A stretch of DNA of 64,000 nucleotides from positions 2,728,001-2,792,000 of the forward strand of contig NZ_LT629690.1 in NCBI RefSeq assembly GCF_900102185.1, read 5' to 3'. The position numbers and the translations under genes were made by a program. This document shows positions 1 to 64,000 of the stretch, piece by piece. The stretch is from Terriglobus roseus. GTDB lineage: Bacteria > Acidobacteriota > Terriglobia > Terriglobales > Acidobacteriaceae. Below the pieces are notes generated by a model. The model had not been told where the DNA came from. It ran no database searches and saw only the letters and a list, made by a program, of their open reading frames with translations. Every line of letters starts with the position of its first letter. Position 1 is the stretch's first letter.

Positions 1-518
1 GCGCCCAACGGATCGGAAACATACGTCACAAAATCCTGTATGGTCCAATCCTTTGCGACCATGCCCATCGCTGAGTTCTGGTGCCACGGATCGCCATCCT
101 GAGCGGCGGGCTTCATCTTCTTCAATCCCTGCGGCCCCACCGTCACCACGTAAGCGGAAGTCTCCTTCGTGCCGGGATGGAACTTCAGCCCGAACCGCTC
201 AGCAAGTAGACCTTGAAGCAACTGCCGCATCCGGTCATCGTTCACAGATGCATCGGCCTTCGCCGTGATGTCATAGTGCTGCTTGTCCATGCCATCCATC
301 TCGACAATTTGCGCGCGCTGCACGTGATACGCGTACTTGATGCAAGTGATAAGCGTCACGTCATGCATGCGCAGCGTACCGTGCGAGATCTCCGTCTCGC
401 CGTCGCGCTCAAACTTCACGCTCTGATTGCTGGGCCGAATGGTGGCCACATCAAAGCTCTCCTGCGCCGAAGCACAGGTGCCGAAAAAAAAGAGCGCAAT
501 CACCATCAGCCGTGTCAT
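1..518 (-). CDS. TIGR03435 family secreted protein (3' end cut by window edge)
   Basis: This is a partial gene: 172 residues are visible and the C-terminus lies beyond the left edge. It starts at an ATG ending at 518, and its N-terminus is a short signal peptide (hydrophobic stretch then CASAQ). Just after comes FDVATIRPS, and further in LLAERFGLKFHPGTKE followed by YVVTVGPQGLKKMK. These are the hallmark segments of TIGR03435, a family greatly expanded in soil Acidobacteria and sometimes linked to TonB/BlaR-type signalling, with no established biochemical role. It diverges from modB across a gap of about 60 bases. The family call is firm; function is unknown. Confidence 0.85.
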   Translation of the reverse strand, partial: MTRLMVIALFFFGTCASAQESFDVATIRPSNQSVKFERDGETEISHGTLRMHDVTLITCIKYAYHVQRAQIVEMDGMDKQHYDITAKADASVNDDRMRQLLQGLLAERFGLKFHPGTKETSAYVVTVGPQGLKKMKPAAQDGDPWHQNSAMGMVAKDWTIQDFVTYVSDPLG

Positions 519-577
519 ACGCAACTCATACGCAATGCGGAACCTTCTGGTTCCATGAGAACGGTACACTCAAACGC

Positions 578-1246
578 GTGGACACAGCCGACCTGCTCCT
601 GACGCTGGAACTGGCAGCCGTAACAACGGCGGTGCTGTTGCTCCTCGCCATCCCCCTGGCAGGCTGGATCGCCTTCGCCCACACGCGCCTGCGTTATGTC
701 GCAGAAGCAATCGTCGCGCTGCCGCTGATCCTTCCGCCCACGGTGCTTGGCTTTTATCTTCTCGTCGGCCTGGGTCCAACAACAACGATAGGGCGAGCGA
801 TCACCAAACTCCTCGGGCATACACTCGCCTTCTCTTTTAGCGGTCTCGTCGTTGGCTCCATCCTCTACAGTCTGCCGTTCGCAGTGCAACCCATCGTCGC
901 CGGTCTGCGAGCTGTTGATCCCACCTATCTTGAAACCGCTGCCACGCTCGGTGCTTCTCCGCGAAGCACCTTCGCGAGAATCGCACTGCCGCTTGCCAAG
1001 AGTTCGTTGCTAACCGCCGGGGTCCTCACGTTTACGCACACGGTTGGCGAATTCGGCGTCGTGCTGATGCTGGGTGGAAGCATCCCCGGTCGCACCCGCA
1101 CGCTCTCAATCGCGCTTTACAACCTGGTAGAAAGCGGCGACTTCACCACCGCCAATACACTCGCGCTCACGCTGCTCGGCTTCTCCACCATCGCGTTGCT
1201 CCTACTCTACGCATTGCCGCTATTCCGGAGGCAGCAACGTGCCTGA
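578..1246 (+). CDS. modB: Molybdate ABC transporter permease ModB
   Basis: Inner-membrane permease of the molybdate importer, 222 residues from a GTG start. I chose this start because an upstream ATG at 512 would overlap the divergent neighbour and would add a polar, non-family N-terminus. About five hydrophobic segments are visible. The cytoplasmic EAA loop that contacts the ATPase is clear (YLETAATLGASPRSTFARIALPL region, roughly residues 120-143). A segment near residue 175 (HTVGEFGVVLMLGGSIPG) is typical of ModB. Its stop lies 8 bases inside modC, so the two are translationally coupled. No modA binding-protein gene is visible; it may lie elsewhere. Confidence 0.93.
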   Translation: MDTADLLLTLELAAVTTAVLLLLAIPLAGWIAFAHTRLRYVAEAIVALPLILPPTVLGFYLLVGLGPTTTIGRAITKLLGHTLAFSFSGLVVGSILYSLPFAVQPIVAGLRAVDPTYLETAATLGASPRSTFARIALPLAKSSLLTAGVLTFTHTVGEFGVVLMLGGSIPGRTRTLSIALYNLVESGDFTTANTLALTLLGFSTIALLLLYALPLFRRQQRA

Positions 1247-1937
1247 GACTCCGCAGCTTCAAGTGCAATGCGACGCCATGATCGGATCCCTGCATATCAA
1301 CGCAGACTTCACAACAACGCATCCATGGACTGTTCTCTTCGGACCATCCGGTTCCGGAAAATCTTCACTGCTGCGCTTCATCGCTGGCTTATGGAAACCA
1401 CAGGAAAGCCACGTGATTCTTGGCGCAGACAACATCACAACAACACCTGTATACAAACGAAAGATCGCATTGGTAGCACAACAACCGGCGCTCTTCCCGC
1501 ACATGACCGTGCGCGAGAACATCGCCTTTGGAACCGAAAGCAACCAGGCAGAATCCATCGCTCAAATGTTCGACCTGTTCGCGCTCAACGCTCTCGCGGA
1601 TGCAAAGCCAGCTACGCTCTCCGGCGGCGAACGTCAGCGAGTCGCCATCGCTCGCGCACTTGCTTCCACACCGCGTCTTCTACTTCTAGATGAAGTCTTC
1701 ACCGGCATGCACCGTACTCAACGCGACACGCTCATGCAGCAGGTTCGAAGTCACTGCGTTGCGCATAACATCGCCGTACTGGCCGTGACGCACGATCTCC
1801 CTGAAGCCCTGGAAGCCGATGAAGTCCTTCGCATCGAATCAGGCCACATTTCGGCGCAAGGCTCTCCTCATGCCGTGCTGTCAGAAGAATGCACAGCATG
1901 GATACAAGGCGTCACTTCGTTGAGGGAGAAGCTGTAG
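1239..1937 (+). CDS. modC: Molybdate ABC transporter ATPase ModC (short form)
   Basis: ATP-binding subunit partnering ModB, 232 residues, GTG start overlapping the modB stop. Walker A is GPSGSGKSS (residues about 35-43), the signature is LSGGERQRVAIARAL, and Walker B is LLLLDE. The protein ends soon after the H-loop (VTHD), so it lacks the C-terminal Mop/TOBE molybdate-sensing domain of full-length ModC (about 350 residues). Immediately after Walker B the usual PFSALD is replaced by VFTGMH, an altered D-loop. The last 26 bases overlap the convergent glycosidase gene. Specificity for molybdate is inferred from ModB. Confidence 0.88.
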   Translation: MPETPQLQVQCDAMIGSLHINADFTTTHPWTVLFGPSGSGKSSLLRFIAGLWKPQESHVILGADNITTTPVYKRKIALVAQQPALFPHMTVRENIAFGTESNQAESIAQMFDLFALNALADAKPATLSGGERQRVAIARALASTPRLLLLDEVFTGMHRTQRDTLMQQVRSHCVAHNIAVLAVTHDLPEALEADEVLRIESGHISAQGSPHAVLSEECTAWIQGVTSLREKL

Positions 1938-2937
1938 CCCCAGAAGAATCCGGGATGACATAAGGCCGTCCCTGCCGCCACCCGATCTCCACCTTTGACA
2001 GATGATAGGTTTTGCCACCATCGTCATTACCCTGAAAAAACAGAAACGTGCGATTGCCAACCTGCAACACACCAGGATGGCCTGACTCAGAACTGTTCCA
2101 ACTTCCCTTCGCTCCATTCGTCAGCAGAGGCTCGTCGCTCAAGCGCGTGAAGTGAATGCCATCATGGCTGCGCGCCACGCCGATCTGTTGGGGCTCGTTA
2201 TTCCATCCGCCCGCATAAAACAGGTAATAGAAACCATCATGCTCCACCACGGACGGCGCCTCGGTGCAGATGTGTTCCCACGGCAATTCCGGCGTGAGTG
2301 TGGGCAAATCCACGCTCACATCCGTCCAGTCGCCGCGCGTAAGCTTTGCATGTCTTGGAGCAGAAGCTGCGCCGATGATCTGTTTATGCATCTGCGGGTC
2401 GCGAGTCGCGAAGTACATCATGATGCGATCCGGCATTACCGTCACTTCCGCATCAATGGCACGTCCCACACTCCACGCCATCTTCGTCGGGTGATAGACG
2501 GGATTGGCGGCATCCTTCACAAACTGGACACCATCCACTGACGTTGCGTGACAGATGCTGTCCTTCGCTCCCTGCCCGTAGGTTTGGTAGAAGAGATGGA
2601 CCACTCCGTCAATCACACGTGCGCCCGGCGCAGCAATGCCGTTCTTCTCAACCGCCTGTGTTTGCGGCAGCTCGCCCACCTTTACCCAGTGCAGTAGGTC
2701 TTTGCTTTCCGCAATGCCAACACCCCATCCGTTCACTTCCGCCGCATTGGGCGACTGATCCGGCACGCCCCCGGGGATCGAGTAATACATCAGGAAGCGG
2801 CCCTTGAACTCAATGACAGATGGGTCTTTCGCGAATGGGTGGTCGAGGCGCGTGCTGTCGGAGTAGTCCATCCGTGACTGCGCGCAGATCGAGATAGACA
2901 CAACCCACAGAAGAAGGGTAAAAAAGCGAAACTTCAT
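1912..2937 (-). CDS. Secreted five-bladed beta-propeller glycosidase (GH43-like)
   Basis: 341 residues with a signal peptide (MKFRFFTLLLWVVSISICAQ). The body repeats the blade pattern of family 43/130-type glycosidases: HPFAKDPSVIEFKGRFLMYYS (acidic residue opening blade 1), GIAAPGARVIDGVVHLFYQ, CTEAPSVVEHDGFYYLFYAGG and a final GHPGVLQVGNRTFLFFQG. The conserved acidic positions DPS and EAPS fit the catalytic layout of these propellers. It is probably exported to act on plant or microbial polysaccharide. Exact family and substrate cannot be fixed by eye. Its 3' end overlaps modC by 26 bases on the opposite strand. Confidence 0.75.
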   Translation of the reverse strand: MKFRFFTLLLWVVSISICAQSRMDYSDSTRLDHPFAKDPSVIEFKGRFLMYYSIPGGVPDQSPNAAEVNGWGVGIAESKDLLHWVKVGELPQTQAVEKNGIAAPGARVIDGVVHLFYQTYGQGAKDSICHATSVDGVQFVKDAANPVYHPTKMAWSVGRAIDAEVTVMPDRIMMYFATRDPQMHKQIIGAASAPRHAKLTRGDWTDVSVDLPTLTPELPWEHICTEAPSVVEHDGFYYLFYAGGWNNEPQQIGVARSHDGIHFTRLSDEPLLTNGAKGSWNSSESGHPGVLQVGNRTFLFFQGNDDGGKTYHLSKVEIGWRQGRPYVIPDSSGATASPSTK

Positions 2938-2984
2938 GATGGTGCGGAAGTATATCTAGCGCTGTATCCGAACGTCAGCAAGAG

Positions 2985-4019
2985 CTACGCAACGTTAACC
3001 GGCTCCTGCTCCAACTCAATCCCAAACTTCAGCCGCACTGTCGCGATAATCTGCTCACGCAGCGCAATGATGTCCGCAGCCGTGGCTTCTCCGCGATTGA
3101 TCACGGCCAGCGTATGCCGCGATGAAATGCCCGCACGTCCCATCGCATAGCCGCGCACAAAGCCTGCCTGTTCCAGCAACCATGCAGCGGGCAGCTTGAT
3201 CATGCCCTCACCGGCAGGCCAGTGCGGCACAGCATCCACACCAATTCCCGCAGCCTCTGAAACCTTCAGAAGGATTTCTTTTGGCACGATCGGATTGCGA
3301 AAGAACGAGCCCGCCGAACGCGAGTTGGGATCACCCGCATCCACCACCATGCCCTTGCCACGGCGAATCACACGCACAGCTTCCGCGACCTCTGCCAACG
3401 AAGGCTGAGGCTTCCCCTCAAAGTGCTTGCGCAGGTCAGCGTACTTCAGACACGGCGCACCGCCAGCACGCAGCCGGAAGTCCACACGCGTGACAATGTA
3501 GCGACCACGGTCCGTCGTATTGAAACGGCTAGTGCGATACGCAAATCCGCAAGCTTCATTGCTCAGATCGACATACTGTCCCGTGACTGTATCGAAGCAA
3601 CGAACAGACACAATCGTCTCGCTGACTTCCTGGCCATACGCGCCCACATTCTGCACTGGGGTTCCGCCAACCGTCCCGGGAATTCCCGCCAGACACTCAA
3701 TGCCCTGCAAACCCGCGTCTACGGTTTGCTGCACGAAATCATCCCAAACAACGCCGGCGCCCACGCGCAGTACATCGCCCTCACGCTCCACGCCGGTGAT
3801 GGCCATCTGCAGCACCAACCCCGGAAATCCTTCATCGGAAACCAGCAGATTGCTCCCGCCGCCCAGCACAAACAGCGGAAGGGCTTCCTTGCGAGCAAAC
3901 TCGCTCAGAATCAGTACCTCCCACTCGTTTTGGCAGCGATAGAACCGTGCCGCAGGCCCTCCAACTCCCAGCGTCGTCAATGGCGCAAGTGGGATTTCCT
4001 TCTGAATATCAATCTGCAT
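2985..4019 (-). CDS. murB: UDP-N-acetylenolpyruvoylglucosamine reductase MurB
   Basis: FAD enzyme that reduces the enolpyruvyl group to make UDP-MurNAc in peptidoglycan synthesis; cytoplasmic. 344 residues from the ATG ending at 4019, preceded by AAAGGG with about six bases of spacing; longer frames upstream add a non-family leader and run towards the divergent gene. Visible motifs: TTLGVGGPA near the start, GGGSNLLVSD (FAD binding, about residue 53), the GIPGTVGGTPVQNVGAYG loop, YRTSRF (type I MurB substrate loop, about residue 160) and SAGSFFRNP with the proton-donor serine (about residue 235). Length matches E. coli-type MurB. Confidence 0.95.
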   Translation of the reverse strand: MQIDIQKEIPLAPLTTLGVGGPAARFYRCQNEWEVLILSEFARKEALPLFVLGGGSNLLVSDEGFPGLVLQMAITGVEREGDVLRVGAGVVWDDFVQQTVDAGLQGIECLAGIPGTVGGTPVQNVGAYGQEVSETIVSVRCFDTVTGQYVDLSNEACGFAYRTSRFNTTDRGRYIVTRVDFRLRAGGAPCLKYADLRKHFEGKPQPSLAEVAEAVRVIRRGKGMVVDAGDPNSRSAGSFFRNPIVPKEILLKVSEAAGIGVDAVPHWPAGEGMIKLPAAWLLEQAGFVRGYAMGRAGISSRHTLAVINRGEATAADIIALREQIIATVRLKFGIELEQEPVNVA

Positions 4020-4123
4020 CGGCATCCCTTTGAGGCTACCAGTCCGCGAATCCTGCAGCGCTCCGGCGCATCCAGTTAGAATCAATACAGACACGGCCGC
4101 GGACCTTCACCCCGCCTTGGCCC

Positions 4124-4128
4124 GGAGG
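4124..4128 (+). promoter_or_regulatory. Ribosome binding site of bacilliredoxin gene
   Basis: A perfect GGAGG lies eight bases before the ATG at 4137 and fixes that start. Confidence 0.8.
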
Positions 4129-4136
4129 AAACACAC

Positions 4137-4562
4137 ATGTACCCAGAGATTATGGTGATCCCGATGCGCGAGGAATTGACCCGCGCCGGTATTCAGGAAG
4201 CGCGCACCAGCGCGGAAGTCGATCAGGCGCTGGCACAGCCCGGAACCACCATGGTTGTTGTGAACAGCATCTGCGGATGCGCTGCGGGCAAGATGCGCCC
4301 CGGCGTTCGTATGGCCATGCAGCACGGCACCACCCCGGATCACAGCATTACCGTATTCGCTGGACAGGACCGCGAAGCCACGGAAAAGGCACGCGGCTAC
4401 TTCGGCGGCCACCCGCCGACCTCGCCCGCCATCGCCATCCTGCGCGACGGCCAGTTGGTGTACCTGATGCAGCGTTCCGCCATTGAATCGGCCAACGCAC
4501 CTGCCATTGCGCAGGAGCTGGCACGTGCATTCGATGTGCACTGCGCTAAGGCAACCGCGTAA
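4137..4562 (+). CDS. BrxA/BrxB family bacilliredoxin
   Basis: 141-residue thioredoxin-fold protein of the YphP/YqiW type. The CGC active site is visible in [10 protein letters not shown] (about residue 50), followed by the family segment [10 protein letters not shown] and the late [12 protein letters not shown]. In Bacillus these proteins remove bacillithiol from oxidised protein thiols; members are also common in bacteria without proven bacillithiol, so the partner thiol here is unknown. It is cytoplasmic (no signal). It diverges from murB and is followed by a strong terminator, so it is probably monocistronic. Confidence 0.9.
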
Positions 4563-4584
4563 GTTCCGCAGTACAAAGAAGTTC

Positions 4585-4620
4585 GAAAACGGGAAGGCTT
4601 CGGCCTTCCTGTTTTCTTTT
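4585..4620 (+). terminator. Rho-independent terminator after bacilliredoxin
   Basis: GGAAGGC-TTCG-GCCTTCC forms a stem with a UUCG tetraloop (4592-4609). It is extended by flanking GAAAAC/GTTTTC pairing (4585-4590 with 4611-4616) and followed by a T-rich tail. Confidence 0.85.
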
Positions 4621-4669
4621 GCCTCACCTTCTTACGCCTGCGGACGATAAGGTAAGTGTGAGCCCGCCG

Positions 4670-4873
4670 ATGTTTCACCCCGTGCCCACGCCTGCCGTTG
4701 CGGATCGCGTTGACCTGCGATCGTGGCGGCTCGACCAGGTCGTACGCGGACACGTACTTGCCGTACTGCACCGTTGCGATGGGAACAAGCTGCGAGCGGC
4801 CGAGGTGCTCGGCATCAGCCGTTCCACGCTTTACCGCATGTTGGACTCATTCACCGTAATGGTGTCCACCTGA
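4670..4873 (+). CDS. Small Fis-type helix-turn-helix protein
   Basis: 67 residues from the ATG at 4670. The C-terminal half, [20 protein letters not shown], is a textbook Fis/NtrC-type helix-turn-helix, normally the last 40 residues of sigma-54 activators. Here it stands alone behind about 25 residues without recognisable fold, so it is either a minimal Fis-like DNA-binding protein or a remnant of a larger regulator. A nearby GTG at 4657 is an alternative start. It lies 50 bases before the DUF885 gene on the same strand. Targets unknown. Confidence 0.6.
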
Positions 4874-4922
4874 GGACAATCAGGGCCGCAGTGTCAGCGC
4901 AGAATCCGCTACACTGCGGCTC

Positions 4923-6722
4923 ATGCGCTTTCTTCTTCCCCTCGCAGCAGCAGCCCTTTCTGTAACCCTGCCCATGCAGTCCATCGCACAGGCTCCGCGC
5001 GCCGCAGCCACCAGCGTGGCTGACCGTTCCCGCGCGTTGAACCGCCTGTTTGAGGACTACTGGCAGTGGACGCTGAAGCAGTCGCCGGAAACAGCCACAT
5101 CTGTCGGCGACACCCGCTACAACGACCGCTGGAGCGACTACAGCGCCGCCGTCTTCAATGCCAATCTGCAGCATGAAGCCGAACTCATCGCACAGCTTGG
5201 CGCCATCGACACCAATGGCCTTCCTGAGCAGGAGCAGCTCTCTGCCACGCTCCTAATGAAGCAGTTCATTGACGATCAGGAAGGCGCACGCTTCAAGCCC
5301 TGGGAGATGCCGGTAAACCAGTTCGGCGGCCCACAACTCACCTTCCTGCAGATCATCAACATGATGCCCTTCGCCACCGTGAAGGACTATGACGACTACA
5401 TCGCCCGCCTCAACGCCATCCCTGCCGTCTTCATGCAGGTGCAGGAATCCATGGACGCTGGCGTGCAGGACAGCCGCACGGTGCCCCAGATGCTTATGGA
5501 GAAGGCGCAAGCCCAGATCCAGAAGATTGCCGCAGCCAAGCCTGAAGAGAACGCGTTTGCGGGCCCACTGGCCAAGATGCCAGCCTCCATCTCAGCGGCT
5601 GACCAGAAGCGCATTCGCAAGGACGCAATGGATGCCATCACGCAGAAGGTTCTGCCCAGCTACGACCGCTTCGGTCGTTACCTGAAGGCGCAGTACATCC
5701 CCAAATGCCGCACCACGCTGGGTGCATCGGCGCTGCCTGACGGCAAGGCATATTACGAGTTCCAGATCCGTACCCTTACCACCACCAACCGCACCGCCGA
5801 CCAGATTCATCAACTCGGCCTGGATGAGGTGAAGCGCGACGAAACCGAAATGCTCGCCATTGCGAAGAAGTTCAACTTCAATGATCTGAAGAGCTTCAAC
5901 GACCATCTCAAGAACGATCCAAAGCAGCACCCCACTTCTGCAGAGCAGTTGCTGGATGCCTATAAGAAGCCGCTCGCCGCAATGCAGGCGAAGCTACCCG
6001 AACTCTTCGGTCGCCTGCCGAAGGCTCCGCTGGAAGTAAAGCCCACGCCTGACTTCCGCGCCGCCAACTCCGCACCGGCTGACTACGAACAGGGCACGCC
6101 AGACGGAAAGCGCCCCGGCGTCTTCAACGCCAACACCTACAACTTTGCAGGTCGCACCCTCTTCACCACGGAAGCCATCGCGTATCACGAAGGTATCCCC
6201 GGCCATCACCTGCAAATCTCCATCTCGCAGGAGCTAACCGGCATCCCCGAATTCCGCAAGGAAGGCGGCTACACCGCATACCAGGAAGGCTGGGGCCTCT
6301 ACGCTGAACATCTGGGCAAGGACGCAGGCTTCTATCAGGACCCGCTTAGCGACTATGGTCGCCTGCAGGCTGACATCTGGCGCGCCATTCGTCTCGTTGT
6401 GGATACCGGCGTACACAGCAAGGGCTGGACACGTCAGCAGATGGTGGATTACTTCCACGAACACTCCGCTGTGGATGAACCATCGGTACAGGCTGAAGTT
6501 GACCGCTACATCGCATGGCCCGCACAGGCCCTCGCTTACAAGAGCGGCCAATTGAAGATTCTGGAACTGCGCGAACGTGCGAAACAGAAGTTGGGCGCAA
6601 AGTTCGACATCCGCAACTTCCACGATGAAGTCCTCGACTCTGGTGCGCTACCGCTCGACATTCTTGAGAAGCGTGTAGACACATGGATTGCAGCAGGCGG
6701 CCCACCGCAGCCCAAATCGTAG
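4923..6722 (+). CDS. DUF885 family secreted hydrolase
   Basis: 599 residues with a signal peptide (MRFLLPLAAAALSVTLPMQSIAQA). The protein is DUF885: LFEDYWQWTLKQSPETATSVG at the start, FNANTYNF about two thirds along, then EAIAYHEGIPGHHLQ (about residue 420), an HExxxH-like zinc site, and AYQEGWGLYAE. The family resembles M32-like zinc peptidases, and acidobacterial genomes carry several copies. It is probably exported to the periplasm. The substrate is unknown. A strong hairpin follows the stop. Confidence 0.88.
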   Translation: MRFLLPLAAAALSVTLPMQSIAQAPRAAATSVADRSRALNRLFEDYWQWTLKQSPETATSVGDTRYNDRWSDYSAAVFNANLQHEAELIAQLGAIDTNGLPEQEQLSATLLMKQFIDDQEGARFKPWEMPVNQFGGPQLTFLQIINMMPFATVKDYDDYIARLNAIPAVFMQVQESMDAGVQDSRTVPQMLMEKAQAQIQKIAAAKPEENAFAGPLAKMPASISAADQKRIRKDAMDAITQKVLPSYDRFGRYLKAQYIPKCRTTLGASALPDGKAYYEFQIRTLTTTNRTADQIHQLGLDEVKRDETEMLAIAKKFNFNDLKSFNDHLKNDPKQHPTSAEQLLDAYKKPLAAMQAKLPELFGRLPKAPLEVKPTPDFRAANSAPADYEQGTPDGKRPGVFNANTYNFAGRTLFTTEAIAYHEGIPGHHLQISISQELTGIPEFRKEGGYTAYQEGWGLYAEHLGKDAGFYQDPLSDYGRLQADIWRAIRLVVDTGVHSKGWTRQQMVDYFHEHSAVDEPSVQAEVDRYIAWPAQALAYKSGQLKILELRERAKQKLGAKFDIRNFHDEVLDSGALPLDILEKRVDTWIAAGGPPQPKS

Positions 6723-6732
6723 CTCCTATCGC

Positions 6733-6777
6733 AATTCCGCACTCCATCGAGTTCTCGAGGAGTGCGGAATTCTATTT
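6733..6777 (+). terminator. Terminator after DUF885 gene
   Basis: A 13-bp stem AATTCCGCACTCC (6733-6745) pairs with GGAGTGCGGAATT (6759-6771). An inner TCGAG/CTCGA stem sits in its loop, and TCTATTT follows. Confidence 0.8.
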
Positions 6778-6806
6778 AGTGGATGAATTAGGCAAGGACA
6801 GCCAAC

Positions 6807-7628
6807 ATGAAGCTCGGCATCATCAACAGCGCATTCAATCAAGTGGGCATGGACACGGTGACGGGTCTGGAGCACATCGCGCGCATTGGCTTCGATTGTG
6901 TCGACATCTTCACTGAAGCTATGACCATAACGCCGGAAGAGAGGCGTTCAATTGCTGATACGTGCGAACGCCGCGACCTGCCGATTGTCTCGCTGCCGGT
7001 CGTCGCGACGGGCTTGATTGACTTCAACGATCCCGTGCGCGAATTCCATGTAGAACGCTGTAAGAAGTTTCTGCAGCTTGCCTCAGATTTTCAGGCGAAA
7101 AATATCGTTCTGGTATTGGGCGAATACATCTGGCAGCGCGAGGTAATTCCGCCAGAAGACCAATGGCGATGGGCCATTGAGACATGCCGAATATTGGGTG
7201 ACGATGCTGGAGCGAAGGGCTTGGATATCGCGCTAGAGCTTGAGCCTTTTCGATTGAGCCTGCTTAACAACGTAAGCGAAATGGCGCGGTTTCTTAGCGA
7301 ATGTAATCATCCGCACGTTCGCGCCAATATCGACATTAGCCATCTTGTTCTTTCAGACTGCGGACCGGATTCGCTTTCCCAACTACAAGGAAAAGCGGTT
7401 CACGTTCACATCAGCGATTGCGACGGCAAGGTACACGGGGATCTGCCTCCGGGGCGCGGCGTGGTGAAGTTTCACCCCTATCTGCAAGCCATCAAGGAAC
7501 AGGCGATCGATGGTGCGGTATCCATTGAGCTGGAGTACGCTCCCGATCCCGCCAACATTGTTGCCTGGGTGGAAGAAGCGTATCGCGAAACAGATCGCCT
7601 GATGCGATTGTGCGACCTGCGCTCCTAA
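6807..7628 (+). CDS. Sugar phosphate isomerase/epimerase, TIM barrel (AP endonuclease 2 fold)
   Basis: 273 residues with no signal peptide. Layout fits the xylose isomerase-like TIM barrel: MKLGIINSAF at strand 1, then IVLVLGEYIW, IALELEPF (metal-binding Glu), VRANIDISHL (Asp/His pair), AVHVHISDCDGK (His) and a late AVSIELEY (Glu). These acidic and histidine residues are the usual divalent metal ligands. Such enzymes isomerise or epimerise ketoses, hydroxypyruvate or inositol derivatives; the substrate cannot be told from sequence. AAGGA about nine bases upstream supports the start. It is flanked by terminators and the convergent recO, so it is probably a single-gene unit. Confidence 0.8.
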   Translation: MKLGIINSAFNQVGMDTVTGLEHIARIGFDCVDIFTEAMTITPEERRSIADTCERRDLPIVSLPVVATGLIDFNDPVREFHVERCKKFLQLASDFQAKNIVLVLGEYIWQREVIPPEDQWRWAIETCRILGDDAGAKGLDIALELEPFRLSLLNNVSEMARFLSECNHPHVRANIDISHLVLSDCGPDSLSQLQGKAVHVHISDCDGKVHGDLPPGRGVVKFHPYLQAIKEQAIDGAVSIELEYAPDPANIVAWVEEAYRETDRLMRLCDLRS

Positions 7629-7638
7629 CGCGAGTCAC

Positions 7639-8382
7639 TTACAACGTTGCCAGCACACGAGCACTTTTCAATCGCTCTTCCAGATGCCGTTCGAGCACAC
7701 TCACCGCGAACCGCCGCAACTGCTGCAACGCGGCGCGTGAAAGCTCTCCCTCTTCAATCAACTGCGGCAAAGGTTCGCGGAAGATACGAGCGGCAGCAGC
7801 AATCGCCTCAGCAGGCAACAACACAGAGCCCTGAGGCCGCTTTCCTTCACTGAACACGCCATCCCTCAGCGGCGAGTAATACACCGCGCGATTCCGCAGG
7901 GACTCGCCACTCAAAGCACAACGCCCAAGGTCCGGCATCCACCCCAACAGTCGTGTAATCCAAAGCGCGAAGTATGTCGCGGAAACTGCCGTTGTCCCTC
8001 GCCGCAGCATTGGCGCAACCGCCGCGGCCAGACGAAACACATCATCCTCCGGCGCGTGGTCTGGCAGCGCGCCTTCCAGAATCTCCGCCAGAAAAGCCAG
8101 CCCCGCTGCACGCGTGTAGTCCACTGGATCCCGCAAGGGCGACCACACAATCTCCAGCCGTTCCAGCCGCACCACATCCTGCTTTGGCCGCTCTACCCAC
8201 GCCGCCTGCACCTGCGTCATGGGCTCCAACGCCCCGCCGAAGCGCCGCCGCGACTTCATGGCATGCCGCGCCACGCCACGCACCACGCCCTGCTCGCGCG
8301 TGAAGAACGCAACCATCAGGTCTGCCTCAGCGAAAGGCCATGTGCGAAGGACTATCGCCTCGGATTGATGCGCGGTAGGCAC
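7639..8382 (-). CDS. recO: DNA repair protein RecO
   Basis: 247 residues, GTG start. RecO loads RecA on gapped DNA with RecR and anneals SSB-coated strands. The N-terminal OB fold shows SEAIVLRTWPFAEADLMVAFFTREQGVVRGVARHA, and the helical domain carries LRDPVDYTRAAGLAFLAEIL. The C-terminal part that in many RecO proteins holds a four-cysteine zinc site here has one cysteine only (GRCALSGE), so zinc binding is lost. The gene lies just beyond the ferredoxin terminator on the same strand. Confidence 0.9.
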   Translation of the reverse strand: MPTAHQSEAIVLRTWPFAEADLMVAFFTREQGVVRGVARHAMKSRRRFGGALEPMTQVQAAWVERPKQDVVRLERLEIVWSPLRDPVDYTRAAGLAFLAEILEGALPDHAPEDDVFRLAAAVAPMLRRGTTAVSATYFALWITRLLGWMPDLGRCALSGESLRNRAVYYSPLRDGVFSEGKRPQGSVLLPAEAIAAAARIFREPLPQLIEEGELSRAALQQLRRFAVSVLERHLEERLKSARVLATL

Positions 8383-8406
8383 TCATCTCATTGTGCCGCA
8401 AACGCA

Positions 8407-8434
8407 AAGACGCGCAGCCGAAGCTGCGCGTCTT
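8407..8434 (-). terminator. Terminator after ferredoxin gene
   Basis: A 12-bp stem AAGACGCGCAGC / GCTGCGCGTCTT with a four-base loop (UUCG read on the minus strand), followed by TGCGTTT. It lies between the ferredoxin stop and recO start. Confidence 0.8.
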
Positions 8435-8454
8435 GAAATGCTTGCAAAGAAAAC

Positions 8455-8715
8455 TTAGCGACCGTAGTGGTCAGCAGCCTTCTGTGCGAAGTCAACCCAC
8501 TTGTCGGGCAGATCGTCCGCTGCGTAAATCGCGCTCACCGGGCAAACCGGAACGCACGCGCCACAATCGATGCACTCTACCGGGTCGATGAAGAGCTGCT
8601 CGTTGCCGTCGTAGCCATCCTCGCCCTTCTTGGGGTGAATGCAATCTACCGGGCAGGCATCGGCGCAGGCCGTGTCCTTCGTGCCGATACAGGGTTCTGC
8701 GATGACGTATGCCAT
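8455..8715 (-). CDS. Seven-iron ferredoxin (FdxA-like)
   Basis: 86 residues from the ATG ending at 8715. Cysteines follow the [3Fe-4S][4Fe-4S] pattern of FdxA: C9, C17, C21 and C25 in PCIGTKDTACADACPVDCI, then the second cluster CIDCGACVPVCP. The missing second cysteine of the first CxxC is what marks the seven-iron type. It is a soluble low-potential electron carrier; the redox partner is not apparent in its neighbours. It lies downstream of suhB, after a gap of about 130 bases, and has its own terminator. Confidence 0.92.
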   Translation of the reverse strand: MAYVIAEPCIGTKDTACADACPVDCIHPKKGEDGYDGNEQLFIDPVECIDCGACVPVCPVSAIYAADDLPDKWVDFAQKAADHYGR

Positions 8716-8843
8716 GGTGGGTGAATCCTTTCCAAACAACTAAAAATGTGGCCCGACGCTGTTCCCTCAAACAGGTTATTGGGCTTCGAAAAGATAATAA
8801 CAGTTGTGGAAATCGGACTTTTGCGGACGGATATCCGCTCCCG

Positions 8844-9743
8844 CTACCGCTCCGCTGCTTCAGCCTCGTCCCGACGCTTCTTAAACTCTTCTGGTGTAGG
8901 GATTGGCGACACATTCCGTCCCGCAAACATGTCCGCAAAAAGCGTGCGCATCTCGGCCGCGATCAGGCCATTTGTCGCCAGCACCTCGTGCGAATCCAGC
9001 CGGAATCGCGATCCATCAAACCGCGTAATCTCGCCGCCAGCCTCGGTCACCAGCAGCGAACCCGCTGCCGTATCCCAGGGGTTCAGGTTGAACTCCCAGA
9101 AGCCCTCCAGCCGACCGCACGCCACATACGCCAGGTCGACTGCTGCAGCACCTGCGCGGCGCACGCCATGCGACCGCAGCGTGAACTCCTGGTAGAAGTG
9201 GATGTTCGGGCTCTCATGCCGTTTGCGCGAAGGAAAGCCTGTCGCAATCAGCGACTCCTGCAACATCTTTGTCGGCGCCACGTGAATTTTGTGGCCATTC
9301 AGATAGGCGCCCTTGCCCTTCTCGGCAATAAACAACTCATCGCGCAGCGGCTCGTAGATCACACCGGCAACGATCACGCCATCAGCATCCTGAGGCGTTC
9401 CCGCAGGCCGATGCTCAAGCCCCATGGATACACAGAAGTACGGAAATCCATGCGCGAAATTCGTGGTGCCATCCAGCGGGTCAATGTACCAGCGATACTC
9501 GCTGTCCAGTTGTTGTCGCGTTCCCTCTTCGCCAAACACGCCATGCTGCGGAAACACTGCTTTGAGGCGCTCACCAATCAGCTTTTCGCTGGCGCGGTCC
9601 GCCTCTGTGACGATATCGACATCGCCCTTGAACTCGGCTGTAACGCCGCGTTCGTAATAGCTCTTCAGCAATGCTCCTGCTTCACGGGCAATGGCGGCAG
9701 CGGGAACGGCAAACGGAAACTGGCTGGCATCAAGTTCTGGCAT
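8844..9743 (-). CDS. suhB: Inositol monophosphatase family protein (SuhB-like)
   Basis: 299 residues from ATG (a GTG two codons earlier, ending at 9749, is an alternative). Metal-binding motifs of the lithium-sensitive phosphatase fold are intact: FGEEG (Glu about residue 70), WYIDPLDGTTNFAHG (Asp-Pro-Leu-Asp, about residues 86-100) and NPWDTAAGSLLVTEAGG. It hydrolyses inositol-1-phosphate or related sugar phosphates; in some bacteria SuhB also acts in rRNA transcription. It is the last member of a run starting with the OmpA-like gene, 11 bases after the VWA gene stop. The C-terminal tail is charged and longer than usual. Confidence 0.88.
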   Translation of the reverse strand: MPELDASQFPFAVPAAAIAREAGALLKSYYERGVTAEFKGDVDIVTEADRASEKLIGERLKAVFPQHGVFGEEGTRQQLDSEYRWYIDPLDGTTNFAHGFPYFCVSMGLEHRPAGTPQDADGVIVAGVIYEPLRDELFIAEKGKGAYLNGHKIHVAPTKMLQESLIATGFPSRKRHESPNIHFYQEFTLRSHGVRRAGAAAVDLAYVACGRLEGFWEFNLNPWDTAAGSLLVTEAGGEITRFDGSRFRLDSHEVLATNGLIAAEMRTLFADMFAGRNVSPIPTPEEFKKRRDEAEAAER

Positions 9744-9760
9744 CGCCACCAGTCTACGCG

Positions 9761-10711
9761 TCAGCGAGCGTCTGCGTAGTAGCCGGTCTTGCTGCGCACG
9801 CTGAGGGTCTGCGCAGCGGTTGGATCATTCAACGTAACGCTGATCCTTCGAAGGCTGGAATCGTTACCCCGCTTCGGCGAGTAATACCCGATCAGGTATT
9901 GGTTTCGCAGATCATCCGACAGATGCGCAAACGCCGTCTTCAGATCTTCCTTTTCCGTCACGTAGAAGTACTTGCCACCCGTATCCTCGGCCATCTGGAT
10001 CAGCGCGTGTTCGCCTGCCACATTGCGTCCCGCATCCGACAGAATCGGCATGATGATGATCGGATAGATCGCTGCACCGGCCCGCTGTGCCTCCGCAACC
10101 GCCTTCTGATAGCCGATTTCCTTGCGGATGGAGTTGTCACCACCATCCGTGACCAGCACCAGCACACGTCTGCGCGTCGCATCCGGCTTCGCTTCGGTCA
10201 GCCGCTCACTCGCAACGTAGATGGCGTCGTAAAGCGCCGTATCCTCGCCTTTATTGAGCCTCTTCAAGCCATCGTCGATGCGGCGCCAATCATTCGTGTA
10301 GGACACAACCTCAGTAGACTCATATGCGAACGAAATCAGGTCCATCTCGTCTTCCGGACGAAGCAATTGCTGCGCAAACTTCTTCGCGGCATCGCGTTCC
10401 GTACGAAACTGCGAGATGACGGAACCAGACGTATCTACCGCCATCACAATCGAAAGCGGCGTACTCGCCTCACGCTCAAAGATGGCAATCTTCTGCGTGC
10501 GCCCATCTTCCTTCACGGTGAAGTCATCCTGAGTCAGCCCGGAAACAGGCGCGCCATGCACATCCGCCACATTTACGGGAACATTCACCAGCCGCGTCTC
10601 CACACGGATCACCGGGGCGTCCTGCGCAAATACAGGCAAACCGATCAGGAGCAACGCAGGCAGCAGACAACGAAGACGCTTCACGAGAGGGAGAACTCCA
10701 AGGGCAACCAT
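9761..10711 (-). CDS. VWFA-related acidobacterial protein (TIGR03436-like)
   Basis: 316 residues. The N-terminus is a signal peptide (KRLRCLLPALLLIGLPVFAQ); a GTG ending at 10684 could be the true start. After a short N-terminal domain (VETRLVNVPVNVADVHG, GLTQDDFTVKEDG), a von Willebrand factor A domain begins with the MIDAS motif DTSGS (about residues 92-96), followed by DTALYDAI and LVTDGGD. It is predicted to bind a divalent cation and a protein ligand outside the cytoplasm. The family is a lineage marker for Acidobacteria; the role is unknown. It sits between the MoaD-MoaE fusion and suhB with short spacers, probably one operon. Confidence 0.85.
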   Translation of the reverse strand: MVALGVLPLVKRLRCLLPALLLIGLPVFAQDAPVIRVETRLVNVPVNVADVHGAPVSGLTQDDFTVKEDGRTQKIAIFEREASTPLSIVMAVDTSGSVISQFRTERDAAKKFAQQLLRPEDEMDLISFAYESTEVVSYTNDWRRIDDGLKRLNKGEDTALYDAIYVASERLTEAKPDATRRRVLVLVTDGGDNSIRKEIGYQKAVAEAQRAGAAIYPIIIMPILSDAGRNVAGEHALIQMAEDTGGKYFYVTEKEDLKTAFAHLSDDLRNQYLIGYYSPKRGNDSSLRRISVTLNDPTAAQTLSVRSKTGYYADAR

Positions 10712-10756
10712 ACACCCTGCTTCGTTGGACTTTGACGATCTTCCTGCGGTGAGCAG

Positions 10757-11455
10757 TTACACAGTGGGAACAATCGCTTCCGGAAATGGTTCGCCATCCA
10801 CCCAGACTGCGCCATCTACAAAGTGTTCCTTCTTCCAGATGGGCACCTGCTTCTTGATGGTGTCAATCAGCCATCGGCAAGCCTCAAACGCAGCACCACG
10901 ATGGGCGGAAGCCACGGCAATCAGGATGCTCGTTTCACCCACCTCAAGCCGTCCCAGCCGATGCACTACGGCCACATCGCGCACACCGAACTTCGCAATC
11001 GCCTCAGCTGCAAGCTGCTGCATCTGTGCGAGCGCCATTGCGTCATACGCCGAATACTCAAGAAACAGCGTCTGCCGTCCGCGGGTGTTATTACGCACAA
11101 TGCCGTCAAAAACGGTGAACGCACCATCCTCATCGGCCTTAAGTGCATCGGTGATCTTCTTCGCGTCAATCACGTCATGTGTCAGTTCAATCGGGGAAGG
11201 TGCGCCACCACTCACTGGCGGCAACAGCGCCACTTCATCGTGCTTGGATAGCTCCTGTGAAGCCGTCGCATACTGCTGATTCACCGCAACGGCAATCTTC
11301 TCCCACAGCGGCCCAAGCTCCGGCGACAGCACGCGATAGTAGCGCACCAGGTCGCCGACATTTGTACCGGGAAATTGCTCCAGCACTTCCTCCGGCCCAA
11401 AATGATCGCGAAGCACACCGAAAAACAAAACACGCAACTGCATGTCATTCAGCAT
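10757..11455 (-). CDS. Fused molybdopterin synthase, MoaD-MoaE
   Basis: About 232 residues. Residues 5-84 (MQLRVLFFGVLRDHFG ... EVALLPPVSGG) are a MoaD sulfur carrier. The rest is MoaE: HDVIDAKKITDAL, GAFTVFDGIVRNNTRGR, LEYSAYDAMA, VHRLGRLEVGE and PIWKKEHF (active-site lysines). The enzyme adds two sulfurs to precursor Z to make molybdopterin. MoaD works through a free C-terminal Gly-Gly thiocarboxylate, but here the GG (codons 11204-11209) continues into APSPIEL, so cleavage or an unusual mechanism is needed. M. tuberculosis MoaX is a known parallel. The start is either ATG ending at 11455 or ATG ending at 11443; longer versions would overlap the upstream gene. Confidence 0.92.
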   Translation of the reverse strand: MLNDMQLRVLFFGVLRDHFGPEEVLEQFPGTNVGDLVRYYRVLSPELGPLWEKIAVAVNQQYATASQELSKHDEVALLPPVSGGAPSPIELTHDVIDAKKITDALKADEDGAFTVFDGIVRNNTRGRQTLFLEYSAYDAMALAQMQQLAAEAIAKFGVRDVAVVHRLGRLEVGETSILIAVASAHRGAAFEACRWLIDTIKKQVPIWKKEHFVDGAVWVDGEPFPEAIVPTV

Positions 11456-11487
11456 ACGTGCATCCAGAACTCGGAAATGGGTACCAG

Positions 11488-12240
11488 CTATTGGAGAAAG
11501 TTGAGCAGGCATTGGTTGAAATTTTCTGTGGATTCCACGTTTGAAAGATGGGCGGCGGGCAGGGTGCGCTCTTGGCTGGTGGGAATTTGGCTTTGCAGGA
11601 ACTGGGCGTCTGCGAGAGTGCAGACGGCGTCGTGATCGCCAGCAATGATCAGAGAAGGCGCAGTGATAGAGGCAATTTCATCGCGCAGATCGCAGGTGCG
11701 GAGCGCTTCGCAACAGGCAACGTAGCCTTCAGGATTGCACGCGAGCATGCCTTCACGGATGGAGGCCACGACCTCTACATGCGATGCGGCGAAAGGCTCA
11801 GTAAACCAGCGGGAGATAACCGTATCTGCGATGGAGGCCATGCCGTTGGCGCGGACTTCAGTGATGCGCTTTTGCCAGCCGTCTTCTGTACCTACTTTTG
11901 CTGCGGTATTGCAGAGAACAAGTTTCTCGATGCGATCCGGTGCATGAACACCAAGCCATTGGCCGATGACGCCGCCGAGCGAGATACCGCAAAAGTGCGT
12001 ACTAGGAATGTTGTGGTAATCGAGGAGTTGCAACACATCATTGCCGAGATCGGCGATGGAGTATGGTCCCACCGGTGAAGGGCTACCGCCGTGGCCTCGC
12101 ATGTCATAGCGCAGAACGCGGAAGTGCTGCGTTAACACCTGCATTTGCGGTTGCCACATCTGCATGCGTGCGCCGAGTGACGTAGAGAGCACGATGCATG
12201 GCGCATCGTGCTCTCCCACGAGTTCGTGATGAAGGATCAT
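11488..12240 (-). CDS. Alpha/beta hydrolase, 3-oxoadipate enol-lactonase type (PcaD-like)
   Basis: 250 residues. Alpha/beta hydrolase fold: oxyanion region LSTSLGAR, RYDMRGHGGSP, nucleophile elbow GISLGG (serine about residue 87), late Asp in IIAGDHDAVC and catalytic His in AAHLSNVE. The motifs match PcaD, which opens 3-oxoadipate enol-lactone in protocatechuate breakdown, but no other pca gene is nearby, so the true substrate may differ. The ATG overlaps the TGA of the upstream OmpA-like gene (ATGA), indicating translational coupling. Confidence 0.78.
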   Translation of the reverse strand: MILHHELVGEHDAPCIVLSTSLGARMQMWQPQMQVLTQHFRVLRYDMRGHGGSPSPVGPYSIADLGNDVLQLLDYHNIPSTHFCGISLGGVIGQWLGVHAPDRIEKLVLCNTAAKVGTEDGWQKRITEVRANGMASIADTVISRWFTEPFAASHVEVVASIREGMLACNPEGYVACCEALRTCDLRDEIASITAPSLIIAGDHDAVCTLADAQFLQSQIPTSQERTLPAAHLSNVESTENFNQCLLNFLQ

Positions 12241-14009
12241 TTCGGCTGCGCGACCTGCCCTGCGGGCGGCTGAATGGATGTACTCGACGGCAATGGCGCT
12301 GCAGTCGTGCCCGGGCTTTGGGTTGCGGCTTTAGGTTTGCGTTTCGTGGTGCGGCGATGAGGACGCGATGTGGTTGCTGCTCCAGGTCTGCCGTACGATT
12401 CGCTGTGGTGTACGACCGCGCGCTCATTGATGGCGCGGCCTTCTTCATTGAAGGTGGAACCGACCGACAGGTAGATGTTCTGCACCTGTGCAATGCCGCC
12501 GTCCTTCACGCGCACCTGGATGCGCGAGGCGTCGATGCCCTTCTCCTGCGTGAGATAGAGCTTCACATTCACAGCGCGCTCTGCGGCCATTGCCGCGCGT
12601 TCACGCGATGTGTGGTCGCCCAGAACGACAAGAGTTGAGTCCTGCTGACGTTGCAGCGAGAGCGCCACATCATCAAGGCACGCCTTGCCTTCGTTGTCGA
12701 CGCGCGCTGGACGGCGACGGTCGCGTTCGAAGGAGACCGAACACATATCGTTCTGCAATGGCAACGGTGCTAGGTTGGGGTCAGTTGTATAGGTCTCCTT
12801 GAGCGTGACCGGAATGGTGACGGAGGCGGAGGCCATCTGGCCGTGGTCGTCGCGCGCATTGCAGGTGACCGTGATGGTCGTGCTGCTGCTCGTGACGGTG
12901 TTGATATCGCGGGAGACCGGCGCGGTGATGGTGGCCGTGTTGCCGTTGACGTTCAGGCGACCGCTGGTGGAATTGAAAGCGTAGACGAGCGTGCGATTGT
13001 CCGGGCTCATTCCTGTAGCTGTGACCGTTGCCGTGGCGCCGGGCGCGATGCTGGTGGGTGAGGCGACGCAGCTTACCGTGGGCGGCTGTGGCTGACGAAC
13101 GGAGAATGCGGCATCGCATTGCGCAGAGCGATGCTTGCCCTGGGTGACCAGACCAGTGACGTGATAGTCGCCCGCTGGCAGACCAGCGGTGTCAATAATG
13201 ACACTGTCTGAACCTTCGCCGAGGATCATACCACCTGTCGTGTGCCACGTGTACTGCATGGGCTTCAGGACATCAAAGCCAAGGATCTGCGAATTGACGG
13301 AGACGCGCTCACCCGCGATGTTATCGACACGGTTGGCGGAGCAGCTCATCTGCGCCTGCATGTCAGCAGGGTGACGGCCGCCGAAACGGAAGACCAGACC
13401 GGTGCTGGCATTCAACGTGTTGTTCTTCGCTATGCCACCGGAGAGCCGGTCTGCGGAGGCCGGGCCAAAATCAACGTGGTTGTACTCGTAGTCGCCCTGG
13501 AAGAGGCGGACTGCGAGCCAGTCATGGTGATACGTCGGCACCCAATCCAGGCCCACACCCGCAGTGCCGTTCCAGCCATACTTGCGACCGTTGTTCGCAG
13601 GACCGCCGAGGAACGTGGAGCCGCCAAGCACGTGGAAGAAAGGTGTGAAGCGATGCGCGGAGGTTTGGAACTGAAGTCCGAGATCCATGTTCCCTTCTGG
13701 ACCATGGACATCATCCACATGCGAGCCGAATTGCGCAGTCACACCAAGCCACGGGCGCAGAAAGTAAGTTGCACTGCCGATCGCGCCAAACTTCACATCA
13801 GGGAACGCGACGTTGTTGATCTTCGCGTCGATGGGATGCCAGTAGGAATAGCCCGTGTAAATCTGCACACGCGGCGTATCGAGTTCTCCAGGAGAAGACG
13901 GGCGTGCCTGTGCCGTGAGAGGAACCAGTGATATCACGCTGAAAAGCATCGAGGCCAAGAGACGAGAGAAAATGACGCGGGGGAACAATCCGGGCATGAT
14001 GAATGCCAC
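12237..14009 (-). CDS. Outer-membrane beta-barrel protein with Ig-like and OmpA-like domains
   Basis: 590 residues from GTG (ATG ending at 13997 is the alternative). Signal peptide ends near PLTAQA. Residues about 45-215 read as a small outer-membrane barrel with alternating aromatic strands (VQIYTGYSYWHP, GLVFRFGGRHP). The middle holds Ig/PKD-like sequence rich in Thr and Val (PPTVSCVASPTSIAPG onward). Residues about 430-530 resemble an OmpA peptidoglycan-binding domain (STLVVLGDHTSRERAAMAAERAVNVKLYL), somewhat degenerate, and the tail is basic and Pro/Thr-rich. It probably links outer membrane and cell wall. First gene of the run leading to suhB. Confidence 0.7.
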   Translation of the reverse strand: MAFIMPGLFPRVIFSRLLASMLFSVISLVPLTAQARPSSPGELDTPRVQIYTGYSYWHPIDAKINNVAFPDVKFGAIGSATYFLRPWLGVTAQFGSHVDDVHGPEGNMDLGLQFQTSAHRFTPFFHVLGGSTFLGGPANNGRKYGWNGTAGVGLDWVPTYHHDWLAVRLFQGDYEYNHVDFGPASADRLSGGIAKNNTLNASTGLVFRFGGRHPADMQAQMSCSANRVDNIAGERVSVNSQILGFDVLKPMQYTWHTTGGMILGEGSDSVIIDTAGLPAGDYHVTGLVTQGKHRSAQCDAAFSVRQPQPPTVSCVASPTSIAPGATATVTATGMSPDNRTLVYAFNSTSGRLNVNGNTATITAPVSRDINTVTSSSTTITVTCNARDDHGQMASASVTIPVTLKETYTTDPNLAPLPLQNDMCSVSFERDRRRPARVDNEGKACLDDVALSLQRQQDSTLVVLGDHTSRERAAMAAERAVNVKLYLTQEKGIDASRIQVRVKDGGIAQVQNIYLSVGSTFNEEGRAINERAVVHHSESYGRPGAATTSRPHRRTTKRKPKAATQSPGTTAAPLPSSTSIQPPAGQVAQPK

Positions 14010-14070
14010 TATATCCCGCCATGAGCGGAATGTAAGTGCCCCGCATGGGTCTTTGGCCTACAAAAGCAAA

Positions 14071-14098
14071 CAAGGTCATCCACGAATGGATAACCTTG
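14071..14098 (-). terminator. Terminator after TonB-C-like gene
   Basis: On the minus strand CAAGGT-ATCCA pairs with TGGAT-ACCTTG across a four-base loop with one internal mismatch. It is followed by TTTGCTTTTG. Confidence 0.7.
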
Positions 14099-14140
14099 CG
14101 ATGTAGCAGACCTTGTGGCCTGCCCCTGAGGGAGCGATGT

Positions 14141-14557
14141 TTAGCGCAGTGCTACGTGCAGCGTGACAGGCACAGCAACCGGCTGACCGTCGAGCGTGCC
14201 TGCCTTATAACGAACCTTGCTAACAGCGTCAGAGACCTTAGCAGCGGTCACAGCATCGATCGGGGTAACAACCTTTACGTTCTCGGGAACACCAGCTTCG
14301 TTCACGGTGTACTGCACGGTGACGTCAGAAACGTGCGGCGTGTTCAGCGAACCAGCCAGCTTCACTTCCGTGAGGCGGATGGGAGCAACGATACCGCTGA
14401 AGATGCGCGGCTTGGCAGCGTTGATGGCGCTTGCCTGGAATGCGAACGCCGGAGCGTCTACAGAAGCAACCAGGTGAGAGATGCCAGAGTGAAGAGCCTG
14501 AGCGGGAGCAACAGCGGGAACGATAGCGAGAAGAGCGGCGGCGAGGACAGAGCGCAT
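14141..14557 (-). CDS. Small secreted protein with TonB C-terminal-like domain
   Basis: 138 residues with a signal peptide (MRSVLAAALLAIVPAVAPAQA). The C-terminal 75 residues fit the TonB C-terminal fold pattern: VTVQYTVNEAGVPENVKVVTP, then AAKVSDAVSKVRYKAGTLDGQPVAVPVTLHV. There is no membrane anchor other than the signal and no proline-rich spanner, so it cannot act as a normal energy transducer. It may be a free periplasmic adaptor or an unrelated use of the fold. Its own promoter (TTGACA) and terminator make it a single-gene unit. Confidence 0.7.
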   Translation of the reverse strand: MRSVLAAALLAIVPAVAPAQALHSGISHLVASVDAPAFAFQASAINAAKPRIFSGIVAPIRLTEVKLAGSLNTPHVSDVTVQYTVNEAGVPENVKVVTPIDAVTAAKVSDAVSKVRYKAGTLDGQPVAVPVTLHVALR

Positions 14558-14628
14558 TGGGTGATCTCCTTATTTCGATCGGCTTGCGTTAACTGTTAAT
14601 CGAGGCGTCCCTCGGTGTGTTCAACACC

Positions 14629-14658
14629 AAAATAAATCGAATAAGCAATCACTGTCAA
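14629..14658 (-). promoter_or_regulatory. Predicted sigma-70 promoter of TonB-C-like gene
   Basis: On the minus strand a perfect TTGACA (14653-14658) is followed after 18 bases by TATTTT (14629-14634). It lies about 75 bases before the start codon in an AT-rich patch. Confidence 0.5.
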
Positions 14659-14744
14659 ACATTTTCTGGAATTATTTTATGCGCTCCAATAACAGCTTAT
14701 TTTGCATGAGCTTAGCGGCTGAGTGCGGTTACCGATATGCAAAC

Positions 14745-14777
14745 AGAGAGGCCGCCTTGCAAAAAGGCGGCCTCTCT
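14745..14777 (-). terminator. Terminator after CocE/NonD hydrolase gene
   Basis: A perfect 14-bp stem AGAGAGGCCGCCTT / AAGGCGGCCTCTCT with a five-base loop. On the minus strand it is followed by a short TGTTTGC tail. Confidence 0.75.
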
Positions 14778-14802
14778 GGATTAGGTTGCTTGTGCGTGCT
14801 GG

Positions 14803-16848
14803 TTAGTTCTTCAGATCGACTGGAACGACCGGGAGGCTGATGAAGGTGGCCTTCCCTGCTTCGTGGTAGACCTTCTGCGTGGCTTTCTCATAGTCCGAGG
14901 GCTGCGCATTGAAGATGTTTGGCACGTACTTCTGCGGGTTGCGATCGTAGAGCGGGAAGAGCGAGCTCTGGATCTGCACCATGATGCGATGGCCCGGCTG
15001 GAAGACGTGGTTCACGTTGGGCATGTCCCACTTGTACGTAAGCGCTTCGCCCGACTTCAGTGCTTCCGGCTTTTCAAAGCTGTTGCGATAGCGTCCGCGG
15101 AAGATGTCCATGGAGATGGGCAGCTCATAGCCATTCATCTCGCTGGTGTGGCCATCCGGGAAGACGTCAATCAGCTTCACGACCCAGTCGCTATCGGTGC
15201 CGCTGGTGCTGGCAACCAGGTTGACCTTGGGAACACCACTCACCCGGAGCGGCTCCTTCAGTACATCGCTGGTGTAGACAAGGACGTCAGGACGGCCATC
15301 AATGAAGCGCTGGTCGTGCAACAGCCACGTCTGCCATCCACTGTTCTCAATTGGGCGCGGCAAGAACGGGACAGGGTTTGCAGGGTCAGAGACGTACTCG
15401 TCAAACTTGCCTGCGGCGGTGGGTGCGTCAAAGCTCAGCTTACCGTTGGCGCCAAGGTAGAGCGGCTTGGGCTTCCAGTCGCAGCCGGACTCACAGGAGA
15501 GGGGCCACTTGGTTGGCGTGTCCCAACGATTTTCGCCCGTGTTGTAGATGTACACCGGCTTGATATCCGCCTTGGGCCCGTTCTCGCGCAGATACATGTT
15601 GAAGAACGGAAGCTGCACGTTGTCGCGGAACCAGGCGGTGGTGTCGCCATCCCAATACATGGGGCCGGTCTGCTTGCCTTCGCGGTTGACCTGCGAGTGG
15701 AACCATGGCCCCATTGCGAGGATGTTCATGGTGTTGGTCTTGTCCTTGGGCTCCCATGCGGCGTACGAGTGGTTCGCGCCGTACATGTCTTCCTGATCCC
15801 AGAGACCCTGCAGCCAGATAGTGGGGACGGTCAGGTCAGCCTTGCCGATGAGCTTGTCCAGCGCCTGCGACTGCCAGTAGGCGTCGTATGCGGGATGGTT
15901 TTCGACCATCTTCCAGAAGGGCAACTGTTCCTGCCCCTGCCAGCGAGCAAAGTCGCCAGCCGAACCGAGCTTGCGGAAATTTTCGTAGTCGTCGCTACCT
16001 TCGTGCGTCGCGCGTGCACCGGCTCCGCGAGCGGAGGTCTGCGAGACGAAGTAGTCCAGCATGCGCTGGCGGAAGGCGCCGTACTGGAACCAGTCATCGC
16101 CCATCCAGCCGTCAACCATGGGGCTTTCCGGGATGGCTGCCTTCAGCGCGGGATGCGGGTGAAGCAGCGCCATGACGACGGTGAATCCCTCATAGGACGA
16201 GCCGATCATTCCAACCCGACCGTTGGACTCTGGAACGTTCTTCACGAGCCAGTCAATGGTGTCATAGGCATCGGTTGTGTCATCTGCGCCGGTAGGATTC
16301 CACGGGCCAACGGGCGGCGGCGTCATCAGGTACACGCCTTCGGAGCCGTACTTACCGCGAACGTCCTGATAGATGCGGATATAGCCATCGCGCACGAAGA
16401 CTTCATCGCTCAGGTTCAACTCGTCCACCATGTGCGAGGCTGGCGGCTTCACGGCTCCGGGTCCCGCAGGTCCACCTGCACCGGGACGGCGTCCTGCAGC
16501 AACCGGAGCAGCGGGCTCTGGTGTGCGCGCAGCGTGGGCGCGAGCCGCAGCGTTGTAGCAGGTACGCGTCATGAGCATGGGTGCGTTCTTCGCGCCCTTG
16601 GGGATCACGATGACCGTATAGAGCTTGGTGCCGTCGCGCATGGGAATCATGACAACGCGCTTTTCGTAGTCCAGCGGCAGCGGCGGCTGCTGCATGGGCG
16701 GTTCATGCCGAGGCGGCGTGAACGTGGGCGGGATCATGTTCTTGTCTGTGGGCCGCGTACCAAGCGGTTCCTGGGCAGAAAGAGTGGCAGCAGAAGCACT
16801 AACCAGAACGGCCAGCGTAGCCATGGCAAGACGGCGTGTAACGAGCAT
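14803..16848 (-). CDS. Secreted CocE/NonD family hydrolase (S15-type)
   Basis: 681 residues with a signal peptide (ATLAVLVSASAATLSAQ). N-terminal alpha/beta hydrolase: RVVMIPMRDGTKLYTVIVIPKG, oxyanion/strand YQDVRGKYGSEG, nucleophile GSSYEG (serine about residue 218) and PESPMVDGW. The C-terminal jelly-roll domain is typical of X-Pro dipeptidyl peptidases and cocaine esterase (KVNLVASTSGTDSDWVVKLIDVFPDG, GHRIMVQIQSS). It is exported and hydrolyses an ester or N-terminal acyl/peptidyl bond; glutaryl-7-ACA acylases share this layout. There are low-complexity Pro/Gly/Ala residues near 145-160. Monocistronic, with its own terminator. Confidence 0.88.
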   Translation of the reverse strand: MLVTRRLAMATLAVLVSASAATLSAQEPLGTRPTDKNMIPPTFTPPRHEPPMQQPPLPLDYEKRVVMIPMRDGTKLYTVIVIPKGAKNAPMLMTRTCYNAAARAHAARTPEPAAPVAAGRRPGAGGPAGPGAVKPPASHMVDELNLSDEVFVRDGYIRIYQDVRGKYGSEGVYLMTPPPVGPWNPTGADDTTDAYDTIDWLVKNVPESNGRVGMIGSSYEGFTVVMALLHPHPALKAAIPESPMVDGWMGDDWFQYGAFRQRMLDYFVSQTSARGAGARATHEGSDDYENFRKLGSAGDFARWQGQEQLPFWKMVENHPAYDAYWQSQALDKLIGKADLTVPTIWLQGLWDQEDMYGANHSYAAWEPKDKTNTMNILAMGPWFHSQVNREGKQTGPMYWDGDTTAWFRDNVQLPFFNMYLRENGPKADIKPVYIYNTGENRWDTPTKWPLSCESGCDWKPKPLYLGANGKLSFDAPTAAGKFDEYVSDPANPVPFLPRPIENSGWQTWLLHDQRFIDGRPDVLVYTSDVLKEPLRVSGVPKVNLVASTSGTDSDWVVKLIDVFPDGHTSEMNGYELPISMDIFRGRYRNSFEKPEALKSGEALTYKWDMPNVNHVFQPGHRIMVQIQSSLFPLYDRNPQKYVPNIFNAQPSDYEKATQKVYHEAGKATFISLPVVPVDLKN

Positions 16849-16931
16849 CGTAGACGTCCCCTGAGAATGTTTGAATATGCGGAATTATCGCAGGAGAACG
16901 AGATTTGGGATAGCGATTTACTGCGCCGATA

Positions 16932-17903
16932 TCACTGCGGAAGGACAAGTTCGTCCATCGCCATAAACTCTTTCAGCACTGGATCATCGCTGTGTTCCAG
17001 CTCTTGCAGTGTTCCGAAGAAGCGCGCCGTGCCCTCATGCAGAAAAAGAACCCGATCTGCCAGCTTTTTTGCGAAACGCATGTCGTGTGTGACCACGATG
17101 CTGGTGAGGTGAAGCTGTCGCTTCAGGCGTTCGATCAGGTCGCCAAGGAGATGTGCGATCAGCGGATCGACCATGGTGGTGGGTTCGTCGTAAAGGATAG
17201 CCTCCGGCTGCGATGCGAGCGCTCGCGCAATAGCGACGGAGCGTTTCATGCCGGTGGAAAGGTCGCTGGGTAGCAGATCATCCATGCCCGCGACGCCAAC
17301 CATCTCAAGCAGCCCCTTCACGATCTGGCGGATCTGCTCCTCATCGAGATCGTTCTTTTCGCGCAGCGGGAAAGCCACATTTTCGCCTACGGAGAAAGAG
17401 TCAAACAGTGCGCCGTTTTGAAAGACCATGGTGACCTTGCGGCGAACCTCGAGCATCTGGCGCTCGTTGAAACTGCAGATGTTTTCACCGGCAACGCGGA
17501 TGGTTCCTTGGTCGGGCTTCAGAAAACCCATCAACATTTGCAAGGAAACAGACTTGCCCACGCCAGAGCGACCAAGGATGCAGAGCGTTTCTCCGGGGCG
17601 TACAAAGAAGCTGACATCTTCCAGCACCTTGAAGCTGCCGAAGGACTTGTAGACGTGCTCGAAGGCGATGTAGGGCTTGTTGCCCTCATCAATGTTGGTC
17701 TCGTTCTGCTCGGCTGCCTGCTCGAAGAACTCGCCTACCTCTTCGGCGACATCCTGCGAGACGGCCTCCACTAGCGGTTTGTTCAGATCTTCTTCGCTGG
17801 TGTTCTCCGCAGTCGCGTGGATGCCCTCGTGGTTCGGCTGCAACTCCTCGACGTGTTCCGCGGGCTCCTTTTGCGAGCCATTTTCCTGTGTGCCGTCTGC
17901 CAT
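16932..17903 (-). CDS. Mla-type ABC transporter ATP-binding protein with acidic N-terminal extension
   Basis: 323 residues. The first 78 or so are very acidic (Glu/Asp/Gln rich) and unlike the family. The ATPase follows: IAFEHVYKSFGSFKVLEDVSF, Walker A GRSGVGKS, Q-loop VFQNGALFDS, signature LSTGMKRSVAIARAL and Walker B AILYDEPTTMVDP. FNERQMLEVRRKVTMVFQ and GALFDS are features of MlaF/Ttg2A, the ATPase of phospholipid transport across the envelope. No MlaE permease or MlaD gene is adjacent. The second signature residue is Thr instead of Gly. The gene follows mobA by three bases. Confidence 0.85.
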   Translation of the reverse strand: MADGTQENGSQKEPAEHVEELQPNHEGIHATAENTSEEDLNKPLVEAVSQDVAEEVGEFFEQAAEQNETNIDEGNKPYIAFEHVYKSFGSFKVLEDVSFFVRPGETLCILGRSGVGKSVSLQMLMGFLKPDQGTIRVAGENICSFNERQMLEVRRKVTMVFQNGALFDSFSVGENVAFPLREKNDLDEEQIRQIVKGLLEMVGVAGMDDLLPSDLSTGMKRSVAIARALASQPEAILYDEPTTMVDPLIAHLLGDLIERLKRQLHLTSIVVTHDMRFAKKLADRVLFLHEGTARFFGTLQELEHSDDPVLKEFMAMDELVLPQ

Positions 17904-17906
17904 TTC

Positions 17907-18566
17907 TTATTCAGATGCGCGTTGCGGAAAAGCGTTCTCCGTGCGCAGCAACTCCTTCGCAGCCTCGAAATCGTCCGGCGTGTTTACGTTCGTGAACCAG
18001 ATCGACGCCGTGAGTTCGTCTGTGATTTCTTCCGCGGGAAGAACACACATGCCCTGCGGGCAAACTGCTTCAGCGGCATCGCGCAGCACCGGCAACAGTG
18101 TACGTCGGCCTTGTTGCACAGCTTGCGTAACGACTTCGCGCGTCGAGCGATGCAGCAAAACAGGCAGAGGCTGCAGCTTTCCCGGCGCGTCAAAACAGGC
18201 TACGTTCGGTTTGCCGTTGCTGATGCCCCGGCTGACAAGTTCCCGCAACGCGGATGCAGGCAGAAGAGGCACATCCACTGGAACGATCAGCAACCACTCC
18301 TCACGCGCGTCGTGCAGCGCTGCATCAAGACCACTGAGTGGACCGCTGGCTGCAATACGATCGACGACAACGCGGCCATAGGGGGCGAGATATTCACCAT
18401 GCGTTTCGCTGCCGCAAAGGATGGATACATCGCTGCACACCTGTTCCAGCTTGTGCAGGGTCATCTGCAGCAATGTGTAGCCGCTGATACGCAACAGGGA
18501 TTTGTCGCGCCCCATGCGCGAACTCTGGCCACCGGCCAGCACGTAGCCGCTAATGTTTGGCTTCAT
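17907..18566 (-). CDS. mobA: Molybdenum cofactor guanylyltransferase MobA
   Basis: 219 residues. It transfers GMP (or another nucleotide) from NTP to molybdopterin. The diagnostic N-terminus GYVLAGGQSSRMGRDKSLL is intact, followed by VVDRIAASGPLSGLDAALH and the metal-binding VPVDVPLLP. The C-terminal part is short and ends NVNTPDDFEAAKELL, the usual family ending. The ATG overlaps the TGA of the M20 peptidase gene, and the next gene starts three bases after the stop, so the three form a coupled operon despite differing functions. Confidence 0.92.
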   Translation of the reverse strand: MKPNISGYVLAGGQSSRMGRDKSLLRISGYTLLQMTLHKLEQVCSDVSILCGSETHGEYLAPYGRVVVDRIAASGPLSGLDAALHDAREEWLLIVPVDVPLLPASALRELVSRGISNGKPNVACFDAPGKLQPLPVLLHRSTREVVTQAVQQGRRTLLPVLRDAAEAVCPQGMCVLPAEEITDELTASIWFTNVNTPDDFEAAKELLRTENAFPQRASE

Positions 18567-19930
18567 TGGCCTGCGTGCACCAGGAAGCGCACGATCGATT
18601 CCGTGCCGCGATAGAAGTTGCTGATGTTGAACTTCTCATTCGGGGCGTGCAGGTTATCGTCTGGAAGACCGAAGCCCATCATCACCGTGGGCACATGCAA
18701 CTGTCGGGCGAAGTCACCCACGACGGGGATGGAACCACCGCCCCGAACGAAGACTGTCTCCTTGCCGAAGACTTCGTGCATGGCTTCTGTTGCCGCATGG
18801 ATGAAGGGATTATCCGTGCCGACGACGATAGGATCGCCCGAGTGGATCATGCGGATTTCTACGGAGACTCCGCGTGGAACGATGGTTGCAACGTAGTCCT
18901 GCAGTTTGCGAAAGGTGTCGGCCGGGGTCATACCAGGGACGAGACGTAGCGAAACCTTCGCCAATGCCTTTGCGGGGATCACTGTCTTTGCACCCGCACC
19001 GGTAAAGCCTCCGGGCATGCCGTGTACATCCAGCGTGGGTCGCGCCCAAGTACGTTCCAGCACGGAGTATCCGGGCTCGCCTGTGAGTTCACTACTACCA
19101 ACTTCAGTTTCTCGATAATGCTCTTCATCAAACGGCAACGACTTCCATGCGGCGAGCTCCGCGTCCGTAGGCTTCTGAAGACCATCGTAGATGCCGGGAA
19201 TCAAGATACGTCCGTCTGCATCCTTCAACTTTGCAATGATCTGCGAGAGCGCCACAAATGGATTCGGCGCAGCGCCACCGTACATGCCGCTGTGGAGATC
19301 CGTCTTTGAGCCATGCACCTCAATCTCGGTATAGATCATGCCGCGCAGGCCAACACACAATGTAGGCAGATCTGGCGCGAAGAGTTCCGTATCGCACACC
19401 AACGCAACGTCGCACTTCACTTCTTCAGGATGCGCGCGCAAAAATTCGGCGATGCCTTCACCACCGACCTCCTCTTCACCCTCAGCAAGCACGCGAACGT
19501 TCACAGGCAACGAACCGCTCTTAAGCAACGCCTCTAGCGCCTTCACCTGCATCCAGAGCTGGCCCTTGTCATCAACTGCGCCGCGGGCGTAGATATTGCC
19601 GTTGCGCTCCTCGGGCTCAAAGGGAGGCGACAGCCATTCATCGAGCGGATCTGGCGGCTGCACGTCATAGTGGCCGTAGCAAAGTACAGTTGGCTTCCCT
19701 GCAGCGTGCAGGTAGTCAGCGTAGACAAGCGGATGGCCAGCCGTTTCGATGAGCCGCACATTTTCCATGCCAATGCGCTTCAATTCGGCGGCCAAAAACT
19801 CCGCTGCGCGGCGCACATCGCCTGTGTTTTCTGGCAACGTGCTGATGGAAGGGATGCGCAGAAACTGCTTCAACTCGTCCAACGCATTGGCCTTATTTGC
19901 TTCGATAAATTGCAGCGCGGTATCCAGCAT
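18563..19930 (-). CDS. M20 family dipeptidase/carboxypeptidase
   Basis: 455 residues from the ATG ending at 19930, with GGAAGG upstream. Di-zinc peptidase: GHYDVQPP (first His and Asp, about residue 85), GAVDDKGQ (bridging Asp), EGEEEVGG (catalytic Glu and zinc Glu), DTELF, the dimerisation-domain HSGMYGG and late ligand His in NLHAPNE. It cleaves dipeptides or N-acyl amino acids in the cytoplasm; no signal peptide. First gene of the M20-mobA-ABC run; its stop overlaps the mobA start. It diverges from the methyltransferase gene. Confidence 0.9.
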   Translation of the reverse strand: MLDTALQFIEANKANALDELKQFLRIPSISTLPENTGDVRRAAEFLAAELKRIGMENVRLIETAGHPLVYADYLHAAGKPTVLCYGHYDVQPPDPLDEWLSPPFEPEERNGNIYARGAVDDKGQLWMQVKALEALLKSGSLPVNVRVLAEGEEEVGGEGIAEFLRAHPEEVKCDVALVCDTELFAPDLPTLCVGLRGMIYTEIEVHGSKTDLHSGMYGGAAPNPFVALSQIIAKLKDADGRILIPGIYDGLQKPTDAELAAWKSLPFDEEHYRETEVGSSELTGEPGYSVLERTWARPTLDVHGMPGGFTGAGAKTVIPAKALAKVSLRLVPGMTPADTFRKLQDYVATIVPRGVSVEIRMIHSGDPIVVGTDNPFIHAATEAMHEVFGKETVFVRGGGSIPVVGDFARQLHVPTVMMGFGLPDDNLHAPNEKFNISNFYRGTESIVRFLVHAGQ

Positions 19931-19999
19931 GCTTCTACGTCCTTCCAAATTTCTTATGTTTGTTGCGGCGAAACTGCACGCAGGCAAACAATCAGATGC

Positions 20000-20782
20000 A
20001 TGGAAAGCACATCACAGACCGCACAGCAAACGCAAACAGGACAGACGTGGAATGCCAACCAGTATGCCGCCAACGGCCGTTTCGTGGCTGACCTTGCAAA
20101 GGATGTCGTCGCGCTGTTAGCTCCGCAATTGGGCGAACACATTCTGGATCTTGGCTGTGGTGACGGTGCGCTCACCGAGCAGATTGCGGCTTATGGAGCA
20201 GTTGTAACCGGATGCGATGCTTCAGCCTCTATGCTGGAATCGGCGAAGGCGCGTGGATTGAATGTCGTTCCCGCGGATATGCGTTCGCTGCCGTTTCAGG
20301 GTGAGTTTGACGCAGTATTTTCAAACGCAGCATTGCACTGGGTGACCGATCTGCCAGCAGTGGCGCAGAGCGTGCACCGGGCACTGAAGCCGGGCGGACG
20401 CTTTGTGGCGGAGATGGGCGGGTTGGGCAACATTGCGGCCATTCGAGTGGCACTGCAAGCCGTCATGACCCAATTTGGGATTGACGCGGAGAAGGATGCG
20501 GCTTCGCGATACCCATCCCGCGATGAGATGCGCGGCATTCTGGAAGATGGCGGGTTCCGCGTTACGAGCATTGAAATAATCCCCCGCCCCACGCTGCTGA
20601 AGAGTGGCATGGAGGAGTGGCTGAATACCTTCCGCAATGGCATTCTGAGCAAACTTTCAGAGGCGGATCGGCAATCTGCGGTCGACCAGACAGTCGCACT
20701 GCTTCGTCCGGCACTGTGCGATGCAGAGGGTGTTTGGTGGGGCGACTATGTTCGTCTGCGCTTCCATGCCGTTCGCGAATAA
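20000..20782 (+). CDS. SAM-dependent class I methyltransferase
   Basis: 260 residues from ATG. Rossmann-type methyltransferase: motif I ILDLGCGDGALTEQI, motif II acidic TGCDASASML, VVPADMRSLPF, FDAVFSNAALHWV and the post-motif ALKPGGRFVAEMGG. The segment around HWV and the C-terminal EEWLNTFRNGIL resemble trans-aconitate 2-methyltransferases and related small-molecule enzymes. The substrate is not known. It diverges from the M20 peptidase with 69 bases between starts. The following PLP gene is on the same strand but separated by 133 bases. Confidence 0.82.
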   Translation: MESTSQTAQQTQTGQTWNANQYAANGRFVADLAKDVVALLAPQLGEHILDLGCGDGALTEQIAAYGAVVTGCDASASMLESAKARGLNVVPADMRSLPFQGEFDAVFSNAALHWVTDLPAVAQSVHRALKPGGRFVAEMGGLGNIAAIRVALQAVMTQFGIDAEKDAASRYPSRDEMRGILEDGGFRVTSIEIIPRPTLLKSGMEEWLNTFRNGILSKLSEADRQSAVDQTVALLRPALCDAEGVWWGDYVRLRFHAVRE

Positions 20783-20915
20783 CGGCCATGTGATTGAATA
20801 AAAAGAAAGCGGAATCGTTTTAGCGATCTCCCGCATCTTGCATGAAACGGCTGGCTCAGGCGAATTGCACACGCGCTGAATCTGTGCCCTTCGTTCCTAC
20901 AAGGAGAGCCTCATC

Positions 20916-22088
20916 GTGTCAGACCGCCCAGATTTCGATCCATCCACGCTCGTCATCCACTCGAATCGCAGTTACGAGAAACAGTCGAACTCGATCCTGT
21001 TTCCGATTCATCAGACGGCGACGTATATCCACGAGAGTGTGGGTGTAACGAAGGGCTATGGCTACACACGCGGCGCAAACCCGACCGTAAACGCGCTTGA
21101 ACAAGCGATTGCCGCCGTGGAAGGCACTGCCTCTGCACTCTGCTTCCGCTCTGGCATGTCTGCGATTACGACACTGTGTTTTGGATTGCTGAAAGCAGGC
21201 GATCACGTACTGCTATCCGATGTGATCTATGGCGGCACCGCTCGCCTGTTTCACCAGGTGCTCGGCCACTTTGGTGTGGCGTATGACTTTGTAGACACCG
21301 CTTCCGTGGAAGCAACAGAAAAAGCGATCCGCCCGGAGACACGTTTGCTTTTTCTGGAAACACCCGCAAACCCAACGCTGAAAATCAGCGATGTGCGTGC
21401 GCTTTCTGACATGGCGCATCGACACGAAAACATACTCGTGGCAGTCGACAATACGTTCCTGACGCCGCTGCTGCAGAACTGCCTGGAGTTGGGCGCGGAT
21501 ATCTCCATGATGTCCACTACCAAGTACATTGATGGCCACAATGCCACGCTGGGTGGATCGCTGGCGACGCATGATGAAGCCAATACCGAGCGTCTGCGGT
21601 TTGTGCGCAAGATCATTGGCAGCATCCAGGCACCGTTTGATTCTTGGCTAGCCCTGCAGGGCATCAAGACTCTGCCAGCGCGGCTTGCCATGCACTGCAA
21701 CCATGCGATGCAGATCGCGGAGTGGTTGGAGAAACATGCGCATGTAGCCAGAGTGAATTACCCCGGCCTAGAGTCGTTCCCGCAGCATGCATTGGCGGCG
21801 AAGCAGCAGAAAGGCTTTGGCGGCATGATGTCGTTTGAGCTGAAGGCAACTACAGAACAGACGCTGCACTTTATTGAGGCGCTGAAGCTGTGCACATGCG
21901 CTGAGAGTCTGGGCAGCGTGGAGACACTGGTGACGCATCCCGCCACGGCGTCGCACTGCGATATGCCTCTGGAGGAGCGCGATCGACTTGGCATTACGGA
22001 TCGCCTCATTCGTCTTTCGGTTGGGCTGGAGTCGCCAAAGGACCTGATCGCCGATCTCGAACAGGCGTTTAAAGCTATCTTCGGCTAA
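20916..22088 (+). CDS. PLP-dependent trans-sulfuration enzyme (cystathionine gamma-synthase/beta-lyase family)
   Basis: 390 residues, GTG start with AAGGAG upstream. Cys/Met metabolism PLP fold: YGYTRGANPTVNALEQAIAAVE, FRSGMSAITT (phosphate binding), DVIYGGT, ETPANPTL, VDNTF and the Schiff-base lysine in MSTTKYIDGH (about residue 205). C-terminal ESLGSVETLVTHPATASH and RLSVGLE are typical. Members make or split cystathionine, or act on O-acetylhomoserine; exact reaction cannot be assigned. A 133-base leader precedes it, with no SAM riboswitch class that I can recognise. Confidence 0.9.
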   Translation: MSDRPDFDPSTLVIHSNRSYEKQSNSILFPIHQTATYIHESVGVTKGYGYTRGANPTVNALEQAIAAVEGTASALCFRSGMSAITTLCFGLLKAGDHVLLSDVIYGGTARLFHQVLGHFGVAYDFVDTASVEATEKAIRPETRLLFLETPANPTLKISDVRALSDMAHRHENILVAVDNTFLTPLLQNCLELGADISMMSTTKYIDGHNATLGGSLATHDEANTERLRFVRKIIGSIQAPFDSWLALQGIKTLPARLAMHCNHAMQIAEWLEKHAHVARVNYPGLESFPQHALAAKQQKGFGGMMSFELKATTEQTLHFIEALKLCTCAESLGSVETLVTHPATASHCDMPLEERDRLGITDRLIRLSVGLESPKDLIADLEQAFKAIFG

Positions 22089-22097
22089 CGCACCAAA

Positions 22098-22697
22098 TTA
22101 CTGATTCAGCAGAAGGCTCCAGATAGCCTCCACGTCTTCCACCGCACGCTGACGCGTTAGCTTGTAAGCGGTTGGATGCGCAAGCCACAATGCGGTTGTG
22201 CCATGGAGAACCTCCATCATGCGACGCAGCGTCGTCCTCACCTGCGTGAGCGGAGTTCCTGGTGGCAACGCCTCCCGTACAATTCCCGCAATGCCCTCCA
22301 GGAACTGCTGGCCCAGCTGTTCACGCGTGGCCACCACTTCCGGGTCAGCATGACGTACGAGAAAAATCAGCGAGTAGTGGTCAGGATACTGTTCCGCAAA
22401 CTGCAGGACCGCCGCAATAAAACGTCGTAACTTTCGTGTGGCATCGGGCTCCGCTGCGATTTCGCCGTTGATACGCGTTGCGAATTTTGTATAAAGGTCC
22501 GCACAGATGTGTTGCACCAGTGCTTCCTTGTTCTCGAAATGGCGATACATTGCCATCTGAGAACACCCGGCCTCCTGCGCCACACGGCGCATGGAAAGCG
22601 CGTCGTAGCCACCCGAGGTGAAGAGATGAGATGCAGCCTGAACGATCTTCTGCTTTAGCGAGTCGGTTGCATGGTCCTGGCCGGATTCTTTTTTCAT
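22098..22697 (-). CDS. TetR family repressor of the efflux operon
   Basis: 199 residues from the ATG ending at 22697. N-terminal helix-turn-helix is clear: IVQAASHLFTSGGYDALSMRRVAQEAGCSQMAMYRHFENKEAL. The C-terminal helical domain (residues about 75-199) is a ligand-binding and dimer domain with no close assignment. It faces the TolC-led efflux operon, and the gap holds three near-identical 15-base palindromes that overlap likely promoters of both. The obvious inference is that it represses itself and the operon until an effector, perhaps an exported compound, binds. Confidence 0.9.
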   Translation of the reverse strand: MKKESGQDHATDSLKQKIVQAASHLFTSGGYDALSMRRVAQEAGCSQMAMYRHFENKEALVQHICADLYTKFATRINGEIAAEPDATRKLRRFIAAVLQFAEQYPDHYSLIFLVRHADPEVVATREQLGQQFLEGIAGIVREALPPGTPLTQVRTTLRRMMEVLHGTTALWLAHPTAYKLTRQRAVEDVEAIWSLLLNQ

Positions 22698-22707
22698 AAC
22701 GAATTCA

Positions 22708-22722
22708 GTATACGCTGTACAC
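22708..22722. promoter_or_regulatory. TetR operator copy 1
   Basis: GTATACGCTGTACAC is a near-palindrome matching GTNTACGNYGTAYAC. Its TetR-side end abuts AGTATA, which on the minus strand reads TATACT, a probable -10 for the repressor gene. Confidence 0.75.
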
Positions 22723-22729
22723 ATTATTT

Positions 22730-22744
22730 GTATACGGCGTATAC
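22730..22744. promoter_or_regulatory. TetR operator copy 2
   Basis: GTATACGGCGTATAC is a palindrome apart from its centre base. It starts 22 bases after copy 1 and overlaps TATACT (22740-22745), a probable -10 for the efflux operon. Confidence 0.8.
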
Positions 22745-22753
22745 TCATATCAA

Positions 22754-22768
22754 GTTTACGGTGTACAC
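22754..22768. promoter_or_regulatory. TetR operator copy 3, abutting the start codon
   Basis: GTTTACGGTGTACAC starts 24 bases after copy 2 and ends one base before the ATG of the TolC gene. It therefore occupies the position where a ribosome binding site would be expected. Confidence 0.7.
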
Positions 22769-22769
22769 A

Positions 22770-24191
22770 ATGAAACCTGACGTTTCCATTACGGGCCTTC
22801 TGATTGCAGCGGGTGCGCTGCTATGGTGTTCGGCACCGGCTGCGGCCCAACATCTCTCCTGCACCGCTGTAACGAACGTGCGAGATGCGGCACAATGCAT
22901 CGGGAACGCGCCCGCGCTGCCGGTGCAGGAACTAAAGCACGACCATACCTACACACTTCCGGAGCTGATCGACCTGGCCGAAAGCAATAGCCCCGAGGGA
23001 CGTATTGCCTGGGCACGGGCCAAGACAAGCCTGGAGCAGGCGGGAATTGCACGCGCTTCGTATCTTCCTGTGCTTGCATTCGCCGCCCAAGGCAGCGATG
23101 TACGTGCAATTGTCCCCTTTCCAAAACCGCTTGCGCCGCGCGGTTATGTGACGGTGGAACAACCTGTAGCAGCCGCGCAGATGGAACTGGAATATACCCT
23201 GCTGAATTTTGCACGAGGCCCGAAGCTGGAAGCAGCCAAGGCCACAGAGCTGGCTGGCGCACTGACGCTGAGCCGTACACATCAGCAGATTGCTTATAAC
23301 GTAGCTACGCTGTATTACCGCGAGCAACTGGAAGCGGGGCGACTATCCGCTGCAAAAACAATCCTGCAGGATGCGGAGACGCTGCGCGATAACGCACAGT
23401 CACAGTTTGACAATGGACGCACGACGCTCCCTGATCTTCAGAATGCGCAGGCTGGCGTGGCGGAAGCAAGATTCTCTCTTGCTGCGGCGGAAGGCGCTGT
23501 GAAGAAGGCAAAGATTGCGCTTACGGAAGCTGTCGGCGTGGAGCCCTCAGCTGAAATTGAACTGCCCGTGCAAGCGGATGGTGTTTCTTCTGACGTCGTG
23601 GATTCGAAGGTGGAAGAGTTGATTCAGGCCGCGTGGAGTTCGCGCCCCGACCTGCTGGCGCGTGCACAGGCATTGAAACGCGCGCAACAGAACACTCGCG
23701 TGGCGCATGCTGCTTATCTTCCTTCGGCTCGACTTGCGGGCACGGGTGGGCAAACGGCAACGTGGCCCACTGCGGACTACGGGCAGCTTGGTTATGCCAA
23801 CGTGACCACTTGGTCAGCAGCGGTGTCGTTGAAGTGGGAGATATTCAATGGCGCGCGCAAACATGAGGTTGCAGCATCGCTGGCAGAGCAACGCGCTGCA
23901 GCAGAAGAACAACGAGCGACGAAAGATCGTGTAACGCGCGAGGTCTGGCAGTCTTACGTGGATTATCAGACAGCTGAGGAACAGCAAAAGGCCGCGCAGA
24001 GTTTCCTATCCTCCTCACAAATCTCGTATGACTCTTCTCTGGACGCATTCCGTTATGGCGTGCGTTCGCTTGTAGATGTGGTGCAAGCTGAAAAGCAACT
24101 GGCACAGGCACGACTGGCCGTTGTGGATGCGAATGCACAGGTGGCGCTGAGCGCTGCTGCACTTAACTTTGCCGTGGGAGCCCGGCCATGA
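22770..24191 (+). CDS. TolC-family outer membrane efflux protein (MdtP-like)
   Basis: 473 residues with a signal peptide (LLIAAGALLWCSAPAAAQ). Two repeated coiled-coil/beta units of the TolC fold: YTLPELIDLAESNSPEG, ARASYLPVLAF, LSRTHQQIAYNVATLYYREQLEAGRL, then AHAAYLPSARLAGTGGQ and SLDAFRYGVRSLVDVVQAEKQLAQARLAVVDA. It forms the outer-membrane channel of the tripartite pump encoded by the next three genes. The ATG has no ribosome binding site, since an operator abuts it. The stop overlaps the YtcA gene by four bases. Confidence 0.9.
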   Translation: MKPDVSITGLLIAAGALLWCSAPAAAQHLSCTAVTNVRDAAQCIGNAPALPVQELKHDHTYTLPELIDLAESNSPEGRIAWARAKTSLEQAGIARASYLPVLAFAAQGSDVRAIVPFPKPLAPRGYVTVEQPVAAAQMELEYTLLNFARGPKLEAAKATELAGALTLSRTHQQIAYNVATLYYREQLEAGRLSAAKTILQDAETLRDNAQSQFDNGRTTLPDLQNAQAGVAEARFSLAAAEGAVKKAKIALTEAVGVEPSAEIELPVQADGVSSDVVDSKVEELIQAAWSSRPDLLARAQALKRAQQNTRVAHAAYLPSARLAGTGGQTATWPTADYGQLGYANVTTWSAAVSLKWEIFNGARKHEVAASLAEQRAAAEEQRATKDRVTREVWQSYVDYQTAEEQQKAAQSFLSSSQISYDSSLDAFRYGVRSLVDVVQAEKQLAQARLAVVDANAQVALSAAALNFAVGARP

Positions 24192-24436
24192 AGCGACTCA
24201 CTCTCTTTGCAGCACTGTTTCTTGCCGGCTGCAGCCGCAACCCGAATGTAGAAATCGTGGGTTCGTACTTTCCCGGTTGGATGATTTCGCTGGTGATCGG
24301 TGTGGTGTTGACCATGCTGACGCATCTGCTGATTCGCAAGCGCTACCCCTCGCAGGAATTTGGACATCCAGCCCTGCTGTATCCCGCGCTGCTGACACTT
24401 TTCACATGCCTTCTCTGGCTTCTGCTTTTCGCATAA
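24188..24436 (+). CDS. YtcA family small lipoprotein
   Basis: 82 residues. A lipobox LFLAGC (Cys about residue 15) follows a short signal, so the mature protein should be lipid-anchored. After the motif NPNVEIVGSYFPGWM come two hydrophobic helices (MISLVIGVVLTMLTHLLI and ALLYPALLTLFTCLLWLLLF). YtcA-type proteins are regularly encoded inside MdtNOP-like efflux operons; their role is unproven. The start overlaps the TolC stop (ATGA) and the HlyD gene begins 11 bases later. Confidence 0.82.
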   Translation: MKRLTLFAALFLAGCSRNPNVEIVGSYFPGWMISLVIGVVLTMLTHLLIRKRYPSQEFGHPALLYPALLTLFTCLLWLLLFA

Positions 24437-24447
24437 GGACACACGCC

Positions 24448-25629
24448 ATGCCGGAATCAACATTTCCCGTTCGACGCATTGGATACTTCATTGCCGCTGC
24501 TGCTGTTATCGTGCTGCTGATTGCCATCTGGTCTGTTGACCGCAATCCGCGCACCGACGACGCGACGGTACGCGCTAATGCTATTGCCTTTGCTCCTGAA
24601 GTAGAGGGGCGACTCGTGGCTCTCAATGTTCTCGACAACCAGGCCGTTCACAAAGGCGATCTACTATTTCAGATTGACCCGCGCCCGTATGAATACGCTC
24701 TTCAGCAGGCTCGCTCCGAACAGGCTTCGCTGGAAGGCCAGATTGATGATGAGCGTAGGCGCATTGCCACGGAGAAATCTGCTGTGGGCACGGCGCAGGC
24801 TGGTGTCGCTGGCTCTCAGAGCAACATTTCCGCAGCAGAAGGTTCGGTGTTGGCAGCAAAGGCTGCCGTGGAACACGCGCGCGCTGCACAGCTTTCCGCC
24901 GATGCACAAATGAAGTACGCACAGAATGATCTGGATCGCATTGCACCGTTGCTGGAAAAGCACTATGTCACCACACAGCAGGTGGACCAAGCGCAGACTG
25001 CGGTTCGCGTGGCACAGGAAGCAAGTCATCAGGCTGCGTCGCAACTGCTACAAGCACAGGCGCAGGAGAAGATGGCTGAAGCGTCGAAGCAAGCCGCGGG
25101 CGCAAATCTGCAGGCGGCGCAATCCAAGGTGGGAGAGGCGCAGCATGCGGTCGACACGCTGGATACGCTGATTGCGCAGCGACCAGCGCGTGAGGCGAAA
25201 GTGCATCAGGCCGAACTGAATCTGGCTTGGACCAGTGTTCGTGCTCCGTTCGATGGTTATGTGACGAACATGAATATCTCACAGGGCGCGTATGCCCATG
25301 TGGGGACGCCGATCTTCACACTCATCGACACGGGAACTTGGTGGGTGTTGGCAAACTATCGCGAGTCGAAGCTGAAGCACGTTCGCGAAGGACAACACGT
25401 GGACGTGTATTTGATGGACCAACCCAGCCGTCGTTATGACGGTGTAGTGGATAGCGTGGGGCGCGGGGTGTTTCCGGAAGATGGCGGCGTGATTGGTGGA
25501 CTCCCAAACGTCGATCGCACGTTGAACTGGGTGCATCTGTCCGCACGATTCCCTGTTCGTATTCGCGTCCTCAATCCCGATCCGAACGCATTCCGTATAG
25601 GCGCCACAGCCATCACAGTGGTTCGTTAA
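24448..25629 (+). CDS. HlyD/EmrA-type membrane fusion protein (MdtN-like)
   Basis: 393 residues with one N-terminal transmembrane helix (IGYFIAAAAVIVLLIAIW). Then the biotinyl-lipoyl half-motif (TDDATVRANAIAFAPEVEGRLVALNVLDNQAVHKGDLLFQIDPRPYEYAL), a very long alanine/glutamine-rich coiled coil (residues about 90-240) and the second half (AELNLAWTSVRAPFDGYVTNMNISQGAY). It bridges the inner-membrane FUSC protein and the TolC channel. The coding region contains internal repeats of Ala-Gln rich codons. Seven bases separate it from the FUSC gene. Confidence 0.9.
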   Translation: MPESTFPVRRIGYFIAAAAVIVLLIAIWSVDRNPRTDDATVRANAIAFAPEVEGRLVALNVLDNQAVHKGDLLFQIDPRPYEYALQQARSEQASLEGQIDDERRRIATEKSAVGTAQAGVAGSQSNISAAEGSVLAAKAAVEHARAAQLSADAQMKYAQNDLDRIAPLLEKHYVTTQQVDQAQTAVRVAQEASHQAASQLLQAQAQEKMAEASKQAAGANLQAAQSKVGEAQHAVDTLDTLIAQRPAREAKVHQAELNLAWTSVRAPFDGYVTNMNISQGAYAHVGTPIFTLIDTGTWWVLANYRESKLKHVREGQHVDVYLMDQPSRRYDGVVDSVGRGVFPEDGGVIGGLPNVDRTLNWVHLSARFPVRIRVLNPDPNAFRIGATAITVVR

Positions 25630-25636
25630 TAAAACT

Positions 25637-27400
25637 ATGAGCCGCTTCGAGCGAATCTTCAGCACTATCCGATCTGAATTGCAGTCATATCCCGGTCGCA
25701 TGTCCGGATCGCTGCAGGACACGCTGTGCATGGTGACGGCGCTTGTACTTGCCGACACACTGCGTGTTCCGGGAATTGGGCTTGCTTTAGCGCTGATTCT
25801 ATTGCTGCAACGCGAAAGTCCCGGAATAACGCTGCTTCATACGGTTCAGATGTTCGGCGGTGCAGCAACAGCGTCACTTGCGTGTTTTGTGTGGGTCCAG
25901 GTAACGGATGGGACAGAGGTCTTTCGTTTTATTGGTTTCCTGTTGCTGGTGTTTTTCGCTGGGTTCTGCATGACGGCGACACGAGTACCGCTGTTCTTCA
26001 CCATCTTTGGGTTCTACGGATTTGTCGCACTTTCTGCGTGGGATACACATCACTCAGCAAATGCGATTGTGACTGCGACACTGTACAACCTCGCTTCACT
26101 GGCGTTGGCATTAGGGACGGCGAGCGCGGTGAACTTCCTGCTTCGAACCCGGCATCCCGCGGATGCTCTTGCTGAAGAACTGAGGAAGAGGATTCGGCTG
26201 CTCGCCAACTTTCACCGCGAGCAGGCAGTAATGCCGCGAAAGGCTGGCATGTCTGCCCTGCACCACCAGTTGGTGCAATATAGCCACGCGGGCGATCTAA
26301 AGCTGAACGAACTTTATGAAGAGGTCCGCAGCAGGTTTCCCAGACGCATGCCGCCCGGTGTTCACTTCCGCATTGGTGTGCTCGCACGTGCAATGGAACA
26401 GAGTATCCTTGCGGGCTTTGACTCAGACGCCAATGCTGCCGACGCTCATCTCCGCATTGCAGAACAGTGTGACTTCATCTTGGATCAGAATCTCAAGAGA
26501 CCTGCTCCTCCGTCTGAAGACGCGCCAGAGCGCTTGCGCGGTATCTTTACAGAGCTAAACCTCTATTGCAGCGTGGCCCAGGAGGGTGTAACCATCCGTC
26601 ACGATGCTCCTGCTCCTGCGAGAAGTTTTCGATTTTTTCACTCAGACGCCTTCACTTCACCCGACGCAGCTCTCTATGCCCTGAAGCTCACTCTAAGCGC
26701 GAGCATTTGCTATGTGATCTATAACGCGGTTGCATGGCCGGGGATTCTGACGTGCGTTGTGACTGTACTTTTTACGGGACTGACGTCAACAGGCGCCATG
26801 AAACAGAAGCAGCTTTATCGCTTGTTTGGGGCGGCTATTGGTGGCGCGCTGGCGATTCTTGTGGAGTCGCTACTCTTTCCCAACATGGACTCCGTCACTT
26901 CTCTGGTGTTGGTTACTGGTTCCGTTTGTCTTCTATCTGCATGGGTATCCCGCAGTCCTCGCATCGGCTATACGGGCGTGCAGATTGCGTTTGCATTCTT
27001 CATTACCGATCTTGCAGGGTTTGGTGCGGCCAGCCAGATTGCACCGGCACGCGATCGCGTGATTGGCATTGCGTTGGGCATTCTTGTGATGTGGTTTGTG
27101 TTTGACCAAATATGGCCGGTGCGTACATCACATGCGCTGGAGGCGATACGCAATCGTGTGGTTCACAATGCGAATGCAATGACCACATCCGCGAAGGCTT
27201 CCAAGATGGCTGCCATGCGCGCGGAGGTATCTGCTGACCTTGCGACCATGCAGACGCTGTTGCAATCTGCATGGTTTGATTTTGGTAAGGGATATCGCGA
27301 AGAGCTGGTACGCAGTAGCCGGTTGGGACGTGAAACCGAAGCGGCTGCAGCACGCTTCTACAGCAACATGCAGGAAGCGGTAGAGAGCCACCCAGGTTAA
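25637..27400 (+). CDS. FUSC family inner-membrane protein (MdtO-like)
   Basis: 587 residues. Two sets of transmembrane helices (about residues 30-165 and 350-490) flank a soluble central region (about 170-345), the duplicated layout of fusaric acid resistance/aromatic acid exporters. The second half-unit has YVIYNAVAWPGILTCVVTVLFTGLTSTGAMKQKQLYRLFGAAIGGALAI, matching the FUSC_2 pattern. With the HlyD, YtcA and TolC genes it makes an MdtNOP-type pump for aromatic or phenolic compounds. Its stop overlaps the convergent PfkB gene by four bases. Confidence 0.88.
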   Translation: MSRFERIFSTIRSELQSYPGRMSGSLQDTLCMVTALVLADTLRVPGIGLALALILLLQRESPGITLLHTVQMFGGAATASLACFVWVQVTDGTEVFRFIGFLLLVFFAGFCMTATRVPLFFTIFGFYGFVALSAWDTHHSANAIVTATLYNLASLALALGTASAVNFLLRTRHPADALAEELRKRIRLLANFHREQAVMPRKAGMSALHHQLVQYSHAGDLKLNELYEEVRSRFPRRMPPGVHFRIGVLARAMEQSILAGFDSDANAADAHLRIAEQCDFILDQNLKRPAPPSEDAPERLRGIFTELNLYCSVAQEGVTIRHDAPAPARSFRFFHSDAFTSPDAALYALKLTLSASICYVIYNAVAWPGILTCVVTVLFTGLTSTGAMKQKQLYRLFGAAIGGALAILVESLLFPNMDSVTSLVLVTGSVCLLSAWVSRSPRIGYTGVQIAFAFFITDLAGFGAASQIAPARDRVIGIALGILVMWFVFDQIWPVRTSHALEAIRNRVVHNANAMTTSAKASKMAAMRAEVSADLATMQTLLQSAWFDFGKGYREELVRSSRLGRETEAAAARFYSNMQEAVESHPG

Positions 27401-28347
27401 TCCTTGACCAGGCCTCCGTGAGCTTCAAGGAAAGACTCGACCAAAACTTTGTCGCGGAAGGCTTCAGTACCGCCAGGACGCTGAGTTGATAACGCCCCAC
27501 AGATGTTGCCGCAACGAGCAGCGGCCACGGGCGACATGTCACGAAGATAGCCGAACAGAAATCCTGTATTGAAGCTGTCGCCTGCGCCAACAGTATCAAC
27601 CGGTGTGACTGGCACTGGTGCGATTTCCTGCACAACGCCAGCCGAACGAATAAGTGCTCCCCGGCTGCCACACTTCACTGCGACGAGCGGCACGATGTTT
27701 CCGAGTACGTCGATGGCTGCTTCTACTGACGTGGTTCGTGTCATACGGCAGGCTTCGTCTTCGTTGGGCATGAAGATATCAACGAGGGGAAGCACGGTAT
27801 CCAGAAGTCCTTCCCAACGGTCGTCGGGGTCGTCATTTGTATCGAGAGAGACAGTCAGCCCCGCAGACTTCATGTTGCGAAAGAGTTCCGGCACATCCGG
27901 ACGAAGCGCGGTTTGAAGATACAGCGAAGAGAGATGGAAGTGGCGCGCGCTGGCGAGGTAATCCGGATCAAGGTCAGCCAGCGACATCTTCGCCATGGTG
28001 CCCGGATAAGTAAGTGTGTGGCGCTCTTTACCGTGCGGCAACATCAGCGTCACGCCCGTGCTGCACGCATCGGTATGACGAACTCCGCCTAAGTCAACGT
28101 TTGCATCGTGCAAGCGTTGCAGAGCGATCTCGCCAAGAGCATCCGGGCCTACGAGCGTTGCCATGGTAACGGAGACACCAAGCGTGGAAAGATTGTGCGC
28201 AAGGATCGCTGACGAACTACCAAGTGTCATGGCAAAGTCGTCAGCAAGAAGTTCCCGCTCGCAGGGCATCATTTTGGGCAGACCGTAGAGCACGAGGTCG
28301 AGATTGATTTCACCTGCGATAGCTACATCAAAACGCTTTGTGCTCAT
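27397..28347 (-). CDS. PfkB family carbohydrate kinase
   Basis: 316 residues. Ribokinase-like fold: VAIAGEINLDLVLYGLPKM, GSSSAILAHNLSTLG (sugar binding), TLVGPDALG and the C-terminal PfkB signature DTVGAGDSFNTGF with the catalytic Asp (about residue 257). It phosphorylates a sugar or sugar phosphate in the cytoplasm. Its ATG shares one base with the stop of the upstream SIS isomerase gene, so they are co-translated and likely handle the same sugar. The specific sugar cannot be deduced. Confidence 0.88.
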   Translation of the reverse strand: MSTKRFDVAIAGEINLDLVLYGLPKMMPCERELLADDFAMTLGSSSAILAHNLSTLGVSVTMATLVGPDALGEIALQRLHDANVDLGGVRHTDACSTGVTLMLPHGKERHTLTYPGTMAKMSLADLDPDYLASARHFHLSSLYLQTALRPDVPELFRNMKSAGLTVSLDTNDDPDDRWEGLLDTVLPLVDIFMPNEDEACRMTRTTSVEAAIDVLGNIVPLVAVKCGSRGALIRSAGVVQEIAPVPVTPVDTVGAGDSFNTGFLFGYLRDMSPVAAARCGNICGALSTQRPGGTEAFRDKVLVESFLEAHGGLVKD

Positions 28348-29552
28348 TACGCTTGCTCCGCCGCTGCGCCATGAAGCTGAAATTTCTGTACGACGCGATT
28401 GATAACTCCGCCTTCAGAAGGCGCGTCTGGCTTCAAACCTTCGTGCAAGCAGCGATAGAACGCCAGCACCTGCCCTGCTACGACATAGAGCAACGAGTGG
28501 AACGCAACGGATGTCTGCGAAAAGACTTCGTTTTCAATCACGATGTCTTCCTTGTGAACCAAGTCTTGCGGAATTGAAGAGCCGATAAAAATTTTTGCTG
28601 CGCCCAACTCCTTCGCATTAAGTTCACGGATCAGGTCTTCTTCATATGCGCTAACCAACGGGTCTGACGAGAGGAAGCACACGATCAGAGCGTCTTTGTG
28701 AATTGCGCTCATGGGGCCGTGACGTAGCCCCAGATAAGTTTCCGCGACGGTCATGACACGGCCCGCAGTCATCTCCGTCATCTTCAATGCGGCTTCACGC
28801 GCTGCGCCGAATATGGCTGGATCTGCGAGGTAAAAGACGCGCGAGCAGGCTTGCAGGGATTGCGCATTAAAGTGGTCGAATGCTGTGGCCAGAATAGCTT
28901 CCGCCGCAGTAGCAAGTTTCTCTGCAGAGGATACATAGGCTTCCGTATCAGCATGCGATGCCATGCCGATGGCTGCCAGGACCATGTTCGTAAAGCTGCT
29001 GGTCATAACCAGGCTGCGATCGTTGGTGCGTGCATCCAACGTGAGAGCCTTTAGACGGCCATCGTGCGCGGCTGCCTTTGCAAGTTTGCCTTCTGCGTTG
29101 CAAGTGACCGCAAGCTGCCGTATCCGCATATCGTCATGCAGCATGGCCTGCAGAGCTCCAGCGCTCTCAGGGCTGTCGCCAGAACGCGCGAAATGAATCA
29201 TCAACGCAGGCCTCGACTGCGGCAACACGGAAATGCCATCCGTCAACAGCGCACCGGAACCAATAGATTGTGCAGTTACGGGGAACAATCGTTGAAAGGC
29301 TGTGCGAGCGCATTCAGCGGCATACTCCGAGCTACCCGAACCTGTAAGGATGACAGCCTGTAGTCCATCAAGAATGGCGGCGTACTGTGGCAGCGCTGCT
29401 TTTACTCGGTTCGCGGTTTCACGCCATGTGTCGGGCTGTTGCAGTATCTCTCGCAACGTATCGCGCAGTCCGTCTTTCAGTTCTGCCTGCTGAAGTAGCT
29501 CTGTGATGGCTGTTGACTGGGACCACGAAGATGCGTTGTTGCCGGAAGACAA
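28347..29552 (-). CDS. SIS domain sugar isomerase/deaminase (AgaS-like), TTG start
   Basis: 401 residues. Two SIS domains: the first has VILTGSGSSEYAAECARTAFQ and HFARSGDSPESAGAL, the second RVFYLADPAIFGAAREAALKMTEMTAG with TYLGLRHGPMSAIHKDALIV. This matches the AgaS group, which deaminates or isomerises galactosamine-6-phosphate or tagatose/glucosamine phosphates. The start is TTG, supported by GGAG eight bases before; no in-frame ATG is suitably placed. Its last base overlaps the PfkB gene start. It diverges from the amidohydrolase, leaving 164 bases for both promoters. Confidence 0.85.
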   Translation of the reverse strand: MSSGNNASSWSQSTAITELLQQAELKDGLRDTLREILQQPDTWRETANRVKAALPQYAAILDGLQAVILTGSGSSEYAAECARTAFQRLFPVTAQSIGSGALLTDGISVLPQSRPALMIHFARSGDSPESAGALQAMLHDDMRIRQLAVTCNAEGKLAKAAAHDGRLKALTLDARTNDRSLVMTSSFTNMVLAAIGMASHADTEAYVSSAEKLATAAEAILATAFDHFNAQSLQACSRVFYLADPAIFGAAREAALKMTEMTAGRVMTVAETYLGLRHGPMSAIHKDALIVCFLSSDPLVSAYEEDLIRELNAKELGAAKIFIGSSIPQDLVHKEDIVIENEVFSQTSVAFHSLLYVVAGQVLAFYRCLHEGLKPDAPSEGGVINRVVQKFQLHGAAAEQA

Positions 29553-29716
29553 TGCGATGACTCCAAGGGCGGGATGGGCTCGTTCAAACCACTGAGCCGC
29601 TCAGGAGCAAGGATAACGCAGCACGGCGTGGTCGACGTCGCGGCGTAGCGCATCTGCTGTTGTATCTGCTTTACTTACACTTGCCGCGACAGCAGGCTGG
29701 AGGACGGAGCGCATCC

Positions 29717-30766
29717 ATGACGGAGCAGGACAAGTTTGTTGCATTGGTGAGTGCTACTGCGGAGGTTTCGCTGCCGCTGGGTGAGTTTCAGCCGAAGTCG
29801 GCTCTGGTGACGCCGGACAATACGCCTTTGATGCCGCGCTTTCCTGTGATCGATTATCACAATCACCTGGACTCCATGCAGCCTGAGGATGTGCTGCGCA
29901 TCATGGATAGTTGCGGGGTGGAGCACGTCATCAACATCACAATGAAGGTTGGCGATGAAGCCATTGCCATCCTTGACCGTTACCACGCTGCATCTCCCCG
30001 CTTCTCCAGCATTGGATGGATGGATTGGTCTGATGTGCAACGCGATGATTTTGTACAGGTCACTGCGGATCGGCTGAAACGGCTTGTGGATCATGGCGTT
30101 GTCGGCATCAAGTTCTGGAAGGACATGGGGCTTACGATTCGCGGCAACAACGGCAATCTGTTGCGCATTGACGACGAACGATGGATCCCGATATTTGAAG
30201 AATGCGAAAAGCTGCAATTACCGGTTATGTTTCATACGGCTGACCCTACGGCGTTCTTTGACCCGATTGATCGCTTCAACGAACGTTATGAAGAGTTGGC
30301 GGCGCATCCAGATTGGGGCTTCAGCGATTCGCCAGTATCGAAGCGTGAGCTGTTGGAACAGCGTAATCGTGTGATTGCACGCCATCCCGGCATCACGTTT
30401 GTAGGCGCGCACTGTGCCGAAAGCAGCGAGGATCTGGCGTATCTGTGCGAACAGATGGATGCATTGCCGAACCTGATGGTGGACATCAGCGCGCGTGCTT
30501 CCGAACTGGGTCGGCAGCCCTTCCGTGCGCGTGAGTTCTTCCTAAAATACGCAGACCGCATCCTGTTTGGAAGCGACCTGCTACCGGAGACAGAGATGTA
30601 TCGGCTGTATTACCGCATGCTGGAAACAGCGGATGAGTACTTCCCATATCCCTCGCACGCTTCGCGCCAGGGACGCTGGAACATCTACGGCCTGTCATTG
30701 CCGGATGATGTTCTGCGCAAGGTGTATCGGGAAAATGCGCTGAAGCTGTTGCCAAAGCTTTCGTAG
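29717..30766 (+). CDS. Amidohydrolase family 2 protein (TIM barrel)
   Basis: 349 residues from ATG with GGAG upstream. Metal-dependent hydrolase: DYHNHLDS (HxH-type site, about residue 47), GIKFWKDMG, VMFHTADP (His), FVGAHCAES (His), and ILFGSDLLPE (Asp). Such enzymes hydrolyse amides, lactones or decarboxylate aromatic acids. Beside the AgaS-like isomerase and two kinases it could be a sugar lactonase or deacylase, but this is inference. The stop abuts the convergent PFK-like gene with no bases between. Confidence 0.82.
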   Translation: MTEQDKFVALVSATAEVSLPLGEFQPKSALVTPDNTPLMPRFPVIDYHNHLDSMQPEDVLRIMDSCGVEHVINITMKVGDEAIAILDRYHAASPRFSSIGWMDWSDVQRDDFVQVTADRLKRLVDHGVVGIKFWKDMGLTIRGNNGNLLRIDDERWIPIFEECEKLQLPVMFHTADPTAFFDPIDRFNERYEELAAHPDWGFSDSPVSKRELLEQRNRVIARHPGITFVGAHCAESSEDLAYLCEQMDALPNLMVDISARASELGRQPFRAREFFLKYADRILFGSDLLPETEMYRLYYRMLETADEYFPYPSHASRQGRWNIYGLSLPDDVLRKVYRENALKLLPKLS

Positions 30767-31957
30767 TTATTGCATAGGGTTTCCGCTGAGTGATGCAGGA
30801 TGTCGTTGCAGCGGCCCGACGATAGGACGTGCGTATTCGAGGAATGCATCGTTGACTGCGAGGCCATCGTGGCACAGCCACTCCTGAGGTATGGCACGGC
30901 GTGGTCCTGCGGCTTCTGTGAGCGGTAGCAATTCAAAGGCAGGATCACTACCGATGGATCGCAAAGAAACCATCGAACCGCTGGCGCCTGCAGCCAGTGC
31001 GCGAACACATTCGCGTCCGGTGAGTTCTGCATCAGCACGATCCTGAGCAGAGACATACGGCGAGGCAGACCGAGCAATCAGCCCTGGCTTTTCGCTGCGG
31101 CAGCGAAGGCCCAGATGCTCTGCCACCAAACCTGACAGATGCTGCGCGACTCCCCCGATCAGTGGACGCAACGGCGTCTTGCCGCCGGACGGCAAGACTT
31201 GCTCGAAGACCGGTGTGCCGTCGGCATAGCATGTTCCTTCGGACACGACGGCGACAGCCCATCCGATGCGCTTCACCGTTGAGTCGATGCGTTGCAGGAA
31301 GTCGTCCAGCACGAATGGGATTTCCGGAATGCAGACAACATGTGGCGCGTCGTCGGGATGTTGTTTTGCCAGCACGGAGGCTGCGGATAGCCATCCCACA
31401 TCACGTCCCAACGTTTCCATGATGGAAACAGGCTGAGGAAGGGACTGCAGGTCCATGGAAAGATCGAGCAATGACTGCGCTACATATCGCGCGGCACTGC
31501 CGAAACCGGGGCAACGGTCAGTTGCGCGAATGTCATTATCGATAGTCTTCGGCGCACCCATCACCTGTAGCGAGAAGCCGCGTGACGCGCAGAACTCAAG
31601 GAAGAGTTGCGCGCCGCCCATGGTGCCGTTGCCGCCGAGAAAGATCATGCGGCCAATGCCATGCGCTTGGAGCACCTGGATACAACGATCAAGATCGTTC
31701 TCAGTTGGTTTAAAGCGCGATGTCCCCAACGCCGCTCCAGGACTGAGACGAATGCCTCCCAATAGATCTGTTGTGAGCGCAGTGAGATTGATCACATCGC
31801 CAGACGATAGGCCCTTCATGCCGAAGCGCGCACCGTAAATACTGCTGAAGCCAAGTTGTTGTGCCTCGCGCACGATGCCTGCAAGGCTGGCGTTGAATAC
31901 AGCAGTAGGGCCGCCGCCCTGCACAATCATCAGACCATCGGAATGCATGGCTTCCAT
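30767..31957 (-). CDS. Phosphofructokinase family protein (PPi-PFK-like, altered motif)
   Basis: 396 residues from ATG (ATG ending at 31948 is an alternative). N-terminal LMIVQGGGPTAVFNASLAGIV, then IFLGGNGTMGGA and MGAPKTIDNDIRATDRCPGFGSA with the catalytic TIDND. The PKTIDND lysine and the QGGGPTAVFNASL segment are typical of pyrophosphate-linked PFKs, but the usual GGNDSMDT has become GGNGTMGG, a glycine where those enzymes have the Asp that blocks ATP. It therefore looks like a hybrid, perhaps using ATP or a different sugar phosphate. No other glycolytic gene is adjacent. Confidence 0.82.
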   Translation of the reverse strand: MEAMHSDGLMIVQGGGPTAVFNASLAGIVREAQQLGFSSIYGARFGMKGLSSGDVINLTALTTDLLGGIRLSPGAALGTSRFKPTENDLDRCIQVLQAHGIGRMIFLGGNGTMGGAQLFLEFCASRGFSLQVMGAPKTIDNDIRATDRCPGFGSAARYVAQSLLDLSMDLQSLPQPVSIMETLGRDVGWLSAASVLAKQHPDDAPHVVCIPEIPFVLDDFLQRIDSTVKRIGWAVAVVSEGTCYADGTPVFEQVLPSGGKTPLRPLIGGVAQHLSGLVAEHLGLRCRSEKPGLIARSASPYVSAQDRADAELTGRECVRALAAGASGSMVSLRSIGSDPAFELLPLTEAAGPRRAIPQEWLCHDGLAVNDAFLEYARPIVGPLQRHPASLSGNPMQ

Positions 31958-31996
31958 GCTACGACGCAAAATGGAGATGCGAACAGCCCACAGTTG

Positions 31997-33073
31997 TTAT
32001 TGCAGAGCTTCGTACGATTCAATCTGCTGCAACGTATAGCGCTGCATGTCTTCGCCCGCTGAGTGAGCACGGAACCAATCCAGCGTCCAATCCAACGCAT
32101 CTCCCAGATGCAGACGTGGTCGCCAACCGAGTTCTGCACGTGCACGACTGGAATCGAGTTTGAGATAACCCGCTTCATGCACGCCAGCGTCTTTGTCCAA
32201 CACCCACTTCGCTCCGTTGGACCATGTCTTTGCGAGATGATCTGCAATCCATGACACCGGGCGAGCATCATCGTCACTGGGGCCGAAGTTATAGGCTGTC
32301 GCGTAGCGCGTGGCATCCGGTTGCAGGAGATGTTCGGCAAGGCGGATGTATCCCGCCAGTGGTTCCATCACGTGTTGCCAGGGGCGAATGGCATGAGGAC
32401 GCCGGATGAGAACCGGCTCGCCTTTGAGGAAGCCTCGCACTAAGTCAGGGATCAAACGATCATCCGACCAATCGCCACCGCCGATAACATTTCCTGCGCG
32501 AGCGGTTGCGATTGCGACGTGATGCTCATTCCACTGCTCAACAGGAAAGTACGATTGGCGATATGCGGCGGACACAATCTCTGCGCACGCCTTCGAGCTT
32601 GAGTAGGGATCGTAGCCACCGAGCGGATCGGTTTCACGATAACCCCAATGCCATTCCTTGTTTTCGTAGCACTTATCTGTAGTCACAGATACGACAGCAC
32701 GCACTGATGGGGTGCGACGCACTGCATCTAACAAACGCGCTGTACCGATCACATTAGTTTCATAAGTACCAATGGGATCGACATACGAAGCACGCACCAG
32801 CGGCTGCGCGGCGAGATGAAACACCACCTCCGGCTGAAACTCCGTGACGGCTTTTTCGAGTTGTTCACCATTGCGAATGTCGCCGCGTAGGTCTTCTACA
32901 CGAGAAGGGATTTGTGCAGCTTCTAACAGGCTGGGATTCGTATAAGGATCGAGTGCATAGCCGCGCACATCGGCTCCAAGCTTGGTAAGCCAGAGCGCTA
33001 GCCATCCGCCCTTGAATCCAGTGTGGCCGGTCAAAAAGACACGGCGTCCTGTCCATTTGCTGCTTGCTGTCAC
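31997..33073 (-). CDS. rfbG: CDP-glucose 4,6-dehydratase RfbG
   Basis: 358 residues, GTG start. Extended SDR: VFLTGHTGFKGGWLALWL (NAD motif with the GHTGFKG typical of RfbG), FHLAAQPLVRASYVDPIGTYETNV, SVTTDKCYENKEW (active-site Thr/Asp/Lys region), YRETDPLGGYDPYSSSKACAE (catalytic Tyr-Lys) and RAGNVIGGGDW. It makes CDP-4-keto-6-deoxyglucose from CDP-glucose. It lies 43 bases downstream of rfbF on the same strand; rfbH diverges from rfbF. Confidence 0.95.
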   Translation of the reverse strand: MTASSKWTGRRVFLTGHTGFKGGWLALWLTKLGADVRGYALDPYTNPSLLEAAQIPSRVEDLRGDIRNGEQLEKAVTEFQPEVVFHLAAQPLVRASYVDPIGTYETNVIGTARLLDAVRRTPSVRAVVSVTTDKCYENKEWHWGYRETDPLGGYDPYSSSKACAEIVSAAYRQSYFPVEQWNEHHVAIATARAGNVIGGGDWSDDRLIPDLVRGFLKGEPVLIRRPHAIRPWQHVMEPLAGYIRLAEHLLQPDATRYATAYNFGPSDDDARPVSWIADHLAKTWSNGAKWVLDKDAGVHEAGYLKLDSSRARAELGWRPRLHLGDALDWTLDWFRAHSAGEDMQRYTLQQIESYEALQ

Positions 33074-33116
33074 AGATTCCCTTTCGCGTTGCAGTGCGCG
33101 GCTGTGTACGACTTAC

Positions 33117-33887
33117 TTACCAGGTCTTCCAGGGAGCTTTACCTGATTGCCAGAGCTCTTCCAGATGCTGCTTATCACGCAGTGTATCCATCGCCTGCCA
33201 GAAACCGTGGTGGTAATAGGCACGCACTTGATCCTGCGCAACTAGCGTTTCAATCGGCTCGCGCTCAAACATCTGCGCATCATCGGTGACGGAATCCAGA
33301 GCAGACGGTTCCAGTACGAAGAAGCCGCCGTTGATCCAACCACCTTCGCCGGAAGGCTTTTCGTGGAATGCAGTGATCTGGGTTCCGTTCAAACCCAGTG
33401 CGCCAAAACGCGCAACGGGGCGCACTGTGGTTAGTGTGGCTAACTTTCCATGGCTCTTGTGAAATGCGATGGACGCCGTGATATCCACATCCGCAACGCC
33501 GTCTCCGTAAGTCATACAGAACGGCTCGTCGGGGTTGAGGTATTTTCTAACTCGCTTCAGTCTGCCACCGGTTCCTGTCGCATCTCCCGTGTCCACGAGA
33601 GTAACGCTCCATGGCTCAGCAACGGATGCATGTACTGTCATTTTGTTCTGCGATATATCAAACGTAACGTCTGATGTGTGCAGATAGTAGTTCGCGAAGA
33701 ACTCTTTGATGACATATCCCTTGTATCCACAGCAGATGACAAAGTCATGAATGCCATGCTGTGAATAAATTTTCATAATGTGCCAAAGGATGGGACGCCC
33801 ACCGATTTCAACCATCGGTTTGGGCCGCACAGAAGTTTCTTCCGCAAGACGGGTGCCTAATCCACCCGCAAGAATCACAGCTTTCAT
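33117..33887 (-). CDS. rfbF: Glucose-1-phosphate cytidylyltransferase RfbF
   Basis: 256 residues. Nucleotidyltransferase: [42 protein letters not shown], then [31 protein letters not shown] and [10 protein letters not shown]. The YGDG and [11 protein letters not shown] patterns separate it from thymidylyl- and uridylyltransferases. It makes CDP-glucose, the entry to 3,6-dideoxyhexoses. First gene of the minus-strand rfbF-rfbG pair, diverging from rfbH with only 48 bases between starts. Confidence 0.96.
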
Positions 33888-33935
33888 TTGGCCTCGATTT
33901 ATGACGATCGTTGCGCATATTGTATCCTTGCCCTA

Positions 33936-35276
33936 ATGTCCACGGAACAATCAGCATCTCTGCGCAACCAGATTCTCGATCTTGTTCAGCAGTACCACGC
34001 TGCTGCATTTCCAGCAAAGAAGTTCGTACCCGGAACTTCTAAGGTGCCTGTGTCCGGCAAAGTAATTCGTGCCGAAGATATGGTCGCTGCTGTCGATGCA
34101 ACACTTGATGGATGGTTCACAACCGGTCGCTGGGCAAAGGACTTTGAACGCAAGCTTGCGCGATTCGTTGGCGTGCGCTCTGCGTCTTTTGTGAACTCCG
34201 GATCTTCTGCAAATCTTGTGGCGTTGAGTGCGCTGTGCTCTCCGCAACTTGGTGAACGGCAGCTGAAGCCCGGTGATGAAGTCATCACAGTAGCTGCAGG
34301 CTTCCCCACCACGGTTAACCCCATCATTCAGAATCGCCTTGTGCCTGTGTTTCTTGACGTCACAGTGCCCGGCTATGAAGTGGATACAACGCAATTGGAA
34401 GCGGCCTACAGCCCCAAGGTGAAGGCCGTGATGATTGCTCATACGCTGGGCAATGTCTTCGACCTGGATGCCGTCACCGCGTTCTGCAAGAAGTACAACT
34501 TGTGGCTCGTAGAAGATTGCTGTGATGCGCTGGGTGCAACTTGGCGCGGCCAAAAAGTCGGAACCTTTGGCGATATCGCAACAGTGAGTTTCTATCCCGC
34601 ACATCACATCACCACGGGCGAAGGCGGCGCTGTTCTTACAGACAAGCCTGCTCTGCGCGTGTTAATTGAAAGCTGGCGCGACTGGGGTCGTGATTGCTGG
34701 TGCGAACCCGGTGTGGATAACACCTGCGGCAAGCGGTTCGATTGGCAACTAGGCACACTGCCTTGCGGCTACGATCACAAGTACACGTACTCCCACATTG
34801 GCTACAACTTAAAGGGTACGGACATGCAGGCGGCCCTTGGTGTTACGCAAATTGACAAGCTGCCTGAGTTCATTGCGCGTCGTAAAGAAAACTTCGCCTA
34901 TCTGAAGGCAGCGTTACAGCCTGTTGCAGACAAGCTCATTCTTCCGGAGGCGTCTGAACATGCTGATCCAAGCTGGTTCGGATTCCCGATTGGTGTTCGA
35001 GAAAACGCAGGCTTCACGCGCGATCAATTGACACGCTATCTGGATTCCAAGGGAGTTCACACGCGTCTGATCTTTGCAGGCAATCTATTGCGGCAGCCTG
35101 CTTACGCGAACATTGAGCATCGCGTAATTGGCGATCTCAAGAACACCGACTTTGTGATGAACCAGACCTTCTGGATTGGAGTATTCCCGGGCCTATCCAC
35201 TGCCATGCTTGACTATGTGGTGCAGAACATCCTGGACTACGTAACGCAAGAACAACCTGCTTTAAACGTACTTTAA
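33936..35276 (+). CDS. rfbH: CDP-6-deoxy-4-hexulose-3-dehydrase, E1 (RfbH)
   Basis: 446 residues from ATG. DegT/AHBA fold but the PLP lysine is replaced by His: [16 protein letters not shown] (about residue 222), the hallmark of E1, which uses PMP and a [2Fe-2S] cluster. Cluster cysteines are visible in [17 protein letters not shown] (about 253-263). It removes the C3 hydroxyl from CDP-4-keto-6-deoxyglucose. E1 needs electrons from a flavin/iron-sulfur reductase (E3); no such gene is next to it. Diverges from rfbF; followed by a perfect terminator. Confidence 0.95.
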
Positions 35277-35282
35277 GAGCGG

Positions 35283-35323
35283 AACAATAAGGGCATGGCT
35301 TAAGCCATGCCCTTATTGTTTAC
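35283..35323 (+). terminator. Terminator after rfbH
   Basis: A perfect 17-bp stem (35283-35299 with 35304-35320) around a TTAA loop, ending in TTATTGTTTACTT. It may also serve the convergent glycosyltransferase gene, since the arm starts with AACAATAA. Confidence 0.88.
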
Positions 35324-35342
35324 TTACTCAGATTGCGGTAAC

Positions 35343-36326
35343 TCAGCGTTGGTCATCTCCACCCGCATCCACGCCAGATCCTATAACGGCGTTTTCGATA
35401 ATCGTAAGTGGCTGTTTCTTTACCTGTCGATACATCCGGCCAAGATACTCGCCGATGATACCGAGCAGCATCGCGTTAATACTTAAGGATGCAAGGATGA
35501 GAGCTGCCAGCGTCGCGAAGCCCGCAGGCCATGTTGCGCCCGTGATGAATTTTGCTGCGATATAACCACCGATCGAAAGCAATGTCAGAAACGATACAGT
35601 CAATCCGAAGTATGTGGAGAGGCGCAGCGGCACGGTGGAATGGTTCAAGATGCCATCCAATGCAAGACTAATCAGCTTTGAGAAGCTGAATTTGCTTTCG
35701 CCACGTTCGCGCGCGTTGCGGCTATACGGAATGCCCACCTGCGTGAAGCCTAGCGTGGCAATAGTGCCTCGCAAATAGGGCTGCGCATCTTCATAGGTCT
35801 TGAGTAGATCGATGACACGGCGGCTGATAAGACGGAAATCGCCTGCATCCACTGGGATCTTGTCTTCACTCAGAAGATCGATCATGCGATAGAAGATGCC
35901 GCGCTGCACGTTGATAAACCACGACTCCTGACGCTTCACACGTACGCCGTAGACAACATCTGCACCGCGCTCCCACTCCTCAAGAAAGCGGCCGACCAGC
36001 TCTGGCGGATCCTGCAGGTCAACATCAAGTTGAATGGCCGCGTCGCCACGCGCACGAGCATAGCCCGTCATGATGGAACGTTGATAGCCGAAGTTACGCG
36101 AGAACCGATAGACGCTCACACGTGAGTCACGTTGCGCCAGAGCTCCGAGCAATAGAAAGGTCGCATCGGCACTGTGATTGTCCGTGAACACAAACTCAAA
36201 CCGATAGCGGTCTTCCAGCGGCGCAATTGCGGCTGAGACTGCCTGATAGAACGGCTCGATGTTCATCTCTTCGTTAAACACCGGAACTACGAAAGAGATT
36301 AGGGGCTGCACTTTCGCTCCTTCCAT
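35343..36326 (-). CDS. Family 2 glycosyltransferase with two C-terminal transmembrane helices
   Basis: 327 residues. GT-A domain: SFVVPVFNEEMNIEPFYQAV, FTDNHSADATFLLL, YGYQRSIMTGY region, DVDLQDPPELV (DxD) and AGDFRLISRRVIDLL. Helices at about 232-255 and 268-290 place it in the membrane, as in DPM1/GtrB/ArnC-type transferases that charge polyprenyl phosphate. With the adjacent GtrA-like gene it may make and flip a polyprenyl-linked sugar. Its start shares one base with the stop of the SDR gene upstream. Confidence 0.9.
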   Translation of the reverse strand: MEGAKVQPLISFVVPVFNEEMNIEPFYQAVSAAIAPLEDRYRFEFVFTDNHSADATFLLLGALAQRDSRVSVYRFSRNFGYQRSIMTGYARARGDAAIQLDVDLQDPPELVGRFLEEWERGADVVYGVRVKRQESWFINVQRGIFYRMIDLLSEDKIPVDAGDFRLISRRVIDLLKTYEDAQPYLRGTIATLGFTQVGIPYSRNARERGESKFSFSKLISLALDGILNHSTVPLRLSTYFGLTVSFLTLLSIGGYIAAKFITGATWPAGFATLAALILASLSINAMLLGIIGEYLGRMYRQVKKQPLTIIENAVIGSGVDAGGDDQR

Positions 36327-37234
36327 CAGCGGGCTTTTTCCTCCTGCAGCATTGCTGCATTGCGTCCGTAACGAACCATGGCATCCAACACATCCACACG
36401 CGGCGACCAGCCGGGCAGAGCTTCGCCAACATACGGTTCAAACTTCTGATCTGCCGGATAGGGCAAGGCGCCCCACTTCAGGTTGAGCTGCAGACCGGCG
36501 GCTGCATTTAATGACTCCACTAACTCTCGAAGTGGAAGGGGATGCAATGAGTGTACTGAATAGTGCGTGCCCTCCAGCTTTTCCTCATGCAACAGCGAAG
36601 CAGCCTTTACGAATGCATCCACAACATCATCCACATGGACGAGGTGTATACGCTGCTCGCCCGGAGAGAGAGCGAAATCAGTTCCGGCGGAGCTCGTCAG
36701 CAGTCGACGCCATAGCTTCTGCCGAGTATCCGTTTCACCAAAGGTGTCGTACAAGATCAGTGTTGCTGCTGGAATCCGATACTTCCTGCGGTAGTACTGC
36801 AATAGTTCGTCAAACGCTTGCTTGGTGGCCGCGTAGAGCGTGTTGGGAAGACGCGAGCCGTCGGCGTCGAACTGCCAGTACGACCCAGCATTTACAAACA
36901 CAGGAGACTTTCTGCACTGGGATGCGCCTTGCAATAGGCTCGCCCCCAGCGAGATGTTCGCTTCCAGCAGAGCACCAAGTCCGGATGCATCGCGCGGTTC
37001 TGCAACGACCGTTGCAAGATGGAAGATTGCCTCAGGCTCTATCTGCCGGACGAGTTCCGCCGCCTCAAGAGGCTGTCCGTGCAGCGAATGAATCTCAGCT
37101 CCCGGTGCTTCTCTTTCCAGGGAGTCATGGCTCCTGCCGGTGAATGCATGAACCGTTGTCCCTTCCGCCAGTAAACGACGTGTCAGGGCTAACCCCATGA
37201 ATCCATTTGCCCCAGTGACTATAACCCTGCGCAC
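36326..37234 (-). CDS. NAD-dependent epimerase/reductase (extended SDR, CDP-abequose synthase-like)
   Basis: 302 residues from GTG, preceded by AAGGAAGG; the longer frame starts with TTG and adds a Cys-rich leader. NAD motif VIVTGANGFMGLALTRRLL, FHLATVVAEPRD, NAGSYWQF (catalytic Ser region), YAATKQAFDELLQYY (Tyr-Lys pair) and RIHLVHVDDVVDAFVKA. The pattern and its place beside rfbFGH suggest a 4-keto reductase finishing a CDP-3,6-dideoxyhexose such as abequose or paratose. Substrate is inferred from context. Confidence 0.78.
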   Translation of the reverse strand: MRRVIVTGANGFMGLALTRRLLAEGTTVHAFTGRSHDSLEREAPGAEIHSLHGQPLEAAELVRQIEPEAIFHLATVVAEPRDASGLGALLEANISLGASLLQGASQCRKSPVFVNAGSYWQFDADGSRLPNTLYAATKQAFDELLQYYRRKYRIPAATLILYDTFGETDTRQKLWRRLLTSSAGTDFALSPGEQRIHLVHVDDVVDAFVKAASLLHEEKLEGTHYSVHSLHPLPLRELVESLNAAAGLQLNLKWGALPYPADQKFEPYVGEALPGWSPRVDVLDAMVRYGRNAAMLQEEKAR

Positions 37235-37308
37235 ACGACCGCCTTCCTTCGTGGATGTCTCACAAGTATGACAGGGCAAATTTTGCCGCTGTTAGAACTG
37301 GAAGGAAA

Positions 37309-37869
37309 TTAGGAAAGTGCGCCTGTTGGCTCTAAAGGCTGGGTAGGCTCACCCGGAACGAACGAAAACTTCTTGTGTGCGACGTAAGTAAAGAGTGCCA
37401 CACCCCCCATCACGATGGCACCGGCGAAATACGGCGCAACACCACGGACGGAGTGGACCATCATCAACAGCTTCGTCACCATCGGCAACAGAATCAGATT
37501 CGGGAGCGAAGCCGCGCCGTACACCATGAGGCAACGAAGCCACTCGCGAAGGTAGTTCCCTTTCGTCTTGAAGACGAAAAACTTATACGTGAGGAAAGAG
37601 AAGGTGACGCCGAGCGGCGTGGCCGTAATGGATGCAAGATCCACCGTCAGGTACAGCATGTGCTGAGGAAGGAAGTGTTTGTATACGGCCACAAAGGCTG
37701 CGTAGCAGCCATATCCGAACAGGGTGTTGCAGACGCCAACCAGGAGAAATCTTACGAATTCGCCGGACTGAAAGATACTGGTAATGCGTTCCTTCAAGAT
37801 TCCCCTTGTCCCTTCGTCAGCGTGGCCTGATAAGCCGTTTGATGCAGAGATGCATCGACTAACGGCCAT
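37309..37869 (-). CDS. GtrA family membrane protein
   Basis: 186 residues with four transmembrane helices (about residues 38-58, 70-95, 110-132, 145-165). FVRFLLVGVCNTLFGYGCYAAFV is the characteristic first-helix motif, and TFSFLTYKFFVF and AHKKFSF follow. GtrA-like proteins translocate polyprenyl-phosphate-linked sugars across the inner membrane. It follows the same direction as the SDR and family 2 glycosyltransferase, about 74 bases before the SDR gene. It diverges from the sigma factor gene. Confidence 0.88.
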   Translation of the reverse strand: MAVSRCISASNGLSGHADEGTRGILKERITSIFQSGEFVRFLLVGVCNTLFGYGCYAAFVAVYKHFLPQHMLYLTVDLASITATPLGVTFSFLTYKFFVFKTKGNYLREWLRCLMVYGAASLPNLILLPMVTKLLMMVHSVRGVAPYFAGAIVMGGVALFTYVAHKKFSFVPGEPTQPLEPTGALS

Positions 37870-38075
37870 CTTCAGCGCTTATTAGAGCATCTGTGCGCAA
37901 AACGACGATGAACACACAAGTGTCTTCACTTCCTTAAGATGGAAGGAGGCGGCTTTTGCGTTCCGGCGCATCTTATTTCTGGAACTCGCGCGTACTCGCT
38001 TTTGCACTTTGCGAAAGTGCTGCAAACGGGTACAAACACAGGAGATGAGCGTGTCCACAAGGACCCGCATGAAAC

Positions 38076-38930
38076 ATGAATCGCAAGCAGAGCCCCCATC
38101 CCGGACAGGAAGAGCCAGAGAATGGCCACGATTTTCGTGGGTCTGAGGATTCGCTCGACGTAATCGAGCCGGAAGACGCTGCGGAAGAGATAGAAAATTC
38201 CCCGGAAGCGCAACAATCTGACCCCGATGGTGTCGGAGAAGATATGGGTACGCTGGCGCTGAATCCGGGAATGCTGGGCGGTGCGGAGGTCGATCAGGAC
38301 GTCCGCGGTAAGGGTCTGGCGGCTGATCTGAACGCGGTAGCCACGGCTGGCAAGTCGTCTGAGACAGGCGATGCGGATGTAATGCTCCGGCTTAAGGCAG
38401 GCGAACTGGACTGCTTTGAGTACCTGATGAACAAGTATCGCCGCCCGATTGTTCACTTCATGTTCCGTATGGTGCATAACCAGGCAGTGGCGGAGGAGAT
38501 GGCGCAGGAGGTGTTTCTGCGGGTGTATCGGGCCCGCGAAACCTATCGTGCCGAGGCCCGGTTCACGACGTGGCTGTATCGGATTGCCACGAACCTGGCG
38601 GTAAATTACGCACGCGACACGAAGAACGAGCGGACCGCTCCGACCGTCCACTTGGATGAGCCGGATCCGGAAACGGGCAGTATGCATGACGTGGCGGACG
38701 TAACGCCCAACGTGGAAGCCGACCTGCTGCGCGAGGAACGGATGAAGGCGATTAAGGCGCACGTTATGGCCTTGCCGGAACGCCAGCGCATGGCCGTGCT
38801 GATGCACAAGTACCAGGAAATGGACTACAAGCAGATTGGCGCAGTACTGAAGTTGAGCGAGTCTGCTACGAAATCTCTGCTGTTTCGCGCCTACCAGACA
38901 CTGCGCGAGCGACTAAAAGAGTTTGTGTAA
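38076..38930 (+). CDS. RNA polymerase sigma factor, ECF (sigma-24) type with long N-terminal extension
   Basis: 284 residues. The first 98 or so are acidic and low in hydrophobic residues, absent from typical 180-200-residue ECF factors. Region 2: LKAGELDCFEYLMNKYRRPIVHFMFRMV, AEEMAQEVFLRVYRARETYRAEARFTTWLYRIATNLAVNYAR. Region 4: MALPERQRMAVLMHKYQEMDYKQIGAVLKLSESATKSLLFRAYQTLRERL. The next gene encodes a one-helix membrane protein that probably acts as its anti-sigma factor. The extension may carry a control function. Confidence 0.9.
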   Translation: MNRKQSPHPGQEEPENGHDFRGSEDSLDVIEPEDAAEEIENSPEAQQSDPDGVGEDMGTLALNPGMLGGAEVDQDVRGKGLAADLNAVATAGKSSETGDADVMLRLKAGELDCFEYLMNKYRRPIVHFMFRMVHNQAVAEEMAQEVFLRVYRARETYRAEARFTTWLYRIATNLAVNYARDTKNERTAPTVHLDEPDPETGSMHDVADVTPNVEADLLREERMKAIKAHVMALPERQRMAVLMHKYQEMDYKQIGAVLKLSESATKSLLFRAYQTLRERLKEFV

Positions 38931-38957
38931 CGTAAGTAAGGTTTGAGGGATATTGCG

Positions 38958-39362
38958 ATGTTTTCTGCCAAGAAAAATTCGGTGAGCGATGAGCAGGCCA
39001 TGAAGGAGATGATGGCCCTGTTAGACGACTGGCATGCTCCGGAGCCGTCGCCGTGGTTTGACGGCAAAATGATGGCGCGGTTCCGAGAGGAGACGCAACG
39101 ACCGCCGGAGAGCCTGTTCGCGCGGCTGCGCGATCGCTGGCTCTTTGGCAACGGCAACTTTATGAAGCCGGTTATGGTGGGGTCGCTTGCCCTGCTGCTA
39201 GTGGGTGTAGGCGGCGGATACCTGGAGATGACACACCTCTCCACGCCGGATCGTCCCGCATCGGTTTCAGCGACCGTGCAGGATTTGCAGATTCTGGACA
39301 ACAACGATCAGGCGATTCAGGGCATGAGCCAGTTGCTGGATGACGACTCTCCCCAGGGATAA
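38958..39362 (+). CDS. Single-span membrane protein, probable anti-sigma factor
   Basis: 134 residues from ATG with GAGGGA eight bases before. The N-terminus is helical and acidic (EQAMKEMMALLDDWHAPEPSPWFDGKMMARFREE), followed by one transmembrane helix (MKPVMVGSLALLLVGVGGG, about 68-86) and a periplasmic tail ending ILDNNDQAIQGMSQLLDDD. There is no zinc-finger HxxxCxxC motif. Position 27 bases after the sigma gene and topology suggest an anti-sigma factor of unusual type; function is inferred. Confidence 0.65.
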   Translation: MFSAKKNSVSDEQAMKEMMALLDDWHAPEPSPWFDGKMMARFREETQRPPESLFARLRDRWLFGNGNFMKPVMVGSLALLLVGVGGGYLEMTHLSTPDRPASVSATVQDLQILDNNDQAIQGMSQLLDDDSPQG

Positions 39363-39416
39363 AGCAGTACTTTTACTATTAGCTATAAACATCTGTAAAA
39401 ACGGATATTGAAAGAC

Positions 39417-40187
39417 ATGAACTCGCGCTTCTCGATCACCACTTTCAAGCTGCGGCAGACTGCCGCCGCAGCCCTGTTTGTGGCGTTGGGAATGACCTGC
39501 ATGGCGCAGGGAAACCGAAACCGCAATGCTCAAGGCGGCGGCGTTCCTCACCAACCGAACTTTGGTGGAGGCGGTGGTCATGTTCCGAATTACGGCGGTG
39601 GTGCACCTCACGCGCCGAATTATGGCGGCGGTTCGAACGTTCGCCCTGCGATGCCCCAGGGCGGACAACAGCAGATAAATGGTCGCCCCGGCGGTAACGG
39701 CTTTGCGGGACAGTCTGGTCAGGGTGCCGTGATCGGGCCGCAGAGGCCGCGTGGCGAACATCTGGACCAATGGATGCAGCAGCACCAGAACCTGAGTCCG
39801 CAGCAGCAGCAACGAGCCCTGCAGAAAGAGCCAGGGTTCAATCAACTGCCTCAGCAGACACAGCAGAGAATGACAGAACGCCTGAACCGACTGAACAGCA
39901 TGTCGCCACAACAGCGGGAAAAGGTCATCCAGCGCGGTGAAGCGATGGAACGCCTGTCGCCGCAGCAGCGCGTGCAAGTACGCGGTGCCATGGGACAGCT
40001 AAGCGCTCTGCCTGAAGATCGTCGTCGTGCCGTGGCCCGCAGTTTCCGCGAACTCCGTGCCATGCCGCCGGAGCAGCAAAACCAGATGTTGAATTCGCCG
40101 CAGTACCATCAGCAATTCAGCGATCAGGAACGTGGCACGCTGGGCAATCTGCTGTCGGTCAGCCCCATGCTGCCGCAAAATCAGTAG
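39417..40187 (+). CDS. Secreted Gly/Gln-rich protein with DUF3106
   Basis: 256 residues with a signal peptide (LFVALGMTCMAQ). Residues about 35-100 are Gly/Asn/Pro rich with tandem PNYGGG-like units (HVPNYGGGAPHAPNYGGG). The C-terminal half is DUF3106: repeated helices such as LSPQQQQRALQKEPGFNQLPQQTQQRMTERLNRLNSMSPQQREKVI and MPPEQQNQMLNSP. The fold resembles Spy/CpxP-like periplasmic helices, though that is only a suggestion. Third gene after the sigma and anti-sigma-like genes, probably an output or sensor of that system. Confidence 0.78.
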   Translation: MNSRFSITTFKLRQTAAAALFVALGMTCMAQGNRNRNAQGGGVPHQPNFGGGGGHVPNYGGGAPHAPNYGGGSNVRPAMPQGGQQQINGRPGGNGFAGQSGQGAVIGPQRPRGEHLDQWMQQHQNLSPQQQQRALQKEPGFNQLPQQTQQRMTERLNRLNSMSPQQREKVIQRGEAMERLSPQQRVQVRGAMGQLSALPEDRRRAVARSFRELRAMPPEQQNQMLNSPQYHQQFSDQERGTLGNLLSVSPMLPQNQ

Positions 40188-40216
40188 GCTTGACCGTCGT
40201 TTGACCATGACTCCTT

Positions 40217-40245
40217 TTGACAGGTAAAATGGGTTTTGTGACAAT
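40217..40245 (+). promoter_or_regulatory. Predicted promoter of thioredoxin-like gene
   Basis: A perfect TTGACA (40217-40222), a 17-base spacer and an extended -10 TGTGACAAT (GACAAT at 40240-40245). The leader from here to the ATG at 40438 is about 190 bases. Confidence 0.5.
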
Positions 40246-40437
40246 CCTTGTCCAGACCTGTTGTTGCCGCCGCTGTTCGTAGCCGAGCGCGCTGGGTCAC
40301 CTTTTTCCCCTTTCTTTTCATTACTCTGCGCCGACGCTACGCCCCGCACATGCGGAGTATGCGCGCTGGTCGCGATTCCTCCGTTGCATCGGGACATGCC
40401 GCTTGCGCATCCACTGTTTCCGGAGAGCACGACTACG

Positions 40438-41730
40438 ATGACCACCAAGACATTCACCACCGCCCTGATCGCCGCAGCCCTGACGGCCTCCGTTGCCCTT
40501 GCGCAGCGTCCCGCTCGGCACTGGGCCGGAACAGCAGTGGTGACCAACAACGGCAACGACATTACAACGAATATCCCGCTGGAGCTGGATCTCTCTGCCC
40601 CCGCTAAGAATGGCTCCATCACCGGTACGTTCCTGAACGGTGACCAGCGCTCGCCTTCCAGCCGTGGCACGCTAAGCGGATCGCACCTGAAGCTGCAGTT
40701 CCACTCCTTTGCGCGCACCCTGGAAGGCGACATTCACGGCGACACCTTTACCGGCACGTTCGGCGGCGCACGCATCAAGAAGCCTTACACCGTAACCCTG
40801 CACCGCGATGCGGACGGCAAACCCGCAACGGTATTCGCTGCGGCGTCCAAGGCGACAGGATCGCCTAAAGGAACCACGATCAACGGCACCTGGGAGATTG
40901 CCCTGCCCAGCAAGAGCGACAAAGGCGAAGACGCATGGACGATGACCGTTGCCCCCTTCCGGGGCGATGGCGAGATCCGCGTCGTGATCCAGCGCATTGA
41001 TGGTGATAGCGGCGCCCTGTTCGGTCGGTTTGACGAGGCTGCGGGCGAGTATCACGTGAGCCGTTTTGGTGACTTCGGCGCTACCGCTTACACCATCCGT
41101 CCGAATGCAGATGGCACATTGCAGGTGATCAACCCGCGCGATCCGAAAGAGAACAATGTGGCTCGCCGTCCGGACGAGGCTCGCAAAGAGAAGCTAGCAC
41201 CACCTACGGAAGCTACCGAGCAGACGACACTGGTAAACCCGGCGGAACCGTTGCGCTTTCAAGGTCCAAATTTGACCGGACAGGTCGTTACCAGCACCGA
41301 TCCTGAATTCAAAGGCAAGGTGGTGATTGCGGCCATTGGCGGAAGCTGGTGCCCGAACTGCCATGACGAAGCACCGTTACTGGTTGAGCTTTACAACAAG
41401 TATCACCAGCGTGGGTTGGAGATTGTTGATCTTTCGTTTGAGGAAGACGACCAGTTGAAGAACCCGGAACGTCTGCGTTCATTCGTAACGAAGTACAAGA
41501 TTCCCTACACGGTTCTTCTGATGGGAACGCCCGATGACCTGAACGCAAAGCTGCCGCAGGGTAAGAATCTGAACGCGTGGCCCACCTCGTTCTTTATCGG
41601 CCGTGATGGTCTTGTGAAGCAGATCCATGCGGGATTTAGCGGACCCGCGACGGGACAAGCTTATGTCGATCTGCGCAAAGAGACCTTTGCGCTGGTAGAG
41701 AAGCTGTTGGCAGAACCCGCCGCACGCTAA
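40438..41730 (+). CDS. Secreted thioredoxin-like (TlpA-type) protein with long N-terminal domain
   Basis: 430 residues with a signal peptide (ALIAAALTASVALAQ). Residues about 22-270 form a beta-rich domain with repeated TGTFLNGD / GTFGGARI patterns that I cannot assign. The C-terminal part is TlpA/ResA-like: GKVVIAAIGGSWCPNCHDEAPLL (WCPNC redox site, about residue 305), DLSFEEDDQLKN, KYKIPYTVLLMG and WPTSFFIGRDG (cis-Pro). It likely reduces or oxidises protein thiols in the periplasm. It follows the sigma operon on the same strand but has its own promoter. Confidence 0.85.
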   Translation: MTTKTFTTALIAAALTASVALAQRPARHWAGTAVVTNNGNDITTNIPLELDLSAPAKNGSITGTFLNGDQRSPSSRGTLSGSHLKLQFHSFARTLEGDIHGDTFTGTFGGARIKKPYTVTLHRDADGKPATVFAAASKATGSPKGTTINGTWEIALPSKSDKGEDAWTMTVAPFRGDGEIRVVIQRIDGDSGALFGRFDEAAGEYHVSRFGDFGATAYTIRPNADGTLQVINPRDPKENNVARRPDEARKEKLAPPTEATEQTTLVNPAEPLRFQGPNLTGQVVTSTDPEFKGKVVIAAIGGSWCPNCHDEAPLLVELYNKYHQRGLEIVDLSFEEDDQLKNPERLRSFVTKYKIPYTVLLMGTPDDLNAKLPQGKNLNAWPTSFFIGRDGLVKQIHAGFSGPATGQAYVDLRKETFALVEKLLAEPAAR

Positions 41731-41731
41731 C

Positions 41732-42277
41732 TTAGTCGATCAGATCTTCAAGAGACACAGCATTTGCGAACGAGCCGTTGCGCCACAGCAGCGGCTCGTC
41801 GGCGTTTGGGGAGAAGCGAATGTCCTCTACAGCCCCGATGAAAACGGTGTGGGTTCCGTAATCAAGGGAAGCTTCTGATTTGCAGAAGAGAGTGACAACT
41901 GCATCAGCCAGGTATGGCACACAGGTATGGTGTGTCTCCCATTCACCAAGAGTGAAACGTTCCTCACCCTGAAGCTGACCACTGAACGGTGGCACCAGTG
42001 CAGTGTGAGTATTCGAGAGCAGATTCACGCTGAAGCGACCGCTGCGCTCAATGGCCTTCCATACGCCCGCTTCACGATTCACGCCAACAGCGAGTGATGG
42101 TGGGTTAGCGGCAACACTCATAACAGCAGTGGCCACCATGCCAGCACGTCCATCCTGATCGCCCGCGGCCACAATGGTTACCGTGGCCACTAGACGTCGC
42201 ATGGCCTGCCGAAAGCCTTCTGTCAGCTCTTGGGATACGGGGAGGTCGGACCTTCGGTTTGCGTCAATCTCAGTCAT
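41732..42277 (-). CDS. Flavin reductase domain protein (HpaC-like)
   Basis: 181 residues. Flavin-reductase-like FMN-binding split barrel: FRQAMRRLVATVTIVAAGDQDGRAGMVATAVMSVAANPPSLAVGVNREAG, FSVNLLSNTHTALVPPFSG and DYGTHTVFIGAVEDIRF. These enzymes reduce free flavin with NAD(P)H for a two-component monooxygenase; no oxygenase partner is adjacent. It diverges from a MarR gene (134-base gap), which may regulate it, and ends one base from the convergent thioredoxin-like gene. Confidence 0.88.
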   Translation of the reverse strand: MTEIDANRRSDLPVSQELTEGFRQAMRRLVATVTIVAAGDQDGRAGMVATAVMSVAANPPSLAVGVNREAGVWKAIERSGRFSVNLLSNTHTALVPPFSGQLQGEERFTLGEWETHHTCVPYLADAVVTLFCKSEASLDYGTHTVFIGAVEDIRFSPNADEPLLWRNGSFANAVSLEDLID

Positions 42278-42411
42278 TTCAAAGGGCGGGAACCGGCGAT
42301 GGCACTTTTTACCGCCTAACGATTGCCATTGTAACGAGAAGCGATGTAGTGTGTTGTGGGTTCGGGAGTGTAGTTCCCTTTTCCCCGAACCTGTTGGGAG
42401 TTTTGCAGCAC

Positions 42412-42876
42412 ATGCGTAACATCACGCCTTCGGTACAAAAAACGGTCAAACTGGCCGCCGAACTTCGCCCCTCCATCCTCCGTCTTAGCCGTCATCTTCG
42501 CCGGGAGGCACTCCGCGGCGGAAGTTCGTCCGTGGATATGCAACTGTTGGGCACTCTTCGAGAGGAGCCCGGCCTTGGTGTATCAGAACTGGCTGAGATG
42601 GAACAGATGAGCCGTCCTGCTATGAGCGCCCACATCAAGCGGCTTATGCAGTTGGGTTATGTTCAGCGGGAAACCTCAAAGGGAGATGTGGATCGCCGCC
42701 GCGTTGGGCTATCCGTCACCCGCACCGGAACACAGTATCTTCGCGTCGTGAGTGAACGCCGTGCAGACTGGTTGGCAGAACGCCTCTCAGAGCTTGGGGC
42801 GGAGGAACGCACTGCATTGGATCGCGCAACGAAGTCGTTGAGGTTGATCCTGGAATCTGCGGGCGAACCGGTTTAA
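42412..42876 (+). CDS. MarR family transcriptional regulator
   Basis: 154 residues from ATG. Winged helix: SSVDMQLLGTLREEPGLGVSELAEMEQMSRPAMSAHIKRLMQLGYVQRE, then the wing DVDRRRVGLSVTRTGTQYL. This is the usual MarR pattern for small-ligand sensing. It diverges from the flavin reductase gene and may control it; I found no clear palindrome to prove this. Confidence 0.9.
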   Translation: MRNITPSVQKTVKLAAELRPSILRLSRHLRREALRGGSSSVDMQLLGTLREEPGLGVSELAEMEQMSRPAMSAHIKRLMQLGYVQRETSKGDVDRRRVGLSVTRTGTQYLRVVSERRADWLAERLSELGAEERTALDRATKSLRLILESAGEPV

Positions 42877-43025
42877 GAAGTCCACGCCGCCGGCCGCCGC
42901 CGAGGATGCGCTTCGCATTCTCGCTGCAAAGCTGTATCCCGGCGTAACGGTGTGGCTGAAAATTCATCACGCTTACGGCGGTTCTGCCGTTCTCGTCATG
43001 GCCATCGCGTATGATGAGGCCACGC

Positions 43026-44018
43026 ATGACGATTGAAACCCCTAAACGCCTGCGCATCGTGATACCCGTCTTCAATGACTGGGAAAGCCTGAACATCCTG
43101 CTTCGCGAGCTGGACTCGGTAGCCCCTGCGCTGCCGTATCGCGTAGTGGTCTCAGCCGTAGACGATGGTTCGATTCAGAGTTCCGAAGGAACCCTGACGT
43201 CGATCGAGCATCTGCAGGCGTTGGACAAGGTAGAGATTGTACGGCTGTCCACCAACGTGGGCCATCAACGCGCAATCGCCTGCGGCCTCTGCCTGGCATG
43301 CGATACCGCGGATATGGACGCCGTTCTCATCATGGATTCCGATGGCGAAGACCCACCGCAGACGATTCCGGAGTTGCTGGCGGCTACCAACGGCAAGAAA
43401 GATTTCTGCGTAGTTGGAGCGCGGCGCAAGCGGTCGGAAAACTTTACGTTCCGCATGTCGTACATCATCTACAAGAACGTCTTTAAGGCAGTGACGGGCA
43501 AGCGGATTGGTCACGGCAATTTCTCGTTGCTCTCTTCTGGGTACGCTTCACGACTGGTGATGTTGCCGGACCTTTGGAACAACCTTGCAGCCGCCCTCAT
43601 GCGTTCTCGTTTGCCGATTCAGCAGGTGTTCATTGATCGCGGAACGCGCTATGCCGGCAAGAGCAAGATGAATTTCACCTCGCTGATTGTTCATGGCTTC
43701 AGCGCCATCAGCGTATATGCGGATACGATTTTTGTACGGTTGCTGCTGGCAACACTGGTTGGAGCAGGCATCACCGTTGTGGCATCAACAACCGCGATCC
43801 TGTTGCGCTTGTTCGTGCCCGCGTATGCCACTCCTGGATGGGCTACGACCGTAACGTTCAGCCTGATCATCATTGTGTTGCAGGCGTTCTTTACTTCGCT
43901 GACTTCCTTGCTCAGCCTGCTGAATAACCGAGTACAACGGCTCATCCTGCCTATCGTGGACTACAAACCGTATGTGCGGACGGTGGAGACAATCTTCTCC
44001 CGCACGCCCTCTGCATGA
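43026..44018 (+). CDS. Family 2 glycosyltransferase, membrane-anchored
   Basis: 330 residues from the ATG at 43026, with GAGG six bases before (ATGs at 43011 and 43014 are alternatives). GT-A domain: RIVIPVFNDWESLNILLREL, VSAVDDGSIQ, IMDSDGEDPPQTI (DxD) and GHGNFSLLSSGYA. Two or three C-terminal helices (about 230-310). It is probably a polyprenyl-phosphate sugar transferase supplying the next gene product, whose start overlaps its stop by four bases (ATGA). Confidence 0.87.
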   Translation: MTIETPKRLRIVIPVFNDWESLNILLRELDSVAPALPYRVVVSAVDDGSIQSSEGTLTSIEHLQALDKVEIVRLSTNVGHQRAIACGLCLACDTADMDAVLIMDSDGEDPPQTIPELLAATNGKKDFCVVGARRKRSENFTFRMSYIIYKNVFKAVTGKRIGHGNFSLLSSGYASRLVMLPDLWNNLAAALMRSRLPIQQVFIDRGTRYAGKSKMNFTSLIVHGFSAISVYADTIFVRLLLATLVGAGITVVASTTAILLRLFVPAYATPGWATTVTFSLIIIVLQAFFTSLTSLLSLLNNRVQRLILPIVDYKPYVRTVETIFSRTPSA

Positions 44019-45760
44019 CGCGTCCGGACGCGGCCAGGAGCGGTCGCTGGGATGGTCTGATCTGCGGACTCATCGTCGTACTTGCAATTCTGCTCGATCA
44101 CCCCTTCATTGAGATGGGGTTGATCGACGACTTCTCTTATATCCAAACAGCGTTCATCTACGCACGTACCGGCCACTTTGTTTACAACGGCTGGGCGACA
44201 GCGATGCTTGGTTGGCAAATTCCCTGGGGCGCGCTGTTCGTCAAAGTGTTCGGCTATCACGTGTGGCCGCTGCACCTGTCGAACCTGGTGCTGGCCGGCT
44301 TATGCATGCCACTGCTGCATAGCGTGATGCGCCGCTCGGGCCTGAACCGTTCCCATGCGATCTTTGCAACGCTGCTGACGGGCCTGTCGCCGATCTTTAT
44401 TCCGCTGTCATCCACCTTTATGACAGATACGGGTGGCCTGCTCACCCTGACACTCTGCTGGTATGGATTACTGCGCGCGCTCGATAGCCACAGCGATCGC
44501 AGCGTGTATCTGTGGTTGGTAATCGCTACAGCAGCCAGCGTGATCGGTGGCACTGCTCGGCAAATCGTTTGGGTTGGCGCACTGACGATGATGCCCGCAG
44601 CAGCCTTGATGCTGCGCAAGCGCAAGGGCGTTGTAGCACTGGCAATCTCACTCTGGGTCGTCAGTGTTGCTTCCATCGTGTCCTGCCTGCGCTGGTTCAA
44701 ACATCAGCCGCTATCGGTGCCAGAACCCATCATTCAGGGACACTTCGGTCTTCGATCGTTTCGCGAACTTGCCGGAACAGAACTCGCAGGATTCTTGTGC
44801 CTAATCATGCTGGCACTTCCCGTATTTGTAGCGGCCATTCCTCCGCGCTCGCAGTGGACCATGCGTGGTTGGGTGAAGCTTTCTGCAGCCACCGTAGTGG
44901 TCACGATGGTTTCGTTCTTCATCGCGTTTCACCTTATGGAGCATGGCTGGATGCCGTGGACGGGCGACGTGGTGGAACATCTTGGTGTATTTGACTATTC
45001 GGCAGGCTGGCTGCTGGGCGTCGAGCCAATGTTGTTCTCGCACACGGCTCGCATTGTGGGTTCGTTTCTCATCATTGGCATAGCCATTGCCGGAGCCGCT
45101 TCACTGTGGAATGCTCGCCGTCTCGAGACAACCGAGACTTCCTCAAAGGCAAGCTCGTGGCATTCGCAGATCATTTTGTTGGGAGGCCTGCTGGTCGGTT
45201 ATCTCGGCTTGCTCGTGCCGCGCGCTATCTGGTTTCAGGTGCTGGATCGTTACCTGCTGCCACTGATTCCCGTAGCAGCACTGATTGTGCTCCGACTACA
45301 TCAGGAACGCTTAGCAAAACGCATTCCCACGATGGCTTGGGCGACATTGGCCGTGTGGGGCATGTTTGCGGTTATGGGAACGCATGACTGGCTGGAGAGC
45401 CATCGCGCACGCTTGACCGCAGTGGCACGACTGGGCGATGCAGGTATCCCTCCGGAACACATCAATGCCGGATACGAATTCAACGGCATGACGCAGATCC
45501 GTCTGGCTGGCACAATCGTTGATCCGCGCGTAACGTTCCCGCCAGAGATGCATGTGGTGACACAGCCGGACTATCCGGCGGACCTGCCGAAGTCCTGCTA
45601 CGGAATTTTCTATAAGAGCACTCCCATGGTGAAGCCGGAATTCTTCCTCGCTCACCAGGTCATCCCGTGCCTGGAACCCTCTTCGTTTGGGACAGTTCCG
45701 TACCGCACATGGCTGCCGCCGTATGGCCGGGAAATTCTCATCCTGCAACGAAGCCGCTGA
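44015..45760 (+). CDS. Polytopic membrane protein, glycosyltransferase family 39-like
   Basis: 581 residues with about ten to twelve transmembrane helices and an acidic first loop (FIEMGLIDDFSYIQTAFIYARTGHFVYNG) matching the ArnT/PMT-type catalytic loop with its Asp-Asp. It likely transfers a sugar from polyprenyl phosphate to an envelope acceptor. The C-terminal 150 residues are soluble (ITFPPEMHVVTQPDYP region). It is translationally coupled to the preceding glycosyltransferase. Acceptor and sugar unknown. Confidence 0.7.
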   Translation: MTRPDAARSGRWDGLICGLIVVLAILLDHPFIEMGLIDDFSYIQTAFIYARTGHFVYNGWATAMLGWQIPWGALFVKVFGYHVWPLHLSNLVLAGLCMPLLHSVMRRSGLNRSHAIFATLLTGLSPIFIPLSSTFMTDTGGLLTLTLCWYGLLRALDSHSDRSVYLWLVIATAASVIGGTARQIVWVGALTMMPAAALMLRKRKGVVALAISLWVVSVASIVSCLRWFKHQPLSVPEPIIQGHFGLRSFRELAGTELAGFLCLIMLALPVFVAAIPPRSQWTMRGWVKLSAATVVVTMVSFFIAFHLMEHGWMPWTGDVVEHLGVFDYSAGWLLGVEPMLFSHTARIVGSFLIIGIAIAGAASLWNARRLETTETSSKASSWHSQIILLGGLLVGYLGLLVPRAIWFQVLDRYLLPLIPVAALIVLRLHQERLAKRIPTMAWATLAVWGMFAVMGTHDWLESHRARLTAVARLGDAGIPPEHINAGYEFNGMTQIRLAGTIVDPRVTFPPEMHVVTQPDYPADLPKSCYGIFYKSTPMVKPEFFLAHQVIPCLEPSSFGTVPYRTWLPPYGREILILQRSR

Positions 45761-45789
45761 ATTCCGTACCCAGCTTTCCTCAGCCCAGA

Positions 45790-46761
45790 ATGATGCCACC
45801 CAACGGGGTGGGCGATACTGATGTCGTGAGCGACACAACTGCAGAATTGGAACAGGAACAGCCCGTAGCGGCTGAGGAGCAGGCTGCCCCCGCAGCAGAG
45901 CCGCTGGTTCTGCAATCTCCGCCCGTGCCCGAGCCGCCTAAGCCGGCGAAGAAGAAAGAGCCTACGCCTTCGAAAGAAGAGGTTTCGCAGTCACCGTTCA
46001 TGCTCACAGTGGGCAAGGTGTATGAGGGCCCGCTGGACCTGTTGCTGGACCTGATCCGTAAGCAGTCCATCGACATCTACGACATTCCGATTGCCAAGAT
46101 CACCGCGCAGTTTCTGATGTACACGGAACAGATCAAGCAGACGGACGTGGACTCCGCTGGCGACTTCATCTACACCGCCTCCCTGCTGATTCACATCAAG
46201 AGCAAGATGCTGCTGCCGCGCGAAGCCTCTGGCATTGCGGCAGGCGAAATTGAAGATCCGCGTCGCGAACTCGTCGAACGTCTGCTGGAACACGAGCGCT
46301 TCAAGGCTGCTGCGCAGATGCTGATGCAGAAGCAGCAGATTGAAGACGCAACGTGGACGCAGCCGGGCATCAAGGAATTTAAAGAACAGGCCAGCGCGGA
46401 ACGCGAGATTGCCGCGGATACGACTGACCTAGCGCGAGTGTTCCAAGAAATTCTGGATCGCCTGCGCAAACGCCCTGTGTTGAACGTGAACGAAGAGACG
46501 GTCACGGTGGCGCAAATGATTGAGTACACCAAACGTCGCCTGATGCTGGAAGACAAGCCCACCAGCCTGCGCCGCCTGCTGGCGAACACACATTCGCAAC
46601 AGGCGCTGATCTGCATGTTCCTAGCGATGCTGGAACTTGTACGTCTACAGGCGATCATGCTGCGCCAGGGTGATAAGTTCGGCGACATCATGATCAAGAA
46701 GACCGACAACTTCGACGAAGTACTCGCGCACCAGGAACGCATGCGCGACGACTGGCGCTAA
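45790..46761 (+). CDS. scpA: Segregation and condensation protein ScpA
   Basis: 323 residues from ATG (45793 is the alternative). About 75 N-terminal residues are Ala/Pro/Glu-rich and not part of the fold. ScpA proper: FMLTVGKVYEGPLDLLLDLIRKQSIDIYDIPIAKITAQFLMY, SAGDFIYTASLLIHIKSKMLLP, DPRRELVERLLEHERFKAA and the C-terminal winged helix (RRLMLEDKPTSLRRLLANTHSQQALICMFLAMLELVRLQ). As kleisin it bridges SMC heads with ScpB. The usual partner scpB is 1.2 kb away, beyond two opposite-strand genes. Confidence 0.93.
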   Translation: MMPPNGVGDTDVVSDTTAELEQEQPVAAEEQAAPAAEPLVLQSPPVPEPPKPAKKKEPTPSKEEVSQSPFMLTVGKVYEGPLDLLLDLIRKQSIDIYDIPIAKITAQFLMYTEQIKQTDVDSAGDFIYTASLLIHIKSKMLLPREASGIAAGEIEDPRRELVERLLEHERFKAAAQMLMQKQQIEDATWTQPGIKEFKEQASAEREIAADTTDLARVFQEILDRLRKRPVLNVNEETVTVAQMIEYTKRRLMLEDKPTSLRRLLANTHSQQALICMFLAMLELVRLQAIMLRQGDKFGDIMIKKTDNFDEVLAHQERMRDDWR

Positions 46762-46773
46762 TGGTTCGGCCTT

Positions 46774-47286
46774 CTATCGTGCATAGCGTGTGAAGAGATA
46801 ATCGCGCGACTGCACCGCCTGATGGCAGTGAAAGCACTGGTTCACCGAGTCTTTCACGGAGTTCGATGCATTCGCGTCGGCAAACTGCGCATAGCCCCAG
46901 CCGCCGGTTGCTTTGAACTTCTCAGCATCTTTGATCATCAACTGGATGTTCGTTGGCGCTCCTGCGACGAAGGACTGCTCACGACCAAAGCTGCGGTTGT
47001 TTTCCTCAGAAGGCGTGTAGGCCCAGGCCACGCGCACGATCATGGCTCCGTCAGGAAATGTTTGCGCACCGCTGCGATACGCCGCTACCGCCGCATCGTT
47101 GCCCAGGATGGCACGGATGTCGTTCAACGCACCTGCTTCATGGGCGACAGAGATCAGCTTCCAATCACGGTAATCGCTGGGAAGGTTGATGGCCGGCGCG
47201 TCTGCACTCCGCGCATAGACGGCGGGCGAGAAAGAAACGCCGCCTATCAACATCAATCCGAACACCGCTGCCGTGACTCTCTTCAT
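46774..47286 (-). CDS. Cytochrome P460-family c-type cytochrome
   Basis: 170 residues from the ATG ending at 47286, preceded by AGGAAAG. Signal peptide (VFGLMLIGGVSFSPAVYA). The P460 domain begins LPSDYRDWKLISVAHEAG and ends with the heme site CFHCH (about residue 155) in NQCFHCHQAVQSRDYLFT. These periplasmic hemoproteins are related to hydroxylamine/nitric oxide-handling cytochromes; the substrate here is unknown. It lies on the minus strand between scpA and scpB, convergent with scpA. Confidence 0.87.
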   Translation of the reverse strand: MKRVTAAVFGLMLIGGVSFSPAVYARSADAPAINLPSDYRDWKLISVAHEAGALNDIRAILGNDAAVAAYRSGAQTFPDGAMIVRVAWAYTPSEENNRSFGREQSFVAGAPTNIQLMIKDAEKFKATGGWGYAQFADANASNSVKDSVNQCFHCHQAVQSRDYLFTRYAR

Positions 47287-47343
47287 ATCCACTTTCCTGT
47301 GTACTGCTCTTAGTTTGCCGGTTCGGCTTTGCAATGAACAGGT

Positions 47344-47865
47344 TCAACGAAGCAGATCGCAGTAGAGAGCGTGTGTCTCGTCGTTAAATGCACAGAAGAT
47401 GACTTCCTCTACACCACTCTCGTCCAGTACTTCGTTTACCGTTGCCACGGCGATCCGCGCGGCACGATCTGGCGGAAAGCGATAGATGCCCGTGCTGATT
47501 GCGGGGAAAGCGATGGAACAAACGTCGTGTTCGCGAGCGAGTTCTATGCAACGGCGATAGCAGCTCGCGAGAAGCGAGTCAGCGCGGTCTTCGGCTGCTG
47601 ACCCGCCACGCGCCACACTCCAAACCGGACCAACAGCATGGAAGATCCACTTTGCGGGCAGGCGAAATCCGGGAGTGGGAACTGCATCTCCCGTGGCGCA
47701 GCCACCAAATTTTGCCGTAGCCGCCAGCAATTCCTGAGCTCCTGCGGCACGGTGAATGGCTCCATCAACACCTCCACCGCCCTTAAGCTGCTGATTTGCG
47801 GCGTTTACGATCGCGTCTACCTGCAGGGTGGTGATGTCCGCCAGAATGCTGTCGAGCCTGCCCAA
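47344..47865 (-). CDS. Macro domain protein (ADP-ribose binding), TTG start
   Basis: 173 residues. Macro domain of the YmdB type: LADITTLQVDAIVNAANQQLKGGGGVDGAIHRAAG, then HAVGPVWS and SIAFPAISTGIYRFPPDRAARIAV. These residues bind ADP-ribose and remove O-acetyl-ADP-ribose or mono-ADP-ribose. No in-frame ATG or GTG is close; a TTG preceded by GGGGAGG (six bases off) is the likely start. It diverges from scpB with 95 bases between starts and is followed by the P460 gene on the same strand. Confidence 0.9.
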   Translation of the reverse strand: MGRLDSILADITTLQVDAIVNAANQQLKGGGGVDGAIHRAAGAQELLAATAKFGGCATGDAVPTPGFRLPAKWIFHAVGPVWSVARGGSAAEDRADSLLASCYRRCIELAREHDVCSIAFPAISTGIYRFPPDRAARIAVATVNEVLDESGVEEVIFCAFNDETHALYCDLLR

Positions 47866-47960
47866 GGTCGTCCTCCCCTCCCCCTTGGATGCGCCAATGC
47901 AGGTACACTGCTTTGAGGCCGCTGTACGCAGTCGCCGAACCCTTTAAGCCCTGAGAACGA

Positions 47961-49205
47961 ATGAGTCTTAAGTCGAAGATCGAAGCCGTCATCTACGCCT
48001 CGGAAGAGCCCGTTACTCTTGCCCAGCTTGTTGGTCTGCTGGCCGGTGAGGCGCAGGACGAACTGGATACCCTTGCCGCCGACCAGGCGACCCTGCCGCT
48101 GGATGAGGGCGACGCTGAGGTTTCCCCATCCGAAGGAATCACCGAAGAAGCCGCACTGGATGAGGCAATTGAGGCTGCTGAAGCGGTAGAAAGCACCTCC
48201 GACAGCGAAGCAAGCGCCGCCCCAGAAGAAGCCCCGGCCGCATCAGCGGAAGAGCCCGCCGAAGCTGCCCCGTCAGAGGAGCAGGCCTCGGAAGCGACGG
48301 AAGGCGCCTCTGCTTCGGATGAGCAGACAGCGGAAGCAGCAGAACCAGGAGCGGTTGATTCCGAGGAAGACAAACGCGTTCAGCGTGATCGCGAAAAGGC
48401 CGTGCGCGAACATATTCGTCGCGTGGTCGATTCGTTGATCCGCGAGTATGCCGAGAGCGACCGCGGTATCGAGATTCGCGAAGTGGCCAGCGGTTTCCGC
48501 ATGGGCACCAAGCCGGAATACCACGACGCAGTGCGCGGCTTTGTGAAGAGCCTGAAGCCACCACTCAAGCTGACGCTTCCCGCGTTGGAGACACTGGCCG
48601 TTGTGGCCTACAAGCAGCCGGTAACGGCAGCGGAAATCTCTGAGATTCGTGGTGTGGATTCGGCTGGCGTGCTGGGCGGATTGATGACGCGTAAGCTGAT
48701 CGCCACCGCCGGCCGCAAGCAGGTCATCGGCCGTCCCATGCTGTATAAGACCACGCGCGACTTCCTGCTGCGCTTTGGCCTGAAGGATGTGAACGAACTG
48801 CCCTCCATGGAAGAGTTCGAACGCATGGCAGGCGAGCTGGCCGAGCAGGAAGACCTGCCGATGGAATCAGCAGACGCCATCATCGAAGAAGCCAATGCAC
48901 GCGGCGATGCGGAGATGCTCCGCGAAGCTGCCGAAGCTGACACCGAGCCTACGGCCACTGAAGAGGAAACTTCTGTTGCGGAGTCTGAGGAGCAGACGGA
49001 AGCGGCTTCAAGTGAAGATGAGACGACCGTCTCCGAGGACGGAGATCAGGCCGAAGTTGCTTCCAGCGAAGTCGAGAATGCTGTTGCGTCAGAGGAAGCG
49101 GAAGCACCAGCCTCAGTCGAAATCGTTGCAGAAGACATCGCAGTGGTTTCTGAAGAATCAGAACCTGCCGAAGTGAAACAGGACGGCGAAACACAGCCGT
49201 CCTGA
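47961..49205 (+). CDS. scpB: Segregation and condensation protein ScpB with acidic insertions
   Basis: 414 residues, about twice the normal ScpB. The first winged helix begins normally (LKSKIEAVIYASEEPVTLAQLVGLL), is split by about 90 Glu/Ala/Ser residues (45-138), then resumes with VREHIRRVVDSLIREYAESDRGIEIREVASGFRM. The second winged helix PALETLAVVAYKQPVTAAEISEIRGVDSAGVLGGLMTRKLI is intact. The tail from about residue 295 is again Glu/Ser/Thr-rich. The acidic blocks use repetitive GAA/GAG/GCN codons. Function in SMC-ScpAB loading is expected to be kept. Confidence 0.92.
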   Translation: MSLKSKIEAVIYASEEPVTLAQLVGLLAGEAQDELDTLAADQATLPLDEGDAEVSPSEGITEEAALDEAIEAAEAVESTSDSEASAAPEEAPAASAEEPAEAAPSEEQASEATEGASASDEQTAEAAEPGAVDSEEDKRVQRDREKAVREHIRRVVDSLIREYAESDRGIEIREVASGFRMGTKPEYHDAVRGFVKSLKPPLKLTLPALETLAVVAYKQPVTAAEISEIRGVDSAGVLGGLMTRKLIATAGRKQVIGRPMLYKTTRDFLLRFGLKDVNELPSMEEFERMAGELAEQEDLPMESADAIIEEANARGDAEMLREAAEADTEPTATEEETSVAESEEQTEAASSEDETTVSEDGDQAEVASSEVENAVASEEAEAPASVEIVAEDIAVVSEESEPAEVKQDGETQPS

Positions 49206-49213
49206 TCACCGGC

Positions 49214-50248
49214 TTACTCGGACGCAATCTCCATAACAATGCGGCCGTCGATTGTGCCTGCAATCATGCGATCGAAGATGCTGTTGATGTTTTCCAGCGC
49301 CTCAGTAGAGTAGGTGGATTTCACCAGTCCACGCGCGGCGAAATCGAGGCATTCGGCCATATCCATGCGCGTGCCCACAATGGAGCCGCGTAGCGTCTTC
49401 CGTTGCAACACCATGTCGAAGATGGACACGGGAAATTCGCCCGGCGGCAGCCCCACCAGCGACATGGTTCCCATTCGGCGCAGCAGGTTTACACCGAGGC
49501 TAAAAGCCGCCGGAGAAACCGCTGTGATCAGCGCGCCGTGGACACCGCCGCCGGTTGCGGCAATTACCTTTCCAGCAACTTCGGGTTCGTTGACGTCGAC
49601 CGTGATCTCGGCTCCCAGCTTTTTCGCAAGGTCGAGTTTGTCCTGCGCCACGTCCAGGGCAACAATATGCATGCCCATGGCTTTGGCATATTGCACTGCC
49701 AGATGCCCAAGCCCTCCAATGCCGGAGATAGCCACCCACTGACCGGGTTTCACGTCCGTCTCTTTCAGCCCTTTGTAGACCGTCACACCCGCGCACAAGA
49801 TCGGAGCAATAGGCGAAAACCCAATCTTTGGAGGCAGATGCGCTATATAACTGGGATTCACCAGAACGTACTCTGCAAAGCTACCGTTGACGGAGTAGCC
49901 GCTGTTCTTCTGGTACGGGCAGAGCGTCTCCCAGCCTTTGAGGCAGTATTCGCAGACACCGCAAGCGCTGTACAGCCAGGGAACGCCGACGCGATCGCCT
50001 TCGCGTAGGCCCTTTACTCCCGCTCCAACAGCGGCCACATATCCGGCTCCCTCATGACCGGGGATAAAGGGTACGGCAGGCTTCACGGGCCAGTCGCCGT
50101 TCGCAGCGTGCAGGTCCGTATGGCAGACGCCGGTGGACATCACCTTCAACAGAGCCTGCCCCGGTCCAACCGCTGGTACGGGAACCTCCTCCAAGCTGAG
50201 CGGACTGCCGAATTGCCGCACAGCTGCCGCTTTCATCGTCTTTGCCAT
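49214..50248 (-). CDS. adhP: Zinc-dependent alcohol dehydrogenase (AdhP-like)
   Basis: 344 residues. The second ATG (ending at 50248) sits nine bases after GGAGG and is the best start; 50254 is the alternative. Medium-chain dehydrogenase: catalytic zinc Cys/His in STGVCHTDLH, GHEGAGYV, structural zinc cysteines in CGVCEYCLKGWETLC, and the NAD motif ISGIGGLGHLAVQYAKAMG. AdhP-type enzymes interconvert ethanol or other primary alcohols and aldehydes. Ends nine bases from the convergent scpB. Confidence 0.92.
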   Translation of the reverse strand: MAKTMKAAAVRQFGSPLSLEEVPVPAVGPGQALLKVMSTGVCHTDLHAANGDWPVKPAVPFIPGHEGAGYVAAVGAGVKGLREGDRVGVPWLYSACGVCEYCLKGWETLCPYQKNSGYSVNGSFAEYVLVNPSYIAHLPPKIGFSPIAPILCAGVTVYKGLKETDVKPGQWVAISGIGGLGHLAVQYAKAMGMHIVALDVAQDKLDLAKKLGAEITVDVNEPEVAGKVIAATGGGVHGALITAVSPAAFSLGVNLLRRMGTMSLVGLPPGEFPVSIFDMVLQRKTLRGSIVGTRMDMAECLDFAARGLVKSTYSTEALENINSIFDRMIAGTIDGRIVMEIASE

Positions 50249-50348
50249 GCCCATTTCCCTCCGTACTGCTCAACTTACGCCCACACGCACGAGAAGACTG
50301 TGACGGGAAGCACGAAACCATAAGAAAAACGGGCGATAATAGAACGTG

Positions 50349-51299
50349 ATGAATAACGTACGTAAGACCGCCGTGAAGGCAGCCAGACCCGCCAAGAAAT
50401 CCACCGCTCCCGTAAAAGAGGAACCGGTAGGGACTCGACTGCAAAAGATCCTCGCCGACGCCGGCATAGCCTCGCGCCGCAAAGCCGAAGAACTGATCCT
50501 TGAGGGCCGCGTTCAGGTGAATGGCGAAACCATCACCGAACTGGGCACGCGCGCCGACGCAGCAAAAGACCACATCCGCGTGGATGGAAAGCTGCTGCAA
50601 GGACCACAGGAACACCGCTATTTCATGGTGAACAAGCCGCGTGGCTATGTGACCACCATGAGCGATCCGGAACGCCGCGAGACGGTCGTTGACCTGTTGA
50701 AGGAGTCCGCACGACTTTCCGGAAAGAAGCTGGACACACGCCTCTATCCGGTTGGCCGACTGGATTACAACTCCGAAGGATTGCTGTTGATGACGAATGA
50801 TGGCGATCTTGCCAATTCGCTCTCAAAAGCTGCGAACTCCGTCGAAAAGACCTACCTGGTGAAGGTTGCTGGACGCCCGACAGGAGAGGCTCTGGAACAG
50901 CTTCGCAGCGGCGTAATGATTGATCGCGGACGTCTCGCAGAGACGCGCGGCAATCGCCGTGACCGCGTTCTGACAGCCCCAGCAAAGGTGGAACTGGCGC
51001 GCGGTGGAGAAAATCCCTGGTACGAAGTGACGCTAACGGAAGGCCGCAATCGTCAGCTTCGCAAAATGTTTGAAGAGATCGGGCACCACGTGGAGAAGAT
51101 TCGCCGCATTGGTTACGGCGCTCTGGTGCTGGATATTCCCACCGGAGAGTTCCGCGAACTGACGCCGGGTGAAGTGCAGGCGCTGGGCCGTGCTGCTGCA
51201 GGCAAGAAAGTAGAACGTAAGCATAAGCTTCCGGAAGCTGCCCGGTTGAAACAGCCAGGACAGAAGACTGGCAGCCGCGGCGCGCGTCCGCGTTTCTAA
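50349..51299 (+). CDS. 23S rRNA pseudouridine synthase (RluB/RsuA family)
   Basis: 316 residues from ATG (a GTG one codon earlier is an alternative). An N-terminal basic leader is followed by an S4 RNA-binding domain (RLQKILADAGIASRRKAEELILEGRVQVNGETI) and the synthase domain: HRYFMVNKPRGYVTTM, the catalytic loop YPVGRLDYNSEGLLLMTNDGDL (Asp about residue 140), and EGRNRQLRKMFEEIGH. The C-terminal tail is Lys/Arg rich. It isomerises a uridine in rRNA. It lies next to the scp genes as in many genomes, but the alcohol dehydrogenase intervenes. Confidence 0.9.
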   Translation: MNNVRKTAVKAARPAKKSTAPVKEEPVGTRLQKILADAGIASRRKAEELILEGRVQVNGETITELGTRADAAKDHIRVDGKLLQGPQEHRYFMVNKPRGYVTTMSDPERRETVVDLLKESARLSGKKLDTRLYPVGRLDYNSEGLLLMTNDGDLANSLSKAANSVEKTYLVKVAGRPTGEALEQLRSGVMIDRGRLAETRGNRRDRVLTAPAKVELARGGENPWYEVTLTEGRNRQLRKMFEEIGHHVEKIRRIGYGALVLDIPTGEFRELTPGEVQALGRAAAGKKVERKHKLPEAARLKQPGQKTGSRGARPRF

Positions 51300-51330
51300 A
51301 CACTCAAAACAGTCTTAACGATGTATATCG

Positions 51331-51366
51331 AACCCATCTGCTGCAGCATGAACAGGTGGGTTTTGA
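51331..51366 (+). terminator. Terminator after pseudouridine synthase
   Basis: AACCCATCTG (51331-51340) pairs with CAGGTGGGTT (51353-51362) including one G-U pair, followed by TTGATTT. Confidence 0.7.
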
Positions 51367-51442
51367 TTTCTGCTTTGTAAAAAATTAAAAGCCACAATGC
51401 GCAACGCTGCACCCTTTGCTGCGAAGCGCCATCCAAGCGAAC

Positions 51443-52291
51443 ATGAGCATCCAGAAAACATTCCTTCTCGGTGGCGATCTTGAAATCAATCGCCTTGGTT
51501 ATGGCGCAATGCGAATCACCGGTGACGGCATCTGGGGGCCTCCTAAGGATCACGACGGCGCCATCAAGGTGCTGAAGAAAGCCGTGGAACTGGGCGTGAA
51601 CTTCATTGACACCGCCGACAGCTACGGCCCGTATGTGAGCGAAGATCTGATTGGCGAGGCGCTCGCACCATACAAGAAGGGTCTGGTTATCGCCACAAAG
51701 GCTGGACTGGCGCGCACTGGTCCGAACAAGTGGCTGCCGCTGGGACGGCCGGAGTATCTGGAGCAGGAGGTGCTGATGAGCCTGCGCCGCCTGAAGACCG
51801 ACGTGATCGATCTGTGGCAGCTTCACCGCATCGATCCAAAGGTCCCGGTAGAAGAATCTCTGGCGCCCATTGTGGAACTTCAGAAGCAGGGCAAGATCAA
51901 GCACATTGGCCTATCGGAAGTGAAGCCGAACGAGATTGATCAGGCGCGCAAAGTGGCAACCATTGTCTCCGTGCAAAACGAGTACAACATTGCCGAGCGC
52001 AAGAGTGAAGACACGCTGAATTATTGCGAGAAGAACAACATCGCTTTCATTCCGTGGTTCCCTGTCGCATCCGGCAAGCTGGCGCAGGAAGGCGGCCCGC
52101 TGGATAAGGCAGCGAAGAAACATAGCGCCACTGTCTCGCAGCTTTCACTGGCATGGCTGCTGCATCGCAGCCCGGTGATCCTGCCGATTCCGGGAACAAC
52201 GTCGATCGAACATCTTGAACAGAATGTGAAGTCGCAGGATGTGGAACTGAGTGATGCAGAGTGGAAAGAGTTGGAAGCCGCCGCGAAGTAA
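51443..52291 (+). CDS. Aldo/keto reductase
   Basis: 282 residues from ATG. TIM barrel with the conserved tetrad: FIDTADSYGP (Asp and Tyr, about residue 55), VIATKAGL (Lys) and LWQLHRIDP (His). Later QNEYNIAER and PIPGTTSIEHLEQN bind NADPH and close the barrel. Reduces aldehydes or ketones with NADPH; substrate unknown. The group resembles YajO/oxidoreductases acting on reactive carbonyls. Followed by a terminator that separates it from the convergent SDR gene. Confidence 0.9.
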   Translation: MSIQKTFLLGGDLEINRLGYGAMRITGDGIWGPPKDHDGAIKVLKKAVELGVNFIDTADSYGPYVSEDLIGEALAPYKKGLVIATKAGLARTGPNKWLPLGRPEYLEQEVLMSLRRLKTDVIDLWQLHRIDPKVPVEESLAPIVELQKQGKIKHIGLSEVKPNEIDQARKVATIVSVQNEYNIAERKSEDTLNYCEKNNIAFIPWFPVASGKLAQEGGPLDKAAKKHSATVSQLSLAWLLHRSPVILPIPGTTSIEHLEQNVKSQDVELSDAEWKELEAAAK

Positions 52292-52315
52292 AACGAATCA
52301 CGAAACTGGAAATAG

Positions 52316-52343
52316 AAAGGGCCGCTATCCGCGGCCCTTTTCT
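52316..52343 (+). terminator. Terminator after aldo/keto reductase
   Basis: A 10-bp stem AAAGGGCCGC / GCGGCCCTTT with loop TATCC, followed by TTCT. It can serve the convergent SDR gene in the opposite direction. Confidence 0.82.
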
Positions 52344-52360
52344 ATGTATGAAGTAAGAGA

Positions 52361-53335
52361 TTAGAAGCTTTCGCCAACCATCTCTTCGCTCTTTGTCCAC
52401 AACGCCTTGGCACGTTCCGCATTCAGGGCATAGTGGCGAACACCCTCACTTACGGGAGTGATGACTACATCGTCATCGACCTCGCGGCTCACGTGGCAGT
52501 TCTCGCAGTACTTTCCTCCAACCTCTTCTCCGGAAGCGATCACTCCTGCCCATACGGACGTGGCCGAACCCTGCGGCACCGTCTTGAATTCGAACGGAGG
52601 CTGACCCTGATCCGCCAAAGCCTGGTTGACCGAGTCTAGAAGCTGCTGAAGTCCACCGTCGCCCATGTGACGAGCCAACTCTGTGTAGATTCCGCCCGGA
52701 TGCACAGCAGTGGCACGCACCCCGCGATGCTTGTGACGACGATCAAACTCAACCGCAAACAGGATGTTAGCCGTCTTTGAACGTCCGTAGGCCGCGAAGG
52801 GCGCGTACTCCGTGTGATCGAAGTTCGGGTCTTCCAGATCAACATCCGAGAAGCGATGGCCGGAAGAAGCGAGGCTGACGAAACGTCCGCCATCCTTGAT
52901 CAGCGGAGCAATGCGGTTCACCAGTACAAAGTGGCCGAGATGGTTGGTTCCGAACTGCATGTCGAAACCATCCTTGGTGCGCCACTGCGGCGTCGCCATG
53001 ACACCTGCATTTGCGATCACCACATCGAACGATTCGCCACGAGCCAGCAAGGCATCGGCACACGCACGAACACTCGCCAGATCAGCAAGATCAAGCTCGA
53101 CCAATTCAAACTGAGCACCACTTGCAGCAGCGGCCTCGCGAACCTCTGCGGTCGCGCCTTCCGCCTTCTTCAGGTCACGCGCAGCACCCACCACGTCGGC
53201 TCCGTGGGCCACAAGCGCGCGTGCGGTCTCCACACCCAGGCCGGCCGACACGCCCGTTACCAGGATTCGCTGGCCCTTCAGATTGACGCCGGCCAGCACC
53301 TCTTCTGTCGTGCTTTTCGCTCCAAATACGCTCAT
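52361..53335 (-). CDS. Short-chain dehydrogenase/reductase
   Basis: 324 residues from the ATG ending at 53335, preceded by AGGGG and GGAG. Classical SDR related to retinol dehydrogenase/WW-domain oxidoreductase: RILVTGVSAGLGVETARAL (TGxxxGxG), VIANAGVMA (NNAG-type), FVSLASSGHRF (Ser), EYAPFAAYGRSKTANILFAVEF (Tyr-Lys) and VHPGGIYTEL. Substrate unknown. It diverges from a TetR regulator 138 bases away, which probably controls it. Confidence 0.9.
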   Translation of the reverse strand: MSVFGAKSTTEEVLAGVNLKGQRILVTGVSAGLGVETARALVAHGADVVGAARDLKKAEGATAEVREAAAASGAQFELVELDLADLASVRACADALLARGESFDVVIANAGVMATPQWRTKDGFDMQFGTNHLGHFVLVNRIAPLIKDGGRFVSLASSGHRFSDVDLEDPNFDHTEYAPFAAYGRSKTANILFAVEFDRRHKHRGVRATAVHPGGIYTELARHMGDGGLQQLLDSVNQALADQGQPPFEFKTVPQGSATSVWAGVIASGEEVGGKYCENCHVSREVDDDVVITPVSEGVRHYALNAERAKALWTKSEEMVGESF

Positions 53336-53473
53336 TTCTCCAATCCCCTGCCGTACCAAAACGGCGTGATGCAACAATGAAGTGCGGGTTGTCATGCTCC
53401 CGTAACCGGAGATATCCTCCGGTTCAATGGAATAGACGAAGCGGAGACACTCTCCGATTCAAAAAAGAAACGC

Positions 53474-54055
53474 GTGTCTAAGAAAGAATCGCAATACGCT
53501 CCCCGCAAACCGCGCGCCGACGCCAGCCGGAACCGTGAACGCATTCTTGCCGTTGCTCGCGATGCCTTCACCGCAGACAGCGTGAACGTAAGCCTGGACG
53601 AGATCGCGAAACAGGCCGAAGTGGGGCCGGGAACGCTTTATCGGCACTTCCCCACGCGCGACGATCTTCTTGAAGCCGTCTATCGCAGCGAGCTGCAAAA
53701 GCTATCGGACGCTCAACAAACGCTGGCCAAATCGCACACGCCCGTGGAAGCGCTTCGCGCGTGGATGCGCCTGTTTGTGGACTACATTGCTACAAAGCAG
53801 ATCATTGCGCCTGCGCTGAACAACATTGTGGGTGGGCCATCCCGCATTTATGCCGATAGCGGCGCCATATTGACTGGTGCAATTGAATCGCTGGTGCGAC
53901 GCGCTGTTGAGTCTGGCGACATCCGCCCGGATCTTGACCCGATGGATCTTCTCCGCGCGCTGGTTGGTGTTTCCAACGTAGCCTCAGCACCAAACTGGAA
54001 GAGCAGCGCCCATCGCCTGGTGGACATTCTCATTCTGGGTTCGCGCCAGCAGTAA
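53474..54055 (+). CDS. TetR family regulator
   Basis: 193 residues from GTG. N-terminal helix-turn-helix: ILAVARDAFTADSVNVSLDEIAKQAEVGPGTLYRHFPTRDDLLEAVYR. The C-terminal domain resembles the SbtR/YdeS group that responds to small hydrophobic ligands. Divergence from the SDR gene points to a regulator-target pair. Ends 12 bases from the convergent AraC gene. Confidence 0.9.
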   Translation: MSKKESQYAPRKPRADASRNRERILAVARDAFTADSVNVSLDEIAKQAEVGPGTLYRHFPTRDDLLEAVYRSELQKLSDAQQTLAKSHTPVEALRAWMRLFVDYIATKQIIAPALNNIVGGPSRIYADSGAILTGAIESLVRRAVESGDIRPDLDPMDLLRALVGVSNVASAPNWKSSAHRLVDILILGSRQQ

Positions 54056-54067
54056 TCAACGCATGAT

Positions 54068-54964
54068 TTAGTTCGCGCGTGACCAGTCCCCTGGAGTGAC
54101 TCCAATGCGCTCGCGGAAGGCGCGCACAAAGTTTGTGGCGGAAGAGAAACCTGCGTCCTGCGCTACTTCTGCGACGGTTAGTTTTCCTAACTTCAGCAGC
54201 GTTTTTGCTCGTTCCATACGCCGTTCCAGAACATATTGGTGCGGCGTGATGCCGGTGCTTTCGCGGAAGAGTCGCGCAAAGTGAAATGGGCTGAGTTGCG
54301 CTTCCGCCGCAAGCTGCTCCAGACGTACATCCGTGTGGAGATGAAATTCAATCCATTCCAGAACTCGACGCAAACGTACCAGCGGGATGCCTCCGCGCAG
54401 GTCTTTCAGCGTGACCGATGAAGTGGCATGACGGCGCAGAAGAGTTTGAGCCAACGACATGCCGAGAAGTTCTCCGTAAAGCGATCCGGCAGGCCAGCCG
54501 GCCTCGGCTTCCCTTCCCATCTCGGCCAATAAGGCGCGTAGACCTTCATCGTGCAGATGCCATTGCATGGCGACGTGAGGTGAAGTGTTGAGGCCCGCTT
54601 CTTCTGCGGCCTTCTTCATAACCGCAGGAGTTACAGAGACAATTAATCGCTCGGAAGTGCCTTCCCATCGCAAACGATCTCTTGTGCCCTCCGGCAACAG
54701 GATCATGGAACCGGCACGCGGCTGCTCAATAGCATTGCGACCTTCGGACCACCATTCCATCTCGACATCGCCGCGCAGTTGCAGATGCATGCAGAGACTG
54801 CCGTGGTCGTGTTCAGGAACTTCTACAGAACCGACCGTATGCCGCTCAAGCACAATGCCCTTCCACGGCGAATCAGAGGAGGTGAGACGTGGCCGTCCTG
54901 TCAGCAGGGGTTCTTCCCTGCTGTTGCGGACCACAATCACTCGTTCTGTGGCGGGAGCAGCCAT
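54068..54964 (-). CDS. AraC family transcriptional regulator
   Basis: 298 residues from ATG (the longer frame starts with TTG). The N-terminal half is a cupin-like sensor (VPEHDHGSLCMHLQLRGDVEMEWWSEG). The C-terminal half holds two helix-turn-helices: VRLEQLAAEAQLSPFHFARLFRESTGITPHQYVLERRMERAKTLL and LTVAEVAQDAGFSSATNFVRAFRERIGVTPGDW. The ligand and targets are unknown. It diverges from the small membrane protein gene at 55069. Confidence 0.9.
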   Translation of the reverse strand: MAAPATERVIVVRNSREEPLLTGRPRLTSSDSPWKGIVLERHTVGSVEVPEHDHGSLCMHLQLRGDVEMEWWSEGRNAIEQPRAGSMILLPEGTRDRLRWEGTSERLIVSVTPAVMKKAAEEAGLNTSPHVAMQWHLHDEGLRALLAEMGREAEAGWPAGSLYGELLGMSLAQTLLRRHATSSVTLKDLRGGIPLVRLRRVLEWIEFHLHTDVRLEQLAAEAQLSPFHFARLFRESTGITPHQYVLERRMERAKTLLKLGKLTVAEVAQDAGFSSATNFVRAFRERIGVTPGDWSRAN

Positions 54965-55068
54965 GCTTCTACTATGCGCCAAACGCGCACAGGATGCAGT
55001 TCACCGCAAGATTTGCATATTGCCCCACCCCAGCGCCGCTATACCGGATACAGCGAGGTGAACACACC

Positions 55069-55239
55069 ATGGCAGACATCACGAAACAGCTCAGCGAAGG
55101 CTTCATTCTTACCGTTGGCATTACGCCCCCGGGAAAGAACCGCGAACGCACCGCGGCCCGCTACATTACCACCATGCTGGCGCTTACGGTAGCGGGTGCT
55201 GCGGCAATGTTCGCGTTCATCCTGTCGCGCGTGTTGTAG
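55069..55239 (+). CDS. Small membrane protein
   Basis: 56 residues from ATG with GAGGTG nine bases before. Soluble N-terminus MADITKQLSEGFILTVGITPPG, then NRERTAARYITT and one helix (MLALTVAGAAAMFAFILS). I do not recognise a family. It lies between the AraC regulator (divergent) and the convergent ADOP permease. Good ribosome site and single clean frame favour a real gene. Confidence 0.6.
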   Translation: MADITKQLSEGFILTVGITPPGKNRERTAARYITTMLALTVAGAAAMFAFILSRVL

Positions 55240-55245
55240 AGCGAC

Positions 55246-57870
55246 TTATTCCGTACGCAGGGCTACCATCGGATCGACAGCGGCTGCACGACGCGCAGGT
55301 AGCCACGTTCCCACCACGGCGAGCAACGGCAACGTGCACATGACCAGCGCGAAGGTGACCGGGTCATACTGCGAGGTCTGGAACAACTGGCTCTTGGCGA
55401 ACCCCGCTGCAACAAAGGCCAACGGCAGTCCCACTGCGATGCCAAGTGCGGCAAGACCGCAGGCTTGACGCAACACCATCCAGATCACGTCGCCGCGATC
55501 TGCGCCCAGCGCCATACGAACGCCAATCTCCTGCGTTCTGCGCGATGTGGCGAACGAGAACACGCCATAGATACCGATGAGGCAAAGCAGCAGAGCCGAC
55601 GCCGCGAAGGTTCCAAACAACATTAGTGCGAAGCGCGGTCCCGCGTACCCGTAGCGCTCCAGCAACTGACGTAGGGCCATGGCATCCGTTACGGGTTGAT
55701 CCTTGTCCATGGCGGCAACCACCTTACGCACGGGTTGCAGAAGATTTTCCGCAGGCAGGTTCGTTGCAATCACCAACGTATCCATCACAGGCGCAACCGT
55801 GTACGGAATGAACATGTGCGGATAGTTTTCGCGATAGCCGGGATGTATGGGCAGGTTTTGAATGATGCCTACGATGGTGAACGTGTTCTCTGTAAGCTCT
55901 TTGTCTGCGCGAGAAGCATCAACCATCTTGAATGTCTGACCAACAGCATTCCCCGCCGGGAAATAATGCGTCACAAAATCCTGTGTCACCACAGCATCAT
56001 GCGCGTGCACTGATATCTCGCGTTCGTCGATGAAGTGGCCCTCCATCATGCGGAGACCGGACATTGCAAGGTATTCCGGCGTGACCATGTGGAGATTGCT
56101 GTAATCGTTCCGCTGAAATGGCTGGCTACCAAGCTGAATCCGGCTTCCATAACCCCACAGAAATGGCAGTTCTGCATCCAACGTGACGGCCTTCACACCA
56201 GGCACATTCTGTATCTGTTTCTGCAGCTCGCTGAAGAAGCGAATCTTGTCTTCATCCTTGGGATAACGCTGCGGAGACAGCGGCACCCGCATCATCAGCG
56301 TATGTTCCGGCTGGAAGAGAACCGGTACTTTCTCCACGGAGATCATGGAACGCATCATCAACCCGGCCAGTGTCATCAACGCGAGAGAAAGCGCAATCTC
56401 AGCTACCACAAAGCCATTTAGCAAACGTCTGTGCGCGTGGCTACCCGTGGAACGAACGCTGGTGAGGGCAGCGGCAAGTCGTGGATTTGCGCTGTGCCAT
56501 GCGGGTGAAACACCGAACACCAGCACCGAGAACACAGCCATGCCGATGGACACGAGCAATACGGGCACATTTAGCGCAATCAATGCTTCATCAGGAATGG
56601 TGCCTTCGGGTACCAGATGCAACATGGCGTTGAGTCCGCCATAGGCGAAAAGAATCGCCATGGGAACAGAGATCGCCATCAGCAGGAGAGATTCCACGAT
56701 GACCTGGCGGAACAACCGCAAACGTGATGCGCCGATGGCTGCTCGAAGTACAAACTCATGTTCGCGGCGTACAGCGCGAGCCAGCAGCAGGCTCGATACG
56801 TTTACGCATGCGATCAGGAGCAGAACAAGAACGGCTCCGAGTAACAGATACAGGGTCCCAGCAAGGCCCGACTGGAACATCTCGGCAAATGGCATCAGTC
56901 CACCAATGCGGAGATTCTTTGGATGACGATGCGGATCTTGCTTTACGAAATCATTGAAGAGAGGTTGCAGTTCGCCCGCAGCCTGCACATCGGTTACGCC
57001 GGGGCGAACACGCCCCACCAGCGTGAGTCGCGAATGGCCTTCAATCTCCTGCACGGGCGTAATTGCCACTGGAAGATAAACGTCGGCACCACGCCATAAG
57101 AAACGCGGCGGCATGACACCGATGACAGTGCGTGCATGGCCGTCCACCGTGATGACTTTTCCCACCACTGCCTGGCTCCCGCCAAAGTGAGAGAGCCAGT
57201 AGCGGTTGCTCAGAACCGCCACTTCTTCATGGTCCGCAGAAACATCCGCATCGTTCGGAGAGCGCCCCAACATGGGCTGCACGCCCAGCACATCAAACGT
57301 ATTCGCCGTGATGTAGTTGCCACGGATCTGCTGAGCTTCCCCGTCGCCTGTCAGCGTAACGTTGCCAACAGTGGAGGCAGTCACGCCCTGAAAGATGTCC
57401 GTCTTCTGCTGAATCTCAAGAAACTCCGAGGGCGTGTAGTCGTCCCAGAAGCAGCGCGTGTCTTCTGGTGAACACAATCTCGGCGTTGCCAATTCCTTCA
57501 CATCGCGATAGGGAAACGGATTAACCAGCACACCGTAGGCCACGCTAAATACGGCGGTCGCTGCGCCGATGCCGAGTGCAAGCATCAGGACAACAACAAC
57601 CGTGATGCCTCGTGACTTCCAAAGCTGCCGTGCGGCGTAGCGAATATCCGCGAAAAACAACTCTACGCTCTGCCATTGCCATGCTTCGCGGCCACGCTGC
57701 TCCGTCAACAACACGTTGCCAAATTGCTTGCGCGCAGCATGCTCCGCGTCTTTGCGCGACATGCCTTCTTCCATCAGTTCGTCAATCTTCTCTTCCAGGT
57801 GCTCCTGTACAGAGACGGAGAGATCGTTATAGCGGCGACGACGCGAAAAGAGCTGACTGAGCCATCCCAT
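55246..57870 (-). CDS. MacB/FtsX-type duplicated permease (ADOP family)
   Basis: 874 residues. An N-terminal cytoplasmic part (about 1-80) includes LSVSVQEHLEEKIDELMEEGMSRKDAEHAARKQFGN, the 'permease prefix' helix seen in these proteins. Then two FtsX modules, each with a large periplasmic MacB_PCD-like part and four helices: GITVVVVLMLALGIGAATAVFSVAYGVL first, and FALMLFGTFAASALLLCLIGIYGVF late. No ATPase gene is linked, as usual for these orphan permeases, and the transported substrate is unknown. It follows the PadR gene by nine bases. Confidence 0.92.
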   Translation of the reverse strand: MGWLSQLFSRRRRYNDLSVSVQEHLEEKIDELMEEGMSRKDAEHAARKQFGNVLLTEQRGREAWQWQSVELFFADIRYAARQLWKSRGITVVVVLMLALGIGAATAVFSVAYGVLVNPFPYRDVKELATPRLCSPEDTRCFWDDYTPSEFLEIQQKTDIFQGVTASTVGNVTLTGDGEAQQIRGNYITANTFDVLGVQPMLGRSPNDADVSADHEEVAVLSNRYWLSHFGGSQAVVGKVITVDGHARTVIGVMPPRFLWRGADVYLPVAITPVQEIEGHSRLTLVGRVRPGVTDVQAAGELQPLFNDFVKQDPHRHPKNLRIGGLMPFAEMFQSGLAGTLYLLLGAVLVLLLIACVNVSSLLLARAVRREHEFVLRAAIGASRLRLFRQVIVESLLLMAISVPMAILFAYGGLNAMLHLVPEGTIPDEALIALNVPVLLVSIGMAVFSVLVFGVSPAWHSANPRLAAALTSVRSTGSHAHRRLLNGFVVAEIALSLALMTLAGLMMRSMISVEKVPVLFQPEHTLMMRVPLSPQRYPKDEDKIRFFSELQKQIQNVPGVKAVTLDAELPFLWGYGSRIQLGSQPFQRNDYSNLHMVTPEYLAMSGLRMMEGHFIDEREISVHAHDAVVTQDFVTHYFPAGNAVGQTFKMVDASRADKELTENTFTIVGIIQNLPIHPGYRENYPHMFIPYTVAPVMDTLVIATNLPAENLLQPVRKVVAAMDKDQPVTDAMALRQLLERYGYAGPRFALMLFGTFAASALLLCLIGIYGVFSFATSRRTQEIGVRMALGADRGDVIWMVLRQACGLAALGIAVGLPLAFVAAGFAKSQLFQTSQYDPVTFALVMCTLPLLAVVGTWLPARRAAAVDPMVALRTE

Positions 57871-57879
57871 GGTGAACTC

Positions 57880-58224
57880 CTAAGCCTTTACCACCGCAAG
57901 TACGCGGGTGATTCCTTCGAACATCTTTTCGAAGCTGGACTTCTCCTGCTCCAGCCGCTTCATGCCTGACTTTGTCAGTTGATAGATACGCGTGGGACGC
58001 CCCTTTGCGGAGACTCCCTCTTCCGCTTCCAGCCAGCCTTCGCGCAGCATCCGTTGAAGCGCAGGGTACAACGAACCTTCTTCGATCTGAAGCAGATCGT
58101 CAGAAACCTGCTGGATGTGTTTGACCAACGCGTAGCCATGCATTGGCTTGATGCGCAGCGAATGCAGGACCATCAGCTCCAACGCACCGGCGAAGAGGTC
58201 ACGATGTTGAGGACTCTTTCCCAT
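57880..58224 (-). CDS. PadR family transcriptional regulator
   Basis: 114 residues from the ATG ending at 58224. PadR winged helix: LFAGALELMVLHSLRIKPMHGYALVKHIQQVSDDLLQIEEGSLYPALQRMLREGWLEAEE, with the wing GRPTRIYQLTKSGMKRLEQE. PadR-ADOP pairs are a recurrent acidobacterial arrangement. It probably represses its own operon through the perfect palindrome 20 bases upstream. Confidence 0.93.
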   Translation of the reverse strand: MGKSPQHRDLFAGALELMVLHSLRIKPMHGYALVKHIQQVSDDLLQIEEGSLYPALQRMLREGWLEAEEGVSAKGRPTRIYQLTKSGMKRLEQEKSSFEKMFEGITRVLAVVKA

Positions 58225-58235
58225 GTGCGGGAGTC

Positions 58236-58269
58236 TATACCGCGTATACCTATTTTGAAAATAGGTATA
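58236..58269. promoter_or_regulatory. Probable PadR operator
   Basis: A perfect inverted repeat: TATACCTATTTT (58245-58256), a single G, then its exact complement (58258-58269). A second pair TATAC...GTATA (58236-58248) overlaps its left arm. It sits immediately upstream of the PadR start. Confidence 0.75.
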
Positions 58270-58365
58270 TCGACGAAATTTCATTTTGTGACCGTTGGAT
58301 TGGGTGTATTCCTATCGGTGGGCGGGGCTCGAATCCGGTGTCGTCGGGCCTGAATCTAATTAGCC

Positions 58366-59271
58366 GTGCACAGCCAATACCATTCCGGGGAACGCAAGGC
58401 GCAGCAATTGGCGGGCGAGCAGGACATCGCGGACGCGCGCGAAGGGATGGTGAGACCGGCCATTCCGCGGCAAGTGTTTGAGTGGCTGAGAGAGCAAACA
58501 TTGCTTGCTGTCGCCACGATGGATGCTGCCGGCACCTTGTGGGCGACCGTCGTTCCCGGTAAGCCCGGATTCCTGCAACCCGATGCGAACGGTACCCATC
58601 TCTGGATCGAGCGCGCCATGCCACACGCCGTCCTCGCCGATCTGAAGAGTGGTGGCAACATTGGTCTGCTTGCAATCGACCTGAATAGCCGCCAGCGCAT
58701 GCGTATCAACGGCACCGCCACGGCTTTGCCCGCCGGTCTCCACGTCAGCGTTCAGGAAGCGTTTTTTAATTGCCCCAAGTACATCACGCGGCGCACGGCA
58801 CTACCTTCCGCTGCGAACAATGAAACAGCCGAACACGAAGGCTCGCGACTTCTTGGAGAGCATCTGCAACTGCTGAGCGAGACAGACGTGCTCTTCCTCG
58901 CAACGACTCATCCGGAACGCGGTCTGGACGTCTCGCACCGCGGAGGTGATCCGGGATTTGTTCAGCTTCTCCCTGACGGCCGCATCAGGTTGCCGGACTA
59001 CACGGGGAACTCGCTGTTCAACAGCATTGGCAATCTTCTTGTTGATTCCAGAATCGCAATCGCGATTCCCAATCTACATAGCGGCAGCATCCTTCAAATC
59101 ACCGGCACGGCGACCATTGCGTGGCACGATCGCGATGAAGACGACAGTACAGGCGGCACGCATCGCTTTGTGGACATCACGCCTATCGCATGGCGAACTG
59201 AGGAGGGAGGCCCTGTATCACGAGGCGCTTCAGAACTATCCCCCTTCAACCCACATCCGCATGCTGCTTAA
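58366..59271 (+). CDS. Pyridoxamine 5'-phosphate oxidase-like FMN-binding protein
   Basis: 301 residues from GTG (ATG at 58447 would start MVRPAIPRQVF). Two split-barrel segments: QTLLAVATMDAAGTLWATVVPGKPGFL and DVLFLATTHPERGLDVSHRGGDPGFVQLLPDGRIRLPDYTGNSLFNSIGNL. The latter matches the YLR456W/PNPOx-like family with DxSHRGGxPGF. Probable flavin-binding oxidoreductase or general stress protein; substrate unknown. Diverges from PadR. Confidence 0.85.
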   Translation: MHSQYHSGERKAQQLAGEQDIADAREGMVRPAIPRQVFEWLREQTLLAVATMDAAGTLWATVVPGKPGFLQPDANGTHLWIERAMPHAVLADLKSGGNIGLLAIDLNSRQRMRINGTATALPAGLHVSVQEAFFNCPKYITRRTALPSAANNETAEHEGSRLLGEHLQLLSETDVLFLATTHPERGLDVSHRGGDPGFVQLLPDGRIRLPDYTGNSLFNSIGNLLVDSRIAIAIPNLHSGSILQITGTATIAWHDRDEDDSTGGTHRFVDITPIAWRTEEGGPVSRGASELSPFNPHPHAA

Positions 59272-61026
<1,755 letters not shown>

Positions 61027-61042
61027 TTTGCTTGAAACTGAG

Positions 61043-61074
61043 CCGCCGCGGCAAACCACGCCGCGGCGGTTTTG
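61043..61074 (+). terminator. Terminator after pyrG
   Basis: A GC-rich 10-bp stem CCGCCGCGGC / GCCGCGGCGG with a seven-base loop, followed by TTTTGCG. Confidence 0.85.
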
Positions 61075-61131
61075 CGTGACGCAGAATGCTGCATCCTCAA
61101 CGCACGTTGTACGATCAAAAGAGAGATACAG

Positions 61132-61560
61132 ATGTTGAAGCTGAGCCAATCCGACTACGAAGCACTGCGCGCACATGGCGAAGAAACCTATCCGCACGAA
61201 TGTTGCGGCATTCTTCTGGGCCATGCGGGCGAAGTGAACCAGGTGGTCGAGATTATGCGTGCGGGTAATACACGCACCGACTCCGCCCACAACCGCTATC
61301 ACATTGCACCGCAGGAACTTATCAAGGCGCAGCGTGAGGGACGGAAGAAGGGACTGGACATCGTCGGCTTTTATCATTCGCACCCCGACCATCCGGCGCA
61401 GTGGTCCGTTACGGACTTTGCCGAAGCCCACTGGTTCGGATGTAGCTACGTCATCACGGCCGTAGCGCAGGGCAAGGCCGAGGTGACGAATGCATTCCTT
61501 CTGCGCGGCACCAGCGAAGAGGACAAGCAGTTTGAGGACGAAGAGATCGTCGTCGGCTAG
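61132..61560 (+). CDS. JAMM/M67 family metallopeptidase (Mec-like)
   Basis: 142 residues from ATG. The zinc site is complete: Glu23 in PHECCG, His82 and His84 in GFYHSHPDHP, Ser92 and Asp95 in SVTD, exactly the JAMM spacing HxH(7)SxxD. It is the bacterial deubiquitinase-like fold. In M. tuberculosis the relative Mec cleaves CysO-cysteine to release cysteine from a sulfur carrier. Here it is 62 bases before the gene for a sulfur carrier/E1/rhodanese fusion. A role in trimming or recycling that carrier is inferred. Confidence 0.92.
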   Translation: MLKLSQSDYEALRAHGEETYPHECCGILLGHAGEVNQVVEIMRAGNTRTDSAHNRYHIAPQELIKAQREGRKKGLDIVGFYHSHPDHPAQWSVTDFAEAHWFGCSYVITAVAQGKAEVTNAFLLRGTSEEDKQFEDEEIVVG

Positions 61561-61622
61561 TTCACTTCACCCGGACCACCCCGCTGCATCCAATGGCATG
61601 CAGTCGTAATCCAAAGGAAGTT

Positions 61623-63116
61623 ATGACGATTCTGATTCCAACACCGCTGCGTGGATTTACGGACAACAAGTCCACCGTTGACGTAACCGCAGCCAATGTC
61701 AAAGAAGCTCTTGCCGCGCTGACTGAAGCGCATCCCGCCATTAAGGGTCACCTGTTCAACGCCGAAGGCAAGCTGCGCTCCTTCGTGAACGTTTATGTGA
61801 ACGATGACGATATCCGCGATCTGCCGGGCAAGGATGAGACGACGCTGAATGCAGGCGACGAAATCTCCATCATTCCGTCCATCGCCGGTGGCGCACCCGC
61901 TATTGCGGAAGAAGCGATCGCAGAAGAACTGCCGACGCTGACCAACGAAGAGATTGCGCGCTACTCGCGCCACCTGATCCTTCCAGAAGTGGGCATGGAT
62001 GGTCAGCGCAAGCTGAAGGCCGCGAAGGTGCTCTGCGTGGGCACGGGCGGACTGGGCGCGCCGCTGGCTCTGTATCTTGCAGCCGCGGGCGTAGGCACCA
62101 TCGGCCTGGTTGATTTCGACGTAGTCGACGAGAGCAACCTGCAGCGCCAGATCATCCACTCGCAGTCCACTGTAGGCAAGCTTAAGGTCGACTCGGCAGA
62201 GCAGATGCTGAAGGGGCTGAACAAGAACATCAATGTTGTGAAGCACAACACGATGTTGACCTCTGCGAACGCCCTGGAAATCTTCAAGGAATACGACGTC
62301 ATTGCCGACGGCACCGACAACTTCCAGACGCGTTACCTGGTGAACGATGCCTGCGTTCTGACGGGCAAGCCGAATGCGTATGGCTCCATCTTCCGCTTTG
62401 AAGGACAGGCATCTGTCTTCGCCACGGAAGAAGGCCCCTGCTACCGCTGCCTGTATCCCGAACCGCCACCGCCGGGACTGGTTCCCTCGTGCGCTGAAGG
62501 TGGCGTACTTGGCATTCTGCCCGGCCTTGTCGGCGTAATTCAGGCTACGGAAGTGATCAAGCTGATCCTTGGCATTGGCGAACCGCTCATCGGCCGCCTG
62601 CTGCTGGTGGATGCGCTGGGAATGAGCTTCCGCACGCTGAAGCTGCGTAAGAACCCGAACTGCCCCGCTTGCGGAACGCACGAGATCAAGGAGCTGATTG
62701 ATTACAACCAGTTCTGCGGTGTCGCTGCCCCCACGGAAGTTGGTCCCCTGGAAGTGGCTTCCCATGGCGTTGTCACCGGCCTGGAAGACATCGACGGTAT
62801 TCCGCAGATCAGCGTGGAAGAGCTGAAGGCAAAGCGCGAAGAAGGCAAGGCGTTCATCCTGGACGTGCGTGAACCCCATGAGGTTCAGATCGTCTCGATT
62901 GGCGCTCAGTTGATTCCCGTTGGAGAACTGGAACAGCGCGTCGGTGAGATTGCCTCGCACAAGAACGACGAAGTACTCGTTCATTGCCGGAGCGGCGCAC
63001 GTTCGCAGAAGGCTTCGCTCATTCTGAAGAACGCGGGCTTCACGAACGTGAAGAACGTTGCGGGCGGCATTCTGGCGTGGGCCGATCGCATCGATCCGAG
63101 CTTGCCGAAGTACTAA
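61623..63116 (+). CDS. Fused sulfur carrier (ThiS/MoaD/CysO-like), E1 adenylyltransferase (MoeB/ThiF) and rhodanese
   Basis: 497 residues with AAAGGAAG before the ATG. Residues 1-90 are a ubiquitin-like carrier (ILIPTPLRGFTDNKSTVDVTA, GLHLFNAEGKLRSFVNVYVNDDDIRDL-like, ISIIPSIAGG) with its Gly-Gly at residues 89-90. Residues about 115-365 are an E1: GTGGLGAPLALYLAAAGVGTIGL (ATP site, about 138), DFDVVDESNLQRQ, DGTDNFQTRYL and two zinc CxxC pairs (CYRC, CPACG). The C-terminus is a rhodanese with active loop CRSGAR (about 454). All parts for making a thiocarboxylated carrier are in one chain, but the Gly-Gly is not free. It diverges from nothing; follows the JAMM gene. Confidence 0.93.
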   Translation: MTILIPTPLRGFTDNKSTVDVTAANVKEALAALTEAHPAIKGHLFNAEGKLRSFVNVYVNDDDIRDLPGKDETTLNAGDEISIIPSIAGGAPAIAEEAIAEELPTLTNEEIARYSRHLILPEVGMDGQRKLKAAKVLCVGTGGLGAPLALYLAAAGVGTIGLVDFDVVDESNLQRQIIHSQSTVGKLKVDSAEQMLKGLNKNINVVKHNTMLTSANALEIFKEYDVIADGTDNFQTRYLVNDACVLTGKPNAYGSIFRFEGQASVFATEEGPCYRCLYPEPPPPGLVPSCAEGGVLGILPGLVGVIQATEVIKLILGIGEPLIGRLLLVDALGMSFRTLKLRKNPNCPACGTHEIKELIDYNQFCGVAAPTEVGPLEVASHGVVTGLEDIDGIPQISVEELKAKREEGKAFILDVREPHEVQIVSIGAQLIPVGELEQRVGEIASHKNDEVLVHCRSGARSQKASLILKNAGFTNVKNVAGGILAWADRIDPSLPKY

Positions 63117-63138
63117 TCAGCTTCGATTCGAAGTAAGA

Positions 63139-63166
63139 AAGGGCGTCCGCTAAGGGCGCCCTTCTC
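63139..63166 (+). terminator. Terminator after carrier/E1/rhodanese gene
   Basis: AAGGGCG (63139-63145) pairs with CGCCCTT (63157-63163), followed by CTCATTG. The T-tract is weak. Confidence 0.55.
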
Positions 63167-63173
63167 ATTGCTC

Positions 63174-63563
63174 TCAGGATGAATGTGTAAAGGCGCGTGA
63201 TGGTGCGGAGGACACACCATCACCCAATTCCATCGCAGAAATCAGTCCATCGTGCAGTGTGAAAACATGCACCACTTCGCCGTTAAAAAGCAGATCACCG
63301 TACAAGCTCTTGACGACCTGATGCACGCGGACATGAACACTGCCGTCTTCCCGTTCAATCATCTCAACGGGTTCCACGTTAGGGTCGAACTCCTGCCATT
63401 GCCGCTTCCAGTAGGCACGAATTTCATCTTTTCCGACAACGAAACCGCCTTCGGAAGCCTTGGGCCAGCGCACGTCTGGCGTCATCAGCTCCAGGGCACC
63501 ATCCACGTCGCGGCGATTGAACGCGGCGTACGCCTGCCTCAGAAGTTCGTTCGTCTCGGCCAT
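63174..63563 (-). CDS. NTF2-like/SnoaL-type protein
   Basis: 129 residues. The cone-shaped fold shows LLRQAYAAFNRRDVDGALELMTPDVRWPKASEGGFVVGKDEIRAYWKRQWQEF, then VHVRVHQVVKSLYGDLLFNGEVVHVFTLHDGLISAMELG. Such proteins are small hydrolases, isomerases or binding proteins; no catalytic assignment is possible. Lies three bases after the next NTF2-like gene on the same strand. Confidence 0.82.
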   Translation of the reverse strand: MAETNELLRQAYAAFNRRDVDGALELMTPDVRWPKASEGGFVVGKDEIRAYWKRQWQEFDPNVEPVEMIEREDGSVHVRVHQVVKSLYGDLLFNGEVVHVFTLHDGLISAMELGDGVSSAPSRAFTHSS

Positions 63564-63566
63564 GGA

Positions 63567-64000
63567 CTACTTCCCGCCGCAGGTCTTCGTGCCGGTATCT
63601 GCAACGCTGGCGATCTTCCATGTGCCGTCGACACGCACCATGTTGAAGAGATCGGTGCCGCAGTGATCCACCTTACCGTCGACGAGGAAATCAAACGGCG
63701 CCCACACGACCGCGAGATCGTTGTCGATGCGAACCAGCGGATCGTGGATGCGTTCCTCAATCTTGGTTGTGCCCGGCTTGCCGACGCGCGCTGCAAAGTC
63801 CGTAAAGGTCATCTGCGCGGCTTTGCCGTCCCGCATCAAGACCATGGTTCCACCCGGCAAGGTGGGAGCGGCAATCGCCGCGGCATCCCGCTTCGCCATG
63901 CCATCAAACATGGCCTGGATGGGAGCCAGTATGGCCTGCTCGGCCGGCGTTTGAGCCAGGCTTAGAGCTGTCGGAAGGAGGGTTGCAACCACAACAGCCG
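63567..64000 (-). CDS. Secreted NTF2-like protein (5' end beyond window)
   Basis: The visible part encodes a signal peptide tail (VVATLLPTALSLAQ) and an NTF2-like domain: AILAPIQAMFDGMAKRDAAAIAAPTLPGGTMVLMRDG, VRIDNDLAVVWAPFDFLVDGKVDHCGTDLFNMVRVDGTWKIASVADTGTK. A GTG ending at 63992 is possible, but the signal appears to start further upstream, outside the window, so the gene is marked partial. Function unknown. Confidence 0.75.
   Translation of the reverse strand, partial: AVVVATLLPTALSLAQTPAEQAILAPIQAMFDGMAKRDAAAIAAPTLPGGTMVLMRDGKAAQMTFTDFAARVGKPGTTKIEERIHDPLVRIDNDLAVVWAPFDFLVDGKVDHCGTDLFNMVRVDGTWKIASVADTGTKTCGGK

Follow-up and report, generated by a model that had tools for sequence, protein, structure and literature searches.

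A sulfur carrier fused to its own E1 and rhodanese in Terriglobus roseus is a candidate precursor for a neighbouring JAMM peptidase

How can a ubiquitin-like sulfur carrier be charged when its Gly-Gly is followed, in the same chain, by its own activating enzyme? This question is raised by two genes in the window, the whole 64-kb stretch of the Terriglobus roseus genome analyzed here. The upstream gene (61132..61560, + strand) encodes a JAMM/MPN+ metallopeptidase of 142 aa, Mec/DRJAMM/desampylase-like and a proposed carrier maturase (Pfam Prok-JAB, E=1.6e-24). Its catalytic set, E...H-x-H-x(7)-S-x(2)-D in the form written in PMC8832034, is complete and consists of the residues named in an initial annotation of this DNA (Glu23, His82, His84, Ser92, and Asp95). 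The nearest solved sequence is 2kcq. After a gap of 62 nt, the second gene (61623..63116, + strand) encodes sulfur carrier, E1, and rhodanese in a single chain of 497 aa, which Pfam divides into ThiS (residues 3–90), ThiF (114–349), and Rhodanese (397–487); an in-frame ATG farther upstream, at 61593, could give 10 extra residues.

The carrier domain (residues 3–90; 61629..61892, + strand; PF02597, 6.7e-12) matches PDB 4n6e_B, of the ThiS/MoaD family, and 3dwg_C, which we take to be CysO and whose chain terminates at the residue aligned with Gly90 of the fusion. Gly89-Gly90 (61887..61892, + strand), directly C-terminal to which we propose a cut, is followed by the linker APAIAEEAIAEELP (61893..61934, + strand) between the ThiS and ThiF domains. 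Next come an E1-type adenylation domain of the MoeB/MoeZ/Uba4/ThiF family (residues 114–349; 61962..62669, + strand; PF00899, 1.9e-81) and a rhodanese domain with a CRSGARS loop (residues 397–487; 62811..63083, + strand; PF00581, 8e-14). All motifs are intact (GTGGLG from residue 140, CYRC at 273, SCAEGG at 289, CPAC at 347, and HCRSGARS at 454), and the chain has the features of an E1-rhodanese of the MoeZR/Uba4 type, namely ThiF with CxxC motifs, the active-site Cys, and a C-terminal rhodanese Cys. It scored under the cut-offs of the NCBIfam equivalogs for MoeB/MoeZ with rhodanese (520/633 and 494/647 bits), and the nearest NCBIfam models for the parts of the locus were SAMP1, the SAMP-activating E1, and desampylase, each below its cut-off. 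An AlphaFold2 model of the fusion had a mean pLDDT of 88.7, with confidence below 50 over residues 89–95. When this model was searched with Foldseek, the top matches were Uba4 (6yub_A) and then MoeB (1jw9_B).

As the initial annotation had read from the sequence, Ala-Pro-Ala follows Gly89-Gly90 and no stop codon intervenes ahead of the E1. Cleavage should therefore be needed before adenylation; a free carrier encoded up to this Gly-Gly was not found in the window, where the motif is internal. Two other routes to a free carrier were rejected by eye: the linker frame has no ATG, GTG, or TTG for internal re-initiation, and the other two frames have no stop beside Gly-Gly for a frameshift. Because the complete chain is present in two genomes of the same genus (96 and 98% identity), and the architecture is found repeatedly in the phylum as well as at a handful of loci in other phyla, the fusion is no assembly accident.

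We then compared the fused relatives. The carrier ended in AGG in 110 of 110, at a mean pairwise identity between carrier domains of 56% (1500 sampled pairs). Linkers, counted up to where the E1 profile begins to match, ranged from 3 to 33 aa (median, 12), and contained 3 Cys among 1449 residues. Among the matches listed, 88 genomes carry the fusion (two others, G265 and G237, were excluded as split by a stop between carrier and E1, and G242 as cut by a contig end); JAMM is adjacent in 80 of them, in one case inside the same chain, lies elsewhere in 7, and was not found in 1, so that a JAMM relative is present in 87/88. In G235, one of the 7 non-adjacent cases, the contig begins at the fusion. 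The genome in which no JAMM relative was found (G140) is a draft of about 650 contigs, with only a weak match to the general Prok-JAB model (20.5 bits). The initial annotation had proposed a search for the same gene pair in related genomes and would have given up its reading if the JAMM neighbour never accompanied the fusion; the pair proved to be common.

The JAMM catalytic residues are intact in all 102 sequences from fused loci. Among 170 JAMM sequences from the collected loci, the H, H, S, and D positions are occupied in 170/170 and E in 169, the remaining one being a gap. Peptidase and carrier are also joined naturally, as a JAMM-ThiS chain in one locus (L063) and as a JAMM-ThiS-ThiF-rhodanese chain of 618 residues in one genome (L166). 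AlphaFold2 on the JAMM-carrier chain of L063 gave a pTM of 0.67, with the final residues at about 59, and did not settle docking of the carrier tail in the JAMM site; this model used alignment A3, as the earlier A2 placed JAMM rows over the carrier domain. The fusion thus combines a conserved internal Gly-Gly, a flexible linker, a second enzyme, and a JAMM in the genome, as a JAMM-processed carrier would.

In split relatives, the carrier carries residues beyond Gly-Gly in 74/77 cases (the tail analysis omits L045, in which N interrupts the fused gene). The other three (L072, L078, and L095) end exactly at Gly-Gly with JAMM adjacent, indicating that release of an E1 cannot be the sole job of JAMM; to this extent the comparison goes beyond the initial reading, in which the peptidase may release the carrier from its E1. 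On a FastTree phylogeny of the E1-rhodanese, at least 13 switches between the fused and split states were counted, no fewer than 8 of which are required by starred branches. Such repeated switching is as expected if anything after Gly-Gly gets removed, and close relatives alternating between the two states provide natural experiments.

Several observations count against carrier release. The very short linkers of two fused relatives (3 aa in both L014 and L130) may hinder a protease. The ThiF proteins with a Ub-like domain described in PMC1779556 imply that an E1 with a fused Ub domain need not be a precursor. Finally, JAMM adjoins the three split carriers in which Gly-Gly is already the C-terminus, and among the matches listed it is non-adjacent in 7/88 genomes and was not found in G140.

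Blocking of the Gly-Gly end extends beyond the fusion. All four ThiS-family carriers of the window genome are blocked (4/4). The second one in the window is a MoaD-MoaE fusion (10757..11512, − strand; Pfam ThiS 28–103, MoaE 111–222), in which VSGG is followed by APSPIEL and MoaE; the genome's ThiS ends in GG-C, and its threonine-synthase-linked carrier in GG-CK. Phylum-wide, ThiS-family carriers were blocked at 43/71 loci in genomes with a JAMM relative, selected by hand with fused carrier-E1 rows not counted, versus 1/27 loci in genomes without one, comprising all matches listed minus the fusion row of G140; here JAMM-less means only without a relative at E<=1e-3, as 29/43 such genomes match the general Prok-JAB model, 11 of them above its cut-off. 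With one JAMM-poor genus added, the association had p=1.7e-11 at the level of loci and 0.0018 at the level of families. Blocked carriers tied to JAMM are mostly ThiS and MoaD. As 28/71 carriers in JAMM-bearing genomes are unblocked, JAMM permits blocking and does not require it; G325 and G355, for example, have the fusion yet also a MoaD or ThiS ending at Gly-Gly. From one set of 29 loci, 6 could not be read usably and another 6 entered the count. The other 17 were left uncounted as the JAMM status of their genomes was not searched; of these 17, 15 are blocked and 2 (L233 and L249) unblocked. Another set of 30 loci, all unblocked, comprised 18 JAMM-less loci, 11 uncounted ones of unknown JAMM status, and 1 JAMM-bearing locus (G378).

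Which pathway would the carrier serve? The initial annotation noted that no cysM lies in the window, and none of the genome's 7 PALP-family matches falls within these 64 kb. However, an orthologue is encoded elsewhere in the genome, at C1:3035900, 245 kb from the locus; this CysM (L225) is 91% identical to the CysM adjoining a Terriglobus roseus JAMM, and scores below the cut-off of the NCBIfam cysM model (318/394 bits). In relatives, cysM lies upstream on the same strand in 51/74 testable loci. The genome thus has a CysM-type synthase that is linked to the locus in relatives, as expected of a CysO-Mec-CysM-MoeZR pathway. Where the initial annotation left cysteine, thiamin, molybdopterin, and protein targets open, cysteine is now preferred as the product, because the gene usually found upstream is of the CysM type. 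Judging from sequence and gene order, CysM-type cysteine synthesis is likely to be the pathway served by the locus, and Mec-like release of cysteine by the JAMM in addition is likely.

From these comparisons we infer, with good though not full confidence, that the fusion is a precursor cut by the neighbouring JAMM before it takes part in cysteine synthesis. The JAMM would cut after Gly90, leaving a free carrier that ends in Gly-Gly and an E1-rhodanese enzyme. The E1 would then adenylate Gly90, and the rhodanese cysteine would give the sulfur to form a carrier thiocarboxylate, which CysM, encoded elsewhere in the genome, would convert to a carrier-cysteine adduct. Acting like Mec, the JAMM may then free cysteine from this adduct. 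The same JAMM probably unblocks the MoaD-MoaE fusion, ThiS, and the threonine-synthase-linked carrier. The initial proposal, release of the carrier from its E1 by the JAMM, is strengthened by the conservation of AGG, the adjacency of JAMM, and the tie between blocking and JAMM, and stands as a predicted cut. What we observe is the order of domains, the internal Gly-Gly and its conservation, and the association of the locus with JAMM and cysM in genomes; the cut and its position, the sulfur chemistry, the product, and the two roles of the JAMM are inferred from these.

JAMM peptidases are known to trim a short C-terminal tail from sulfur carriers in the pairs QbsE/QbsD and HcyS/HcyD; here a whole enzyme follows the carrier instead. 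A close parallel in activities is CysO-Mec-CysM-MoeZR as described in PMC3227635, which comprises the same four: carrier, E1-rhodanese, JAMM, and CysM. CysO and MoeZR are separate proteins in mycobacteria, whereas here a single chain corresponds to both, with cysM not linked to it in the window genome. The initial annotation was right that this parallel is a split system, but its account of known parallels as split is incomplete, since JAMM cleavage of a fused carrier (PMC8832034) and Ub-like-ThiF fusions (reported in 2006; PMC1779556) have been published. Deinococcus DRJAMM cuts MoaD-MoaE, and the cut is required for its activation (PMC8832034). Similarly, mycobacterial MoaX must be cleaved at Gly82-Ser83, by a protease left unidentified in that account (PMC4326299). 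Both resemble our fusion in having a carrier with an internal Gly-Gly joined to another protein. Their partner is the acceptor enzyme MoaE, whereas here it is the activator and sulfur donor, so that the enzyme needing the carrier's free end is joined to that very end. In addition, a ubiquitin precursor is trimmed after its Gly-Gly by CsRpn11, and the precursors of SAMP are cut by CsJAMM (PMC6043591).

Iyer et al. proposed in 2006 that JAB proteins free ThiS or MoaD fused to other proteins (PMC1779556). The release of a fused carrier by JAMM is therefore of a kind already known, proposed in 2006 and demonstrated for MoaD-MoaE (PMC8832034), and the E1-rhodanese fusion is a new form of it. The operon types 4b and 4c of that survey have the order ThiS/MoaD - JAB - E1-rhodanese (- CysM), with an acidobacterium under 4c; the carrier is a separate gene there, and the carrier-E1-rhodanese chain, the four-domain chain, and the blocked split carriers do not appear in its passages on these operons. 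For one group of sulfur-carrier operons, the survey described the link with JAB as "more mysterious" (PMC1779556). Our reading offers a candidate answer, namely that JAMM would allow bacteria to make their ubiquitin-like carriers as precursors. If true, bacteria would have their own equivalent of ubiquitin precursor processing, in which the masking group is the E1 itself. Among the open-licence papers listed by our searches, we saw no report of a processed carrier-E1-rhodanese fusion or of phylum-wide carrier blocking tied to JAMM.

An alternative is that the fusion acts uncut, its carrier domain being structural or regulatory and its E1-rhodanese charging ThiS, MoaD, and the threonine-synthase-linked carrier in trans. 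ThiF with an N-terminal Ub-like domain, in Campylobacter and others, usually lies beside a separate ThiS gene, and a different role was presumed for the fused domain (PMC1779556); this domain precedes the E1, as here, but is described as distinct from ThiS and belongs to thiamin operons, and the passage in question mentions neither rhodanese nor JAMM. Mycobacterial MoeZR charges several carriers (PMC3227635). Moreover, if that of an E1-E2/JAB defence locus is set aside, just one other E1 is encoded in the window genome (L004, of the MoeB/ThiF type with no rhodanese match), and in G325 and G355 the fusion coexists with a MoaD or ThiS that ends at Gly-Gly. Nevertheless, an invariant AGG would be needless in a non-catalytic domain, close relatives encode this domain as a gene of its own, with at least 13 changes of state, and the other carriers of the window genome are also blocked, making this alternative improbable.

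We consider it somewhat less doubtful, though still unlikely, that the JAMM is solely of the Mec/desampylase type, hydrolysing carrier-cysteine or carrier-protein adducts, and that another protease splits the fusion. Blocked carriers are nearly confined to JAMM genomes (43/71 versus 1/27 loci), JAMM cleavage of MoaD-MoaE is known (PMC8832034), and L063 and L166 join JAMM and carrier in one chain, all of which argue against a role restricted to adducts, even though the JAMM adjoins three carriers already ending at Gly-Gly, usually has cysM as its upstream neighbour, and has desampylase, below cut-off, as its nearest NCBIfam model. Least probable is that the locus serves protein modification, as archaeal SAMP does with its E1 and desampylase; this is compatible with cleavage, and the odds overlap. 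The nearest NCBIfam models, all under cut-off, point that way, whereas the rhodanese domain and the cysM neighbour suggest sulfur transfer. Cleavage of the fusion by the neighbouring JAMM is the reading that we prefer.

Some split relatives have polycysteine tails or leaders ahead of the E1 gene, which was unexpected. The Cys run can stand alone as a leader or be fused in frame behind the carrier's Gly-Gly. ORFs ending in such a run occupy the carrier-E1 junction in 20/78 loci flagged split; no such end or tail precedes the E1 in the 32 loci flagged fused, and none was found in the window's operon, for which an attenuator of this kind was rejected. An in-frame stretch with Cys codons before the window's JAMM was also rejected as an attenuator, since two loci of the same genus, L011 and L012, lack an open frame there. 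Short polycysteine ORFs of mycobacteria are cysteine attenuators (Canestrari 2020, as cited in PMC9094748; for leader peptides, see PMC1262725), and likewise have Cys-codon runs just ahead of the stop, upstream of sulfur genes; unlike these, the runs seen here in some split relatives are free or fused behind Gly-Gly. Folding of 29 polycysteine junctions gave z scores from +2.0 to −3.9, with no common structure seen. A wider idea, which we put forward tentatively and with the balance slightly against it, is that the sequence after Gly-Gly in JAMM-bearing bacteria is a free slot emptied by one housekeeping JAMM. The slot might hold the carrier's own E1, MoaE, or a cysteine-sensing polycysteine tail that tunes E1 translation, and the JAMM might be a general carrier maturase coupling cysteine, molybdopterin, and thiamin synthesis; if so, one protease is predicted to gate several cofactor pathways. 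Single Cys-dense ORF ends were also found ahead of JAMM in L045 and outside the carrier-E1 junction in each of L063 and L116.

The genome is a single contig of 4.85 Mb, of which the window covers positions 2728001-2792000. It carries a complete JAMM peptidase gene in the window (61132-61560, + strand; sequence, domain and motif search) upstream of a gene for one chain that joins a ThiS-type carrier to a ThiF-type E1 and a rhodanese (61623-63116, + strand; sequence and domain search). Both lie downstream of a CTP-synthase-like gene, named from reading the sequence. Coordinates, domains and motifs confirmed this pair as described in the initial annotation, and the best named relative among the fetched loci was that of Terriglobus roseus (L040). 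The AlphaFold2 model of the fusion was confident (mean pLDDT 88.7), and its closest folds in a Foldseek search were Uba4 and MoeB. pLDDT fell below 50 in two stretches, residues 89-95, starting with Gly89-Gly90, and residues 375-385, ahead of the rhodanese. Elsewhere in the window (55246-58284, - strand), a gene for an 874-aa MacB/FtsX-like permease adjoins a small PadR-like regulator gene, both named from the sequence as read.

To follow the gene pair across the phylum, the fusion and JAMM were each used as a query against 396 genomes. The JAMM query matched 175 genomes, and carrier and E1-rhodanese shared one open frame in 88 genomes among the matches listed. The initial annotation had pointed to acidobacterial genomes as the place to look for the same pair; among the matches listed, JAMM lay directly upstream on the same strand in 80 of the 88, 74 placed by coordinates and six added when fetched stretches were searched with profiles. 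In seven others (G325, G125, G367, G014, G175, G054 and G235), a JAMM relative was found elsewhere in the genome; the G235 contig begins at the fusion. The genome search found no JAMM in one, G140, a draft of about 650 contigs. In G267, counted among the 74, JAMM, ThiS, ThiF and rhodanese are encoded in one 618-residue chain (L166, positions 234-2090, - strand), apparently a natural all-in-one precursor. At L063 (positions 5557-6267), JAMM is joined to the carrier, which ends in GG-R, and E1-rhodanese is the next gene.

We collected 206 E1 loci, 197 once identical ones were removed. All 170 JAMM sequences from these loci retain the catalytic histidines, serine and aspartate, and 169 retain the glutamate, the other being gapped at that position. 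The carrier domains had a mean pairwise identity of 56% (commonest residue of the median column, 64%), and AGG stood at the end of the domain in 110/110 fused proteins, followed by a linker of 3 to 33 residues. If the carrier domain served only as an anchor in the fusion, this exact end would not need to be kept, which makes such a role improbable. Among split relatives, which encode carrier and E1-rhodanese separately, 74 of 77 carriers (L045 left out) also had 1 to 27 residues after Gly-Gly, and three ended exactly there. Thus, carriers in this family are as a rule encoded with a blocked end, fusion being one form of such blocking. A FastTree tree built from 195 E1-rhodanese sequences requires at least 13 changes between the fused and split states, counted without direction, at least eight of them forced by starred branches; the window's clade (L010-L012, L014, L040 and L041) is a fused group amid split ones.

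The genome has four PF02597 matches, and all four carriers are blocked: the fusion carrier (GG-APAIA); a MoaD-MoaE fusion (window 10757-11512, - strand) whose internal VSGG runs into APSPIEL, a protein type that is a DRJAMM substrate in Deinococcus; a ThiS (GG-C); and a ThiS/Urm1-like carrier (GG-CK; L009 positions 1495-1758, - strand, about C1:2528432) next to a threonine synthase gene that scores above the NCBIfam thrC cut-off. The genome's only other Prok-JAB match, a 166-aa protein, adjoins a 644-aa E1-E2 protein (L002/L005, about C1:691203-692356); the pair strongly matches PADLOC anti-phage defence models (8e-52 and 5e-179, respectively).

An unblocking role of JAMM predicts few blocked carriers in genomes that lack it. 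We therefore listed ThiS-family matches in the same 396 genomes and read the sequence after Gly-Gly, using all rows listed for genomes with no JAMM match, apart from the G140 fusion, together with a selection of others. Among these best-scoring rows, partly our choice rather than a random draw, carriers were blocked at 43/71 loci when the genome had a JAMM relative (66 genomes), the other 28 being unblocked, versus 1/27 loci when it was without one (25 genomes). The lone exception came from G140, a genome that has a fused carrier-E1 gene as well. "Without" here means no relative of the window's JAMM at E<=1e-3; 29 of 43 genomes so classed match the general Prok-JAB model, 11 above its cut-off. 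Adding one JAMM-poor genus (18 loci from JAMM-less genomes, none blocked, and one unblocked from a member with JAMM) gave p=1.7e-11 when counted by locus (6e-8 if the window's family is left out) and p=0.0018 by family (18/29 versus 1/13 blocked), families being not fully independent. In that added genus, g39 (L256-L285), all 30 ThiS/MoaD carriers read end exactly at Gly-Gly: the 18 loci just mentioned come from genomes lacking a JAMM relative, one from a genome with it, and 11 from genomes of unknown JAMM status.

The rarity of blocked carriers without JAMM and the invariant AGG favor the earlier proposal that JAMM frees the carrier from its own E1, but not as its only role, since JAMM also adjoins three carriers whose encoded end is already Gly-Gly, which fits a second role. 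We propose that the precursor chain would be made first and cut by JAMM after Gly90; the freed E1-rhodanese, judging from its family, would adenylate and sulfurate the freed carrier, and sulfur would pass to CysM. JAMM may act again, Mec-like, on a carrier-cysteine adduct. The most likely product is cysteine, because the mycobacterial CysO route is made up of the same four components, carrier, E1-rhodanese, JAMM and CysM (PMC3227635). At 74 loci, the sequence ahead of the E1 gene reached 3.5 kb or more. In 51 of these, T. roseus included, a CysM-type cysteine synthase scoring at least 140 bits was encoded within 3 kb upstream on the same strand; three had an opposite-strand CysM, two a weak match and 18 none. 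The window itself lacks cysM, as first noted: the genome's own gene lies at a distance of 245 kb and shares 91% identity with its T. roseus counterpart.

JAMM-type release of fused carriers is already known. Iyer et al. (2006) described neighborhoods of JAB, E1-rhodanese, ThiS/MoaD and CysM, including one in an acidobacterium, suggested that JAB might release ThiS or MoaD from proteins to which they are fused, and described a Ub-like domain fused to some ThiF proteins which, next to a separate ThiS, seems to have another role (PMC1779556). DRJAMM cuts MoaD-MoaE, leaving a terminal glycine (PMC8832034); MoaX requires a cut at Gly82, for which Gly81 is needed (PMC4326299); and archaeal JAMM enzymes process ubiquitin-like precursors (PMC6043591). 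Our searches of open-licence papers turned up no report of a carrier whose own E1-rhodanese blocks it, of a single chain that also includes JAMM, or of a phylum-wide tie of blocked carriers to JAMM.

The tails of split relatives are rich in cysteine (98/546 residues after Gly-Gly, versus 3/1449 in fused linkers), and 50/77 (L045 left out) contain at least one. Nine loci (L017-L020, L022, L026, L044, L048 and L050) have at least four Cys in the last 14 codons of the tail. At eleven others (L052, L080, L085, L086, L088, L091, L093, L094, L098, L108 and L115), a separate short ORF with such a run of Cys lies between carrier and E1, as in L080 (MPRLSTCCCCCPLCCCR); in nine of these, 49-55 nt separate the ORF's stop from the called start of E1. 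Cys runs just before a stop, in tail or leader, thus occur at the junction in 20/78 loci flagged split versus 0/32 flagged fused. Other sequence contained 58 Cys-dense ORF ends in 1.39 Mb, and about 0.4 would be expected at the junctions (150 nt for each of 57 loci). Predicted RNA folds of these junctions revealed no common structure. In sequence, the runs resemble the cysteine-sensing leaders described in mycobacteria (PMC9094748, PMC1262725). Because the Cys run may be free or attached, the two forms would be better explained by a translational role as a cysteine-sensing leader than by some function of the tail when attached.
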